This document shows positions 1 to 54,463 of a DNA stretch of 54,463 nt, piece by piece. The notes beneath the pieces are model-generated. The model was not told where the DNA came from and ran no database searches. It worked only from the letters and a program-made list of their open reading frames with translations. Numbering within the stretch: position 1 is the stretch's first letter; each line of letters starts with the position of its first letter. The stretch comes from Planktothricoides sp. SR001 (lineage in GTDB: Bacteria > Cyanobacteriota > Cyanobacteriia > Cyanobacteriales > Laspinemataceae), in the NCBI RefSeq assembly GCF_001276715.1, contig NZ_LIUQ01000047.1:1-54463 (forward strand). Reading direction: 5' to 3'. The position numbers and the translations under genes were made by a program.

Positions 1-170
1 GCTCCCATCGACCCCTACCGTTTAGCTAACAACTAACAACTAACAACTAACAATCAAGTTTCTAACAATCAACTTTCCAACTTTCCAAAAAAGAACAATC
101 AACTAATAACCATCAACCACCAACCACCAACAAACAACAACCAACCACCAACAAAGAACAGATTCAAACT
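1..170. repeat. A/C-rich short tandem repeats upstream of rpoC1
   Basis: The stretch is built of near-repeats of ACTAACA, CCAACAA and similar units, with no open reading frame. It lies where the rpoB-rpoC1 spacer would be expected. The same CCAACAA-type repeat recurs at about 10440-10490, 13195-13250, 28240-28285, 39230-39480 and 54421-54463. Confidence 0.7.
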
Positions 171-311
171 ATGCCAAAACTAGAGCAACGCTTTGATTAT
201 GTAAAAATTGGGTTGGCTTCACCCGATCGCATTCGGGAATGGGGCGAAAGAATTTTACCGGCGGAGTTGGGCTTGTGTACGATCTGCATACCCGCCCCCC
301 CGTATAGTTAA
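171..311 (+). pseudogene. Truncated duplicate of the rpoC1 5' end (46 codons)
   Basis: The first 30 codons (171-260) encode exactly the same residues as the intact rpoC1 starting at 996 ([10 protein letters not shown] through ERILP). The two 90-nt stretches differ at only four bases, all synonymous: GCT/GCC, AGA/CGC (two changes) and CCG/CCC. After codon 30 the frame runs into unrelated sequence and stops with TAA at 309-311. The similarity begins exactly at the ATG; the upstream sequences differ. It is too short to make polymerase. I read it as the 5' fragment left behind when the HNH cassette (405-981) was inserted together with a replacement 5' end. It might still be translated as a short peptide. 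Confidence 0.85.
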
Positions 312-404
312 AATGCTGATTAAAATGCCTATTAAAATGCCCCAGTCGCGCAGTAAACACGGCTGAGGCGTTACCAACGTATCGAGTTAAGGACCAACGT
401 TGAT
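312..404. other. Leader of the HNH cassette, no gene seen
   Basis: A short non-coding stretch between the truncated rpoC1 copy and the HNH gene. Around 306-341 a unit containing TTAAAATGC is repeated three times in imperfect tandem. An AAGGA at 389-393 lies about 11 nt before the ATG at 405 and could serve as ribosome binding site. I see no group I or group II intron structure, though I could not fold the sequence. Confidence 0.4.
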
Positions 405-981
405 ATGTCCCATTATGTCACAGTTCCTCCTCAACTTCTAGGAGAATTAGTCGAATCTGGTTGTATTATCTATATCGGCCCAGGCAATGGTAATGGCTAC
501 GGCGTTAAGCGGGTTCAGGGCAAAAAGTGCTATGCTCATCGATTGGGCTAAGTTAGGAAGACCACTAAAGCAGGGATACTGCGCCTGTCACACCTGTGAT
601 GTCCGTAACTGCATCAATCCTGAGCATCTATTTGAGGGGACTTACTCGGAAAATACCTTAGATGCGGTTAAAAAGGGTCGATATTGCAAGCATAGTCAAA
701 AGTTATCGGAGTCAGAGATTTGGGAAATTAGGCGGCAGTTATATATGAAAAATAGCCATACAGAATTGGCGCAAATGTATGGTGTCACTGTAGCTCGGAT
801 TGGCCAAATCAATAAACTTTATTTTCCTGAAACTGTAGTTAAGCCGAAACTTAATAAGGAGATAGCTGATGAAATTAGAGGGCGATTGGCGGCAGGAGAA
901 AAAGGTTCTCATTTGGCTAAGGCTTATGGCGTTAGTGACAGAATGATTCGGAAGATTAAAAACGGTGAGGTTTACAAGTAA
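405..981 (+). pseudogene. HNH homing endonuclease, frameshifted
   Basis: Reading from ATG 405, the first 48 codons encode an HNH-type N-terminus ending in GYGVKRVQGKKCYAHRLG and then stop at 549-551. The next frame (open over 487-981) carries the rest: a Cys/His core with CHTCD, NCINPEHLF and a following GT, as in phage-type HNH endonucleases, then two helix-turn-helix-like repeats (about LAQMYGVTVARIGQI and LAKAYGVSDRMIRKI) near the C-terminus. Deleting one G from the TTGGG run at 544-548 joins both parts into one protein of about 191 residues (YAHRLAKLG...), so this is a single-base frameshift or a sequencing error. Known members of this family are freestanding or intron-borne homing nucleases. 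The stop codon lies 14 nt before the rpoC1 start. As written the gene is broken; a C-terminal piece from an internal ATG might still bind DNA. Confidence 0.8.
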
Positions 982-995
982 TTGCAGGACGAATT

Positions 996-3011
996 ATGCC
1001 AAAACTAGAGCAACGCTTTGATTATGTAAAAATTGGGTTGGCCTCACCCGATCGCATTCGGGAATGGGGCGAACGCATTTTACCCAATGGCCAAGTAGTC
1101 GGAGAAGTCACTAAACCAGAGACTATAAATTACCGCACGCTCAAACCTGAAATGGACGGTTTGTTCTGTGAGCGAATCTTTGGCCCAGCAAAAGATTGGG
1201 AATGCCACTGCGGTAAATACAAAAGAGTACGCCACCGGGGAATCGTCTGTGAACGCTGTGGCGTCGAAGTCACCGAATCCCGCGTCCGCCGCCACCGCAT
1301 GGGCTACATCAGACTAGCCGCCCCCGTCACCCATGTTTGGTATCTCAAAGGCATACCTAGCTATATGTCCATCCTACTGGATATGCCCCTACGAGACGTA
1401 GAACAAATCGTCTATTTCAACTCCTACGTCGTCCTCAGTCCGGGGAACGCGGAAAACCTGGCTTATAAGCAACTACTCACAGAAGACGAGTGGATGCGGA
1501 TTGAAGATGAAATGTATGTGGAAGATTCCGACCTAGCCGGAATCGAAGTAGGCATTGGCGCCGAGGCAGTGCAGCGGTTGTTGCAAGACTTGAACTTGGA
1601 GCAAGAAGCCGAATCCTTGCGCGAAGAAATTGCCAACTCCAAAGGCCAAAAACGGGCAAAGCTAATTAAACGCTTGCGGGTAATTGATAACTTTATTGCC
1701 ACAGGTAGCTGCCCCGATTGGATGGTATTGGAATATATCCCGGTGATTCCTCCAGACCTGCGCCCAATGGTGCAGTTAGACGGGGGTCGCTTTGCCACCA
1801 GTGATTTAAATGACTTGTATCGGCGCGTAATTAACCGCAATAATCGCCTCGCCCGGTTGCAGGAGATTTTAGCCCCAGAGATTATCATCCGTAATGAAAA
1901 GCGGATGCTCCAAGAAGCCGTCGATGCCCTGATTGATAACGGTCGCCGGGGCCGCACGGTGGTGGGGGCAAATAATCGTCCCCTGAAGTCCCTGTCAGAC
2001 ATTATTGAAGGGAAACAAGGTCGTTTTCGGCAAAATCTCCTGGGAAAACGGGTGGACTATTCTGGCCGTTCGGTGATTGTGGTCGGCCCAAAACTGGCCA
2101 TTCACCAGTGTGGTTTACCCAGAGAAATGGCGATCGAATTGTTCCAACCCTTTGTAATTCATCGGTTGATTCGCCAAGGACTGGTGAACAATATTAAGGC
2201 GGCGAAAAAACTGATTCAACGGGGCGACCCAACGGTCTGGGATGTGCTCGAAGATGTGATTACCGGCCATCCGGTGCTGTTAAACCGTGCCCCGACGTTG
2301 CACCGTTTGGGGATTCAAGCCTTTGAGCCGATGCTGGTAGACGGACGAGCGATTCAGTTGCACCCCCTGGTCTGTCCGGCATTTAATGCGGACTTTGATG
2401 GCGACCAAATGGCTGTCCATGTCCCCTTGTCCTTGGAAGCTCAAGCCGAAGCCCGTTTGTTGATGCTGGCTAGTAACAATATTATGTCTCCAGCGACAGG
2501 TCAGCCGATTGTGGCGCCTTCTCAGGATATGGTGTTGGGCTGTTATTATTTGACGGCAAATAATCCCCAGGGTCAAGAAAGTGCTGGCAAGTATTTTGCC
2601 AATATGGATGATGTGGAAGTTGCCTACGACCAGAAACAGGTTTCTTTGCATACTTTGGTCTGGGTGCGCGTTGACCCAGAGATGGAGATGGAAACCGATA
2701 AGCCAGAAGAACCACCGGAAGTTACCCAGTATCCAGATGGCACGGTGTTAAAGCTTTATTGGATGCCGTTAGAGATTAATTTGTTGCCTCAGTTGACCGA
2801 AGCACCCCAGCAAATACAGCACTCTGATGGCACCGTGGAGCAATTGACCAGTTTGTCCCGGGTAATTACTGATGCTACAGGTCAGGTGATTGCGTCTTAT
2901 ATTAAGTCTCGCCAAGTTCGAGAAGTTAAAGGACGGCCAGCTTCTCAGTATATTTTGACTACCCCTGGGCGGATTATCTTAAATCAGGCGATCGCCCGCA
3001 TTTTGGCTTAG
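996..3011 (+). CDS. rpoC1: RNA polymerase beta' N-terminal subunit (gamma), RpoC1
   Basis: This is the N-terminal half of beta', a separate subunit (gamma) in cyanobacteria and plastids, part of the transcribing core enzyme. The zinc-finger cysteines are C70, C72, C85 and C88. The catalytic magnesium loop NADFDGD sits at about 464-470. At 671 residues it is some 45 longer than the roughly 625 I recall for other cyanobacteria; the extra lies in an acidic stretch near the C-terminus (about 555-620, with [16 protein letters not shown]). The ATG at 996 follows AGGA at 986-989, and this ribosome binding site belongs to the inserted HNH cassette, not to the original rpoC1 leader at 171. rpoC2 follows 99 nt downstream, so the two are probably cotranscribed. 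Confidence 0.97.
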
Positions 3012-3110
3012 AAACCCAGCCTTGGAAATTCGGAAAAAAACCGGGTTTCTGGAGGGTTTCTGGAGGGTTTCTGGAAACACAACTAACTAAGAGAACTTAA
3101 GAGAATTAAG
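3012..3110 (+). repeat. rpoC1-rpoC2 spacer: GAAACCC hairpin and GGAGGGTTTCT repeats
   Basis: GAAACCC at 3011-3017 can pair with GGGTTTC at 3043-3049. The right arm is followed by two more tandem copies of the unit GGAGGGTTTCT. This resembles the AGAAACC-GGTTTCT palindrome family found elsewhere in the window. There is no T-run, so it need not terminate transcription. Confidence 0.5.
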
Positions 3111-6100
3111 ATGCAAAAAATCCGTTTTCTCAACCGAGTTATTAATAAAGGGCAGCTAAAAAAGTTAATGGCCTCAGCCTTTATTAATTATGGGACGGCT
3201 CGTTCAGCCCAGATGGCCGATTGCTTAAAAAATTTAGGATTTCACTACGCTACAAAGGCAGGAGTTTCTATTAGTGTAGATGACCTAAAAGTTCCGCCGT
3301 CTAAACGGAAATTACTCCTAGAAGCAGAACAGGAAATTTCTGAAACCGAAGCCCGTTATAGCCGAGGAGAAATTACCGAAGTCGAACGATTCCAGAAGGT
3401 AATTGATACTTGGAATGGCACCTCTGAAGCTTTGAAAGATGAAGTGGTGAAATATTTCCGCGCTTCTGACCCGCTCAATAGTGTCTATATGATGGCATTT
3501 TCTGGCGCCCGGGGGAATATTTCTCAGGTGCGGCAGTTGGTGGGGATGCGGGGTCTGATGGCTAACCCCCAAGGGGAAATTATCGATTTGCCGATTAAAA
3601 CTAATTTCCGCGAAGGACTGACGGTGACGGAGTATATTATCTCCAGTTACGGGGCGCGGAAAGGTTTGGTGGATACCGCTTTGCGGACGGCAGATTCGGG
3701 GTATTTGACCAGACGTTTGGTGGATGTGTCCCAAGATGTGATTGTCCGGGAGGTGGACTGCGGCACGGAACGCGGCATTGTTCAGCGGGCCATGACTGAT
3801 GGTTCTAAAATCTTGATTCCTTTGAAAGACCGGCTGCTGGGGCGGACGGTGGGCAAAGATGTGCTCCATCCCCAAACCGGAGAGGTTTTGGTAGCCCGAA
3901 ATCAGGTGATTACTCAAGAGTTGGCTGGGGTAATTGATAAGGCAAAGGTGCAAGAAATATTGCTGCGATCGCCCCTAACTTGTGAATCGCCCCGGTCGGT
4001 CTGCCAAACTTGCTACGGCTGGAGTTTAGCCCATGCTCACTTGGTAGACCTGGGAGAAGCGGTGGGGATTATTGCTGCCCAATCCATTGGCGAACCAGGA
4101 ACACAGTTAACTATGCGGACATTCCACACCGGAGGGGTCTTTACCGGAGAAGTAGCCCGCGTGGTGCGATCGCCAATGGCGGGAACGTTGCGCTATGACA
4201 AACAATTGCGGACTAGACCATTCCGCACCCGTCATGGAGATGATGCCTTTGTGGTAGAAAATCTCACTGGGGAAATCGTGGTGGTAGGGGCAGGAAATGC
4301 AGAGGAACAAAGTTTCACCGTAACCCAAGGGACAACAATTTTAGTCAAAGATGGCGGCGCCGTAATCAGTGACCAAATCTTGGCGGAAGTGCCTTTTTCG
4401 GGACGCACCGCCCGGAAAAATACAGAAAAAGCTACTAAGGATGTGGCCTCGGATTTGTCTGGAGAGGTGTTGTTCGCCGATGTGGTGCCAGAAGAAAAAG
4501 TTGACCGCCAAGGAAACTCCACCCGGATTGCCCAGCGCGGTGGTTTGCTGTGGGTTCTCTCCGGGGAAGTTTACAATTTACCCCCAGGGGCAGAGCCAGT
4601 AGTGAAAAATGGCGATCAGGTGGCTTATGGCACTACTTTGGCCGAAACTAAGCTGGTTACGGAAAATGGCGGGGTGGTGCGACTGCCTGCGGAATGTCCA
4701 GAAGGAGAAATCCCCCGCGAGGTGGAAATTATTACCGCTTCGGTGGTGCTCGACCAAGCGAAAGTCAGAGAGGAATCTTCCGCTGGTCGGGAAATGTACA
4801 TGATCGAAACAGTCCACGAGCAGTTATTTTCTCTCAAAGCCGCCCCAGGGACTAAGGTTCTTTCTGGGCAAGTGGTGGCCGAACTGATTGACAATACCTA
4901 TCGCACCCAAACCGGCGGCATGATTAAATATGCCGGGGTGGAAGTGGCCAAGCGGGGTAAAGCCAAACAGGGTTATGAGGTGGTCAAAGGGGGTACGCTG
5001 TTGTGGATTCCCGAAGAATGCCATGAGGTGAATAAGGATATCTCTCTGTTGCAGGTGGAAGAAGGTCAATATGTGGAAGCCGGCACAGAGATTGTTAAGG
5101 ATATCTACTGCCAAAATAATGGGGTAGTGGAAATTGTCCAGAAAAACGATATTCTGCGCGAGGTGATTATTAAGCCCGGTTCAATTCATATGTCCGATGA
5201 CCCAGAGGAGATGATGAACCTGGATGGTCAGTTCGCCCAAGCGGGTGAGGAAGTTCTGCCCGGACTGGTGGCAGAAAACCTGAGTTATTTGGAATATGTG
5301 GAAACTACCGAAGGGGCAGCTATCTTGCTCCGCAAGGTAGAAGAGTTTGCGGTTCCCGACGAGCCGTCGGTGCCGTCCCAAGAGTCGATCGCCGATAGTA
5401 CCGGGCGATCGCAGATTCAGTTGCGTTCGGTGCAGCGGATTCCCTACAAGGATGGCGATCGGGTTAAGTCCGTAGAAGGACTGGAACTGCTGCGAACTCA
5501 GTTGGTGCTGGAAATTGGCAAAGATGTGGCTCAATTGGCCGCCGACATTGAAATTGTCCCCGATGAAGAAGATGAAACTATCAAGCGCCTACAGTTGGTG
5601 ATTTTGGAATCATTGGTGATTCGTCGGGATGTGATGGCCGATGCCACCAGCGGCAGCACCGTCACTCGCTTATTGGTGAAAGATGGCGACCAAATTGAGC
5701 CGGGTGCCTGTGTAGCGCGGACAGAAATTTTAGGTAAGGAAGCTGGGGTGGTGCGCGGTATTCGTCAAGGGGCGGAAGCTGTGCGCCGGATTTTGGTGAT
5801 GCGATCAGATGACCAAAAAACTATTTCCGTGCCGACTAAACCTAAAGTAAAAGTGGGCGACCTGGTGGTGGCCGGAACCGAAATTGCCCCGGGCGTGCCT
5901 GCGGAGATTTCTGGGGAAGTTTTACAGGTTAATCCGTCGGCGACGGATTCGGGCAGCAGTTCGGGGGGCAGTTCGGGGGGCAGCTATCAGCTATTGCTGC
6001 GAGAAGGCCGTCCCTATCGGGTGTCCTCTGGTGCGGTGTTGCACGTGGATGATGGGGCACTGGTACAGCGGGGCGATAACCTGGTGTTGCTGGTGTTTGA

Positions 6101-7280
6101 ACGGGGTAAGACCGGGGATATTATCCAGGGTTTGCCTCGGATTGAGGAATTGCTGGAAGCCCGCAAACCCAAAGAATCTTGCGTGTTGGCCAAGCGCCCC
6201 GGTACTACAGAGGTGGTCTATGACCAGGATGAAAATGTCGAGGTCAAAGTCATCGAAGATGATGGCACGGTGACAGAGTATCCCATTAGCCCCGGGTTGA
6301 ATGCGATCGTTTCAGACCATCAATTAGTTGCCGCTGGGGAAGCCCTGACTGATGGGCCAATTAATCCCCATGAGTTGCTAGAAATTTTGTTTAACTGGCA
6401 GCGGGAACAAGTGGGGAATTTTGAAGCCGCGTTGAACAGCTTTGAACGAGTGCAGCACTTCTTGGTGAATGAGGTGCAGTCGGTGTATCAGTCTCAGGGG
6501 ATTGATATTTCCGATAAGCATATTGAGGTGATTGTGCGCCAGATGACCAATAAGGTGCGGATTGATGACGGCGGCGATACCACCATGTTGCCGGGAGAAT
6601 TGATCGAACTACGTCAGGTGGAACAGGTGAATGAGGCAATGTCGATCACTGGCGGCGCCCCGGCAGAATATACGCCAATGCTGTTGGGGATTACTAAGGC
6701 TTCGTTGAATACCGATAGCTTTATTTCCGCAGCTTCTTTCCAAGAAACTACCCGCGTTCTGACTGAGGCGGCGATCGAAGGTAAGTCCGACTGGCTGCGC
6801 GGTTTGAAAGAAAACGTGATTATCGGGCGGTTGATTCCCGCTGGTACGGGCTACAACGCTTATGACCAACTTGCTGGTGCGATCGATGTGGAACCGGACG
6901 ATGAGGATATTATCGAAGATTACTTTGATGACGACCAGACCGGCTTGCTAGACGACCAGACAGCCCGCAATTATGGCGCTTGGGCGGAAGATGAGTCTGG
7001 GCTGACCTTGGTAGGCGAAGAACCCGGAAAAAATCGGTTTTCGACTTTGAGTTACGACGAAGAGTCAGAATTTGACTTGGGAAGTTCGGCGACGACTCGC
7101 AAGTCTAAGGGACGCGGGAAAACCAGCCAAAAAGGTCGGCGAGCAGGGCGATCGTCTCGGTTTGTATCGATTGTTGACAGCGATGAAGATTTGCTGCCAC
7201 AAATCCTTGATGATGAGGATTTAGATGATAAGGATGACGATTTCTTTGATGATGATTTCGATGAGGACGACGATATGTAA
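3111..7280 (+). CDS. rpoC2: RNA polymerase beta' C-terminal subunit, RpoC2
   Basis: This is the C-terminal half of beta', which assembles with RpoC1, RpoB and two RpoA. It is 1389 residues long, usual for cyanobacteria. The N-terminal part carries the conserved trigger-loop and bridge-helix-side blocks (for example [19 protein letters not shown] and [24 protein letters not shown]) and the zinc-binding cysteines (CGTERG, then [14 protein letters not shown]). The large middle section is the cyanobacterial insertion inside the trigger loop, made of repeated beta-rich (SBHM-like) modules with a Gly/Ser linker near residues 945-962. The C-terminus ends in a strongly acidic Asp-rich tail ([18 protein letters not shown]). 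The ATG at 3111 lies after a purine-rich stretch (GAGAACTTAAGAG). Confidence 0.97.
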
Positions 7281-7618
7281 TTCGTTGGGCAAATAGTGAA
7301 GAGTAAATAGACGTAGGTTGGGTTTCGTGCCTCAACCCAACTTGCAGAGAGTAAAGAGTGAATAGTTAAGAGTGAAATGAAATATCACTATTCACTCTTC
7401 ACTATTCACTCTTAACTTTTCACTATTCACTCTTAACTTTTCACTCTTAACTTTTCACTATTCACTCTTTACTCTTAACTTTTCACTATTCACTCTTAAA
7501 TTTTCACTTTTCACTCTTAAATTTTCACTTTTCACTCTTTAATCTTAACTTTTCCCTCTTAACTTTTCCCTCTTAAATTTTCACTTTTCACTCTTAACTT
7601 TTCACTGTCTAAATCACC
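7281..7618. repeat. Hairpin, then TTCACTA-type heptanucleotide tandem repeats
   Basis: Downstream of rpoC2, GTTGGGTT (7317-7324) pairs with AACCCAAC (7334-7341), possibly a terminator or an interspersed hairpin repeat. From about 7380 to 7610 the sequence is an almost unbroken run of heptamer variants (TTCACTA, TTCACTC, TTAACTT, TTCCCTC). There are no unique spacers, so it is not a CRISPR array. A related run occurs at 8190-8275. Confidence 0.8.
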
Positions 7619-7996
7619 ATGAATCACCATGACCACAATCAGAAGAATCATATACACGAGGAAAATCAAGAAAAAGACGGGGAAATTGCCGGTGTGGACG
7701 AAAAAAGGTCTGATTCCTCTCATGTTCATGTTCATAGTGAGGAATCTTTGCGGTCAATTGTTAATAGATTATCCCGAATTGAGGGACATATTCGGGGGAT
7801 TAAAACAATGGTTCAAGAGTCGCGTCCTTGTCCAGAAGTGTTGATTCAAATTGCGGCAGTCAGAGGGGCTTTGGATAAGGTGGCTAGGGTGATTCTGGAT
7901 GAACATTTAACGGATTGTATTGCCAGAGCCGCTCTTGAAGGGAATATAGAACAGGAAATTGAAGAATTAAAGGCGGCTCTTGACCGTTTTTTATGA
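7619..7996 (+). CDS. CsoR/RcnR-family (DUF156) metal-sensing repressor, InrS-like
   Basis: This is a 125-residue all-helical repressor that binds DNA in the apo state and releases it on binding metal. The core (RLSRIEGHIRGIKTMV...) is typical of the family. Candidate ligands are H39, C71, H96 and C100. The spacings (32, 25, 4) equal those of the nickel sensor InrS of Synechocystis (His, Cys, His, Cys), so nickel is the best guess; copper (CsoR-like) is the alternative. The N-terminus is rich in His, Asp and Glu (MNHHDHNQKNHIH, HVHVH), as in nickel- and cobalt-handling proteins. No efflux transporter gene is adjacent, so its target must lie elsewhere unless it controls only itself. The ATG at 7619 is the first in frame after the repeat tract; another at 7628 would drop three residues. 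Confidence 0.85.
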   Translation: MNHHDHNQKNHIHEENQEKDGEIAGVDEKRSDSSHVHVHSEESLRSIVNRLSRIEGHIRGIKTMVQESRPCPEVLIQIAAVRGALDKVARVILDEHLTDCIARAALEGNIEQEIEELKAALDRFL

Positions 7997-8283
7997 AATG
8001 TTATTTGTTGGGTAGGGATTCTTTGTTTGTTGGGGAACGGGGAACGGTTATCAGGAGCCACTGCGATCTTGGGGTCTCCCCAAGTCTAGCAAGTGGCGTG
8101 GAACGGGGAAAGTGAAAAGTGGTAGGGGCTTTCTGGCCATATAGCCTGACGGATTATGCTTCGCAAGGACGCCCGTACAAAAAAAATATCACTCTTCACT
8201 ATTCACTCTTCACTATTCACTTTTCCCTCTTCACTCTTCACTATTCACTCTTCACTTTTCACTTTTCCCTACACCCTCTCTTT
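7997..8283. repeat. Spacer with GGAACGGGG motifs and TTCACTA-type heptamers
   Basis: GGGGAACGG-like motifs recur around 8032-8110. From about 8188 to 8278 there is a second block of TTCACTA/TTCACTC/TTCCCTC heptamers like that at 7380-7610. I see no gene here. Confidence 0.6.
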
Positions 8284-9630
8284 TTATTTGGCACAGCGAA
8301 ATCCGACAAAGATTTGCCGAATCCAAGGCTGATACCAGTTGCGAAAACTGCCCCGAATAACCCAAGGACGAGTGACACAACTACCGCCTCTAAGGACTTG
8401 GTGTTGATTGTCAAAATATGTCATGGAATATCCCGGATAGGGATAAGCTTCAAAACCTGGATATCCGGCAAATTTGCTGGCTGTCCATTCCCAGGCGTTG
8501 CCCATCATGTCATAGCAGCCGTAGGGACTGATGCCCTGTGGGTAGGCATCGACTGGGGTGGTGGGGGGATTAAAGGGGGAGTTAAGAGAACGATTGTGGT
8601 TACAAAGGTGCGGTTGAGGGGGTTCTTTGCCCCAGGGATAGATTTGCTTTTGTTGGGTTTTTGGATTCCAACAGGCGGCTTTTTCCCATTCCGCTTCCGT
8701 GGGTAGTCGTTTGCCGACGAAGTTGCTGTAGGCTTCGGCTTCATACCAACTGACGCCACAGACTGGGTGGCGATCGAGGGAGTCAGAAACCGGCTTTATT
8801 TCAGAGAAATCCGGTTTCGTCCAGTATAGGGGTTCGGTGATTTGTGCTGCTTGGCGCCATTGCCATCCTTCTTTTGACCAAAATTCAGGATTTTGGTAGC
8901 CTCCATCGCCGATAAATTGGCGATATTGACCTCGGCTTACTGGGTAGCGATCGATGTAGTATGTGGGCAAATACTGAAGATGACGGGGGCGCTCGTTGTC
9001 GAGGGCGGCGATCGCATTTGACCCTTGGGCAAATTCACCCGCAGGAATTTCTATCATTTCGTCCAGGACGGGTTCAGAAACCGAGTCAGAAACCTGGTTT
9101 CTTGTCTGGTTCTTTTGGAGTTGTAGCAGAAACAAAATAGTTTCACAGTGTTGACTTTCATGTTGGACGATGAAGTGCCAAAGCCTTTCTTGACTGTCTA
9201 TAGGCGCAATTTCTAGGTACTGCAAGACTTTTTGCCGAATGAGTTCTAGGTTTTGGCAGGTTTCTGCTAAGGTGGGCAGGTTAATTCGTTGATTTTTCGG
9301 TAAGCCATCGGCAGCATAAAGTTGATGATATTGAGGAAACATCGGTGGCTGTTGAGCGCAATGTTGGAGCAACCATAAGGCTTCGGTGTGGCCAATGTGA
9401 CCTAGGTGCCAGCCTACGGGACTGAAGTCGGGGTGGATGTGCTGACAAAATATTTCATTATTTAAGGAGGCAAAAATTTTTAGGGTGCTGGCGCGGCATT
9501 GCTGCATTGCTTCCCGGATTTGCGATCGCGATGACTGGGTAAGCGATGACTGGGTAAGCGATGACTGGGTGGGCGATGACTGGGTGGGCGATGACTGGGT
9601 GGATAGGTTGGACTCAGATGGGTAGGACAT
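8284..9630 (-). CDS. egtB: EgtB-like sulfoxide synthase (DinB + formylglycine-generating fold)
   Basis: This non-heme iron enzyme joins a thiol donor to hercynine using oxygen in ergothioneine-type synthesis. The N-terminal DinB-like domain carries iron-ligand candidates H75 or H78 (GWHLGHIGHTE) and H157/H161 (HESQHCE). The C-terminal FGE-sulfatase domain shows IPAGEF, RLPTEAEWEKAA, MMGNAWEWT, VLRGGS and the terminal FVGFRCAK. I chose the ATG at 9630 (448 residues); it overlaps the end of egtC by 17 nt, which implies coupled translation. Residues 10-34 are a low-complexity TQSSP/TQSSL tract encoded by a 15-nt DNA repeat. A copy of the genomic palindrome AGAAACC-GGTTTCT (9088-9102) sits in the linker between the domains. 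The exact thiol donor cannot be told from the sequence. Confidence 0.88.
   Translation of the reverse strand: MSYPSESNLSTQSSPTQSSPTQSSLTQSSLTQSSRSQIREAMQQCRASTLKIFASLNNEIFCQHIHPDFSPVGWHLGHIGHTEALWLLQHCAQQPPMFPQYHQLYAADGLPKNQRINLPTLAETCQNLELIRQKVLQYLEIAPIDSQERLWHFIVQHESQHCETILFLLQLQKNQTRNQVSDSVSEPVLDEMIEIPAGEFAQGSNAIAALDNERPRHLQYLPTYYIDRYPVSRGQYRQFIGDGGYQNPEFWSKEGWQWRQAAQITEPLYWTKPDFSEIKPVSDSLDRHPVCGVSWYEAEAYSNFVGKRLPTEAEWEKAACWNPKTQQKQIYPWGKEPPQPHLCNHNRSLNSPFNPPTTPVDAYPQGISPYGCYDMMGNAWEWTASKFAGYPGFEAYPYPGYSMTYFDNQHQVLRGGSCVTRPWVIRGSFRNWYQPWIRQIFVGFRCAK
9525..9601. repeat. 15-nt tandem repeat inside egtB
   Basis: The unit GATGACTGGGTGGGC (variant GATGACTGGGTAAGC) occurs five times in tandem. 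Read on the minus strand it encodes the pentapeptide TQSSP or TQSSL. Since 15 is a multiple of 3, copy number can change without breaking the frame. Confidence 0.9.
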
Positions 9631-10432
9631 GGGTCTCCATATTTTCTGTGATGGTGAGAAAACTTTGTGGGGCACAGAGATGCCAATCCCCAATGAATAA
9701 GGGTTCTGAGGCAATGATGGCAGAGTGGGGAAAGGAGTTATGGTGAGATAACCAGTAAAGGGTTGGGGGTGTGGCACCTAGGGAGTAGCGAGTAGCAACA
9801 AGTTCCCGTCCGTTGCTGATGATTAGGTTGGCGGATATTTTGGTGGGGTTTGAGTTGGCTAGGTGGTTAAGGCTGTGTATGGTGTCTTTCAGGGCTGCGG
9901 TGATTTGAGCAATGTTGGCAGGTTGCTGGGGGCTATGGGCATTGCTGCGAGTTTGTAAGTGGTGGATGAATAGGGCAAAGATATGTTCTGAGTCGGTGCT
10001 GCCTTGTATGAGTTGGTAGGCGGTGTCGTTGAGGAGATCGCGAATTGGTCGGTAGAGAGTTTGGCGGAAGTTTTCAATAAATCCGTTGTGGGTGAAAAGA
10101 AGACGGCCATGCTTGAAGGGCTGGCAGTTACTCAGGTCTACGGGTTGTCCGGCGGTGGCGCTGCGAATATTAGCAAGTATGCAGCCTGACTGGATGTAGC
10201 CGCTGAGTTCTGGGAGGTTGATGTCACTCCAGATGGGTAGGATGTTTTTGTATATAAAGGGGTCGGTTTCTGCGGTTGAGTGATACCAGCCAATGCCAAA
10301 GCCATCAGCATTGACGACTCCAGAAGTCATTTCTCGCGGCTGATAGCTTTGAACAATTAGAGAGTGTTCTGGTTGGTTTAGTAGGCGATCGAGGGAAATT
10401 GGTTGCCCTAAGTAGCCGAGTAAGCGACACAT
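9614..10432 (-). CDS. egtC: EgtC-like class II glutamine amidotransferase
   Basis: This protein belongs to the N-terminal nucleophile amidohydrolases. In ergothioneine synthesis EgtC removes the gamma-glutamyl group from the sulfoxide intermediate made by EgtB. The chain starts MCRLLGYLG, so Cys2 becomes the nucleophile after Met removal. Other class II amidotransferase blocks are GVVNADGFGIGWY, ANIRSATAG, FTHNGFIEN and GSTDSEHIFAL. It is 272 residues, normal for the family. It lies upstream of egtB on the same strand and overlaps it. The methyltransferase EgtD is not in the window. Because the substrate differs among relatives, general YafJ-type amidotransferase is the cautious alternative; the overlap with egtB makes EgtC more likely. 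Confidence 0.85.
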   Translation of the reverse strand: MCRLLGYLGQPISLDRLLNQPEHSLIVQSYQPREMTSGVVNADGFGIGWYHSTAETDPFIYKNILPIWSDINLPELSGYIQSGCILANIRSATAGQPVDLSNCQPFKHGRLLFTHNGFIENFRQTLYRPIRDLLNDTAYQLIQGSTDSEHIFALFIHHLQTRSNAHSPQQPANIAQITAALKDTIHSLNHLANSNPTKISANLIISNGRELVATRYSLGATPPTLYWLSHHNSFPHSAIIASEPLFIGDWHLCAPQSFLTITENMETHVLPI

Positions 10433-10590
10433 AATTTTGTTGTTGGTTGTTGGTTATTGGTTATTGGTTGGTGGTTGTTGGTTGTTTGGGTTGGCTGAAC
10501 CTGTTTGAGTTTGGCAAAGCATTGTACGACATAGAGGGAATTTTGCTGGAAAAGCGATCGCATATTTTTAGATTTACTTGACTAATGGGG
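10433..10590. repeat. GTTGTTGGTTATTGG-type repeats, egtC upstream region
   Basis: From 10436 to about 10490 heptamer variants of TTGTTGG/TTATTGG run in tandem. This is the region where an egtC promoter (minus strand) must lie; I cannot point to a convincing one. Confidence 0.6.
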
Positions 10591-10619
10591 TTGACATAAT
10601 ACAGTATGTGCTACATAAT
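10591..10619 (+). promoter_or_regulatory. Sigma-70-type promoter upstream of the RlaP-type locus
   Basis: TTGACA (10591-10596) is followed after 17 nt by CATAAT (10614-10619), one base from the consensus -10. It would start transcription about 40 nt before the small ORF at 10667 and probably covered the pseudogene at 10859 and the gene at 11820. Confidence 0.6.
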
Positions 10620-10666
10620 AATACATAGCCTTCCAGCACATAACCAGCACATAAAAGCACGATTTT

Positions 10667-10828
10667 ATGGTTGAGACGGTCTATTGGTCGGAAGGTGCTT
10701 GGTCGGAAGGTGCTTGGTCGGAAGATGATTTGATGCAATTCAAGAGCGGTTTAAACTGGCGATCGCGATATCAAACCAGCTTGATTATTCCTGAACTCGC
10801 CAACCCCCAAAGAACCAAGAACAAATAA
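10667..10828 (+). CDS. Small ORF, 53 residues, unknown
   Basis: The frame runs from ATG 10667 to TAA 10826-10828. I do not recognise the product. Near its start a 15-nt unit (TTGGTCGGAAGGTGC and variants) is repeated three times, encoding WSEGA, WSEGA, WSEDD. The remainder (LMQFKSGLNWRSRYQTSLII) looks like ordinary protein. It lies between a good promoter and the RlaP-type pseudogene on the same strand, so it may be a member or a remnant of that locus. There is no clear ribosome binding site. It could be a decayed N-terminal piece of a larger gene. Confidence 0.35.
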   Translation: MVETVYWSEGAWSEGAWSEDDLMQFKSGLNWRSRYQTSLIIPELANPQRTKNK

Positions 10829-10858
10829 CTGTCTAACAAATAACTAAAACTAAAATAG

Positions 10859-11628
10859 ATGAATCATAAAAATCAGGATTTATTAAAAGTGCTTAATCGT
10901 CAGCCCTATCCTTTGCTATTTATAACCATTAGTGGCTCACATTTATATGGATTTTCATCGGCGGATTCGGATTATGATTTACGGGGGGTGCATATTTTAC
11001 CCATCCGGGAAATTATTGGATTAAATCCCCCAAAATAAACCATAGAAATCTGTGAAGTTCAAGAACATGGATTCCCAGTTGATTTAGTCACTCACGAAAT
11101 CAAAAAAATTTTGGTACTTTTGCTGAAAAAAAATGGCTATGTTTTAGAACATTTGTATTCACCAATGGGGGTGATCCACACTCCGGCATCCGAAGAACTC
11201 AAAGAACTAGCCAAAAGTTTTATAACTCGTCACCACGCCCATCATTATCTGGGATTTGCTCGGAACCAATGGAAATTGTTTGCACAAGACAATCCACCCA
11301 AAATAAAGCCACTACTCTATGTATTCCGAGTTTTACTTACCGGGATTTATTTAATGCAAACTGGTAAAATATAAGCAAATATTATTGAATTAAATCAAGA
11401 GTTTAATCTCAGTTATATTGCTGATTTAATTGCGAGAAAAACCGAGTCATTGGAAAAATCTGTCCTTGCCTTGACCTAGGCTTCTACGAATCAGAATTTC
11501 AGCGACTTTCCTGGGAATTAGAAAAAGCTTATGATAAAAGTCACTTACCGAATGAACGAAGTTCTAAAATTTTACTCAATGATTGGTTGATTAGAGTGAG
11601 ATTAGAAAATTTTTCTGGTTTTACTTAA
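10859..11628 (+). pseudogene. Decayed RlaP-type (RNA-repair-associated) nucleotidyltransferase
   Basis: Translated from ATG 10859, the product opens with a Pol-beta-type nucleotidyltransferase motif, GSHLYGFSSADSDYDLRGV, where GS and the D-x-D (DYD) are the usual NTP and metal site. This arrangement resembles the RlaP family that comparative genomics links to RNA ligases and RNA repair. The same frame continues past stops at 11036 (TAA), 11372 (TAA) and 11477 (TAG), with clearly protein-like sequence between them (for example LYSPMGVIHTPASEELKELAK and HHAHHYLGFARNQWKLF). A frameshift near 11470 leads to the expected C-terminus (LNDWLIRVRLENFSGFT), ending at 11626-11628. Three stops plus a shift make it a pseudogene. 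The active-site region is intact within the first 59 codons, but a fragment that short is unlikely to fold alone. Confidence 0.8.
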
Positions 11629-11754
11629 CAAGATATTTTTCTGTCTAATTATTAAATTATAAGCAATTAATTATAAGCGATATTTAATTTTTTATTCAGT
11701 AATAATTAACCATTAAACAACAAAAAGCAATTGGGTAATAAATATTAGACTAAA

Positions 11755-11786
11755 ATTTTATCGTTATTTAACAATAATGATAAAAT
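11755..11786. promoter_or_regulatory. Near-perfect 32-bp palindrome before the 11820 gene
   Basis: ATTTTATC (11755-11762) and TTATT (11764-11768) mirror AATAA (11773-11777) and GATAAAAT (11779-11786), leaving the four-base centre TAAC and one mismatch. It lies 33 nt before the start codon at 11820, a fitting place for an operator or an mRNA hairpin. I cannot say which. Confidence 0.45.
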
Positions 11787-11819
11787 ATCTAAATTAATTT
11801 ATAAACAGGAGATGGAATA

Positions 11820-12551
11820 ATGGCAAAATTAAATCAGATTATTGCGATAGAAAAAGGAATTAAAAGCCAGTCGGTTCAGCAAGTAGCCGAAACTCAACGG
11901 ACACTGCAAAAGTATTCGTTATTTTCTGGGATTAGTCGCACCTATCGACCAAAAGATGAAGAAGGTGAACAACTTCCCCCAGAGTCAAATAAAGTTCAGG
12001 TGACGGCAGATGAGATTATTCACGAAACCCGAGAATTTTTGACGAAACTTTTTGATATTACGGCAACTAAAGACTGGACTAATTGCCATGCACGGGCTGA
12101 TGTGGTGGTGAATGGTCAAACGTTGTTAACCCAAGTGCCGGTGAGTTATTTACTGTTTCTAGAAAAGCAGTTATCAGATTTACACGCTTTTATTAAAAAG
12201 TTACCAATTCTTGATGCTTCCGAGCGTTGGACGTTCGATCCAAATTCTGATTGTTGGGCTACCGAACCTGTGCAAACTTTGAAGACTTTTAAGATGCCGC
12301 GTAACCACGTTAAAGCGGAGGCGACGGAACATCACCCAGCCCAAGTTGAGGTTTATTATGAGGATGTGACGATTGGCTATTGGCGGACGGTAAAATTTTC
12401 TGGGGCTTTACCAGCCCAACGGATTCACGAGTTGTTGAATCGCTTAGAAAAGTTACAACAAGCGGTTAAGTTTGCCCGGGAAGAAGCAAATAATGCTGAA
12501 GCGGAAGAACAGAGAGTTGGAGACAGAATTTTTAATTATCTGTTTTCCTGA
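11820..12551 (+). CDS. Conserved protein of unknown function (I believe DUF7873 family)
   Basis: This 243-residue soluble protein has no signal peptide or membrane segment. It starts MAKLNQIIAIEKGIK and contains blocks that I recall as strikingly conserved in actinobacterial and phage homologues: SGISRTYRPKDEEGEQLPPE, VPVSYLLFLEKQL, PNSDCWATEPV, PRNHVKAEATEHHPAQVEVY and KFSGALPAQRI. I believe the family is filed as DUF7873, but could not check. No catalytic motif is recognisable. CAGGAG at 11807-11812 gives a strong ribosome binding site. Upstream lies the RlaP-type pseudogene, downstream a terminator and the permuted tRNA-like RNA unit; the protein is intact although its neighbour has decayed. 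Context suggests an RNA-related role (binding or processing of the adjacent RNA), which is inference only. Confidence 0.8.
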   Translation: MAKLNQIIAIEKGIKSQSVQQVAETQRTLQKYSLFSGISRTYRPKDEEGEQLPPESNKVQVTADEIIHETREFLTKLFDITATKDWTNCHARADVVVNGQTLLTQVPVSYLLFLEKQLSDLHAFIKKLPILDASERWTFDPNSDCWATEPVQTLKTFKMPRNHVKAEATEHHPAQVEVYYEDVTIGYWRTVKFSGALPAQRIHELLNRLEKLQQAVKFAREEANNAEAEEQRVGDRIFNYLFS

Positions 12552-12657
12552 TTTTTTTGGATAATTGCTCCGAAAATTGAATGAGGCTATTCCGCAAAGC
12601 GGATCGATCAAAGCGAATCGCGGCCTTATGTTATTAGAGCAAATTTATTCTGCAAGG

Positions 12658-12680
12658 AGCCCACGATAGTGGGCTTTTTT
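12658..12680 (+). terminator. Rho-independent terminator after the 11820 gene
   Basis: AGCCCAC (12658-12664), loop GATA, GTGGGCT (12669-12675), then five more T. The 7-bp perfect stem with T-run ends the upstream operon just before the next promoter. Confidence 0.85.
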
Positions 12681-12691
12681 ATGCCTGAAAA

Positions 12692-12733
12692 ATTTTTGTC
12701 AAATTTGACAAAAATATCTAGATTTTCTTGTAT
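12692..12733 (+). promoter_or_regulatory. Promoter overlapped by a perfect 24-bp palindrome
   Basis: ATTTTTGTCAAA (12692-12703) and its exact reverse complement TTTGACAAAAAT (12704-12715) form an uninterrupted palindrome. TTGACA (12705-12710) inside it is a perfect -35 box, followed after 17 nt by TTGTAT (12728-12733) as a possible -10. A dimeric repressor bound here would block the RNA unit that follows. Which protein binds is unknown. Confidence 0.6.
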
Positions 12734-12840
12734 TTTTTGATAATTTAAGCTATGATGATATGAGAGTACAAGCTAAAGCTAAACCTTTAACTTAAACCGT
12801 ACTGACGTTACAGTGTAGGTTCGACTCCTACCCCTGCACA

Positions 12841-12905
12841 AGAAACCGGGTTTCTGCTTTAATTTATGCCGAAAATCAGAGTTTAAATTAAGAAACCCGG
12901 TTTCT
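12841..12905. repeat. Small palindromic element inserted inside tRNA-like module A
   Basis: AGAAACCGGGTTTCT (12841-12855) and AGAAACCCGGTTTCT (12891-12905) bound a 65-bp inverted repeat with AT-rich inner arms. The same palindrome occurs at 39604-39618 and, with one change, at 9088-9102. It sits exactly between the two acceptor strands of module A, where module B has only four bases, so it looks like a recent insertion. Confidence 0.7.
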
Positions 12906-13157
12906 GGACTCCGGGGTAGCCCAATTGGTAGAGGCGGCGTCCCGTACAAATTCAAAATCAGCTTATTACTCTAAGTTAAATATTCATCGCCGATCGCCTA
13001 AACAATCGTTGGGTTATTCCAGTGTCGAGATGCTGGCTCATCTCCAGCCTGGGGCTCCAACTTGCCCCGGTAGTTTAATTGGTAAAATACGACTTTAATT
13101 TTAAGCTAAACCCTGACTTAAATGTGAGGGCGTGTGCAAATGGGCGATATTTTAAGA

Positions 13158-13193
13158 CCCGTAGCAGGACAGCGCTACGGGCCTTTGTTTTTG
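13158..13193 (+). terminator. Rho-independent terminator closing the tRNA-like unit
   Basis: CCCGTAGC (13158-13165), eight-base loop, GCTACGGG (13174-13181), then CCTTTGTTTTT. It ends the transcript that the palindromic promoter would start. Confidence 0.75.
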
Positions 13194-13194
13194 G

Positions 13195-13255
13195 TTGTTG
13201 GTTGGTGGTTATTGGTTGGTGGTTGTTGGTTGGTTGTTTGGGGGTGGAGGAAAAG
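13195..13255. repeat. TTGGTTG/TTGGTGG heptamer repeats
   Basis: Tandem heptamer variants of TTGGTTG, TTGGTGG and TTATTGG lie between the terminator and the 3' end of the kinase gene on the opposite strand. Confidence 0.7.
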
Positions 13256-13277
13256 TTAGGAATAACGAATGACAAAT

Positions 13278-14636
13278 TTAAGTTAACGGTAGTAAAATTT
13301 CAAATTCAGTGCCCATCCCCAAGGTTGAGGTAAAGTTCAACTGACCACGGTGTTTTTCCGTGATAATTTGATGGCTAATGGCTAATCCTAATCCGGTTCC
13401 TTTCCCGACTGGCTTGGTGGTGAAGAAGTTGTCAAAAATTCGTTGCTGAATTTCTGGTTTGATGCCAGGGCCATTATCGGCAATTTTAATGGAAATCCAA
13501 TGATTTTGGTTAATGATTTTTCTAGCGGTGGTAATTTCAATGGTTGGTTGCCAGCTATCTTCGGTGGCAGGCTTTTCGACTTTTTCCATTAAGGCATCTA
13601 AGGCATTGACAATTAGATTCATTAAGACTTGGCTGATTTGCCCAGAGTAGCAGTTGAATTCTGGTAATTCTGTGTAGTTTTTGTTGATTTTAATGCCTTT
13701 TCTGATGCGGTTGTTTAAAATTAATAGGGTGCTGTCTATACATTCATGCAGATTGGCCGGTTGACTTTGGTTGCCATCCATGTGCGAAAAGTTTCTCATG
13801 CCGTCGATAATTTTGGTTAAGCGATTAGTGGCTACGTCCAGGGTTTGCATCACTTTTGGCAAGTCTTCTTGTAAAAAATCAAACTCTATTTCTTCTTTGA
13901 GGTTGAGAATTGCTTCCGGTTCCGTTGATAACTCTTGTTTGTATGTATTGACTAGGGTTAGTAAGTCTTTAATGTAGTTGACTAAAAAGCCAATGTTGCC
14001 ACTAATACATTGAACTGGGTTCCTAATTTCATGGGCAATTCCGGCAACCATTTGACCTAAGCTGGCGAGTTTTTCGGTTTGAATCAGTTGGGCTTTATTT
14101 TGTTCTTTGATTACTTTGGTGGCGAGTTCATGAATTTGTGATTGGGCGACTAAGAGTTGATGCACATCCAATATTCGGTGACATCCGGGCGTTAATTCAA
14201 CGATAATCGGTTCATTGAGGAGTTCCGGCGATCGCTGTAACACCCGACGGGCAGCCATGACAATTAAGGTGTTTGCGGGAAATACTAAAAACTCCGATTG
14301 GGTAAACTTATGTAAAGTTTTTAAAGGTCGGCGGGAAAATAATTCTATTCCGTAAGGCCGACTCATGTGTTCTAAGAATTTCCACCGGGAAATTATACCG
14401 ACTAATTGGTTGCGATCGCTTAAAATTACCCCTGGAATTAATGGATTGCTATAAAAAACTTGGGCGACTTCTTGACCGGGTTTTTCCCAGTCGATTTGAA
14501 AATCATAAAGCTCTAGTTGGTCAATGGTTGAGTCTAAGTGTAATTCTTTCTCTGGGGATGAGGGAGCGATCGCTCCCTGATGAGAATTTGGTGACGGATA
14601 AGTCTGGCAAGGAGCGGGGAAAGTTAATCCGACCAT
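13278..14636 (-). CDS. Sensor histidine kinase with N-terminal CBS-like region
   Basis: This two-component kinase has 452 residues and no membrane segment, so it is cytoplasmic. Residues about 35-170 resemble paired CBS-type modules (VILSDRNQLVGIISR) and may sense a ligand. A short coiled coil (about 165-190) leads to the dimerisation/phospho-acceptor helix with H202 in GIAHEIRNPVQ. The ATPase domain shows the N box NLIVNALDAL (340-349), DNGPGI (387-392) and GTGLGLAIS (413-421), ending in a typical GTEFEILLPLT. No receiver gene is adjacent, so the partner is unknown. Its start at 14636 (ATG) is preceded by AT-rich sequence with no strong ribosome binding site. Confidence 0.88.
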   Translation of the reverse strand: MVGLTFPAPCQTYPSPNSHQGAIAPSSPEKELHLDSTIDQLELYDFQIDWEKPGQEVAQVFYSNPLIPGVILSDRNQLVGIISRWKFLEHMSRPYGIELFSRRPLKTLHKFTQSEFLVFPANTLIVMAARRVLQRSPELLNEPIIVELTPGCHRILDVHQLLVAQSQIHELATKVIKEQNKAQLIQTEKLASLGQMVAGIAHEIRNPVQCISGNIGFLVNYIKDLLTLVNTYKQELSTEPEAILNLKEEIEFDFLQEDLPKVMQTLDVATNRLTKIIDGMRNFSHMDGNQSQPANLHECIDSTLLILNNRIRKGIKINKNYTELPEFNCYSGQISQVLMNLIVNALDALMEKVEKPATEDSWQPTIEITTARKIINQNHWISIKIADNGPGIKPEIQQRIFDNFFTTKPVGKGTGLGLAISHQIITEKHRGQLNFTSTLGMGTEFEILLPLT

Positions 14637-15200
14637 AAGTAAACCTCAAATATACAAATATAATTTTTTCTTTAGATTCATCGCTTAATCTTAATATTGA
14701 ATTTTATCAAATTTATTGGCAAAAACGCAAATTTGCTCTTTTCTTTAATCAAAGATTAAATTTAACTATTGCTTTACTTATTTTTAACCCTTTGAAGCAA
14801 AAAAATACCTATGGGTTATAAACCTGTTTTTTATCCCACCAAAGAAATTAAGCAACATAAATTTATCTAAAAAAGCCGGTTTATTGACTTGGGGTTTTCA
14901 GTTGGCTATATGCTGCGGTTTGGTCAAGTTTGGTTAAAACCGCGATCGCCTCTTGTTTGATATTTTCCATAATTTCATCTCCTATCTATCTATATATGAA
15001 TCAGGATAGTCCACAATCCGATGATAACTCTACACTATTTACTCTACTGTTTACTCTTTCCTTGGTGATGTTGGGTAACAGCCAATAGCCCAAGTACAAA
15101 AAACTGAAAAGCTGATAGCTAATAGCTGACCGCTGAATAGGTTCATATGTATGACAGTTATTCGTTATTCGTTGTTTGAGAGCAAGGGCGATCGCCCTGA
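14637..15200. other. AT-rich spacer between the two kinases
   Basis: A 560-nt gap. The only feature I can support is the small ORF at 14881-14970. The rest is AT-rich without repeats I recognise. Confidence 0.5.
14881..14970 (-). CDS. 29-residue ORF with a strong ribosome binding site
   Basis: On the minus strand AGGAG stands 8 nt before ATG 14970, the best ribosome binding site in this gap. The peptide (MENIKQEAIAVLTKLDQTAA and nine more residues) looks like one amphipathic helix. It recalls the N-terminus of small antitoxin-like cyanobacterial proteins, so it may be the stub of a lost toxin-antitoxin gene. Similarity is too weak for a family call. Confidence 0.35.
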   Translation of the reverse strand: MENIKQEAIAVLTKLDQTAAYSQLKTPSQ

Positions 15201-18080
15201 TTATCCTTTATAGGCTTCAAACATAGATTTCACGCAATAAAATTCAGCTTCTAACTCAGAAAATGCTTTTTCTGCTTTCAATAAAAAACCTTCATTGCCT
15301 AATTTTTGCAGGGTAAAACACAAATGATACATTTTTCTAATTCCTAAATTTTTGGTACTACCTTTCAACGTATGCACGGCATATCTGAATAGGGCAGAAT
15401 CTTCAGTTTTAATCGATTGTTTAATCGTGGCTATTAACGAAGGAGTATCTTCTAAAAAAAAATCAATAAATTTTCCTATCAAATCATTATTTTTTTCCGA
15501 GGTTAATTCTTGGCGTAAATTTTCCAGCACAGTCCAATCTATGCTGGCAATTTCATCATAATTTATTTCTGTTTGTAACTCATCTTTAACAATATTATTC
15601 AAATTTAATTTTTCTGAATTCGCTGATAAACCAGACTGATTTGCTACCAATATATCGGCGGTGATAGTCTGATAATCGGTAGAATTTGCTCGCTCACTTA
15701 ACTGCTCTAATACTGTTTGTAATAAATCAATATTAATCGGCTTTTTCAAATAATCATCCATGCCTGCTTCTAAACATTTCGTGCGTTCGGCATTAGTTCC
15801 CCCTGCGGTGATAGCAACAATCCAAGGTTTTTTTTTCGTGGCATAATTATGAGTATTGCCCTCTGCCCATTGATAACAAATTTGGCGAGTGGCTTCCAGT
15901 CCATCCATCTTGGGCATTTGTACATCCATCAGTACCAAATCATAAGGTTTTTCTTCCAAGGCCGCGATCGCCTCTAAACCATTTTTAGCTACATCAGCCT
16001 GATAACCCAAAGTGCGTAAAATTCGCAAAGCAACTTTTTGATTCACCACATTATCTTCCGCCAGCAAAATTCGCAATGGTAAGCGATCAGCTAACTTATC
16101 AGGTTGTGCCTTTTCGTCCGGTGGTTTATTGGGGGGATTTATCGTCGGTAATGGCACAAACAAATCCATCATCACTTGATAAACTTGAGTCAATTTAATC
16201 GGCTTTGTCAAACAAATAAACCAATCGATATCCGGTAACTTCACCGGACAATCCATAGCACTCATAATCACGATTTTTAGATGCGGTAAATATTTATCCT
16301 GATGAATTAAACGGGCTAAAGACAGTCCATCAATCTGTGGGATCAGCATATTCACAAATGCCACATCAAACTCATGTCCTTGTTGAATTAATTGCAAAGC
16401 TTCAATTCCCTTGATCGCTGCTGTAACAATCATCCCCCATCTTTCGGTTTGCTGGCGCAGTATTTCTCGACTGAATTGATGTGGATCGACAATCAATAGC
16501 CGTTTTCCTTGCAAAGCTGGCTGCCATTGATTCAGAGAATCAGAAGGATTGTCCAGAACCCCAAAAGTGATTGTAAAACTAAACGTTGAACCCACTCCTA
16601 ATTGACTTTCTACCCAGAGTCTTCCGTTCATCCGTTGGATCAAGCGCTTACAAATCGCCAAACCTAAACCCATTCCTCCATATTCTCGGACATTCGAGCT
16701 ATCTAATTGGGAAAAAGAACGAAATAGTTGATTAATTTTAGCTTCGGGAATTCCAATGCCCGTATCTCTAATAGAAAATTGAATTTCTTCGTAACGTTGG
16801 GATGGGATTGATCCACTGTTGATTTGATTGCTTTCCAATGACCAATGCCCCAAATCCACCGAACTGACAGAAACCAAAATTTCTCCCTGTTCCGTAAATT
16901 TCACCGCATTGGCCAAAAGATTGACTAAAATTTGTCGCAACCGAGCATAATCCCCCAAAATATGAGTAGATGTGGGTGTCTCGATTTGATAAGCCAAATC
17001 AATTCCTTTCAGGGCTGCATTCACCGCCACCATATCGAGGGACTCTTCAATACATTGGCGCAAGTCAAATGACTGATGAGCTAACTGCAACTGACCGGCT
17101 TCGAGTTTGGAGAAATCCAAAATATCGTTAATCATTTGTAATAAAATGCCACCGCTTTGATGAATGGTGGCGACAAACTCTTGTTGCTGATAATTTAGTG
17201 GTGTTGCTTGCAACAAACTGGTCATCCCCAGCACTGCATTCATCGGTGTCAGGAGTTCGTGACTGATATTGGCCACAAACTCTGATTTGATTCGGGTTGC
17301 GGAGTATGCCTGCTCTAAACTGCTTTCCAGTTCAATATTTTGAGATTCTAATTGTGCGGATAATTCAGCAGCTTCGGTTTTGGCCGCTTCAATTTCTGTA
17401 ATATATTCGTCGATCTCCCTTACCCCTGGATAAAAAATCAAAAAAGCTTCTAACAGCAACACCAACAAGGTGATGCTGAGTAATAACCATTGAATCTGAA
17501 CGATTTTAGTTACCCGGGCTTGGGCTTCTTCCTCGTATTGATGCACGATCGCATCCATTCCCTGAAGAAAATTCGCTTCATGGTTGATAATTTTGGCGAG
17601 AAAAATCGAGAAATTTGGGGATTCAGCGGGAGAATTCCTGTTAGTTTTGCCTAGCTTCAATATGCTTTTAGCCGCATCGAGCATTGTGGTATGGGCAACG
17701 GCAATTTCGGCAAACATTTGCTTCACTTTGGCACTGTTGTTTCCCGTCAAACCCAAGGAAGCATCCCCATGTTGCAAGCCTTGATGAGATGTTTCCCACA
17801 GATCCACGACGGTTTGAAGTTCTTGCAGATAAGACCCCGCGATCGCCGGATCTTTGCTGGTTTGGATGGCTAGGGTGGCTTTGGTCAGTCGTTGACTGAG
17901 CATCCGTTGCCGTCCCGCAATGTTGATCGTCGCCGCATCACTATACTGACGTTTCGTAGAAAATTGAATGCTGACCTGTCCAGCGATTAAAAGCAGTGCC
18001 ACAACAGTTAGAGCCTTAATATAGCGACTGATCAGAGTATCCGTCGGGGATTTGGGTTGCAATTGCATAGACATAATCAT
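15201..18080 (-). CDS. Hybrid histidine kinase: PilJ-type sensor, HK, REC, REC, HPt
   Basis: The chain has 959 residues. A first membrane helix (about 22-40) and a second (about 196-217) flank a periplasmic region of the PilJ/NarX type, with the signature NIAGRQRMLSQRLTKA at 53-68. A coiled coil (225-260) joins the kinase: H274 in ISHELLTP, then NLLANAVKF (387-395), DTGIGIPE (439-446) and GMGLGLAI. The first receiver lacks the phospho-acceptor: N577 stands where Asp is expected (AFVNMLIPQIDG), so it is probably a pseudo-receiver. The second receiver is complete with D719 (LMDVQMPKMDG) and AEDN at 674-677. The HPt domain has H903 in HTLKGS. This is a full internal phosphorelay; an output regulator must be encoded elsewhere. 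Signal and target are unknown. Confidence 0.93.
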   Translation of the reverse strand: MIMSMQLQPKSPTDTLISRYIKALTVVALLLIAGQVSIQFSTKRQYSDAATINIAGRQRMLSQRLTKATLAIQTSKDPAIAGSYLQELQTVVDLWETSHQGLQHGDASLGLTGNNSAKVKQMFAEIAVAHTTMLDAAKSILKLGKTNRNSPAESPNFSIFLAKIINHEANFLQGMDAIVHQYEEEAQARVTKIVQIQWLLLSITLLVLLLEAFLIFYPGVREIDEYITEIEAAKTEAAELSAQLESQNIELESSLEQAYSATRIKSEFVANISHELLTPMNAVLGMTSLLQATPLNYQQQEFVATIHQSGGILLQMINDILDFSKLEAGQLQLAHQSFDLRQCIEESLDMVAVNAALKGIDLAYQIETPTSTHILGDYARLRQILVNLLANAVKFTEQGEILVSVSSVDLGHWSLESNQINSGSIPSQRYEEIQFSIRDTGIGIPEAKINQLFRSFSQLDSSNVREYGGMGLGLAICKRLIQRMNGRLWVESQLGVGSTFSFTITFGVLDNPSDSLNQWQPALQGKRLLIVDPHQFSREILRQQTERWGMIVTAAIKGIEALQLIQQGHEFDVAFVNMLIPQIDGLSLARLIHQDKYLPHLKIVIMSAMDCPVKLPDIDWFICLTKPIKLTQVYQVMMDLFVPLPTINPPNKPPDEKAQPDKLADRLPLRILLAEDNVVNQKVALRILRTLGYQADVAKNGLEAIAALEEKPYDLVLMDVQMPKMDGLEATRQICYQWAEGNTHNYATKKKPWIVAITAGGTNAERTKCLEAGMDDYLKKPINIDLLQTVLEQLSERANSTDYQTITADILVANQSGLSANSEKLNLNNIVKDELQTEINYDEIASIDWTVLENLRQELTSEKNNDLIGKFIDFFLEDTPSLIATIKQSIKTEDSALFRYAVHTLKGSTKNLGIRKMYHLCFTLQKLGNEGFLLKAEKAFSELEAEFYCVKSMFEAYKG

Positions 18081-18416
18081 TCATTAATTAAAGATTCGTG
18101 CTTTATTGGTGATTTAATGGTCTGGATTGATTGGTACTAGAGACATTTGTCACCATGAGAATGCTTTTGTTTATTTTGTCCAGCTTCTTTGCTGACTTGT
18201 CTCTTTCTCCGATCTCAAACGCCGATCGCCTAACTTATAAAATAAACCATCAGGAGCGATCTGATCCTCCCTCATTCCAGATTATTCCCTGTTTTGCTCC
18301 CCAGAAAATCAATCCCATCAGTTTTGTTTGGTGCAGGCGATCGCGTTTATGCTGGAAAGAGATTCTCTCTGTGTTATTACTATCCGATCGCGGGTCAATC
18401 CCATCATCCCAACTTC
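18081..18416. other. Divergent spacer between kinase and nuclease genes
   Basis: This 336-nt gap should hold the promoters of both neighbours. An ORF from 18131 to 18430 crosses it but has no recognisable product and overlaps the next gene, so I do not call it. I see no clear -35/-10 pair. Confidence 0.4.
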
Positions 18417-20021
18417 ATGCTAATCACTGACAAAATTCTCTTTAATTATCAACGCTGCCAAAGAAAATCATATATGAACCTTTATGGCAATCCGAGCGAA
18501 CAGTCGCCCTTAAGCGATCTGATGGAAAAAATCCATCAAGATAGTTATGCTTACCGCCAAAGCATTCTAGATCAAGTGGCCTATCAAGAACCCTTGTATC
18601 AACCGGGGGACTGGTCTAGCGGCGCCCAGGCTACCTTAGACCTAATGAAACAAGGAGTTGACTGCATTGCTAACGGCGTGCTGCTAGTTGACGCCCACCC
18701 ATTCCAGGAAGTTTCTGCCTTATCCTCCGTTGCCGAACCGATGAGTTTTTCTCATCGGGAAATGCCGATTTGGTTGCTGGGAGACTTAGACGGCGTGACT
18801 TTAGTCAGTTTTCCCAGCTTATTAATGAAAAAAACCGGGGCTTCTGACTTGGGAGATTGGTATTACCAACCCATTGATATTAAGTTTAGCAAACGACCCA
18901 AGCGCGATTATCAAATGATTGGCGCTTTTCATGCCCAGTTACTAGCGGCCATTCAAGGGTTATTGCCCGATGCTGGCTTAATTTTACGGGAGAAAGGACA
19001 TTATTTTGTCGATGTGACCAAATGGCTGAACCTGATGCAGCAAACTTTTTTCGATTGTTTGCAAATGCTGCAAACCGCCACCGAACCAGAAGTTTTTATC
19101 AGCCGTCATCCTTGCGAAACTTGCCAATGGTATGACAGTTGTTATGCGATCGCCTCAGCAAATCGTCACCTTTCTCTATTGCCCGGAGTCACCCCTACTC
19201 GTTATCATGCTTTAAAACAACTCAACATTAACACTTGGGAAGCTTTGGCCGCAGCGAACCCCGTTGATTTGATTCCTTATTTTGAAGAAACTTGTCAGAA
19301 TCATCCCGTTGAACAAGTGACTCAAGCAATTGTTTTACAAGCCCAAGCTTGCCTACAAAATCAGGCGATCGCTCTGACCAACTCTGAAAAACACTCTAAT
19401 TCTTTTACCCCCGAACAATTGCCCGTCGCCCAGATTGAATTATATTTTGATATTGAAGCCCAACCGGAGCTAAATTTATCCTTTTTACATGGAGTTTTAA
19501 AAGTAGATCGCACCCAAACCACCCCAGATAATAAACCCCTAGAAACCTTTCATTATTTTCTGGCGGAGACACCGGCTGATGAAGGACTAATGTGGGAAAA
19601 TTTTTTACAATTTGTCTGGGAATATCCCACCGCCCCGATTTTTCATTTTTGTCCCTATGAAGCCCAAGAAATTAAAAATCTGGCCAAACGATATCACACT
19701 CCTGCCAGCCGCTGGCGACCCATCATCCCTCGCTTAATTGATGTTCATGCCCTCGTCACCCGTCATGTGGTGATGCCCGTAGAAAGTTACTCCCTGAAAG
19801 CGATCGCTCGTTCCCTAGGGTTTCAATGGCGCGATCCAGCATCCAGCGGCGCTCAATGTATTGTTTGGTACGATCAATGGTTAAAAACTAAAACCGAAAA
19901 TCTAGCTGATCCTGCCTCACAGACTAAGAATGAATATTTAGAATCCATTCTGATTTATAATGAAGATGACTGCCGAGCCACTTATGTGGTTAAAGATTGG
20001 CTGGTAAAATTTTTAACTTAG
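18417..20021 (+). CDS. TM0106-type RecB-like nuclease with RNase H-like C-terminus
   Basis: The 534-residue protein begins MLITDKILFNYQRCQRKSYM, the usual opening of this family; the frame is open further upstream, but that part does not fit. The N-terminal half is a RecB-type PD-(D/E)XK fold with Cys14 and CETCQWYDSC, which together may hold an iron-sulfur cluster. A helix-hairpin-helix-like segment follows (LLPGVTPTRYHALKQL). The C-terminal third resembles a DEDD 3'-5' exonuclease (YprB-like): YFDIEAQP, FHFCPYEAQEI and YNEDDCRATY. It probably trims nucleic acid; its actual role is not known to me. It is transcribed away from the kinase gene, with no partner nearby. Confidence 0.82.
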   Translation: MLITDKILFNYQRCQRKSYMNLYGNPSEQSPLSDLMEKIHQDSYAYRQSILDQVAYQEPLYQPGDWSSGAQATLDLMKQGVDCIANGVLLVDAHPFQEVSALSSVAEPMSFSHREMPIWLLGDLDGVTLVSFPSLLMKKTGASDLGDWYYQPIDIKFSKRPKRDYQMIGAFHAQLLAAIQGLLPDAGLILREKGHYFVDVTKWLNLMQQTFFDCLQMLQTATEPEVFISRHPCETCQWYDSCYAIASANRHLSLLPGVTPTRYHALKQLNINTWEALAAANPVDLIPYFEETCQNHPVEQVTQAIVLQAQACLQNQAIALTNSEKHSNSFTPEQLPVAQIELYFDIEAQPELNLSFLHGVLKVDRTQTTPDNKPLETFHYFLAETPADEGLMWENFLQFVWEYPTAPIFHFCPYEAQEIKNLAKRYHTPASRWRPIIPRLIDVHALVTRHVVMPVESYSLKAIARSLGFQWRDPASSGAQCIVWYDQWLKTKTENLADPASQTKNEYLESILIYNEDDCRATYVVKDWLVKFLT

Positions 20022-20194
20022 TTGTTTTTTGGTAGGGGCGTGGCGGAAAAGCGCCCCCTTGCGCCCGCTTGCGCCCCCAAAAATTAGTTATTTGTTATTG
20101 ATTATTGTTTCTTATATTGTTGATTTTATTAATTAATTAATAACGAATAATCAATCAAAAAATAACTAAATAACCCATCGGAGGAAAAATTAAG

Positions 20195-21364
20195 TTGAAT
20201 TATCAAAAAAATTTTTGGGCTATTTTCATTCTGACCACAGTTGCTTGCACCCAAGAACCATTAGCATCGCCAAAAGTTAGTCCTCCAGACCGGGAAATAT
20301 CAGCAATTTCAGAAATTGTCGAAATGTCAGGATTAGAATTTATCGGCGAAGCAAGATTGCCCACGGGTTTAATTTATGAAAATACAGAATTAGGCGGAAT
20401 TTCGGGGATTACTTATGATGCTAATCAGCAAAAATATTATGCGATTTCTGATGATCGCAGTCAAAAAGCTGCTGCTCGGTTTTATGGGCTAAAAATAGAA
20501 TTATCACCCGTTCGGGTATTGCCAGAAATTAACGTAAATACTTTATTAGATGAATCGCAACAACCCTTTGCCCCTGGTACGCTAGATCCAGAGGCAATTG
20601 CTTTAAGTAATCAACAGACTTTATGGATTTCATCGGAGGGCGATTCCGCTTCATCGGATCGCTACGCGAATCGCAATGGACAAATTATCCCCTGGATCAA
20701 AGAATTTTCTCTGAAAGGGGAACATATCAAAACTTTACCTATACCCGAAAAATATATCCCATATGCCCAAAATACCAAAGGAGTCCGCAATAATTTATCC
20801 TTAGAAAGTTTAACGATTACTCCAAATCAACAATGGTTATTTACCGCCACAGAAAATGCCCTAATCCAAGATGGTTCACCGGCAGATATTAACCAAGGCA
20901 GTCCTAGCCGCATCTTACAATATAATTTGCTCACTAGAAAGCCAGAAAAAGAATTTCTTTATGTAACCGAACCTGTCGCCGATGCGCCCAATCCCCCAGA
21001 GAGTTTGCACACCAATGGTCTAGTGGAATTATTGGCGATCAATGAAACTCATTTGCTGAGTTTAGAGCGTTCTTATTCTAATGGCGTTGGCAATACCATT
21101 TTACTCTTTGAAGTGTCTTTAGCCAATGCCAGCGATATTCAAACAATTGATAGTCTCAGTTCGGTAGATATTAGTCAAATTAAACCGGCGGAAAAACGAC
21201 TTTTATTAGATTTGCGATCGCTCAATATTCCCCTGGATAACATAGAAGCCATGACCTTTGGCCCAATTCTACCCGATGGGAGGCGATCGCTGATTTTAAT
21301 TAGCGACAATAACTTTAATCCCCTTCAGGTGACACAAATCTTAGCTTTTGCCCTGAGTGATTAG
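20195..21364 (+). CDS. Phytase-like (esterase-like beta-propeller) lipoprotein
   Basis: The protein has 389 residues and starts at TTG 20195, eight nt after a strong GGAGG (20180-20184); no in-frame ATG fits better. The N-terminus is a lipoprotein signal with lipobox LTTVAC, so Cys18 should be lipidated and the protein held on the outer face of a membrane. The body matches the phytase-like/esterase-like family: GGISGITYDANQQKYYAISDD, LDPEAIALS, SEGD, NLSLESLTITPN and IEAMTFGP. Members are predicted beta-propellers, often annotated as phytase-like without proof. The substrate cannot be inferred. It stands alone, followed by a GC-rich repeat and tRNA-Asp. Confidence 0.8.
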   Translation: MNYQKNFWAIFILTTVACTQEPLASPKVSPPDREISAISEIVEMSGLEFIGEARLPTGLIYENTELGGISGITYDANQQKYYAISDDRSQKAAARFYGLKIELSPVRVLPEINVNTLLDESQQPFAPGTLDPEAIALSNQQTLWISSEGDSASSDRYANRNGQIIPWIKEFSLKGEHIKTLPIPEKYIPYAQNTKGVRNNLSLESLTITPNQQWLFTATENALIQDGSPADINQGSPSRILQYNLLTRKPEKEFLYVTEPVADAPNPPESLHTNGLVELLAINETHLLSLERSYSNGVGNTILLFEVSLANASDIQTIDSLSSVDISQIKPAEKRLLLDLRSLNIPLDNIEAMTFGPILPDGRRSLILISDNNFNPLQVTQILAFALSD

Positions 21365-21470
21365 TAGCAGAGGAGCAGAGGAGCAGGGGTGCGGGGGTGC
21401 GGGCTTCCCCACACCCCTGCACCCCTACACCGATGGCGGCCCCGCACCCCCGCTCCCCGTTCCCCGTTCC
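21365..21470. repeat. G/C-rich repeat with self-complementary halves
   Basis: Units such as GAGGAGCAG, GGGGTGCG and their complements CCCCTGCA and CCCCGC occur in both orientations, so the stretch can fold back on itself. It may end transcription of the lipoprotein gene, but there is no T-run. Similar GGAGCAGGGGTGC pieces occur at about 39356-39395. Confidence 0.5.
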
Positions 21471-21553
21471 CCAAAAAACTGAATCAAAAAAATTTTTTGG
21501 CAAAAGGGTTGACAAACCAAAAAACATCTGCAATGATACTAAAGGCTTCAACA

Positions 21554-21627
21554 AGGGACTGTAGTTCAATTGGTTAGAGCACCGCCCTGTCACGGCGGAA
21601 GTTGCGGGTTCGAGCCCCGTCAGTCCC
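21554..21627 (+). tRNA. tRNA-Asp (GTC)
   Basis: A complete cloverleaf: acceptor GGGACTG/CAGTCCC, D arm with AATTGGTTAGAGC, anticodon loop CTGTCAC with GTC at 21588-21590, and T arm GCGGGTTCGAGCCCCGT. The discriminator is G, as expected for Asp. CCA is not encoded, which is common in cyanobacteria. Confidence 0.97.
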
Positions 21628-21661
21628 GTTCTAATCTAAATCTTAAAGAGTGAAAGTTTCA

Positions 21662-21704
21662 AGGTGAAAATATCAAAATCTTTGATATAGTTTCACCTCT
21701 TTTT
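21662..21704 (+). terminator. Rho-independent terminator after tRNA-Asp
   Basis: AGGTGAAA and ATATCAAA (21662-21677) pair with TTTGATAT and TTTCACCT (21681-21698) around a three-base loop, with a two-base bulge at 21689-21690, followed by CTTTTT. Confidence 0.85.
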
Positions 21705-21760
21705 CCCTCAATTAGATTTTTTACGGGCATCAGAGATCAACCGAAACGACGATATATCAA

Positions 21761-21785
21761 GGGTTAGAACCCCTTCAGTCCCGTT
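21761..21785 (+). repeat. Partial duplicate of the tRNA-Asp 3' end
   Basis: These 25 bases match tRNA-Asp 3' sequence (21605-21629) at 22 positions, 156 nt downstream of it. A repeated tRNA 3' end is what an integrated element leaves behind, so this may be an old att-like scar; a decayed tandem tRNA is the alternative. Confidence 0.6.
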
Positions 21786-21828
21786 ATAAGGTAAGATAAA
21801 TAGTCTATCTTATTCAGAGAGTAATCAA

Positions 21829-24018
21829 GTGACGGTTAGAGTTCGGATTGCTCCCAGTCCTACTGGGAATTTACACATCGGCACAGCGAGAACCGCTGTA
21901 TTTAACTGGCTGTTTGCCCGCCATTATGGTGGTCAGTTTATTTTACGGATTGAAGATACCGATACGGAGCGATCGCGCCCGGAATATACCCAGAACATTC
22001 TCGATGGACTCACTTGGCTGGGTTTAACCTGGGATGAAGGACCATTCTTTCAGTCAGAACGGCTGGAATTGTATCGGGATGCCATTAAAACCCTTCTGGA
22101 TCGGGGTCTAGCTTACAAATGCTACTGCACCCCAGAAGAACTGGAGCTTATGCGATCGGCGCAAGTGGCTGCGGGAGAAGCCCCTCGGTATGACAATCGT
22201 CACCGGAATTTGACCCGCCAACAACGGGCGGATTTTGAAGCTGAAGGGCGCACCGCTGTGATTCGCTTTAAAATCGACGACGATCAGATCATTCGCTGGA
22301 ATGACTTAGTACGAGGTCAGGTAGTTTGGAAAGCCAGTGACCTCGGTGGCGATATGGTGATTGCTCGCGCTGCCACCGCTGGTGATATCGGGCAACCGCT
22401 ATATAATTTCGCGGTGGTCGTGGATGACATAGATATGAAAATTACCCATGTGATTCGTGGGGAAGACCACATTGCCAACACCGCCAAACAAATTTTGCTT
22501 TACGAAGCGTTTGGGGCAACAGTGCCACAGTTTGCCCATACCCCGCTGATTCTGAATCAATCGGGTCAAAAACTCTCAAAACGCGATGGGGTGACATCGA
22601 TCGCCGACTTTCAGGGGATGGGTTTCGCCGCTGAGGGGTTGGTCAATTATATGACCTTGCTGGGATGGTCGCCCCCGGATAACCAAGAAATTTTTACTCT
22701 GCCAGAAGCAGCCACTAAGTTTAGCTTTGAACGAGTCAATAAAGCTGGGGCTAAATTTGACTGGGATAAGTTGGATTGGATTAATAGTCAATATCTCCAT
22801 GCTATGCCCGCAGAGAAATTAACCGACTTGTTAATTCCTTACTGGCAGGAAGCTGGATATGCCTTTGATCCAGTAAGCGATCGCCCCTGGTTAGAAAAAC
22901 TAGCCGCCCTGATTGGCCCAAGTCTGACTCGTTTAAAAGATAGTGTAGAACTGAGTCGGATATTCTTCGTCGAGTCCGTTGAACTGAACGAAGAAGCCCA
23001 ACAACAACTGGAACAACCGGGCGCGATCGAGGCAGTCAACGCTATACTAGGATCGCTGGATCTGGCTCAACCTTGGACCGATGACTTAGCCCAAGATATT
23101 ATCAAGGGCGTCACCAAAGAGCAAAAAGTCAAAAAAGGACTGGTGATGCGATCGCTGCGAGTTGCCCTCACAGGGGAAGTTCACGGCCCTGACCTGATCC
23201 AATCTTGGGGACTACTCCACCAAAAAGGGTTAGATCGAACCCGCTTGGCAACAGTCTTAAAGGTTGATCCAACAGAAGCCAACCCCGTAATGGAAAATCC
23301 TTCTGTGGCAGAAGCCGAAAACAACTCCCAGACTGAGGCCGTTACGGAGCCAGTTTCAGAACCCTCGGTCTCAGACAACCTGGTGACTGAGGTTGAGGCA
23401 GCAACCCCTGCCACTCCATCAGCGGTTACAGACGTAGTGGAAACATTCCCTACTCCCAAAATATCTAGACAAGAAGCAGAATTGGCCGAAAGCCCTAGCG
23501 GAGAAATCTCTGACCAACAGGAAGCAGAATTGGCCGAAAATGCTACCCCGGAAACACCTAAAGAGGAAGAAGTCGTGACTGAAACTCCTACCCCGGAAAC
23601 ACTTAAAGAGGAAGAAGTAGAATCATCTGGCTTTGAAGCATCAGCATCTATCGATGAATTCACCGCTTCCCCACCATCCGCATCTCAAGATCAAATCAAA
23701 CATATCGGCCAAACCATCGTCGAGGTTTTATCCAATCTACCTGGTTATGTCACCACCTTTTTTGGTGAATACCAAAAGCCATTAATTACCATTGGTTTAA
23801 TTGTGGTCGCATTAGTCAGCATCAAAGTTTTGGTGGCTGTACTAAATGTGTTTAACACCATTCCACTGGTAGCCCCAACCCTGGAACTGGTTGGCATAGC
23901 CTACTCACTCTGGTTTGTTTACCGTTACTTACTCAAATCATCTACCCGCCAAGAATTATCAGATCAGATAACGGCTTTCATCGAACAAATTGCTGGCCAA
24001 AATTCCTCCAACTCCTAA
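21829..24018 (+). CDS. gltX: Glutamyl-tRNA synthetase with C-terminal CAAD membrane domain
   Basis: This enzyme charges tRNA-Glu, needed for protein synthesis and for tetrapyrrole synthesis from glutamate. The class I signatures are HIGT (16-19) and KLSKRDG (248-254). The catalytic and anticodon-binding part ends near residue 485, the normal length. Then comes an acidic, repetitive linker (about 490-615; QEAELAE occurs twice and [11 protein letters not shown]-like units recur), followed by a CAAD domain (about 620-725) with two membrane helices ([20 protein letters not shown] and a second around [17 protein letters not shown]). CAAD is a cyanobacterial appendage known to anchor synthetases in thylakoid membranes. 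The start codon is GTG at 21829. No stops or shifts are seen in the linker. Confidence 0.95.
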
Positions 24019-24591
24019 TTATCGGAATTGTTTTGAGGCGGTCAATATTGTCGTTGTTGTTCTGGTCTGTGTCATCACTGGTGATATCATTCATCACCCG
24101 ATCCACCCTGGTTCATAGAAACCAAATCTAAATGTTTAGGCTTTGAGGGGAAAAGCCTAAACATTTGTACCATCCCCTCACACTTCTTATGTCACTGAAG
24201 ATCCAATCGTCGCAATGGTAACGAACCATTGAATGCGAGGTGATAATAGGTGAACAAAATCCTCATCATTATTTGCTATATTTTGCTAAATCTGGTTATA
24301 ATTTACCATGTCACCTAGTAACAATTCCTTTCGGAAACAGTCCGGTAGATCGAATGCCAGTTGAAGTGAAAACCCTGGATGTCACCAGTATCCATACACT
24401 CAACAAAAAAATGGTAGATCTACCCCTCTGAGAAAAGAAAAAGGGGAAGAAGGGTAATAACGCGCTAATCCTTAAAGGATTAGCTTTGATGGCAGCGTCC
24501 TTCACCCTTAAAGGTGATGCCTTACCTAGATTAAGTTGGCTTAGTTATGAGCAGATTTGGTCAGGTTAAATGCTGCACACGATCACTCTAG
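24019..24591. other. Spacer with a 15-bp perfect inverted repeat
   Basis: AAATGTTTAGGCTTT (24130-24144) pairs with its exact complement (24152-24166) around GAGGGGA, a probable transcription stop for gltX although no T-run follows. A 63-codon frame at 24240-24431 lacks a ribosome binding site and resemblance to known proteins. Nothing else is seen. Confidence 0.55.
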
Positions 24592-25188
24592 ATGCATAAA
24601 CATAGACCATTATCGTTAATATGGGCGCACACCCGTGCGCCCATATTATCAATTACAATTGCCCTAATCCTAGTTTTTCATGGCTTCTGGCGCACGCCAG
24701 CCGGTCAAACACAAACATCTTTAGCCCAAGAAACCACCAAGAAACCCCGTGAAGATCCGAGAAATCTGGGCATCTTTGAAAATATCACCATTAGCCCTCG
24801 GTTTTCTCCAGATCCGATTATCATTCGGGGGATTAGTGGTGGTTCAATTCCTGCCGCTAGAATAGCGGGTCGCGACCAGTCAATCACCGGCCCTTGTGTC
24901 GGGTTGATTGATGAAGAACCGGATCACCGTTTAGAATTAACCTCATTTTTCAACTATCTTAGTCTTCAGGTAGAAAGCGCACAAGATACCACTTTAGTGA
25001 TCCGTGGTCCCGGTGGCAGTTGGTGTAATGATGATTTTGAAGGGAATAAAAATCCCGGAATTGCTGGTCAATGGCAAAAAGGCATTTATGAAGTTTGGAT
25101 CGGTTCTTACACTTCAGAAGAATACTATCCATATACGATCAGAATTACTGGCGCCCCACTGCTCAACCCGGCTCCCTTTGGTCGATAA
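24592..25188 (+). CDS. Secreted protein of unknown function (PPC-like)
   Basis: The 198-residue product has a basic start, a membrane helix (about 17-33, ILSITIALILVFHGFW) and a likely cleavage region near LAQETT, so it is exported or membrane-tied. The mature part contains GISGGSIPAARIAGR, then TTLVIRGPGGSWCNDDFEGNKNP and a closing GIYEVWIGSYTSEEYYPYTIRITG. This pattern (ligand-like WCNDD, beta-strands, final Y-x-I-x-I) resembles small bacterial pre-peptidase-like beta-sandwich domains found in cyanobacterial exported proteins. The function is unknown. It stands alone, 635 nt before ftsH. Confidence 0.7.
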   Translation: MHKHRPLSLIWAHTRAPILSITIALILVFHGFWRTPAGQTQTSLAQETTKKPREDPRNLGIFENITISPRFSPDPIIIRGISGGSIPAARIAGRDQSITGPCVGLIDEEPDHRLELTSFFNYLSLQVESAQDTTLVIRGPGGSWCNDDFEGNKNPGIAGQWQKGIYEVWIGSYTSEEYYPYTIRITGAPLLNPAPFGR

Positions 25189-25823
25189 TCTCAAGAATTC
25201 GGCCTTGATTTTTCTCCTTTCTGAGTTTTTTGGAGAATTTTTATTTTTTTCTTTTAGTTGCAAGTTAGCTACATGATATATATCAATAAGTCTTGACTAG
25301 ATTACGACTAATTTGAGGAGCAACCGTTAAATCATCTCAGACATTGGCGACGATTCACCGAATATATCATCGGCAAAATGTATTAAATAGTTATGAAAAA
25401 AATTAGCGGTGGGCTAGATGTTTTCGGGAATAGATCGGACCTGCCCCGACCATTAATCAGTAATTATCCAGGATATCGTGGATAATCTAGACAAAATAAT
25501 CGCCCTAGGGCATCATCCCCGGTTTGGCAACGGTTTCTGGGAATGATTTCAGTTGAGTATATGACAAGCGAGAAAAAAAATAGCACAAAATAGGACAAAG
25601 CAGTTGCCCTAAGTATGAGAATTACGTTAAATTATATTAAGATTTAGCCGGGAACTTGTAACGGATGCAAGTCCCTACACCCGACGATCGCCTCTATGGG
25701 GCGAATCGCGCCAAAATGCCATGTTGTCAGGGCGACATAAATTCTCATTTACGAATTTGGTTAAAAACCCGACCGGATCAAAAAAAACTAGCTGTTCTAC
25801 TTTGTATATAGAGACCATCGCTT
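25189..25823. other. Long leader region of ftsH
   Basis: A 635-nt gap with no gene. GGGAACTTG and CAAGTCCC around 25652-25677 can form a hairpin. ftsH2-type genes often have long leaders, so regulatory RNA is possible, but I recognise no known riboswitch. Confidence 0.45.
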
Positions 25824-27710
25824 ATGAAAGCTTCCTGGAGAATCATCTTACTTTGGGCATTACCTGCATTAGTCATTGGATTTTTTGTGTGGCAAAGCGC
25901 ATTTGCTCCAACTGGCGCTGAGTTGACGCAAAATACCGCCAGTGCGCGGATGAGCTATGGCCGATTTTTAGAATATCTGGACGTGGGTCGAGTCACCAGC
26001 GTCGATCTATTTGACAGCGGTCGCACCGCTATTGTTGAAGCGGTCGATCCAGATTTGGATAACCGAGTTCAGCGTTTCCGGGTGGACTTACCGGGGAATG
26101 CGCCCGAACTGATTAGCCGTCTGCGAGAATCGGAAATTAGTTTTGATATTCATCCGATGTCTAACAATGGCGCAATTTTAGGCATTTTAGGCAATTTAAT
26201 TTTCCCCGTTTTGTTAATCGCTGGATTGTTCTTCCTATTTCGTCGTTCCAATGGCGTTCCTGGCGGCCCAGGTCAAGCCATGAACTTTGCTAAATCTAAG
26301 GCACGGTTCCAAATGGAAGCCAAAACCGGCGTGATGTTTGATGATGTAGCCGGAATTGAAGAAGCTAAAGAAGAACTCCAGGAAGTGGTGACTTTTCTGA
26401 AAAAGCCCGAACGGTTTACCGCTGTGGGTGCGCGTATTCCCAAAGGGGTGCTGTTAGTCGGCCCGCCGGGAACCGGGAAAACTCTGTTGGCTAAGGCGAT
26501 CGCTGGTGAAGCAGGCGTACCTTTCTTCAGTATTTCTGGTTCTGAATTTGTGGAAATGTTTGTCGGGGTTGGGGCGTCTCGCGTCCGTGACCTGTTCAAG
26601 AAAGCCAAAGAAAATGCTCCTTGCATCATCTTTATTGATGAAATTGACGCCGTAGGTCGTCAACGGGGTGCCGGTATTGGCGGTGGTAACGATGAACGGG
26701 AACAAACTCTCAACCAGTTACTTACGGAAATGGATGGGTTTGAAGGCAATACTGGGATTATTATTATTGCCGCTACCAACCGCCCAGATGTGCTGGATTC
26801 GGCTTTGTTGCGTCCCGGTCGCTTTGACCGTCAAGTCACTGTGGATACCCCAGATATTAAGGGTCGCTTAGAAATCTTGGATGTCCACGCTCGGAATAAG
26901 AAATTGTCCGATGAAATTTCTTTGGAGGCGATCGCTCGTCGGACTCCTGGTTTTACGGGTGCTGACCTGGCTAACCTGCTCAACGAAGCCGCCATTCTCA
27001 CCGCCCGTCGCCGCAAAGAAGCGATTACCATGCTGGAAATTGATGATGCCGTTGATCGCGTCATCGCCGGGATGGAAGGCACTCCCCTAGTGGACAGCAA
27101 GAGCAAACGCTTGATTGCTTATCACGAAGTTGGACACGCGATCGTGGGCACCCTGGTCAAAGATCACGACCCCGTACAAAAAGTCACCTTAATTCCTCGT
27201 GGACAAGCCCAAGGTCTGACCTGGTTCACCCCTGGGGAAGAGCAGTTTCTCATTTCCAAATCTCAACTCATGGCTCGGATCATGGGTGCTCTGGGCGGTC
27301 GGGTCGCCGAACAAGTCATCTTTGGGGATGCGGAAGTCACCACCGGCGCCGGAAATGACCTGCAACAAGTCACCGGAATGGCTCGCCAAATGGTGACTCG
27401 CTTCGGGATGTCAGATTTAGGCCCCTTATCTTTAGAAACCCAACAAGGTGAAGTGTTCTTAGGTCGGGATTTAATGACCCGTTCGGAATACTCTGAGGAA
27501 ATTGCCGCCCGCATTGATGCTCAGGTGCGAAGCATTGTCGAACATTGCTACGACATGACCACCAAAATCATCAAAGACAACCGGGTAGTCATGGATCGCT
27601 TAGTGGATTTATTGGTGGAAAAAGAAACCATTGACGGTGAAGAATTCCGTCAAATCGTGGCTGAATACACCAATGTTCCCGAAAAAGAGCAGTTTGTGCC
27701 CCAACTGTAG
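25824..27710 (+). CDS. ftsH: ATP-dependent zinc metalloprotease FtsH (FtsH2-like)
   Basis: This membrane-bound AAA+ protease degrades damaged membrane proteins; the FtsH2 type works with FtsH3 in repair of photosystem II (D1 turnover). Two membrane helices (about 6-24 and 118-139) flank a lumenal domain. The AAA domain has Walker A GPPGTGKT (213-220), Walker B FIDEID (270-275) and the second region of homology [10 protein letters not shown]...LRPGRFDR (316-335). The zinc site is HEVGH (434-438). The length of 628 and the opening [20 protein letters not shown] match the FtsH2 subgroup (Synechocystis slr0228 type) by recall. The single-copy gene is not in an operon; a GC-rich repeat follows the stop directly. 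Confidence 0.96.
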
Positions 27711-27894
27711 AGTAGCTTCCGGGGCCTCCGGGGCTTCCGGAGCTTCCGGGGCTTCCGGATCTTCCGGAGCTTCCGGGGCTTCCGGATCTTCCGGAGCAGA
27801 GGGGAGAGTGAATAGTGAATGGTGAATAGTGAATGCGGTTTTTAGATTAATAAACCACAGCCGGATGGGATTTCTATCTCCGCCTCATAGAGCA
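27711..27894. repeat. TTCCGG-type 9-nt tandem repeats
   Basis: From 27717 to about 27800 a 9-nt unit (variants of GCTTCCGGG, AGCTTCCGG, ATCTTCCGG) is repeated about nine times immediately after ftsH. A short block of GTGAATA-type heptamers follows (27807-27835). Confidence 0.8.
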
Positions 27895-28051
27895 AGTCGG
27901 TTAAAACCGACTAGGAAGCTTATACCGTTTCTAATTAATAATGCAACTTCTTTGGGCGCGGCGGCTTGCGCCCAAATTAACCTAGTAAATGTAGCAATAA
28001 TTTTTAAAATTGGTTTTATATTAAAAGAATTTTAGTCGGTTAAAACCGACT
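27895..28051. mobile_element. 157-bp element bounded by AGTCGGTT-AACCGACT palindromes
   Basis: An identical 18-bp hairpin (AGTCGGTT, AA, AACCGACT) lies at 27895-27912 and 28034-28051. The inner 121 bp carry no gene. It includes TTATACCGTTTC...AATGCAAC followed by GGGCGCGG, a motif that recurs at 43434-43477. This looks like a small non-autonomous repeat pair or a MITE; no target duplication is obvious. Confidence 0.45.
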
Positions 28052-28285
28052 GTAGGGGTTGTATGTCACTATACCATCGCGAACTGCTATATTTTTTTGG
28101 CAAAAAACCGATATGGTTGTTATTGGTTATTAGTTAGTTGTTATTTGTGGTTATTGGCTCGTTGACCCCGTACCAGTCAGCCAACAACCAATAACCAACA
28201 ACCAATAACCCCACCTTAGAAGGGTGGGCTAGGGGGGCTAGGGGGGGCAACAACCAACAACCAATAACCAACAACCAGTAACAAA
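28052..28285. repeat. TTATTGG/CCAACAA repeats downstream of flv1
   Basis: Heptamer-type repeats appear in both orientations (TTGTTATTGG near 28116, CCAACAACCAATAACC near 28180-28280), so the two blocks can pair. They flank a GGGTGGGCTAGGGGGG stretch. I see no gene. Confidence 0.6.
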
Positions 28286-30013
28286 TTAATAATGGCTGCC
28301 AGTATTGCGATAATGCACGGCAGTTACGCCGTTGTCGTTGAGTAGTTTGCCATTTTCAACCACCGCATAGATCACCCAATGATCGCCACATTCGATGCGG
28401 TCTTTGACCACGCATTCTAAATACGCCAGAGCGTCCATCAAAATGGGACAACCATTTGCTGCTTCCGTGGTGTTTAAGCCACTAAAACGGTCTTCCCCTG
28501 GGGCAAAGCGTTTCATAAAATGCTTTCGCAATTGCCGACCTTCGGCCAAGATATTTAAAACAAATTTATCCCCATTATGAGTTAGGGATTCCATTGCCCG
28601 GTCTTTGGCTACGGCAATGGTCAGTCCGGGGGGATTAAAGGTGGCTTGGGAAACCCAAGAGGCTAACATTCCGCTGGTGACATCTCCCCGTTTGACGGAA
28701 ACAACGCACAGGGAACCGACGATGCGACCTACAGCTTGGGCGGTGCGATCGCTTCCTCCGGCAGTCACCGAGGGTTTGGCGGTGCGGAGTTTCTGCGATC
28801 GCTTCAGGGTTTGGGCAAAGTCAATGGCGGCTTCCTCGCAGGTTTGCAAAGTAACATCGGTGGGGGTAAATTTGACGCGAATGGGGTCAAAGCCAAATTG
28901 ATAGCCCGCGTCTTTTAGTTTGCTTTCCAGTAAGTCGATCGCTTCCCCACTCCAACCAAACGATCCAAACACCCCGGCTAATTTATTTTTGGCTGCCGTA
29001 TTCAGGACAATTCCTAATGCACTTTGAATTTGGGTAGGGGCATGACCTCCCAGGGTGGGCGAACCAATAATAAATCCGTCGCATTGTTCGATCGTCGCTT
29101 GAATTTCTGATGCTTGGGCAGATTCACAGTTAATAGAATCTACATCAATTCCCGCACGAGTTAAGCCTTTGGCGATCGCCCCGGCAACGGTGGCCGTATT
29201 GCCATAAGCGGAAGCATAAAGTAAGGCAACTTTTAACGTTTGTGACTTTTGTTGACTACACCATTCGCGATAATTTCTGGTTAATTCTGTCATCCCATAG
29301 CGAACTAATGGGCCGTGACCGGGGGCATATAGTTTAATCGCCGGTAAATCGGCGATTTTATCCAGCGTTGCCATCACTTGTTTCGCTTGGGGGGCGTGCA
29401 AACAATCAAAATAAAAACGCCGATCTTCGTCATAAATTGTCCAGCCTTCATCGGCAATTTGATCCCCGCAAATATGAGCGCCAAAAAACTTATCGGTAAA
29501 TAGTATTTGGGTCAGGGGATCGTAAGTGATTAAACTATCGGGCCATTTGGGGGTGGGGTTGGCAATAAATTGTAATTGATGGCCTTGACCTAAATCGAGG
29601 GTATCTTCCCCTCGGACTACTTGAATATTTAATGTTTCTTCGGCAAAATATTCTCGTAGTTTAATCGCCGCTGGATTGGAGCAAACAAAAGTAATTTGCG
29701 GCGACAAGGCCAATAAAGCTTTTAAAGTTGCTCCCCGATTGGTATTGAAATGTTGAATAATCACATAATTCAACGAATTCCAATCTAACCGTAACTGCAA
29801 AGATTCCAGATAATTTTCGGTGAATGATTCCCCCGGAGGGTCAATGATGGCGCTTTGGTCAGCTTGAATCAGATAACTATTGGCGGTGGTGCCTTTGCCT
29901 AAGCTATATTCTACTTCAAATTTTAAGCGATCCCAAGTGCGCGATCGCAAAATCTTCGTTTCTCGTTCTATAACGGCAATTTGTAAATCTTTTGGTTTGG
30001 TATTTTCTGTCAT
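28286..30013 (-). CDS. flv1: Flavodiiron protein, Flv1-type (class B)
   Basis: With Flv3, this protein reduces oxygen to water on the acceptor side of photosystem I. Domains: metallo-beta-lactamase-like diiron domain (about 25-265), flavodoxin-like domain (about 275-420) and a C-terminal flavin reductase domain (about 450-575), the three-part cyanobacterial form. The iron-binding motif HxExDH is replaced by H88-F-N90-T-N92-R93, so most ligands are missing, as is typical for Flv1/Flv2. I chose ATG 30013 (575 residues); the open frame upstream to 30157 only translates a repeat tract. It lies downstream of flv3 with the same orientation, and no sll0218-like gene separates them, which favours Flv1/Flv3 over Flv2/Flv4. 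Confidence 0.88.
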   Translation of the reverse strand: MTENTKPKDLQIAVIERETKILRSRTWDRLKFEVEYSLGKGTTANSYLIQADQSAIIDPPGESFTENYLESLQLRLDWNSLNYVIIQHFNTNRGATLKALLALSPQITFVCSNPAAIKLREYFAEETLNIQVVRGEDTLDLGQGHQLQFIANPTPKWPDSLITYDPLTQILFTDKFFGAHICGDQIADEGWTIYDEDRRFYFDCLHAPQAKQVMATLDKIADLPAIKLYAPGHGPLVRYGMTELTRNYREWCSQQKSQTLKVALLYASAYGNTATVAGAIAKGLTRAGIDVDSINCESAQASEIQATIEQCDGFIIGSPTLGGHAPTQIQSALGIVLNTAAKNKLAGVFGSFGWSGEAIDLLESKLKDAGYQFGFDPIRVKFTPTDVTLQTCEEAAIDFAQTLKRSQKLRTAKPSVTAGGSDRTAQAVGRIVGSLCVVSVKRGDVTSGMLASWVSQATFNPPGLTIAVAKDRAMESLTHNGDKFVLNILAEGRQLRKHFMKRFAPGEDRFSGLNTTEAANGCPILMDALAYLECVVKDRIECGDHWVIYAVVENGKLLNDNGVTAVHYRNTGSHY

Positions 30014-30171
30014 AAATTCACCAGAATTATTGGCTAATATGTCAATCAAAGAGGATAGAGGATAGAGGATGCATAGGAAAGAGAAGAGAGGAAAGAAAAT
30101 AGAGAATAGAGGAAAGATATTCTCTCTTCTCTCTTCTCTCTTCTCTCTTCTAGGCATCTCTATTTTGGCAA
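30014..30171. repeat. flv3-flv1 spacer filled with CTTCTCT/AGAGGAT repeats
   Basis: Heptamers of the types AGAGGAT (30050-30072) and CTTCTCT (30118-30152) occur in opposite orientation and can pair over several bases. The two genes are probably still cotranscribed through this 158-nt spacer. Confidence 0.65.
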
Positions 30172-31902
30172 TTAGTAATGATTGCCCACTTTACGGTGGT
30201 GAACCGCTGGAGAAGCATCGGGGTTGCTGACCCGACCATCGTCAACGGTGGCATAGACAATCCAGTGATCGCTTAAATCCATCCGTGTGGCCACTTCGCA
30301 TTCGAGATAAGCCACCGCTTCACTAAGAATGGGAGAACCATTTTTCGCCGGTTGGGTTTTCACTCCGGCAAAGCGATCGGCCCCTGGGGCAAACCGCTTT
30401 AAAAAGTGCTTCATTAAGCCTTGATAGTTATCTTCAGCGAGGACATTGAGAACAAAGGTATCGCCTACTTGCATCAGGGCTTCGATCGCCCGGTCTTTGG
30501 CCACAGCAATGGTAATTCCCAAGGGTTCAAAACTGGCTTGAGATACCCAAGAAGCCAACATCGCACTATTCAAATCGCCTTTTTTGGCGGTAATAATATA
30601 AAGTCCGCCGCTGATGCGTCCTAACGCTTTATCCAACTCACTATCGAGGGACTTCATTTGTTTGATTGCTTTCTTCAGTCCCACCTGTTGGCCTATATCT
30701 GTTCCCGCTTCATCACACTGTTGATAAGTGGCTTCCGTGGGAACTTCTTTGATCTGAATATTCGGAAAGATTTGTTTCAATCCCAACTCTTTAAAATCAT
30801 TTTGCAGGGGATAAATTGATAGGTCATTGCCACCCCCAGATTCAAACAAACCAAAGACTTGCTTTTTATTTACCGACGCTTTGATGGTGCCGATCGCCGC
30901 TTCCGCAATGTCTGCACCAACCACCCCGGAAATTGGTGGCGAACCGATGACGATACCTGCGGCTTCACTGGCTAATTCTCGGACTTCGTAGATATCAGCA
31001 GTCCGTAAATCTAGCATTTCCACCGCCACCCCGGTTTTGGTGATACCGTGGGCGATCGCTTGGGAGAGGCGATCGCTATAGCCATAGTCAGAGAAGTAAA
31101 ACACCGCCACGGTGGTTTCCCCTTGGGTTTGGGTTTCACTCCAGGTTTGGTAACGGCGCACCAATTCTTGTAAATTGTGCCGCAACAGTGGCCCGTGACC
31201 AGTGCAAATGGTGGTAATTTCACCCAAAGTTTCCATGCGTTTGATGGCACCGAGTACGGACCGAGCATTGGGAGCCATTAAGCATTCATAGTAAAAGTGG
31301 TAGTCCGCTTCAATGGCTTTGAGGTTTTCATCGTAAGTATGATCCGAGCAATAGTGCATCCCAAACACATCACAAGTGTACAGGGTTTGGGTTTTGCGAT
31401 CGTAGCTCAAAATGGTGTCCGGCCAATGGAGGTTGGGCGCGGAAACAAATTCAATCACGTGACCGTTGCCTAAATCCAAGGTATCGCCGCTTTTTACTTG
31501 GATGCGTTCAAAAGACCTGTGAATAAAGCCTTCCAAAAATTGAATCGCCACTTTAGACGCCACCACGGTAATCTGTGGGGCCAGTTCCAGCAAGTCTTTT
31601 ACCAAACCACTGTGGTCGGGTTCCGTGTGGCTGATAATTAAATAATCAATCTCCTGGGGGTCAATCAAGCCTTTCAATATGGCGAGATATTGCTCGCGGA
31701 ACTTGGCATGAGAGGTATCAACCAGGGCAGTTTTTTCCCCGCGAATTAAAAACGAGTTGTAAGTAGTGCCATTTTGTAGACCAAATTCAATGTCAAAGCG
31801 ATCGCGATCCCAGTCCAGACAGCGAATAGTCTGGGTATTCTCGGCGATCGCTTCAGTGGCGATCGTCAGTCTGGGTTGGGCCTTCTCGGCAAGCATTACC
31901 AT
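30172..31902 (-). CDS. flv3: Flavodiiron protein, Flv3-type (class A)
   Basis: This is the catalytically complete partner of the Flv1/Flv3 pair, which diverts excess electrons to oxygen without forming reactive oxygen species. The diiron motif is canonical: H92-T-E94-P-D96-H97, later CSDHTYDE and GHGPL. The flavodoxin domain (about 260-400) and the C-terminal flavin reductase domain (about 425-576; GDLNSAMLASWVSQASF) complete it. At 576 residues it has the usual length. The start ATG 31902 follows a perfect AGGAGG with a 6-nt gap. flv1 lies 158 nt downstream. Flv4 is the alternative identity; the absence of a small gene between the two makes Flv3 likelier. Confidence 0.88.
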   Translation of the reverse strand: MVMLAEKAQPRLTIATEAIAENTQTIRCLDWDRDRFDIEFGLQNGTTYNSFLIRGEKTALVDTSHAKFREQYLAILKGLIDPQEIDYLIISHTEPDHSGLVKDLLELAPQITVVASKVAIQFLEGFIHRSFERIQVKSGDTLDLGNGHVIEFVSAPNLHWPDTILSYDRKTQTLYTCDVFGMHYCSDHTYDENLKAIEADYHFYYECLMAPNARSVLGAIKRMETLGEITTICTGHGPLLRHNLQELVRRYQTWSETQTQGETTVAVFYFSDYGYSDRLSQAIAHGITKTGVAVEMLDLRTADIYEVRELASEAAGIVIGSPPISGVVGADIAEAAIGTIKASVNKKQVFGLFESGGGNDLSIYPLQNDFKELGLKQIFPNIQIKEVPTEATYQQCDEAGTDIGQQVGLKKAIKQMKSLDSELDKALGRISGGLYIITAKKGDLNSAMLASWVSQASFEPLGITIAVAKDRAIEALMQVGDTFVLNVLAEDNYQGLMKHFLKRFAPGADRFAGVKTQPAKNGSPILSEAVAYLECEVATRMDLSDHWIVYATVDDGRVSNPDASPAVHHRKVGNHY

Positions 31903-32447
31903 CTATGGCCTCCTAAAGAGTGATTTTGTTTATCTGCTGCATTTATTGTTACATATCGTAACATATAATGTATGCTTAAATATTTTATGATTTTGATAAA
32001 GTTAATTTAACTTACGCGCCAATTCCTCAGCATATCAGCATAATCAGAGATTAAAGGATATCGAAGGTGATCGCTTCGGCGTTGCGGATGCAACCGAAGC
32101 GATCACGTTGCGTAGCAATCTCGCACTGAATATTCCATTAGAGGTGGGAAAAAATTAGAAATCATTATTTGATAGATAATCCAACTCACTTCGACACTGA
32201 ATCCCTTCGACACTGAATGTATGCCCTGAATGTATGCCCTGAATGTAAACATTCTTGCCTAAATCATAAACCAAAGGAGAAATGATTATTGCTTTTGCTG
32301 CCTATTTTTGCGGATTTTTTTTGCGTAAGTTGGGTTTGACTTCGTGCCAGCCAACCTAAAAATACGAGAGATTTTGGTTGACATTCGTCGATCAACGATT
32401 CCAGGATATTTAATTTTATTGTAAAACTTATTGTAAAACTTCATTCG
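31903..32447. other. Spacer with inverted repeat and 13-14-nt tandem repeats
   Basis: GTGATCGCTTCGG (32067-32079) pairs with CCGAAGCGATCAC (32094-32106), and its loop holds a second small hairpin GTTGC-GCAAC. At about 32193-32250 TTCGACACTGAATCC-like and TGAATGTATGCCC units are tandemly repeated two to three times. The flv3 promoter should lie near 31930-31990 (AT-rich); I cannot assign the boxes. No gene is seen. Confidence 0.55.
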
Positions 32448-32975
32448 ATGAATTCAGAAAAATTAGAGCGAATCCAAAATGAGTACAAGACAGGTCGCTA
32501 TGCCTTTGAACGCGGTCAGTACCGCCAAGCCATCAAACACCTAGAAACGGCGACTGGTTTGGTGGAAAAAACCACTCGGTTTGGCGGCGAAGTGCAAATA
32601 TGGTTGGTGACGGCTTATGAAGCATCAGGAGAAGGGGCAAAAGCGATCGCCCTTTGTCAAACACTGACTCGTCATCCTTATATTGAAACCCGCAAACAAG
32701 CCCGTCGGTTATTGGCAATTTTAGAAGCACCCCAATTGCGGATGCACCCAGAATGGCGGGTAGAAATTCCCGATTTGAGTAAACTCGATGAAAGTGAGGC
32801 CAAATTTCGCCAAGTCAGCGAAGCCCCAAAGCCCAAACGCCGGGAACCCAAGCGCCCGCCTGCGGAACCCGAACCCGTGGATCTGTCCCAAGTGAATACC
32901 AAAGATAATCAATTTATTTGGGTCGCCCTTGGTGCCAGTGTGCTGATTTTAGGTGGGTTAATCTGGTTTAGTTAA
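32448..32975 (+). CDS. TPR-like protein with a C-terminal membrane anchor
   Basis: The 175-residue protein has helical-repeat sequence in its first half (YKTGRYAFERGQYRQAIKHLETA and IWLVTAYEASGEGAKAIALCQTL), consistent with two tetratricopeptide repeats for protein contacts. A proline- and charge-rich linker (about 120-150; KPKRREPKRPPAEPEPV) leads to a final membrane helix (157-174, FIWVALGASVLILGGLIWF), so it is tail-anchored. Such proteins are conserved in cyanobacteria, but I know no assigned function. It has no close neighbour on the same strand; the Crp-type regulator follows 357 nt later. Confidence 0.8.
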   Translation: MNSEKLERIQNEYKTGRYAFERGQYRQAIKHLETATGLVEKTTRFGGEVQIWLVTAYEASGEGAKAIALCQTLTRHPYIETRKQARRLLAILEAPQLRMHPEWRVEIPDLSKLDESEAKFRQVSEAPKPKRREPKRPPAEPEPVDLSQVNTKDNQFIWVALGASVLILGGLIWFS

Positions 32976-33077
32976 CCACCTCGCTGCGATCGGGGCGGAG
33001 AAATTTCTCGGACATAAATATTACCGGCATTTGATCGTTATTTTTGATCTAGCCTGAGTGACCGGGGATAAACTCAC

Positions 33078-33104
33078 TTGACAACCGCACCTACAAGGTA
33101 AAAT
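33078..33104 (+). promoter_or_regulatory. Possible promoter upstream of the Crp-family gene
   Basis: TTGACA (33078-33083) and TAAAAT (33099-33104) are separated by only 15 nt, shorter than ideal. It is the best pair I see in the 357-nt gap 32976-33332, which otherwise holds no gene. The leader would be about 220 nt. Confidence 0.35.
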
Positions 33105-33332
33105 GACACACAAGAATGCTTGTACTAGAACAGGAAATCCCTAGGACACCCCTGATCGCGCTGTACAGCAATAAACAGATAACCCCAAATTGATGAAAAA
33201 ACCGACAGCGCTAGTTTCCTGTAAAAGATTCATCTGGAAAGTTATCTGTAGCGTGTGGAACCCGACAATTTAAACTGTCGTCCACCGGAAATTCTGGCGA
33301 CCTTATATTTTAAAACAGTTAAAACAGCTTTC

Positions 33333-34016
33333 ATGGACACCGAAGCTTTTAGTGAGCTATTTCCCCTCTTTAATTCCGCCAATCCAGAAACCTTGGAATG
33401 GCTATCGTCTGTCACCGATGAACACGAATATCCAGCCAACCGAGCCGTCTTAATGGAAGATTCCTGGGGCAATGCCGTTTACTTTGTGGCATCGGGCTGG
33501 GTGAAAGTTAGACGACTTTCTGGAGATAGTGTGGTGACATTGGCCATTTTAGGTCGAGGTGATTTCTTTGGCGAAATGGCAATTTTAGATGAATCGCCTC
33601 GTTCTACGGATGTAATTGCTTTATCTCCTGTGGAGTTACTCAGCCTCTCGGCCCAGAGATTTATTCAGATTTTGTTTAAAGACGCTCAACTTCATCATCG
33701 AATGTTGCAGCTAATGGTCAAGCGACTGCGGCAAACAAACTTGCGGTTTCAAATCCGTAACCGTCCCCCAGCGGTTAAGTTGGCTAATACTTTGGTGAAT
33801 TTAGCTGAAAACTATGGTCAACCCACGGAGAAAGGAACGGAAATTTATAATATTCCTTTCACAGATTTGGCCGATGTCACCGATATCGGTTTGGAAGAAA
33901 CCAAAAAAATTATGCAAAAGTTACTGGATAAAGGCTGGATCAAAATTGATGAGTCACAAAAGGCTATGTATTTAATTAATCTGAAGCAGTTAACTCAGTT
34001 AGCTGGCCACGTTTAA
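33333..34016 (+). CDS. Crp/Fnr-family transcription regulator
   Basis: This 227-residue protein has an N-terminal cyclic-nucleotide-binding beta-barrel (about 15-125) with a well-kept phosphate-binding motif, FGEMAILDESPRST, so cAMP binding is plausible. A long dimer helix follows (about 115-150), then a winged helix (about 150-220) whose recognition helix is TDIGLEETKKIMQKL. No Cys cluster is present, so it is not an oxygen-sensing FNR. I chose ATG 33333 because it begins the conserved part; the frame is open to 33255. The targets are unknown. It could be a SyCRP-like cAMP regulator or one of several Crp paralogues of cyanobacteria. Confidence 0.85.
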   Translation: MDTEAFSELFPLFNSANPETLEWLSSVTDEHEYPANRAVLMEDSWGNAVYFVASGWVKVRRLSGDSVVTLAILGRGDFFGEMAILDESPRSTDVIALSPVELLSLSAQRFIQILFKDAQLHHRMLQLMVKRLRQTNLRFQIRNRPPAVKLANTLVNLAENYGQPTEKGTEIYNIPFTDLADVTDIGLEETKKIMQKLLDKGWIKIDESQKAMYLINLKQLTQLAGHV

Positions 34017-34269
34017 TCTGCTTCTTCTGAACAGAACTGACTGGACTAACACAAAAACCCGGTTTATTCCTTCACCTTTGGGATGAGATTGCCCCCTGAT
34101 GGCTTACAACCGGGTTACCTGAACAGATGAATTTGCCACGATAGCATTTAGTGTTTAACTGACCGTTTAATTGACCGTTTAATTGAGTGTTTAATTGAGT
34201 GTTAATTGAGCGCTAATTGAGCGTTTAATTTAGTATTATTTAGCCTTGTAATCTTTTTTACCAAATCCC
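34017..34269. repeat. TTTAATTGA-type 12-15-nt tandem repeats
   Basis: Between about 34150 and 34245 variants of GACCGTTTAATT and GAGTGTTTAATT are repeated about seven times, just before the peptidase gene. Upstream, AAAACCCGGTTTATT (34051-34065) and CAACCGGGTTACC (34107-34119) resemble the GGTTTCT palindrome family. Confidence 0.65.
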
Positions 34270-36072
34270 ATGACAGTAGTAAAGAAAATTCTCTCAGATA
34301 GCCCCGCAAAAATCACCCCGATGATTTCCTACCAGGTGGCGATGCATCAGCCTGAATCCCATCTTTATGAGGTAAGGTTGCGAGTGCAAGATTGGCAGGC
34401 ATCGGTGATGGATCTAAAAATGCCGGTGTGGACTCCTGGTTCTTATTTAGTCCGCGAATATGCCAAGAATCTCCAAGATTTTACGGTGTTAGATATCGAT
34501 GAGCGATCGATCCCCTGGTGCAAAAAAAGCAAAAATCACTGGCAAATTGACACTACGGGCATTACGGATATCACGGTGCATTATCGGATATTTGCCAATG
34601 AACTGACCGTTCGCACCAATCACTTGGATCAAACTCATGCTTATTTTAACGGCGCGGCCACTTTTCTGTATCTGGTGGGATTTGAAAAATATCCGATTCA
34701 AGTAACTATTATTACGCCAGAATCAAGCTGGCGAATTTCCTGCGCTTTACCCCCATTGCCGGAATATCGCCATACGTTTATTGCGGCTGATTTTGATACA
34801 TTAGTTGATAGTCCGTTTGAGATTGGCACCCATGAATCCCATTACTTTGAAGTGTTGGAGAAACCCCACGAACTGGCGATTTGGGGACAAGGGAATAATT
34901 TTCAAGCCAGAACCGCGATCGCAGACATAGAAAAAATTATCAAAGCGGAAGCGGAATTATTTGGGGGGTTGCCTTATGAAAGCTATCTGTTTATCCTGCA
35001 CTTAACCAGCGATGGCTATGGGGGATTGGAACATAAAAATAGCTGCTCATTAATTTATCAACGCTTTGGGTTTCGCGCCAAAGACAAATATAACCAATTT
35101 ATGCAGCTAGTTGCCCATGAATTCTTTCACCTGTGGAACGTCCGGCGGATTCGTCCCAAAGCCTTAGAAGTATTTGACTATGACCAAGAAAATTACACCT
35201 CTTGTCTCTGGTTTTGCGAAGGCACTACCAGTTATTACGATGTCATATTACCTTGGCGATCGGGAGTTTATGATGCCAAAACGTTATTAGACAATTTAAG
35301 TAAGGATATTAACCGCTTTTTGAATATTCCCGGAAGACTGGTACAGCCATTAAGTGAGTCCAGTTGGGATGCTTGGATTAAACTTTATCGCCGCGATGCC
35401 AATAGCGACAATTCCCAAATTTCCTATTACTTAAAAGGAGAACTGGTGTCATTGTTGCTCGATTTGTTAATTCGGGAACGGCACAATAATCAGCGATCGC
35501 TCGACAATGTAATGCAAATCTTATGGCAAAAATTTGGCATTCCCGAAATCGGCTATACCCCAGAACAACTCTGCAATATCATTGAATCGGTTGCTAATGT
35601 CAATTTAGACGATTTTTGGCAACTCTGTCTGCATAGCACTGAAGAATTACCCTTAAATCAATATCTTAAACCCTTTGGGCTGAAAGTTCAAGCTAATGGA
35701 AACTCCGAAGCAATTCCATTTCTGGGTTTAACCGCTAAAACCGAAAATAGCAAAACCATCGTCAAATTTGTCGAAACCGGATCTCCAGCCCAAAAAGCCG
35801 GAATCGATCCCGAAGATGAGCTACTTGCTATTGAGGGAATTCGTGTCAATGGGGAACAACTTCTGGAACGACTGAAAGATTATCAACCCGGTAACACCAT
35901 TTCCATTAGTTTGTTCCATCAAGACCAACTGCGGACAGTTTCAGTGGTTCTCGGTCAACCCAAACCTAATTCTTATAAATTAGTTCCAGTAAAAGACCCA
36001 ACTACTCAGGAATTAAATAACTTTAAAGGTTGGTTAGGGGTTTCTTTGTCATCAGTGTTTCCATCTTCGTAG
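34270..36072 (+). CDS. M61-family metallopeptidase with PDZ domain
   Basis: The 600-residue protein belongs to the glycyl-aminopeptidase-like M61 family. The zinc site is H283-E284-F-F-H287 with the third ligand E317 in CEGTTSYY. The N-terminal beta domain (about 15-175) and GGLEHKNS motif (substrate binding) match the family. A PDZ domain lies at about 475-560 (VETGSPAQKAGIDPEDELLAIEG). There is no signal peptide, so it is probably cytoplasmic. Members cleave N-terminal residues from peptides; the natural substrate here is unknown. The ATG at 34270 has only a weak ribosome binding site. Confidence 0.9.
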   Translation: MTVVKKILSDSPAKITPMISYQVAMHQPESHLYEVRLRVQDWQASVMDLKMPVWTPGSYLVREYAKNLQDFTVLDIDERSIPWCKKSKNHWQIDTTGITDITVHYRIFANELTVRTNHLDQTHAYFNGAATFLYLVGFEKYPIQVTIITPESSWRISCALPPLPEYRHTFIAADFDTLVDSPFEIGTHESHYFEVLEKPHELAIWGQGNNFQARTAIADIEKIIKAEAELFGGLPYESYLFILHLTSDGYGGLEHKNSCSLIYQRFGFRAKDKYNQFMQLVAHEFFHLWNVRRIRPKALEVFDYDQENYTSCLWFCEGTTSYYDVILPWRSGVYDAKTLLDNLSKDINRFLNIPGRLVQPLSESSWDAWIKLYRRDANSDNSQISYYLKGELVSLLLDLLIRERHNNQRSLDNVMQILWQKFGIPEIGYTPEQLCNIIESVANVNLDDFWQLCLHSTEELPLNQYLKPFGLKVQANGNSEAIPFLGLTAKTENSKTIVKFVETGSPAQKAGIDPEDELLAIEGIRVNGEQLLERLKDYQPGNTISISLFHQDQLRTVSVVLGQPKPNSYKLVPVKDPTTQELNNFKGWLGVSLSSVFPSS

Positions 36073-36351
36073 GGTGCGTGTTTCCTGGCAATTAACTTTG
36101 GCATAAAAAATTAACTTTTATTCCAGCCGTAACACACCTTAGTGGAAATAAACACATCATTTAATCCCCCCTTTCTCACCCTTTGCAAGGGGGGATGACA
36201 AAAATAAAATTGCAGTTGAATATTCTTTAATTTTTTATTTAATTTATAGAGATAAAAAAATACATAAACATAGAGATATGCTAAATAAAATAATGTCAAC
36301 CTCAAGATTATTTTTCTAAATGATAGGCCAGGTTTGCTCCTGGGATCGATG
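36073..36351. repeat. Spacer with ATCCCCCCTT/AAGGGGGGAT inverted repeat
   Basis: ATCCCCCCTT (36164-36173) pairs with AAGGGGGGAT (36187-36196), a hairpin of a type widespread in cyanobacteria. AT-rich sequence without a convincing gene surrounds it. Confidence 0.6.
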
Positions 36352-36456
36352 TGGAATGATTATGCAAATTTAGAAAATTATTGGCCTGGATTAGTTAAAG
36401 TAATTACGCTGAGAACGATCGAGGAACGTTTAACAGTCGATTGGCTTCTTGCTTAA
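36352..36456 (+). pseudogene. Short transposase-like remnant
   Basis: A 34-codon frame ending in TAA (36454-36456) reads WNDYANLENYWPGLVKVITL and then RTIEERLTVDWLLA. The W-PGL-V block followed by basic residues recalls ISAs1-type transposases just before their conserved YYISSL. Nothing else of the gene remains. This is weak evidence. Confidence 0.3.
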
Positions 36457-36506
36457 GCATTCGCAATTAATTGATAATTAGAGCAAAGATAATTAGAGCA
36501 AATAAT

Positions 36507-37823
36507 ATGGCAATAGGTATTCCCAGGCAAAAAACAGAAGTTGACAGCCCCCCGTTGACTCTGCAATACCCGGATAAAAAATCCAGACAGCAAGTGCTTG
36601 AGGGGAAAACAATCCCTTTGTTAAAGATACATCAAGGACTAGATCAAAAGCGATTATACTTTGGCGATAATCTGGATATTCTCAGATGTTTGCTCAAGGA
36701 TGAATCTATTAAAGGGCAAGTTAAGCTAATTTATATCGATCCACCGTTTGCTACTCAAAGTGAGTTTGTTTCACGCAAACAACGGCAAGCTTACTCAGAT
36801 AATCTTACCGGCAGCGAATTTATCGATTTTTTACGCGATCGCCTAATTCTGCTCCATGAAATTTTATCTGACCAAGGCTCCCTATACCTTCACCTTGATG
36901 AAAAAATGATTTTTGCCGCTAAGATTATTTTAGATGAAATTTTCGGAGCGCCAAACTATAGAAACCTGATTATCCGCCAGAAATGTAACCCAAAAAACTA
37001 TACCCGCAAAGCCTACGGAAAAACCGCTGATTTTATTTTATTCTACACAAAAACAGATCGATATATCTGGAATCTTCCTGTAGAGAAACTTTCAGAAAAA
37101 AGTCTCAAAGAATATCAATATATTGAACCTGAAACTGGGCGGAGATTTATGAAGGTGCCGCTTCATGCTCCGGGTACTAGAAATGGGGAAACAGGTAAAC
37201 CCTGGCGAGGTATTTTACCACCTCCTGGAAAACACTGGCAATATCCCCCAGCAAAATTAGATGAAATGGATGCCAAAGGTGAGATATTCTGGTCTAAAAA
37301 TGGCAATCCGCGCAGGAAAGTTTATCTGGATCAACATCCAGGAGTGGGGGTTCAAGATATTTGGCTAGATTTTCGCGATGCCCATAATCAAAATATCAAA
37401 ATTACGGGATATCCCACTGAGAAAAATCCAGATTTATTACGTCGAATTGTGGCAGCTTCTTCCAATCCAGGGGATTTGGTTTTAGATTGTTTTGCTGGTT
37501 CTGGCACAACTTTAGCGGTGGCTGATGAACTGCAAAGAAATTGGATTGGGGTTGATAGTAGTCCTGAAGCTTTTGCGACAATTCTAGAACGATTTCACCG
37601 TGGTCTTAAACCAATGGGAGATTACAGCGAACACCGCCGACAATGGGAAGATCAATATATTCAAAGGAGTTTGTTTGAATTAATGAGTAATGAAGGAGTC
37701 AACGAAGATGAAACAAATATCCCAGAATCTATTGTGACTGATTTTTCGGTGTTTACGCATCGCGATCGCATCGCCGAAATTAGGCAGATTATCGATCCTT
37801 GGTTGGGTCATACCCCAGTTTAA
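36507..37823 (+). CDS. Orphan beta-class DNA methyltransferase (type III-like)
   Basis: This 438-residue enzyme should methylate adenine (N6) or cytosine (N4) using S-adenosylmethionine. The catalytic motif IV, DPPF (78-81), comes before the AdoMet-binding motif I, CFAGSGTT (328-335), the beta-class order. The N-terminal block RLYFGDNLDILRCLL and the target-recognition section between (about 150-290) are typical of type III Mod-like or CcrM-like enzymes. ATG 36507 is preferred over an upstream TTG. No restriction gene or other modification partner is near, so it is probably an orphan. A transposase remnant just upstream hints at acquisition. The recognition site cannot be read from the sequence. 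Confidence 0.88.
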   Translation: MAIGIPRQKTEVDSPPLTLQYPDKKSRQQVLEGKTIPLLKIHQGLDQKRLYFGDNLDILRCLLKDESIKGQVKLIYIDPPFATQSEFVSRKQRQAYSDNLTGSEFIDFLRDRLILLHEILSDQGSLYLHLDEKMIFAAKIILDEIFGAPNYRNLIIRQKCNPKNYTRKAYGKTADFILFYTKTDRYIWNLPVEKLSEKSLKEYQYIEPETGRRFMKVPLHAPGTRNGETGKPWRGILPPPGKHWQYPPAKLDEMDAKGEIFWSKNGNPRRKVYLDQHPGVGVQDIWLDFRDAHNQNIKITGYPTEKNPDLLRRIVAASSNPGDLVLDCFAGSGTTLAVADELQRNWIGVDSSPEAFATILERFHRGLKPMGDYSEHRRQWEDQYIQRSLFELMSNEGVNEDETNIPESIVTDFSVFTHRDRIAEIRQIIDPWLGHTPV

Positions 37824-37830
37824 ACTTCGT

Positions 37831-37884
37831 GTCCTCTGTGTCTCTGTGGTAAATTTCTAGAGAAAAAAACCACAGAGACACAGA
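37831..37884. terminator. 18-bp perfect inverted repeat between convergent genes
   Basis: CCTCTGTGTCTCTGTGGT (37831-37848) pairs completely with 37867-37884 around an 18-base loop. It lies between the converging methyltransferase and argJ genes and can act in both directions. The CTCTGTGTCTCTGTGG motif is a common interspersed bacterial repeat. Confidence 0.7.
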
Positions 37885-37923
37885 GGAACACAGAGAAAAA
37901 ATCGAGAAATAAATTATCCCCAA

Positions 37924-39165
37924 TTAAGTGGTATATTCCGCATTAATCTTCACATAGTCATAGCTAAGGTCACAGCCCCAGGCAACCCCAGAACCAGAAC
38001 CATTGCCAATGCTGACGGAAATTAACACCGTATCTCCTTTCAGATATTCACCCGCTGCCGCTTGTTTGAGATAATCGCTGGCAGCTTGGCGGTCAAAAGT
38101 TTGAGGTTGTCCGTTTTCCATTAATAGGAAATTTCCTAGTTTAATCTGTAGGTTATTTTGATCGAAAATTACCCCAGCGCGACCTGCCGCCCCCGCAATG
38201 CGGCCCCAGTTCGGGTCACGACCAAAAACCGCTGATTTGACCAAAGAAGACCCAACTACGGTTTTGGCAATTTGGCGGGCAGCCGCATCATCAGGCGCCC
38301 CGCTGACTTGGCATTCAATTAAACAGGTTGCCCCCTCTCCGTCACGGGCGATCGCCTTTGCCAAATGCTGACAAACTGCGGTTAACATCGCCTCAATTTT
38401 ATCCGCATCGGGGCCTGGTTCGGTAATCGCTGGAGTCCGAGATTGACCATTTGCCAAAGCAATCAGCGTATCATTGGTGCTCGTATCACCATCTACAGTA
38501 ATTTGGTTGAAACTGCGATCTGCGGCCCGTTTCACCATGTCTTGCCACAGATGAGAGGACACCATTGCATCACAGGTGACAAAGGCTAACATGGTGGCCA
38601 TGTTAGGATGAATCATCCCGGAACCTTTGCAAATGCCCCCAATGCGAACGGGTCGCCCATGCAGAGTGGTTTCTAGGGCAATGGATTTAGTGACTAAATC
38701 CGTGGTGACAATGGCTTTTGCCGCAGCATCAGACCCGGTTTCTGACATGGCAGGAACTAATTTAGGGATGCCACTACGCATGGCATCCATGCGAATTCGT
38801 TGACCGATGACCCCAGTAGATGCTAATAATACGGAATCCGGGGAAATGGCCAAAGCGTTTGCCACCAGTTCCGCACATTCAATCGCATCTTCCCACCCTT
38901 GGGCCCCCGTTGCCGCATTCGCTTGACCCGCATTACACAAAATTGCCCGGGCTGTATGTTTATCTTCTAATTTTTGGCGGCAATAATCTACGCAAGCAGC
39001 GCGAACTTGAGACGTGGTAAACACCCCCGCCGCGATCGCATCCACTTCCGACCAAATCAAAGCCAAATCCGGTGCCCCAGAAGGTTTCAGCCCTGCAATA
39101 ATCCCTGCTGCCTTATATCCTTTTGGCGCCGTAATCCCACCCGGAATCTCTTGCCAGTCTGTCAT
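37924..39165 (-). CDS. argJ: Arginine biosynthesis bifunctional protein ArgJ
   Basis: ArgJ moves the acetyl group from N-acetylornithine to glutamate, making the arginine pathway cyclic; some forms also use acetyl-CoA. The precursor cuts itself in the motif KGSGMIHPNMA-TMLAF, between A190 and T191, so that Thr191 becomes the nucleophile of the beta chain. The 413-residue length, the GQANAATG block and the conserved WGRI-AGAAGRAG segment agree with the family. The start ATG 39165 and the C-terminal NAEYTT are normal. It is a single gene on the minus strand. Whether it is mono- or bifunctional cannot be told from sequence. Confidence 0.96.
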   Translation of the reverse strand: MTDWQEIPGGITAPKGYKAAGIIAGLKPSGAPDLALIWSEVDAIAAGVFTTSQVRAACVDYCRQKLEDKHTARAILCNAGQANAATGAQGWEDAIECAELVANALAISPDSVLLASTGVIGQRIRMDAMRSGIPKLVPAMSETGSDAAAKAIVTTDLVTKSIALETTLHGRPVRIGGICKGSGMIHPNMATMLAFVTCDAMVSSHLWQDMVKRAADRSFNQITVDGDTSTNDTLIALANGQSRTPAITEPGPDADKIEAMLTAVCQHLAKAIARDGEGATCLIECQVSGAPDDAAARQIAKTVVGSSLVKSAVFGRDPNWGRIAGAAGRAGVIFDQNNLQIKLGNFLLMENGQPQTFDRQAASDYLKQAAAGEYLKGDTVLISVSIGNGSGSGVAWGCDLSYDYVKINAEYTT

Positions 39166-39830
39166 GTAATTTTCTCCAGCCTGTTGATCAACCTTTTATG
39201 TATCGCAATCGGGATTATAGATCAACTTGCTCGTTGTTGGTTGTTTGTTGGTTGTTGTTGGGTAGGGATTATGCATGTTGTTCGTTGTTTGTTGTTCGTT
39301 GTTTGTTGTTCGTTGTTGGGTAGGGATTCTTTCGTTGTTTTCCTTAGTTCCCAGGGAGCAGGGGTGCGCCATACCAGCCCTAGGGGAGCAGGGGTGCAAC
39401 CAACAACCAACAACCAACCACCAACCACCAACCACCAACAATCAACAAACAACAACCAACAACCAACAACCAACAAAAAAAGGGAGAGTCTCCTTGGCGA
39501 CTCTCCCTACCATCAGGGTGCATCTACATATCACAATATATCACTTTTGGGGAGAGGGGTCAAACCATTTATATAAAGATTTCTTAAAGATATCCCAGAG
39601 CCAAGAAACCCGGTTTCTTCTAGCTTACCCCCGCTTGACCTTAAGGAAAGGCGATTGCTTGAGTCTCGGGTTCTGGAGTCCCTGAGTCCCTGGGGTCTGG
39701 GAAAAGGTAAAGGGAAAACCACCCCGGTTTCTGCCCGACAAAACTGGCTCAAGCTATCATGGGTCAAAGAAATAAAATCACCTTGATACTCAATTAAATT
39801 GCAAGCATTCACACCCATTCACGGCCAACT
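39166..39830. repeat. Repeat-filled spacer: TTGTTCG/CCAACAA heptamers and hairpins
   Basis: TTGTTGG/TTGTTCG heptamers (39231-39330) face CCAACAA/CCAACCA heptamers (39396-39476), so the two blocks could form a long imperfect stem. TTGGGTAGGGATT occurs at 39256 and 39318 and also at 8008. GGGAGAGTC (39482-39490) pairs with GACTCTCCC (39499-39507). AGAAACCCGGTTTCT lies at 39604-39618. No gene is seen. Confidence 0.75.
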
Positions 39831-41456
39831 ATGAGTTTGTGTATCAATCCCAGTTGCTCAAAACCAGACCACCCCGACAATATTAATCACCGCTATTGTC
39901 AAAGTTGTGGTTCTGACCTACTGATCAAAGACCGCTATCGGGTGAAAAGACTCCTCACGGATAATAGCGGTTTTGGCAAAATTTTTGCAGCGGAGGAGCA
40001 AGGAAACCCCAAAATCCTCAAAGTCCTGAAAGAACATCTGAATAATAATCCGAAAGCGGTCGAACTATTTCAACAAGAAGCCAATGCTTTAAGCAAGTTA
40101 CAGCATCCCGGTATTCCCAAGGTGGATGGTTATTTTCAGTATCAAACTAGACATGGGTTGATATTGCATTGCATTGCGATGGAAAAAATCGAGGGACTAA
40201 ACTTAGAAGAGTGGCTGCAACAACAGGGCAATCATCCGATTTCTGAAGCACAGGCGATCGCGTGGTTAAAGCAACTGGCAGAAATCTTACATCAGGTGCA
40301 TCAACAGAAATATTTCCATCGGGACATTAAGCCATCTAACATTATGTTAAAAGATGGGCAGTTAGTCTTAATTGATTTTGGTACAGCCCGAGAAGCGACT
40401 TATACTTATTTAGCAAAAATGGGTTCGGGATATCAAGTGACTGCGGTTGTTTCTGCGGGTTATACTCCACCGGAACAAATGAATTCCCAAGCGGTGCCGC
40501 AATCGGATTTTTTTGCTTTGGGGCGAACTTTTGTCCATTTACTCACGGGACAACATCCCGCTAATTTTTACGATTCCTATAATAATGTATTTCGGTGGCG
40601 ACAGGATGCAAATATTTCTGCAACTTTGGGAGATTTTATCGATGCTTTGATGTCATCAAAACCTGGGAATAGACCAATGAATACCCAGGTACTTTTGCAT
40701 AAAATAGATGAATTAAACCAAAATAAAGCCAAAAGTAAAATTAATTTATTTCCAATAATAGTATTGGCAGGTATTATCTTAAGTATTGGCGTATTTGTAG
40801 GGTTTTTTTTGGCTAATTTACAAGCAAATTATGTGACCAAAACAGAGACGAAATTAGAGACAAACTCAGAAACTCCAGTTATCACTAATTCACCAGATCC
40901 AAGTCCTCAAGCGATCGCACCTGTTCCCGATCCGAATTTGCCAAATTCTACACCACAACCATTGCCATCACTTCCCCAGGAATTGATTTTACCGCCCATA
41001 TCAGTAAGTATGGATTATTCTCAGCTTGAAAGTTTCCTGAAAGCGAAAAAATGGCAAGAAGCGGATCAGGCAACTCGCAATCTAATGCTGAAAATTTCTG
41101 GGAGGGAAAAAGATGGTTGGCTTGATGTTAAATCTATTGGTGATTTCCCCTGTGAAGATTTGGCCAAAATTAATCAATTATGGGTGAAATATAGTCAAAA
41201 TAAGTTCGCTTTTACAGTGCAAAAATATATTTGGGATAAGGTAGTTGGGAACACAGAATCACCCAATGAAGTCTATAATGTTTTTGGCGATCGCGTGGGC
41301 TGGCGTGTCAATAACAAGTGGCTAAAATATGCGGAATACAATTTTACCCTTGATGCCCCACAAGGCCATTTGCCCCAAATGTTTAATCAAAATAAACTAC
41401 CCAGTAATCGATTATCGGTGTTGTCGCCAAAACTGGCTAAATGTAATATTATTTGA
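39831..41456 (+). CDS. Ser/Thr kinase with zinc ribbon and C-terminal GUN4 domain
   Basis: The 541-residue chain begins with a four-Cys zinc ribbon (C4, C9, C23, C26). The Hanks-type kinase domain (about 36-295) has K64, HRDIKPSN (163-170) and DFG (182-184); the glycine loop is DNSGFG, shorter than usual. A membrane helix (about 300-322, IVLAGIILSIGVFVGFFLA) is followed by a Pro-rich linker (about 330-385) and a GUN4 domain (about 393-530; YSQLESFLKAKKWQEAD, DLAKINQLWVKYS, VFGDRVGW). GUN4 binds porphyrins and stimulates magnesium chelatase in chlorophyll synthesis. The fusion suggests a kinase that senses tetrapyrroles, which is inference. chlM lies nearby (44609) but is not in an operon with it. 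Confidence 0.92.
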   Translation: MSLCINPSCSKPDHPDNINHRYCQSCGSDLLIKDRYRVKRLLTDNSGFGKIFAAEEQGNPKILKVLKEHLNNNPKAVELFQQEANALSKLQHPGIPKVDGYFQYQTRHGLILHCIAMEKIEGLNLEEWLQQQGNHPISEAQAIAWLKQLAEILHQVHQQKYFHRDIKPSNIMLKDGQLVLIDFGTAREATYTYLAKMGSGYQVTAVVSAGYTPPEQMNSQAVPQSDFFALGRTFVHLLTGQHPANFYDSYNNVFRWRQDANISATLGDFIDALMSSKPGNRPMNTQVLLHKIDELNQNKAKSKINLFPIIVLAGIILSIGVFVGFFLANLQANYVTKTETKLETNSETPVITNSPDPSPQAIAPVPDPNLPNSTPQPLPSLPQELILPPISVSMDYSQLESFLKAKKWQEADQATRNLMLKISGREKDGWLDVKSIGDFPCEDLAKINQLWVKYSQNKFAFTVQKYIWDKVVGNTESPNEVYNVFGDRVGWRVNNKWLKYAEYNFTLDAPQGHLPQMFNQNKLPSNRLSVLSPKLAKCNII

Positions 41457-41667
41457 TTTTACAGAATATTGCTCATAAAAGCAACATGGGTTAATGCTTA
41501 ATGTTACATTGAGTAGATGACCCAGTTTTTTCGCCGGATGTGCAATAATCGTCATAGTATTTATTAGGAGCGATTTAGTAAAAGCGATCGCGCTTTCCCT
41601 GTAGAGACTTTGGTCATACCAGATCCCTGCATATCACTTTGATTTTCTTGATTCACTTACCAAACTA

Positions 41668-43431
41668 ATGCACAAATTTTTAGGATTAGCAGCGGCAGTT
41701 GCATCGATAATGATAATTTCTCCAGTGCAAGCACAACAACCTCTTTCCTTGGTTTATCCCTCCAACGGTCATAAAACTTTTGCCCATCAAATTTTTTTAA
41801 TTGGGACAGCACCACCGACCGGGGATGTATTTGTCAATGGCCAAAAAATTCAACGCAGTCCGGCCGGTCATTTTGCCCCGACGGTGCCCTTACAAATGGG
41901 GGAAAATGTCTTTACCTTAACCCATCAAGGACAAGAATTAACCATTAGAATTATCCGCGAGTCTAATGCCCCAAAAATGCCCGATGGTTTGGGATTTGCC
42001 GAAAATTCTTTAACTCCCGCTGTGGATATCGCCCGAATGCCCGGAGACTTAATTTGTTTTAGTGCGATCGCTGCTACAAATGCCCAAGTTTCGGTGCAAT
42101 TTTCCGGTCAAACCATTCCCCTATTGCCCCAATCAGAAATTGTCACTCTTCCTTCAAATCTTGCCGCCTTAATTGACCAAAATCAACCGGAAGTTAACAA
42201 CAGTGCCACTAACTATGAAGGTTGTCTATCTGCACCCAATCGAACCGGAAACTTAGGCAAACCTCAATATACCATTTCCCTGAATGGTCAGACGAAAACA
42301 GAAACCGCCCCAGGCAATCTGGAAATCCTTTCATCTAACCAATTTCAAATCGCCGAAGTCACCGCCGAATCAGGAGTTGCCAGAACCGGACCGAGTACCA
42401 ATCATTCTCGTTTAACCCCTTTACCCAAAGGAACGCGGGCAGCAATTATAGGTCGGGAAGGAGAATGGCTGCGTTTAGACTATGGTGCTTGGATTAGAAA
42501 TAACGAAGTAAACATTCAGCCCAGTGGTGGGCCGGCCCATTCCATGATTCGGAGTTTACGTTCTCGGCAAATCGATGGTTGGACAGAGATTTATTTTCCC
42601 CTGCAAACTCCAGTTCCCATCACTGTGAAAGAAGGAACAAATACCTTAACTTTAACCTTACATAATACCACCGCCCAAACGGATACTTTCCGGTTTGATG
42701 ATGACCCGGCGATCGCCCGTTTAGACTGGGGACAACCGCAACCCAATCAAGTGGAATATATTTTTAATTTGAAACAGCAACAATTATGGGGATATAAAAC
42801 CCGATATGAAGGCACAACCTTGGTGTTATCTTTGCGACATCCCCCCAAACTAAACGGAGGCAGCAGTCGTCCTCTTGCGGGAATGACTATTATGCTCGAT
42901 CCGGGACATGGCAGTAGCAATGATTTGGGGGCAAGAGGGCCGAATGGTTATCCCGAAAAAGATGTCGCCTTAATTGTTTCTAAATTAGTGCGAGATGAGT
43001 TACAAAAACTAGGGGCAACGGTGTTAATGACCCGCGAAGGAGATGATGATTTATGGCCTCAAGACCGGGTAAATATGATTGACGCCAAAGAACCCCAATT
43101 AGCGATTAGCCTCCATTATAATGCCCTGCCGGATGCCGGAGATGCCATGAATACGGCGGGAATTGCAGCTTTTTGGTATCATCCTCAAGCCCATAGTTTA
43201 GCCGTGTTTTTGCATCAGTATTTAGTGGAAAAATTGAATCGTCCTAGCTATGGGGTGTATTGGAATAATTTAGCCTTAACTCGTCCCACGGTTGCCCCTT
43301 CGGTGTTAATGGAATTGGGTTTTATGATTAATCCCAATGAGTTTGAATGGATTACTAATCCCCAAGAACAACAAAAATTAGCCCGGGCGATCGCTGATGG
43401 GGTGGCGGCATGGGTGAACACCACTCGTTAA
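41668..43431 (+). CDS. N-acetylmuramoyl-L-alanine amidase (Amidase_3)
   Basis: This exported enzyme of 587 residues cuts peptide stems from peptidoglycan during cell division and remodelling. It has a signal peptide (about 1-22, cleavage after VQA). An N-terminal beta-rich region and an SH3-like segment (about 228-290; SGVARTGPSTNHSRLTPLPKG) precede the catalytic domain (about 400-587). The zinc ligands and catalytic residues of the family are present: H414 (LDPGHG), E430 (YPEKD), H483 (SLHYNA) and E549 (LMELGF). This is the AmiC/CwlM-type domain at the C-terminus, not the N-terminus. It stands alone, 211 nt after the kinase gene. Confidence 0.93.
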   Translation: MHKFLGLAAAVASIMIISPVQAQQPLSLVYPSNGHKTFAHQIFLIGTAPPTGDVFVNGQKIQRSPAGHFAPTVPLQMGENVFTLTHQGQELTIRIIRESNAPKMPDGLGFAENSLTPAVDIARMPGDLICFSAIAATNAQVSVQFSGQTIPLLPQSEIVTLPSNLAALIDQNQPEVNNSATNYEGCLSAPNRTGNLGKPQYTISLNGQTKTETAPGNLEILSSNQFQIAEVTAESGVARTGPSTNHSRLTPLPKGTRAAIIGREGEWLRLDYGAWIRNNEVNIQPSGGPAHSMIRSLRSRQIDGWTEIYFPLQTPVPITVKEGTNTLTLTLHNTTAQTDTFRFDDDPAIARLDWGQPQPNQVEYIFNLKQQQLWGYKTRYEGTTLVLSLRHPPKLNGGSSRPLAGMTIMLDPGHGSSNDLGARGPNGYPEKDVALIVSKLVRDELQKLGATVLMTREGDDDLWPQDRVNMIDAKEPQLAISLHYNALPDAGDAMNTAGIAAFWYHPQAHSLAVFLHQYLVEKLNRPSYGVYWNNLALTRPTVAPSVLMELGFMINPNEFEWITNPQEQQKLARAIADGVAAWVNTTR

Positions 43432-43605
43432 TTTATACCGTTTCCCATTAAAAATGCAACCCTTTTGGGCGCGGGGGCGAAGCCAAAGCGGTAGTGGGGG
43501 CGAAGCCCAAGCGGTAGTAGGGGCGAATGGCCATTCGCCCCTACGGAATGCTTCGCCCCTACAGGTGTTTGTGGTAGATTCAATAGAAAATTGCTGTAAG
43601 TTAAT
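43432..43605. repeat. REP-like cluster with a perfect 28-bp palindrome
   Basis: GTAGGGGCGAATGG (43517-43530) is followed directly by its exact complement (43531-43544). Before it, GGGGCGAAGCC-AAGCGGTAGT units are repeated twice; after it comes GGAATGCTTCGCCCCTAC. The same 28-bp palindrome lies at 50005-50032, and GGGGCGAAGCATTCC units recur at 51246-51360. Confidence 0.8.
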
Positions 43606-43989
43606 TTACTTAAAATTAAATGCCGCAACCACTAAACAAACCCAACCGATAATCAACCCCACACCCCCAAACGGCGTAATCGCTCCTAACCATTTAATTT
43701 CTGTTAAACTGAGGGCGTATAAACTACCGGAAAAAATGACAATTCCGGCAATAAACGCAAATCCAGCGATCGCTAATGCCGTTGGAGGGATGGGAAACTG
43801 AGTGAATAATAAGGCAACTAATAATAGAGCCAATGCATGATACATTTGATAACGAACGCCGGTTTCAAAAATTGCCAAATATTTTTCACTCAGTTGTTCT
43901 TTTAAAGCATGAGAGGCAAAAGCTCCCAGAATTACGGCTAATCCCCCAAAAATCCCCGCGATCGCTAAAAAAAATTTCGTCATTATCAT
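43606..43989 (-). CDS. DUF423 small membrane protein
   Basis: This 127-residue protein has four predicted membrane helices (about 5-25, 48-64, 72-90, 98-122) and the family pattern GGLAVILGAFASHALK, TGVRYQMYHALALL and PFGGVGLIIGWV. DUF423 proteins (YgdD/YwdK type) are widespread inner-membrane proteins of unknown function. Two closely spaced ATGs (43989 and 43983) are possible; a GGGGAATAAG stands before them. It is monocistronic or joined with the 44031 gene upstream (41-nt gap to that gene's stop), same strand. Confidence 0.88.
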   Translation of the reverse strand: MIMTKFFLAIAGIFGGLAVILGAFASHALKEQLSEKYLAIFETGVRYQMYHALALLLVALLFTQFPIPPTALAIAGFAFIAGIVIFSGSLYALSLTEIKWLGAITPFGGVGLIIGWVCLVVAAFNFK

Positions 43990-44030
43990 TAACTTATTCC
44001 CCTAATTAAATATCAAACGTTGATGAGAAA

Positions 44031-44435
44031 TTATATATCAAATTTATAAACAACACTGCCGTTTTCCGTAACCTTAAAATCCGCATTAAACTCCTTGGCT
44101 TTTTCCGTTAAAAACTGTTGGGCTTCATCCCCGGATACTTTGGTCGCCATTGCTAACCGCATAACCGTAATATCGCCATTATTTTCTTTGAGGATTTGAT
44201 AAAAACTGGATTGCAGGCGATCGCGTTTTGTTTGGCGATGAGTTTCTGCCACACTCCACAGGAGAAAACTGCCCCCGGTGGTCATGGGCAAACCGAGGAT
44301 TAAGCAACCAAGCAGCGCACTATTTCTGTCTTCTGGGGTTTCGGTTTTATCAAAAGGAATTAGCAAGGCTGCTAATAAAAATAAACCACCAAAAGCGAAA
44401 AGAAAACTGCCAGAGAGTAATTTAATGACTTTCAT
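44031..44435 (-). CDS. Small membrane protein of unknown function
   Basis: From ATG 44435 the product has 134 residues (an upstream ATG at 44462 would add nine). Two membrane helices (about 8-28 and 42-63) are followed by a basic cytosolic part (ETHRQTKRDRLQSSF). Its C-terminal 60 residues (FYQILKENNGDITVMRLAMATKVSGDEAQQFLTEKAKEF in part) look like a winged helix-turn-helix, as in several small cyanobacterial membrane proteins. I know no function. It is upstream of the DUF423 gene in the same orientation. Confidence 0.7.
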   Translation of the reverse strand: MKVIKLLSGSFLFAFGGLFLLAALLIPFDKTETPEDRNSALLGCLILGLPMTTGGSFLLWSVAETHRQTKRDRLQSSFYQILKENNGDITVMRLAMATKVSGDEAQQFLTEKAKEFNADFKVTENGSVVYKFDI

Positions 44436-44608
44436 AGGTTGACCGATCGCAGGCGATCGCATATCGTGATGCTTTTATTTTAGATCCTGGGCTTTGGGGA
44501 TGACAACCAAAGGTCGAAGTGAAATCTTCCTCAAAAAAATAAACGGGGCAATTTCCTAAGAAAAAGCCCCAATTACTAGAATTAAACGCTGAAATTAAAC
44601 GCTTAACC

Positions 44609-45295
44609 CTATCGACGAATTGCCTCAAGCAATCGCGAATAATAAAAGCGAGTGCTGGTCATGGTTTGTCGCCCAATGGTAAAACCATTTTGTTCTAGAA
44701 TGCGGACAATATCCGCTTCCCGATGTTGATAAGCACGAGTGGTTTTACTCGGACCGGGAAACAACTCGCCAATTTTTTTCAGCACACTCAGGGCGAGGGT
44801 TTTCGGTGCAAAACTCAGAATCAAGCGATCCTCAGCCATTGAAGCCAAATGACCAATCATATCCGCCGCTTTTTCTTGGGGATAGTGAATCAGCACATCC
44901 AGGCAAATCACTGTATGGTAACGCCCACTTAAAGATTCCAAATCTTGGGCGGCAAAATTTACATGATTGTTGGGAGTTAAAACAGCAGACGCTCGCTGGT
45001 AAGCTTCATGCACCATTTTCTGGGAAATATCGCTACCATAGACAATAGCGCCAGCTTGAGCCAACGGAATACTCAAGCTACCAACACCACACCCGGCGTC
45101 ACAAATGGACAACCCCTGTAAATTTCCATCAGCTTTCAGCCAATCGATCACACGATCCACGGTTTGCTGATGACCTTGGCGAATATCAAGCTGAACTTTA
45201 TTCACTTGACCATCGCCATAAATGCGCTTCCAGCGGTCAAATCCGGTGGAGTTAAAATACTCCCGAACAATGGTTTTATCGTCTACTGCGTTCAT
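44609..45295 (-). CDS. chlM: Magnesium-protoporphyrin O-methyltransferase ChlM
   Basis: ChlM adds the methyl group from S-adenosylmethionine to the C13 propionate of Mg-protoporphyrin IX, the step after magnesium chelatase in chlorophyll synthesis. The class I fold shows motif I DAGCGVGSL (about 65-73), then YGSDIS and VICLDVLIHYP. The C-terminal part with KTTRAYQHREADIVRIL and FYYSRLLEAIRR is specific for the BchM/ChlM family. It has 228 residues, the normal length, and starts at ATG 45295. The gene is alone on its strand here. The enzyme usually associates with thylakoid or envelope membranes. Confidence 0.95.
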   Translation of the reverse strand: MNAVDDKTIVREYFNSTGFDRWKRIYGDGQVNKVQLDIRQGHQQTVDRVIDWLKADGNLQGLSICDAGCGVGSLSIPLAQAGAIVYGSDISQKMVHEAYQRASAVLTPNNHVNFAAQDLESLSGRYHTVICLDVLIHYPQEKAADMIGHLASMAEDRLILSFAPKTLALSVLKKIGELFPGPSKTTRAYQHREADIVRILEQNGFTIGRQTMTSTRFYYSRLLEAIRR

Positions 45296-46068
45296 GTATT
45301 ATGAGGGTTACTCAAATCGTCTCAATCTTTCAATTTACCACAATCGGGACTTCTGTGCGGCGATCTTACCTTGGGTCGGATCGCCTCATTTAGCCCTAAC
45401 CAAATATAGACCTAAGATTAACCTAAAAATTGACCGGCTCCGAAATATCACCGGCATGACAATTAATTTACTTGAAGATAGGTTTTTTATTCATCAGCAA
45501 CCGCGCCGATGTTTGGCAGATAATTTCTTTTGGTTCTGACGAATTATACAAAATAAAAATATCTTGTAAAATTATCATTAATTGATCAGAAACTTCTTCC
45601 CGGTGCTGACAATTTAAGTTATCTAACTCATTAACCTTATAGTTGGGTTTTAGGTTGATATACATCGATGGATTAGTATTTGCAAAGGAGAACCAGCTTA
45701 AGGGAATCGGCAACATGAAAACTTGTCATTTTTCCTAGAGAAGCTATCAAATTTTATCGAGGCGAATGGCAATTTGTCCCGACAAAATCTGACGGCGGAT
45801 AGCCGATCGCTGACCGTTGACCAACGACAAGGGCGATCGCTGAATGGCTAGGTTTGATGATCCCTGACGCTTTAATAAAATGAATGGGATCTGTTTTGCT
45901 GAGTTCCAGCGAATAATCACGGATTAAATCAGTCAAGGCGTCAGTTTAGTAAATAAAATTTTCTGTCCCTCTGAAAAAAATCATAGCATAAATATTTTTT
46001 GAAAGTTTTTAGGCACGGGGGTGAACCCCCGATCGCCTGCCCTGTCTTTGCCCTGATAATAGTCTGAT
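45296..46068. other. 773-nt spacer, no convincing gene
   Basis: A minus-strand frame at 45468-45716 (82 codons) reads like protein in part (SDQLMIILQDIFILYNSSEP), but it has no ribosome binding site and no family. Just before nagA's end, GGGGG-TGAA-CCCCC (46018-46031) can form a small hairpin. Nothing else is seen. Confidence 0.5.
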
Positions 46069-47292
46069 TTATCCGGGGGAAATTTCTGCTAACCGTTGCC
46101 AACTAATCTGTCCGGTGACTGGATCTTGGTGCCAACGTAACAAAGGACTCGATTGCCCGATCGCCATTTCTGGTGACATTTCTGGTAAACCGATCGCCTT
46201 CCTGGGGGCTACTGTTGCCAGGGCGATCGCCTCTCCCACCTCACATACACCCCACTTAACCAAATTTTCCACCCCAGACAACAACGGTAAAGTGGTGCCT
46301 GCCAAAGTCCCATCCAGCAGCTTACAAGTGCCAGACTTCACCTCAATTTGCCGCCGATCCCAAGGATAAACCCCATCGGTTAAGCCAATGGGCGCCAGGG
46401 CATCACTGACTAAAAAGACCCCTTGACTAGCACGCAAAAGCACCTGAATCATAGTCGGACAAACGTGCTGACCATCGGCAATCAGACCGCAATGGACTCG
46501 CGGATCCACCATTGCCGCCCCTAATAATCCCGGTTCCCGGTGATGCAACGCAGGCATAGCATTAAAAGCATGGGTAATCATACTGGCGCCCTGGTCAAAG
46601 GCTTGACTAGCTTGGGCGGATGTAGCCATTGAATGCCCTAAACTGACAATAATGCCCAGGGAACGGAGATAAGCGATCGCCTCTCCCGTGGGGTCTAACT
46701 CTGGGGCTAAGGTCATCACCTTAACCACCGAAGCATAATCCCCTAAAATACTCTTGACATTTTCCACATTTAGTGGTAAAATATATTGCTCTGGATGGGC
46801 GCCGCGTTTTTCATAGTTGAGAAATGGCCCTTCTAAGTGGGCGCCCAGAATTTTCGCTTCCTGAGTCGCCAATGGATCATCGGATGCTTGTGTGGCCATA
46901 AAATCAGCCAAAGTGGAGAGCGATCGCTGAATTTTAGCTGGGGAAGTAGTAACAATAGTGGGCAAAAATCCATCCACCCCTTGCTGCCAAAGATAGGCAC
47001 AAATTTCTCTCAGTTTTGGGTAATCTTGGGGTTCCAAGTCTGGAAACGCCAACCCTAAGCCCCCATTAATTTGTAAATCAATGCCGCCGCAGGACAGCCA
47101 ATCCCCCGCCAGATCGACACAGGGGGACTTTTCCCCCACAGGGCAATCGGCCATTAAACCCATATCGGCGATCGCCCCGTGATTCAAGCACAAATAAAAT
47201 AAGCCCGACTGCCGAGGGAGTCGAGCATTGATAAGATGCAAATTGTCAGAATTGCCAGAGACGATTTCGGGGGCTATTGCTTCAGTCATCAC
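46069..47292 (-). CDS. nagA: N-acetylglucosamine-6-phosphate deacetylase NagA
   Basis: NagA removes the acetyl group from GlcNAc-6-phosphate, feeding amino-sugar recycling. It is a TIM-barrel amidohydrolase of 407 residues. The single metal site is E154 (HLEGPF), H220 (LGHSMA) and H241 (THAFNAM), with catalytic D297 (SDALA). The first-strand HxH motif is replaced by Q-I-N (GIDLQINGG), as in E. coli NagA. A second start (ATG 47289) is only one codon away. No other amino-sugar genes lie near. It diverges from purE with 34 nt between the start codons, so their promoters must overlap. Confidence 0.92.
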   Translation of the reverse strand: MMTEAIAPEIVSGNSDNLHLINARLPRQSGLFYLCLNHGAIADMGLMADCPVGEKSPCVDLAGDWLSCGGIDLQINGGLGLAFPDLEPQDYPKLREICAYLWQQGVDGFLPTIVTTSPAKIQRSLSTLADFMATQASDDPLATQEAKILGAHLEGPFLNYEKRGAHPEQYILPLNVENVKSILGDYASVVKVMTLAPELDPTGEAIAYLRSLGIIVSLGHSMATSAQASQAFDQGASMITHAFNAMPALHHREPGLLGAAMVDPRVHCGLIADGQHVCPTMIQVLLRASQGVFLVSDALAPIGLTDGVYPWDRRQIEVKSGTCKLLDGTLAGTTLPLLSGVENLVKWGVCEVGEAIALATVAPRKAIGLPEMSPEMAIGQSSPLLRWHQDPVTGQISWQRLAEISPG

Positions 47293-47326
47293 GTTCTCAC
47301 CATTAAATCAGGATCAATCATAACCA

Positions 47327-47848
47327 ATGACACAAGCACAAGTAGGAATTATCATGGGCAGCGATTCCGATTTGCCCACCATGCAAGCCGCGATCGCCAT
47401 TTGCCAACAATTCAACGTCCCCTGCGAAGTAGCGATCGTATCTGCCCACCGCACTCCCCACCGCATGGTGGAATATGCCACCACCGCCCATCAACGCGGC
47501 ATCAAAGTCATCATTGCTGGGGCAGGAGGGGCGGCTCACTTACCGGGAATGGTGGCGTCCTTAACTCCATTGCCGGTGATTGGGGTTCCCGTAGCCACTC
47601 GAAACCTGCAAGGGGTGGACTCTCTCTACTCCATTGTGCAAATGCCCAGCGGCATTCCCGTAGCCACAGTGGCGATCGGTAATGCCACCAATGCGGGATT
47701 ATTAGCCGTGCAAATCCTGGCAGCGCATCAACCGGAATTATTAGAGCAAGTCCAACAATATCGCCAGAGCTTAACGGAATCCGTACTGCAAAAACAAGAA
47801 CGCCTGGAACAGTTGGGGTCGCAACAATACCTAGCCGAAATGAAATAA
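47327..47848 (+). CDS. purE: 5-(carboxyamino)imidazole ribonucleotide mutase PurE
   Basis: PurE (class I) converts N5-carboxyaminoimidazole ribonucleotide to the C4-carboxylated form in purine synthesis; it needs PurK as partner. The family motifs are GSDSDLPTM (about 11-19), SAHRTP (about 40-45), [11 protein letters not shown] and [15 protein letters not shown]. At 173 residues it is normal. The ATG at 47327 is 34 nt from the nagA start on the other strand. No purK is found in the window. The C-terminal 20 residues are helical and charged, as usual for the family. Confidence 0.96.
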
Positions 47849-48364
47849 AAAAGCATCGTTGCCAAATTTTGCACCCACGAGCCGTTTATGGATCCCATCT
47901 CACCACCGATTAATTGTATTTCGTGATACAGAAATATTATGTGAACATGATGAGATGTTCTTTACTTAAAGCTTGGTGTTTTTTCTGTGGTGAAAAGTTG
48001 TGATGGACGGGGATATCTTGGCCCAACAAACAAACAAAGCCAACCACCCCAGCCATCAAACAGCCAGGAGAGAAAAGAGAGGAGAGAATTTTCCTCTATC
48101 CTCTATCCTCTATCCTCTATCCTCTATCCTCTATCCTTTATCCTTTATCCTTTATCCTTTATCCTCTATCCTTCCCTGTGTGGAATTCGATTTCACGAAG
48201 CTCGCAAGATAATCACCCAGTTAAAAGGCTTAATGCTTCTTGCTAGACGTTTTTCTGTTTACCGATCGTCAAGCAAACTGACTTTTTACCTGAAAGTCTG
48301 AGATAATTCAAAGCCACTCCATCAAGCTTATGTATAGATTCCATTATGAAACAACGTCTAAGCA
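47849..48364. repeat. TCCTCTA heptamer tract and amt leader
   Basis: From about 48090 to 48172 the heptamer TCCTCTA (variant TCCTTTA) is repeated some eleven times. The remaining sequence is the amt promoter region. A GT-N10-AC sequence at 48250-48263 is a weak candidate NtcA site (NtcA activates nitrogen genes), with no good -10 behind it. No gene is seen. Confidence 0.6.
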
Positions 48365-49930
48365 ATGACATCTAAACTGACAGTACAGAAAAAATTAAAC
48401 CGCACTTCTCAGCGCGTTCGCGCAGCGTCCCGGAACTCATCGCCCCTGGAGAACGCCCAGCGCTATCATGGTTTTTTTGGGCGACTGGGCAAATCTTTCC
48501 AGCAGTTGACCGTTGCCATTCGGCGACTGTCTCCAAATTGGCAAGCTTGTATTCCCTTAGCCAGCATCATTCTCTTGGTTTCAGCCTATGCCGCTGTTGC
48601 CCAAGATGCCCCACCGACTCAGGAAGAACAATTGGCCAACATGAAAATTGGCCTAGATACCATGTGGGTGGTGATTGCCTCGATTTTTGTCATCTTTATG
48701 AATGCTGGTTTCTGTATGCTGGAAACCGGCTTTTGCCGCCAAAAAAATGCCGTCAATATCTTATCCAAAAACCTGATTGTCTTTGCCCTAGCCACAGTCA
48801 CCTTTTGGGCGATCGGGTTTGCCTTCATGTTTGGGGACGGCAATGGCTTTATGGGCACCACAGGCTTTTTTTTGATCGGTCCAGACAATAGTCCCGCCAC
48901 GGGTGATGACTATCAAGGGATATTTAGCTCTTTAAGTTGGACAGGAGTGCCCCTGGCCGCTAAATTCTTATTTCAAGTCGCCTTTGCGGGAACTGCGGCC
49001 ACCATCGTTTCTGGTGCGGTGGCGGAACGAGTCAAATTTGTTGACTTTTTAATTTTCTCGATTTTATTGGTGGGCATCGCCTACCCGATTACCGGACATT
49101 GGATCTGGGGTGGTGGCTGGCTTTCCAGCTTAAAAACCGATCCCGATACCGGCGAAACCGTCTTAGGATTTTTAGATTTTGCCGGTTCAACCGCCGTTCA
49201 CTCCGTCGGCGGTTGGGCAGCGCTGATGGGTGCAGCGATCCTCGGCCCACGCCTGGGCAAGTATCAAGATGGCATCCCCACGGCAATGCCCGGTCACAAC
49301 CTCAGTATTGCCACATTGGGCTGCTTGATTCTCTGGATCTGCTGGTTTGGGTTTAACCCTGGCTCCACAATGGAAGTAAATCAGGATATTGCTCATATTG
49401 CCTTGACGACAAATATGGCTGGTGCTACTGGGGGAGTCGCGGCTACTTTGGTGGCCTGGTTATATCTTGGTAAGCCGGATCTGTCCATGATTATTAACGG
49501 CATTCTGGCGGGTCTGGTAGCGGTTACTGCGTCATGCAATGTTGTCAGTGTCCCCTCTGCGGCGATCATTGGTTTAATTGGCGGCATCCTGGTGGTCTTT
49601 GCGGTGCCATTCTTTGACAAAATCCAGATTGATGACCCGGTGGGTGCGACTTCCGTTCACTTGGTGAATGGGGTGTGGGGAACTTTGGCCGTGGGTCTAT
49701 TTCATCAGGAAAATGGATTATTGTTTGGTGGCGGTTTCGCTCAACTGGGCGCACAAATCCTCGGTGTTGTTTCCGTGGGTGGCATGACTGTGTTATTGTC
49801 CACTGCTTTTTGGTTAATTCTGAAGGCGACTTTGGGAATTCGCGTCACCGAAGAAGAGGAAAAAACTGGTTTGGATATTGGCGAACACGGAATGGAAGCT
49901 TACAGCGGCTTTCTGAAAGATACTCTCTAA
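48365..49930 (+). CDS. amt: Ammonium transporter (Amt family)
   Basis: The product of 521 residues imports ammonium across the cytoplasmic membrane. A long N-terminal stretch (about 1-80) ends in a signal-like helix ([19 protein letters not shown]), then eleven membrane helices follow. The pore histidines are kept in [16 protein letters not shown] and [13 protein letters not shown]. The signatures [19 protein letters not shown] and FGFNPGS are typical of Amt1. The C-terminal cytosolic tail ([22 protein letters not shown]) is the one that interacts with PII (GlnK) in this family. The ATG at 48365 is preceded by CTAAGCA, a poor ribosome binding site; a later start near residue 61 is possible. 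Regulation by NtcA is expected from other cyanobacteria. Confidence 0.95.
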
Positions 49931-50315
49931 GACCGATCGCAAGAGCGCAATTTTCTCCGCGAGTAAACCACAAAGCATTTGTAGGGGCGAAGCATGACCG
50001 CAGTGTAGGGGCGAATGGCCATTCGCCCCTACAATATTAAATTAAATACGGTCAAGATCACGCCCTACCGTGGTTCAGTAGGGGCGAAACCGCTCTAAAC
50101 AACCGTTGATTAATCGATCGTGCCATCAGGGAGGAGTTGAGCGATCGACTCCTCTGCGATTTTTTTAGCAGACCATAAGCCGCGATCGCGCCTAGTCACC
50201 TGCACTATGAGCAAAAATTGAGTAACTGGATATACTGAGGAAAAACAAGGTAACCCAATATCAGGTCAGGCAAAATTATCCCCTAAAGCCTTAGCCTATA
50301 AGAGTTTGTTTTAAA
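49931..50315. repeat. REP-like palindrome cluster downstream of amt
   Basis: The 28-bp palindrome with arms GTAGGGGCGAATGG/CCATTCGCCCCTAC is repeated at 50005-50032, preceded by GTAGGGGCGAAGCATGACC. Further on, GTAGGGGCGAAACCG occurs near 50079. The rest, up to the tRNA, holds nothing I recognise. Confidence 0.75.
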
Positions 50316-50387
<72 letters not shown>

Positions 50388-50621
50388 GCGAGATATAGAT
50401 ATAACATAACTTGCCATAAAAACACAAGTCTTTTCAGAAATTTTTGGGAAAATTATTTCTCTCGGTTATTTTTCTCCTTCGGGGGAGACTGAATATTATC
50501 TCCCGAAACTGGATTTTTCTCACTTAAGTAAGTAAAAGGATAATTGTTCAGGAACAGGGCGATCGCCTAAAAATAAATAGGATACAATTACTCATAAAAA
50601 CAAGATTATTTTATTCACGAT

Positions 50622-51155
50622 ATGAATCCTAACGAACTTTTAACTCTTTACGCTGCGGGACAGAGAGATTTTCGGGATTTAGACTTATTCCGTGCGGATT
50701 TCAATGGGGCGGATCTCAGTGGTGCCAGCTTATTTCGCTGCCACTTATTCCGCGCCAACCTCTATCGAGCTAAACTGATTGGCACTAACCTATTTCATGC
50801 GGACTTAATTGGGGCTAACTTAAGTTGTGCCAACCTGAGTGGGGCAGACCTCAGTGGCGCCAACCTGGTTGGGGCGGACTTAAGCGGAGCGGACTTAAGT
50901 GGTGCTGACTTAAGTGAGGCGGATTTAAGTGGGGCAAATCTGAGTCTTGCGAACCTTAGCTATGCCGACCTGTCTCGTGCCAACCTGTTTCGGGCTGACT
51001 TGGTTGATGCCCGCTTGAATCACACTAAATTGAATGGAGCCAATCTGAAGCATACTTTGGTCAAAGATACTTACTTTGCTCAAGTCGTGGGTCTATCCCC
51101 GGATTTGACAATTGCCCTCAAAAATCAAGGGGCAATCTTGGAAACTGCGGCTTAA
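50622..51155 (+). CDS. Pentapeptide-repeat protein
   Basis: The 177-residue protein consists mainly of about 24 tandem A(D/N)LxX pentapeptides (DLSGANLSGADLSGADLSEA and similar, about 20-145), which fold into a right-handed four-sided beta helix. The first 20 residues (MNPNELLTLYAAGQRDFRDL) and the last 30 (TYFAQVVGLSPDLTIALKNQ and on) are the caps. Such proteins are abundant in cyanobacteria; most have no known function. There is no signal peptide or membrane helix. It lies alone after tRNA-Val on the opposite strand. Confidence 0.93.
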   Translation: MNPNELLTLYAAGQRDFRDLDLFRADFNGADLSGASLFRCHLFRANLYRAKLIGTNLFHADLIGANLSCANLSGADLSGANLVGADLSGADLSGADLSEADLSGANLSLANLSYADLSRANLFRADLVDARLNHTKLNGANLKHTLVKDTYFAQVVGLSPDLTIALKNQGAILETAA

Positions 51156-51188
51156 TCATGTTCAGGAAATTAATTTAAAATTTTGCAG

Positions 51189-51511
51189 GACTTACGCAGC
51201 TACTCCACATTTTACAGCGGTTTTCTTTCTTACTGAACCACGCTAGGGCGAAGCATTCCGTAGGGGCGAAGCATTCCGGCAGTCCATTTAATATTCTAAG
51301 CAATAATTTATCTACCGGAATGCTTCGCCCCTACACTGCCGGAATGCTTCGCCCCTACAGATATTTCTGGTTTACTCGCGGAGAAAATTGCTGTATTGGT
51401 GCGTTTTATTGGTGCGTTTTATTGGTGCGTTACGCTGCCGCTAACACACACGGGTGCGTTACGCTGCCGCTAACACACCCTACAGAGGCTACAGAGGCGT
51501 TGCGTAAGTCC
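51189..51511. mobile_element. MITE-like element with GGACTTACGCA terminal inverted repeats
   Basis: GGACTTACGCA (51189-51199) is repeated in inverted orientation as TGCGTAAGTCC (51501-51511), enclosing 301 bp without a gene. Inside are copies of the GGGGCGAAGCATTCCGG repeat (51246-51360) in both orientations and tandem units of GTGCGTTTTATTG and GTGCGTTACGCTGCCGCTAACACA. TTACGCA-type ends are seen in cyanobacterial insertion sequences, so this may be a non-autonomous derivative; no target duplication could be confirmed. Confidence 0.5.
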
Positions 51512-51534
51512 GGTTAATTGTTTAATTTTACATT

Positions 51535-54420
51535 TCACTTGCGACTGAGACGGCTGCCCTGCCGACAAACCAAATCATAGTCACAATATTGACAAGCATC
51601 TCGTTTATGGTCTGGGTCTACGGGGTAGTGACCTTGTTGCAGTCGTCTTTTCACATTTTCGGCAAACTCTGCCAAAGCCGTCTCATCGATCTCATCGATC
51701 GCCACTTCTTTTAAAATTTTCCCCTTGGTTAGGGAGTAATAGTAAGCATTGGTGACAGCTTGCCCAGGAAATAAGTCCTTGGCTGCAACTTGTACATATA
51801 ACGGTAACTGGATATCCAGCTTGGCTTGACCGTTGGCATCTTTTGCCCCTTTGGGGGGAGAGGAACTGGTTTTATAGTCCACGATCGCCAATCCTTCGGG
51901 AGTGCGATCCACTCGGTCTACGGTGCCTTTAACTTTCAGACCATACCAAGTGCCGGTAAATTTTTTTTCCGTCGCCAGAATTTCTGTATTTTCCTGGAGA
52001 AATTCTGGTGCGGATACTGCCCGCTGTAATAGGGTTAAATGCTCTTGACGGCGGGCTTTCCAACCGGGCAACGGGGGCAATTTATCTAAATTTTCGGCTT
52101 TTTCTGCCTGTGAAAACGCGGTTTCTAACTGTTCGATCGCCGTGGCGACAAAATTTTTGCCCTCAGAACCGGCAGCGGATTCTACGGAAAGTTCTAGGGT
52201 TTTGTGGTAGAGTCGCCCGCGTAAACTGTTGCTAAGTTCTTCTTCCGCTTCTTCCAGGTCGAGTAAATGTAACTGCTTGTGGCTAAACCATTTAAAGGCA
52301 CATTGACCCAGGTTCGTCAGTTGAGAGGCGCTAAATTCCCATTCGTCTGGATCTAAGCCGATCGCGATCGCCCCATCATACTCATCCGGGGGTTGGCTGC
52401 TTTCTCGGCGTTTCTCCACGGTCCAACAATGATAAGCATGGTTCAGAATCGGATCTGCTTCCGGGGTGTTTCGGGAAACGCCTATACTTTGTAGGTCGCC
52501 AACCGCAGCAACCCTTTTTGCCCCTAACTCAACTTGTCGAGACACTTGGACGCTGGCTACAGGCAAGGGCGGGGCGGCTTCTACTTCCAAACCTAATCTA
52601 GCAATGTAAGGACTAGGCAACATTGGCGTTGAACCCTGAGTTTGAGGATAGGAAAAAATCAGATTTTGGGCAGCAGTTTTCAGGCAGCCATAAAAATTCA
52701 GGGCTTCTCTTTGGGCAGTTTCCACCGCATTAGCCAGGGGAATGCCCCTTTGCCGCAACAATTGGCGATCGCGAAAATCCAAAACCGGACTATCCACCAC
52801 AGGGGCAGGCAAAATTCCCTCCGCCATTCCCAACACAAACACCGATTGATACTCAGTTCCCACCAAAGAAGCGGGAGTATGCAGTTCGACGCCGCCGCGT
52901 CCGGGGGCCGCAGGCACCATCAACAATGCCATTAGCTGAGAAATTTCTTGAATAAACTCTTCAATGGTCAAGATTTCTGTTTCTGGTTTTGACAGATGCA
53001 CCAATCCTTCCTGAAACTGATAATATGCCACCGCCTCCCGCGCCCATCTTGCCGCCCGTTTCCGCAGATTAAAAGCTTTGAAGATATTCTGTAAACGTTC
53101 TACCCAATTTTCTCTAGTATCCTGACTTGGCCAAGATAATATCGATAAATCCACCGATAAATCCACCGATAAATCTACCGCTTGACTGGTGGAAACCTTT
53201 TCATCCCCTTTCGGCTGAAGAATTTCTTGCCACTTTTTCAGTCCAGAGGGATGCATTTTCCGCGCCCTGACCCAACATTCTGGGGGTAAACCAGAACATA
53301 AGGGATGAGTTAACAGTTTTGCGGTCGGTTCAAAGGGCAAATCAGCGATCGCCACCTGACCCAAAGTTTCGATCCAATTGCCTAAACGAGTGGCGGTTAA
53401 AGGAATAGAATACAAAGCCCGAATCGGCAAATCGTATTCCCAGGCAATGTCCAAAATCATTGGCCCATAAATATTTTCATCCCGTGCCACGATCGCGATT
53501 TGGTGACAGGGTACTTTTTGTAATAACTGTTCTTTGACTAGGGCTAAAATCCCCCGCACTTCTGCTTCTAAATGGGGATAAGCATAAACTTTTGCCGGAT
53601 TTGACTCTTTTGGTTCCGGAGGGTCCGAGTCACTCAGCCCTAAAAATTTCTGGGATAAGTATTTGCCCGGATGGTTGGGGTTTTGATGGTTAGTATTTGC
53701 CGCGACTTCCTGGACAATTTCATCATTTTTAACATCATTTTTAACATCATTTTTAATCTGCCATCCCCTTTCTTGCAGCCACGCGATCGCGGAGCGTTGC
53801 GGATGCAACATCGCTTTTTGATTTTCTGACAATAAGGGATGATTCTCCACCGGCAAAAACCACACAGAGCGATCGCCCGCTACCGCATCCACAAATTGCA
53901 GTTGATCCATCAGGGGAAAATCATAGCCATAAACCAGCAAAGATTGCCGCATTGGATTTAATTGCGAAGCAAACCATAAAATTTCCGCCGAGTCCAGCAG
54001 TTTTTTCTCTCTCAACCGTTGCTGATATATTTCAGCTAAATTCACCAAAGGCTGAAACCGTCCTGGCAGTTCAATATGTTTTTGGGGGGGTGGGGTCAAC
54101 TTACCAATAGCTTGCCAATCACCGATTTTCAGCAGTTCTTTTAAAATAGGTGCAACTTTGCGAGTTGTTCCCTCAACATCTGTAGTGGATAGCACTTGCC
54201 GAACAGTTTCTCGTAAATAGCGGTGTGCGGTCAGAAGGGGAACTTCGGCAAACTGATTTTTGCCGATAATTTGTTTCGCCAAATTTTCCAGAGAAAAATG
54301 AGCCACAGAAAGCGATCGCGCCGCTTGTGGGGTCGGCGTCATCACGCTGATTTGGCGATCGCTCGCTAATTTCTTCGCCTCTGCCAAAGGATAGGCATGA
54401 ATATAGATCACCCGATTCAT
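51535..54420 (-). CDS. AddB/RecB-like PD-(D/E)XK nuclease
   Basis: This large protein of 961 residues resembles AddB-type subunits: an inactive helicase-like N-terminal part (about 1-560) and a C-terminal nuclease domain (about 690-961). The nuclease core is GTVDRVD followed by D848 and K850 (IVDYKTS), then QLPLYVQ. Four cysteines (C707, C943, C946, C952) fit the iron-sulfur cluster of AddB and Cas4-like nucleases. The helicase half lacks an evident Walker A, as in many AddB proteins. Tandem in-frame repeats are visible: VKND three times near residue 225 and VDLS three times near residue 420. An AddA-type partner is not in the window. Its probable role is end processing in recombination repair. 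Confidence 0.85.
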   Translation of the reverse strand: MNRVIYIHAYPLAEAKKLASDRQISVMTPTPQAARSLSVAHFSLENLAKQIIGKNQFAEVPLLTAHRYLRETVRQVLSTTDVEGTTRKVAPILKELLKIGDWQAIGKLTPPPQKHIELPGRFQPLVNLAEIYQQRLREKKLLDSAEILWFASQLNPMRQSLLVYGYDFPLMDQLQFVDAVAGDRSVWFLPVENHPLLSENQKAMLHPQRSAIAWLQERGWQIKNDVKNDVKNDEIVQEVAANTNHQNPNHPGKYLSQKFLGLSDSDPPEPKESNPAKVYAYPHLEAEVRGILALVKEQLLQKVPCHQIAIVARDENIYGPMILDIAWEYDLPIRALYSIPLTATRLGNWIETLGQVAIADLPFEPTAKLLTHPLCSGLPPECWVRARKMHPSGLKKWQEILQPKGDEKVSTSQAVDLSVDLSVDLSILSWPSQDTRENWVERLQNIFKAFNLRKRAARWAREAVAYYQFQEGLVHLSKPETEILTIEEFIQEISQLMALLMVPAAPGRGGVELHTPASLVGTEYQSVFVLGMAEGILPAPVVDSPVLDFRDRQLLRQRGIPLANAVETAQREALNFYGCLKTAAQNLIFSYPQTQGSTPMLPSPYIARLGLEVEAAPPLPVASVQVSRQVELGAKRVAAVGDLQSIGVSRNTPEADPILNHAYHCWTVEKRRESSQPPDEYDGAIAIGLDPDEWEFSASQLTNLGQCAFKWFSHKQLHLLDLEEAEEELSNSLRGRLYHKTLELSVESAAGSEGKNFVATAIEQLETAFSQAEKAENLDKLPPLPGWKARRQEHLTLLQRAVSAPEFLQENTEILATEKKFTGTWYGLKVKGTVDRVDRTPEGLAIVDYKTSSSPPKGAKDANGQAKLDIQLPLYVQVAAKDLFPGQAVTNAYYYSLTKGKILKEVAIDEIDETALAEFAENVKRRLQQGHYPVDPDHKRDACQYCDYDLVCRQGSRLSRK

Positions 54421-54463
54421 ATTATTGGTTGTTAGTTGTTGGTTGTTAGTGCGATTCGTTCAG
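54421..54463. repeat. TTGTTGG/TTGTTAG repeats at the window end
   Basis: The upstream region of the nuclease gene begins with heptamers of the TTGTTGG/TTGTTAG type and is cut by the window edge. Confidence 0.6.

What the first reader, a model, noticed from the sequence alone, without database searches (positions are those of the whole stretch)
12740..13193. Two tRNA-like modules in permuted order within one transcription unit
Seen: in both modules the T-arm half comes first and the D-arm half second, and the acceptor strands complement each other across the short junction (6/7 and 7/7 pairs). Cross-pairing between modules does not work, so the permuted pairing is specific. In module B the junction carries T plus CCA, exactly where a mature 3' end would be. 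The unit has its own promoter and terminator. Known: bacterial Y RNAs (e.g. Salmonella YrlA) mimic tRNA with a closed acceptor, and permuted tRNA genes exist in some algae and archaea. Inference: a Y-RNA-like or new tRNA-mimicking RNA, here without an adjacent Ro60/Rsr gene.
Basis: partly seen in the sequence, partly recalled or inferred. Interest (0 to 1): 0.92.

Follow-up and report, generated by a model that had tools for sequence, protein, structure and literature searches.

The report
Tandem permuted tRNA-like noncoding RNA
Next to a conserved gene of unknown function lies a structured noncoding RNA built from two rearranged tRNA look-alikes; the same RNA recurs beside the same gene in cyanobacteria, actinobacteria and many phages, so it looks like a widespread, largely unstudied RNA-protein partnership.

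Summary
At 12763-13192 of a cyanobacterial contig lies a separate transcription unit whose RNA holds two tandem modules that each fold like a tRNA in permuted order: T-arm half, closed acceptor, D-arm half, leaving through the anticodon stem, with no anticodon. The fold covaries strongly in relatives: all 7 acceptor pairs of module B show double changes and 100% of cells pair over 26 sequences; 6 of 7 do in module A over 18. The RNA follows DUF7873 (window 11820-12551). The same RNA lies just downstream of DUF7873 in Streptomyces and Nonomuraea plasmids, in phages of Arthrobacter, Gordonia, Rhodococcus, Rhizobium, Klebsiella and Vibrio, and in viral contigs. No Rfam family reaches its cut-off on it in 19 RNA-bearing records; YrlA is nearest, below threshold. 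TROVE/Ro60 is absent from 15 of 21 RNA-bearing genomes examined. Best reading: a tandem YrlA-type tRNA mimic with DUF7873, not Ro60, as probable partner. Encoded CCA and U at -1 suggest that RNase P may also cut it. Function is inferred. A 2016 paper (not held) may describe a related RNA.

The parts
11820..12551 (+). DUF7873 (PF25283) gene, 243 aa, probable protein partner; the RNA follows it in most loci examined
   Evidence: Pfam E 2.3e-117; neighbours
12728..12756 (+). promoter: TTGTAT (12728-12733), 17-base spacer, TATGAT (12751-12756)
   Evidence: sequence; boxes at the same place in most cyanobacterial relatives (by eye)
12763..13192 (+). the noncoding RNA (5' end inferred from the promoter and the conserved AGAGTAC; 3' end at the terminator)
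12764..12768 (+). P1 5' strand GAGTA, pairs with 12967-12971 TACTC; encloses module A
   Evidence: hardly varies among these cyanobacteria; GAGCG/CGCTC in Streptomyces (by eye)
12799..12808 (+). P2 GTAC (12799-12802) plus anticodon-stem 3' strand of module A (GACGT, 12804-12808)
   Evidence: pairs with 12937-12947
12815..12831 (+). module A T-arm GTAGG TTCGACT CCTAC
12832..12838 (+). module A acceptor 3' strand
   Evidence: 6/7 pairs with 12910-12916; 7/7 in sister genome G001 (Osc_S07)
12839..12909 (.). module A acceptor loop, enlarged by an interspersed palindromic repeat (AGAAACCGGGTTTCT 12841-12855, AGAAACCCGGTTTCT 12891-12905)
   Evidence: 49 listed matches in the genome; absent in G001, G002, G004, G013
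12910..12935 (+). module A acceptor 5' strand (12910-12916), UA (12917-12918), D-arm GCC CAATTGGTAGA GGC (12919-12935)
12937..12947 (+). module A anticodon-stem 5' strand GCGTC and P2 GTAC
12966..12985 (+). conserved linker between the modules (P1 3' strand 12967-12971)
   Evidence: used as the pattern that found 27 loci
12986..13014 (+). P3 (12986-12991), P4 (12995-12998), P5 (13008-13014) 5' strands
   Evidence: pair with 13143-13148, 13129-13132, 13110-13117; double changes in 3/6, 3/4 and 3/3 pairs of P3, P4 and the first half of P5; the second half of P5 is weak, 70.5% paired
13023..13027 (+). module B anticodon-stem 3' strand, pairs with 13090-13094 (4 of 5 in this genome, by eye)
13032..13059 (+). 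module B T-arm (13032-13048), acceptor 3' strand (13049-13055), U73 (13056), CCA (13057-13059)
13064..13088 (+). module B acceptor 5' strand (13064-13070), UA, D-arm GTTT AATTGGTA AAAT (13073-13088)
13110..13148 (+). P5, P4 and P3 3' strands with conserved internal loops (CTTAAATGTGA, GTGCAAATG)
13158..13192 (+). terminator hairpin CCCGTAGC/GCTACGGG plus T-run
   Evidence: sequence; kept with different bases in relatives (by eye)

Best explanation
A free-standing structured RNA of about 360 nt (430 here because of a repeat insertion) that presents two permuted, anticodon-less tRNA folds in tandem. Each fold is closed by a loop at the acceptor end and held on conserved helices and internal loops that leave through the anticodon stem. 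I propose that it works like a bacterial Y RNA but with another partner: DUF7873 binds the conserved helical parts, and the tRNA-shaped modules dock a tRNA-binding factor (a tRNA-modifying enzyme, a nuclease, or a surface of the translation machinery) or keep it from real tRNAs. Shown: the RNA family, its fold, and its linkage to DUF7873. Inferred: expression, binding by DUF7873, the tether/mimic role.
For: Covariation: module B 96.0% of cells paired, 26 of 37 pairs with double changes, score 0.507 against 0.221 shuffled and at most 0.154 slid; RNAalifold predicts the same tRNA-like fold unprompted. Module A 97.7%, 0.423 against 0.217 and at most 0.134. The anticodon stem, not used in my scan, has 4 or more pairs in 70 of 94 modules against 27.2 (maximum 41) with shuffled partners. 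Linkage: the scan finds modules downstream of DUF7873 in 38 of 42 loci (misses L109, L114, L115, L125, of which L125 is found by the model; several loci are near-copies of each other). A model built only from cyanobacteria matches 37 of 47 other sources at E<=1 (36 at E<=0.001), best 9e-19 in Streptomyces. In 291 order genomes, all 25 with a DNA match to the RNA carry DUF7873, three of them broken or cut. T- and D-loop signatures of tRNA are kept (partly required by the scan). The YrlA model places its best sub-threshold hits on these modules.
Against: No expression or binding data. RNA without intact DUF7873: G249 (25-residue remnant), G276 (5' half of the RNA lost too), G245 (both modules; no DUF7873 found in that genome); in G054 the two lie on different contigs. 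DUF7873 without RNA found: L114, L115 and 8 of 43 order genomes (7 of these 8 judged by the model only, under stricter filters). DUF7873's predicted fold (mean pLDDT 90.1) matches nothing in PDB at E<=0.001; pI is 6.0, so RNA binding is not evident. Module A is not tRNA-like in at least 5 of the 28 cyanobacterial loci, so two modules are not essential everywhere.
Confidence: 0.5

Rival explanations
1. A precursor that RNase P and 3' processing enzymes cut at both closed acceptors, as in two-piece tmRNA, leaving a multi-piece tRNA mimic with free CCA ends that could be aminoacylated and enter the ribosome or be bound by EF-Tu.
For: After thinning to 69 modules, CCA stands at 74-76 in 10/32 A and 18/37 B, against about 2% elsewhere in the junctions. 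In B, U at -1 in 25/37 (background 0.28) and G at +1 in 29/37. Both ordinary tRNA genes of the window and 23 of 26 phage tRNAs looked at (Mimi, Phendrix) do not end in encoded CCA. Loops tolerate inserts: window, G268, L125.
Against: 41 of 69 thinned modules lack CCA; -1 U is not significant in A (13/32). Very short loops (4-6 nt) in some modules look like plain closing loops. Acceptor pairs vary widely and show no shared synthetase identity that I recognise. No anticodon.
Confidence: 0.25
2. A decoy that soaks up nucleases, toxins or modifying enzymes aimed at tRNA, protecting phage or host translation.
For: In phages it often sits among tRNA genes. Hughes et al. 2020 (PMC7790460, passages seen) suggest that YrlA's tRNA-like domain may inhibit an anticodon nuclease competitively.
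Against: Anticodon loops, the usual target, are absent. The conserved outer helices and the linked protein are not needed by a simple decoy.
Confidence: 0.13
3. A regulatory 3' region of DUF7873 that senses tRNA-binding factors and controls that gene.
For: Close downstream position in most loci.
Against: In the window a hairpin with a T-run (about 12658-12681, by eye) lies between the gene and the RNA's own promoter; in G054 the RNA is on another contig.
Confidence: 0.06
4. A degenerate remnant of a rearranged tRNA array.
For: T and D halves look like tRNA; phage copies lie among tRNA genes.
Against: Strong covariation and conserved non-tRNA helices across phyla.
Confidence: 0.01

Closest known systems
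Bacterial Y RNA, YrlA (Rfam RF02553)
   Same: tRNA-like domain with T, D and closed acceptor arms, open towards a stem formed by the RNA's ends; same permuted topology (topology of YrlA partly recalled, partly from passages of PMC8394870); sub-threshold model hits on the modules.
   Different: Usually two modules in tandem, conserved linkers, about three times longer than the 114-position YrlA model, next to DUF7873 instead of Rsr/Ro60; 25-38 bits against a cut-off of 69.
Two-piece (permuted) tmRNA (recalled)
   Same: 3' half before 5' half, CCA at the junction, possible RNase P site; anticodon arm not used.
   Different: Full D-arm and two modules; the genome has an ordinary tmRNA elsewhere. 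A tag reading frame was not looked for.
Permuted tRNA genes of algae and archaea (recalled)
   Same: 3' half precedes 5' half, acceptors joined by a short loop.
   Different: No anticodon loop to restore; found in bacteria and phages; tandem.
'Novel tRNA-like molecule' of SPFH/Band-7 RNA-repair systems (Burroughs and Aravind 2016; recalled, paper not held)
   Same: A tRNA-like RNA beside an uncharacterised protein; in phage NiceHouse a Band-7-like gene follows this RNA.
   Different: A Band-7 homologue was found near this RNA only in NiceHouse (tblastn of one Band-7 fragment against held loci; not a sensitive test). Identity with that RNA could not be checked.

Membership tests
YrlA / bacterial Y RNA | tRNA-like domain with closed acceptor, T and D arms, permuted | tested here: met
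YrlA / bacterial Y RNA | scores above the Rfam YrlA cut-off (69 bits) | tested here: not met
   no match at E<=0.001 in G000; 25-38 bits for modules of L136, L138, L139, L140, L171, L173. The YrlA model also rings below its cut-off in 7 of 14 control genomes, so these hits are weakly specific
YrlA / bacterial Y RNA | Ro60/Rsr (TROVE) encoded in the genome | tested here: not met
   no TROVE in G000; absent from 15 of 21 RNA-bearing genomes examined, present in G002, G100, G103, G122, G181, G245
YrlA / bacterial Y RNA | binds Rsr and tethers PNPase | not testable with these tools
   needs biochemistry
Transfer RNA | 7-base anticodon loop and ordinary order | tested here: not met
   ARAGORN and Rfam tRNA find nothing at the locus; the chain runs out through the anticodon stem
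Permuted tmRNA | tmRNA model match over the cut-off | tested here: not met
   only a 5.5-bit T-arm match at the locus; partial sub-threshold matches on modules of L136 (24.8 bits) and L173 (17.3 bits); the genome's tmRNA is at C112, 131 bits
Permuted tmRNA | tag reading frame | not tested
   no search for a tag frame was made
SPFH/Band-7 tRNA-like RNA | linkage to Band-7 and RNA ligase genes | tested here: inconclusive
   Band-7 homologue only in L134 among held loci; ligases not searched
DUF7873 (PF25283) | Pfam score above 27 bits | tested here: met
   391.4 bits

The most novel reading that the evidence does not exclude
The RNA is cut by RNase P at its acceptors into a two-headed, multi-piece tRNA mimic with CCA ends, carried by DUF7873 as an SmpB-like partner: a second, tmRNA-like translation device shared by bacteria and phages.
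Probability: 0.12. Interest if true: 0.96.

Novelty: new variant of a known kind. Interest (0 to 1): 0.84.

Why it matters
It makes tRNA mimicry by bacterial RNAs much wider than the Ro60/Y-RNA system: two tRNA folds on one RNA, a different protein family, and a spread over cyanobacteria, actinobacteria and very different phages. It gives DUF7873 a concrete hypothesis (an RNA partner) and offers phage and cyanobacterial models in which the purpose of tRNA mimicry can be tested by deletion.

Tried and rejected
Rejected: ordinary or pseudo tRNA; tmRNA; the repeat as the functional core (absent in relatives); a Ro60-dependent Y RNA. Led nowhere: NCBIfam, PHROGs and PADLOC for DUF7873 (no family); solved-structure sequence search (3 matches at E<=1, best 0.039); Foldseek against PDB with the AlphaFold model (no match at E<=0.001; best E 0.014 with TM 0.13).

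Literature: ten searches of the held library. 'DUF7873' is in no held paper; no listed title or abstract start showed this RNA. Passages only were read of PMC7824862, PMC7790460, PMC6514570, PMC12282133 and PMC8394870. Burroughs and Aravind 2016 and the Sim/Wolin review were not held.

Dropped before counts: the module A alignment left out the window and 9 of the 27 pattern loci (long insert, no start found, no tRNA-like A, or duplicate; listed); the module B alignment dropped 2 duplicates; L131 (gene cut) and L133 (contig end) were left out of the scan.

Full report
Observation. The window is from a cyanobacterial genome (G000, contig C75; kin named). At 12763-13192 two modules each read T-arm, acceptor 3' strand, loop, acceptor 5' strand, D-arm. 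Acceptors pair 6/7 (A) and 7/7 (B). ARAGORN and Rfam at gathering level find nothing there, and a permissive Rfam scan gives only chance-level matches (E 0.68 to 8.7), including a 5.5-bit T-arm piece of tmRNA.

The locus in relatives. DNA searches found the locus in G001, G002, G004 and G013. In 291 order genomes, 56 had a DNA match, of which I read 25 as RNA matches; the other 31 lie in the low-complexity end of the query (my reading of the table). A degenerate pattern in the linker found 27 named loci, all in records titled as cyanobacteria (Microcoleus, Okeania, Oscillatoria, Microseira, Tychonema, Argonema, Hydrocoleum, Cyanosarcina and bins). Among the sequences only G048, a genome of the same species, shares the window's repeat; G268 carries a similar repeat in the same loop (by eye), which suggests that the loop tolerates insertions.

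Covariation. On 26 module-B sequences chosen by the linker and not by structure, 37 stated pairs give 96.0% paired cells (81.3 shuffled), 158 double-changed cells (49.8 shuffled) and a covariation score of 0.507 (0.221 shuffled; 0.097-0.154 when slid). The acceptor has double changes in 7 of 7 pairs and 100% paired cells; P3, P4, P5, anticodon, T and D stems also show double changes, while the second half of P5 is weak at 70.5%. RNAalifold finds the same tRNA-like core by itself. On 18 module-A sequences: 97.7% paired, 0.423 against 0.217, acceptor 6 of 7; P1 and the D-stem hardly vary and so say little; the count of pair types is not above shuffles, 242/500. Both structures were derived from a member of these alignments, which favours them against the slid control.

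The neighbour. The gene at 11820-12551 is DUF7873. tblastn found it in 4 of 72,556 plasmid records (Streptomyces 3, Nonomuraea 1) and 73 of 50,697 phage records (Vibrio 29, Gordonia 12, Rhizobium 12, Klebsiella 7, Serratia 6, Arthrobacter 3, Pseudanabaena 2, Rhodococcus 1, Microcoleus 1), and the search for related loci gave 24 viral contigs. I fetched 19 of these 77 plasmid and phage records (no Serratia record). In 18 of the 19 the bases after the gene hold one or two modules; the exception is L109 (Microcoleus phage, one T-half plus a HEARO RNA). Over window, these 19 and 22 of the 24 viral loci, the scan finds modules in 38 of 42; the other misses are L114 and L115 (another stretch follows directly) and L125 (found by the model). 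The covariance model R1, built only from the 26 cyanobacterial sequences, matches 37 of 47 further sources at E<=1 (36 at E<=0.001), full length in Streptomyces (9e-19), Nonomuraea, Gordonia, Arthrobacter and Rhodococcus phages and many viral contigs; 10 sources are not matched (L109, L114, L115, L131, L135, L138, L141, L143, L159, L169), among them L135, L138, L141 and L143, where the scan sees modules. Homology across phyla is therefore well supported for the core, and rests on the scan for the most distant phages. Partial R1 hits elsewhere (positions about 47-111) can be other tRNA-like pairs.

Co-occurrence. DUF7873 is in 43 of 291 order genomes. R1 at E<1e-20 marks 26 genomes, of which 24 carry DUF7873; the other two are G249 (a 25-residue remnant beside the RNA) and G276 (RNA truncated, no gene). 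Counting weaker R1 hits next to the gene (10 genomes) and G241 by the scan, 35 of the 43 DUF7873 genomes have the RNA by my tally; in the other 8 it was not found, and only G209 of these was also scanned (L169). In G054 gene and RNA are on different contigs. G245 has both modules and no DUF7873 found; G122 has the RNA at a contig end.

What the modules look like. Over 91 distinct modules, T-loop, U8 and the D-loop GG follow tRNA (partly by construction of the scan). A modules (43) have a 3-bp D-stem with a 9-12 base loop, often ending GGTAGA, and A73 in 28; B modules (48) have a 4-bp D-stem with a 7-9 base loop and U73 in 31 (the A/B split was made by D-stem length, so it can misassign). The likeness of A's D-arm to tRNA-Leu is my recollection. 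In many cyanobacterial B modules the T-loop is CTCATAT, CTCGTAT or similar, losing T54 and A58 together. Encoded CCA stands at 74-76 in 28 of 69 thinned modules, about 2% being expected; U at -1 is enriched in B only. These are marks of an RNase P substrate (general knowledge), and the basis of the processing rival.

Y RNA comparison. Rfam's YrlA (RF02553) does not match G000 but gives sub-threshold hits on the modules of a Klebsiella phage (37.6 bits), a Rhizobium phage (36.2), Streptomyces nigrescens (28.3 and 26.5, one on each module), Nonomuraea and two cyanobacteria. tmRNA models also give partial sub-threshold matches on two of these (24.8 and 17.3 bits). The YrlA model rings below its cut-off in 7 of 14 control genomes, so this shows likeness, not membership. 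TROVE is missing from 15 of 21 RNA-bearing genomes examined (not a random sample). PMC8394870 (passages) describes YrlA as a 90-150 nt RNA with one such domain, modified by tRNA enzymes, tethering Rsr to PNPase.

DUF7873 itself. The AlphaFold2 model from 26 sequences is confident (mean pLDDT 90.1, pTM 0.73): helices at both ends and a long strand pair (151-166, 175-194). Foldseek finds no PDB match at E<=0.001. No profile in NCBIfam, PHROGs or PADLOC matches.

Verdict. The RNA family, its permuted tandem tRNA fold and its tie to DUF7873 are shown by sequence evidence. Expression, RNA-protein binding and function are not. I file it as a new variant of the YrlA-type tRNA-mimic RNAs, not as a member of YrlA. 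The main doubt about novelty is the 2016 RNA-repair paper, which I recall as mentioning a novel tRNA-like RNA and could not read.

Noticed in passing
L188 about 2430-2594 (-), L190 2613-2771 (+), L191 1946-2101 (-): In cyanobacterial tRNA arrays, a different, single-module permuted tRNA-like RNA flanked (by eye) by a conserved CCCCGCGC...AAGCTT/AAGCTT...GCGCGGGG stem; in L188 two copies coincide with sub-threshold YrlA hits. Some ordinary tRNAs of the array seem to sit in similar flanks. No TROVE was found in these genomes (G118, G164, G084).
   Followed up: partly
L134 2874-3729: Rhodococcus phage NiceHouse carries a Band-7-like gene after DUF7873, the RNA and a tRNA-Lys.
   Followed up: partly
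window 12839-12909: AGAAACCGGGTTTCT palindromic element, 49 listed matches in the genome and also frequent in relatives; inserted in the acceptor loop of module A here and, independently it seems, in G268.
   Followed up: partly
L109 3950-4159: A HEARO RNA (129 bits) lies downstream of DUF7873 in Microcoleus phage My-WqHQDG, with an isolated tRNA T-half upstream of it.
   Followed up: no
L103 1072-1600: Gordonia phage Phendrix holds a tmRNA match (89 bits) that is not in its annotation table.
   Followed up: no
L142 2513-2596: Klebsiella phage Centimanus: an annotated 'tRNA-Stop(tta)' overlaps the T-arm half of module B of this RNA (2570-2648), so a tRNA finder seems to have misread it.
   Followed up: no
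window 13032-13048: Module B T-loops of many cyanobacteria lose T54 and A58 together (CTCATAT, CTCGTAT and the like); not seen in the plasmid, phage and viral loci nor in L167-L174.
   Followed up: partly
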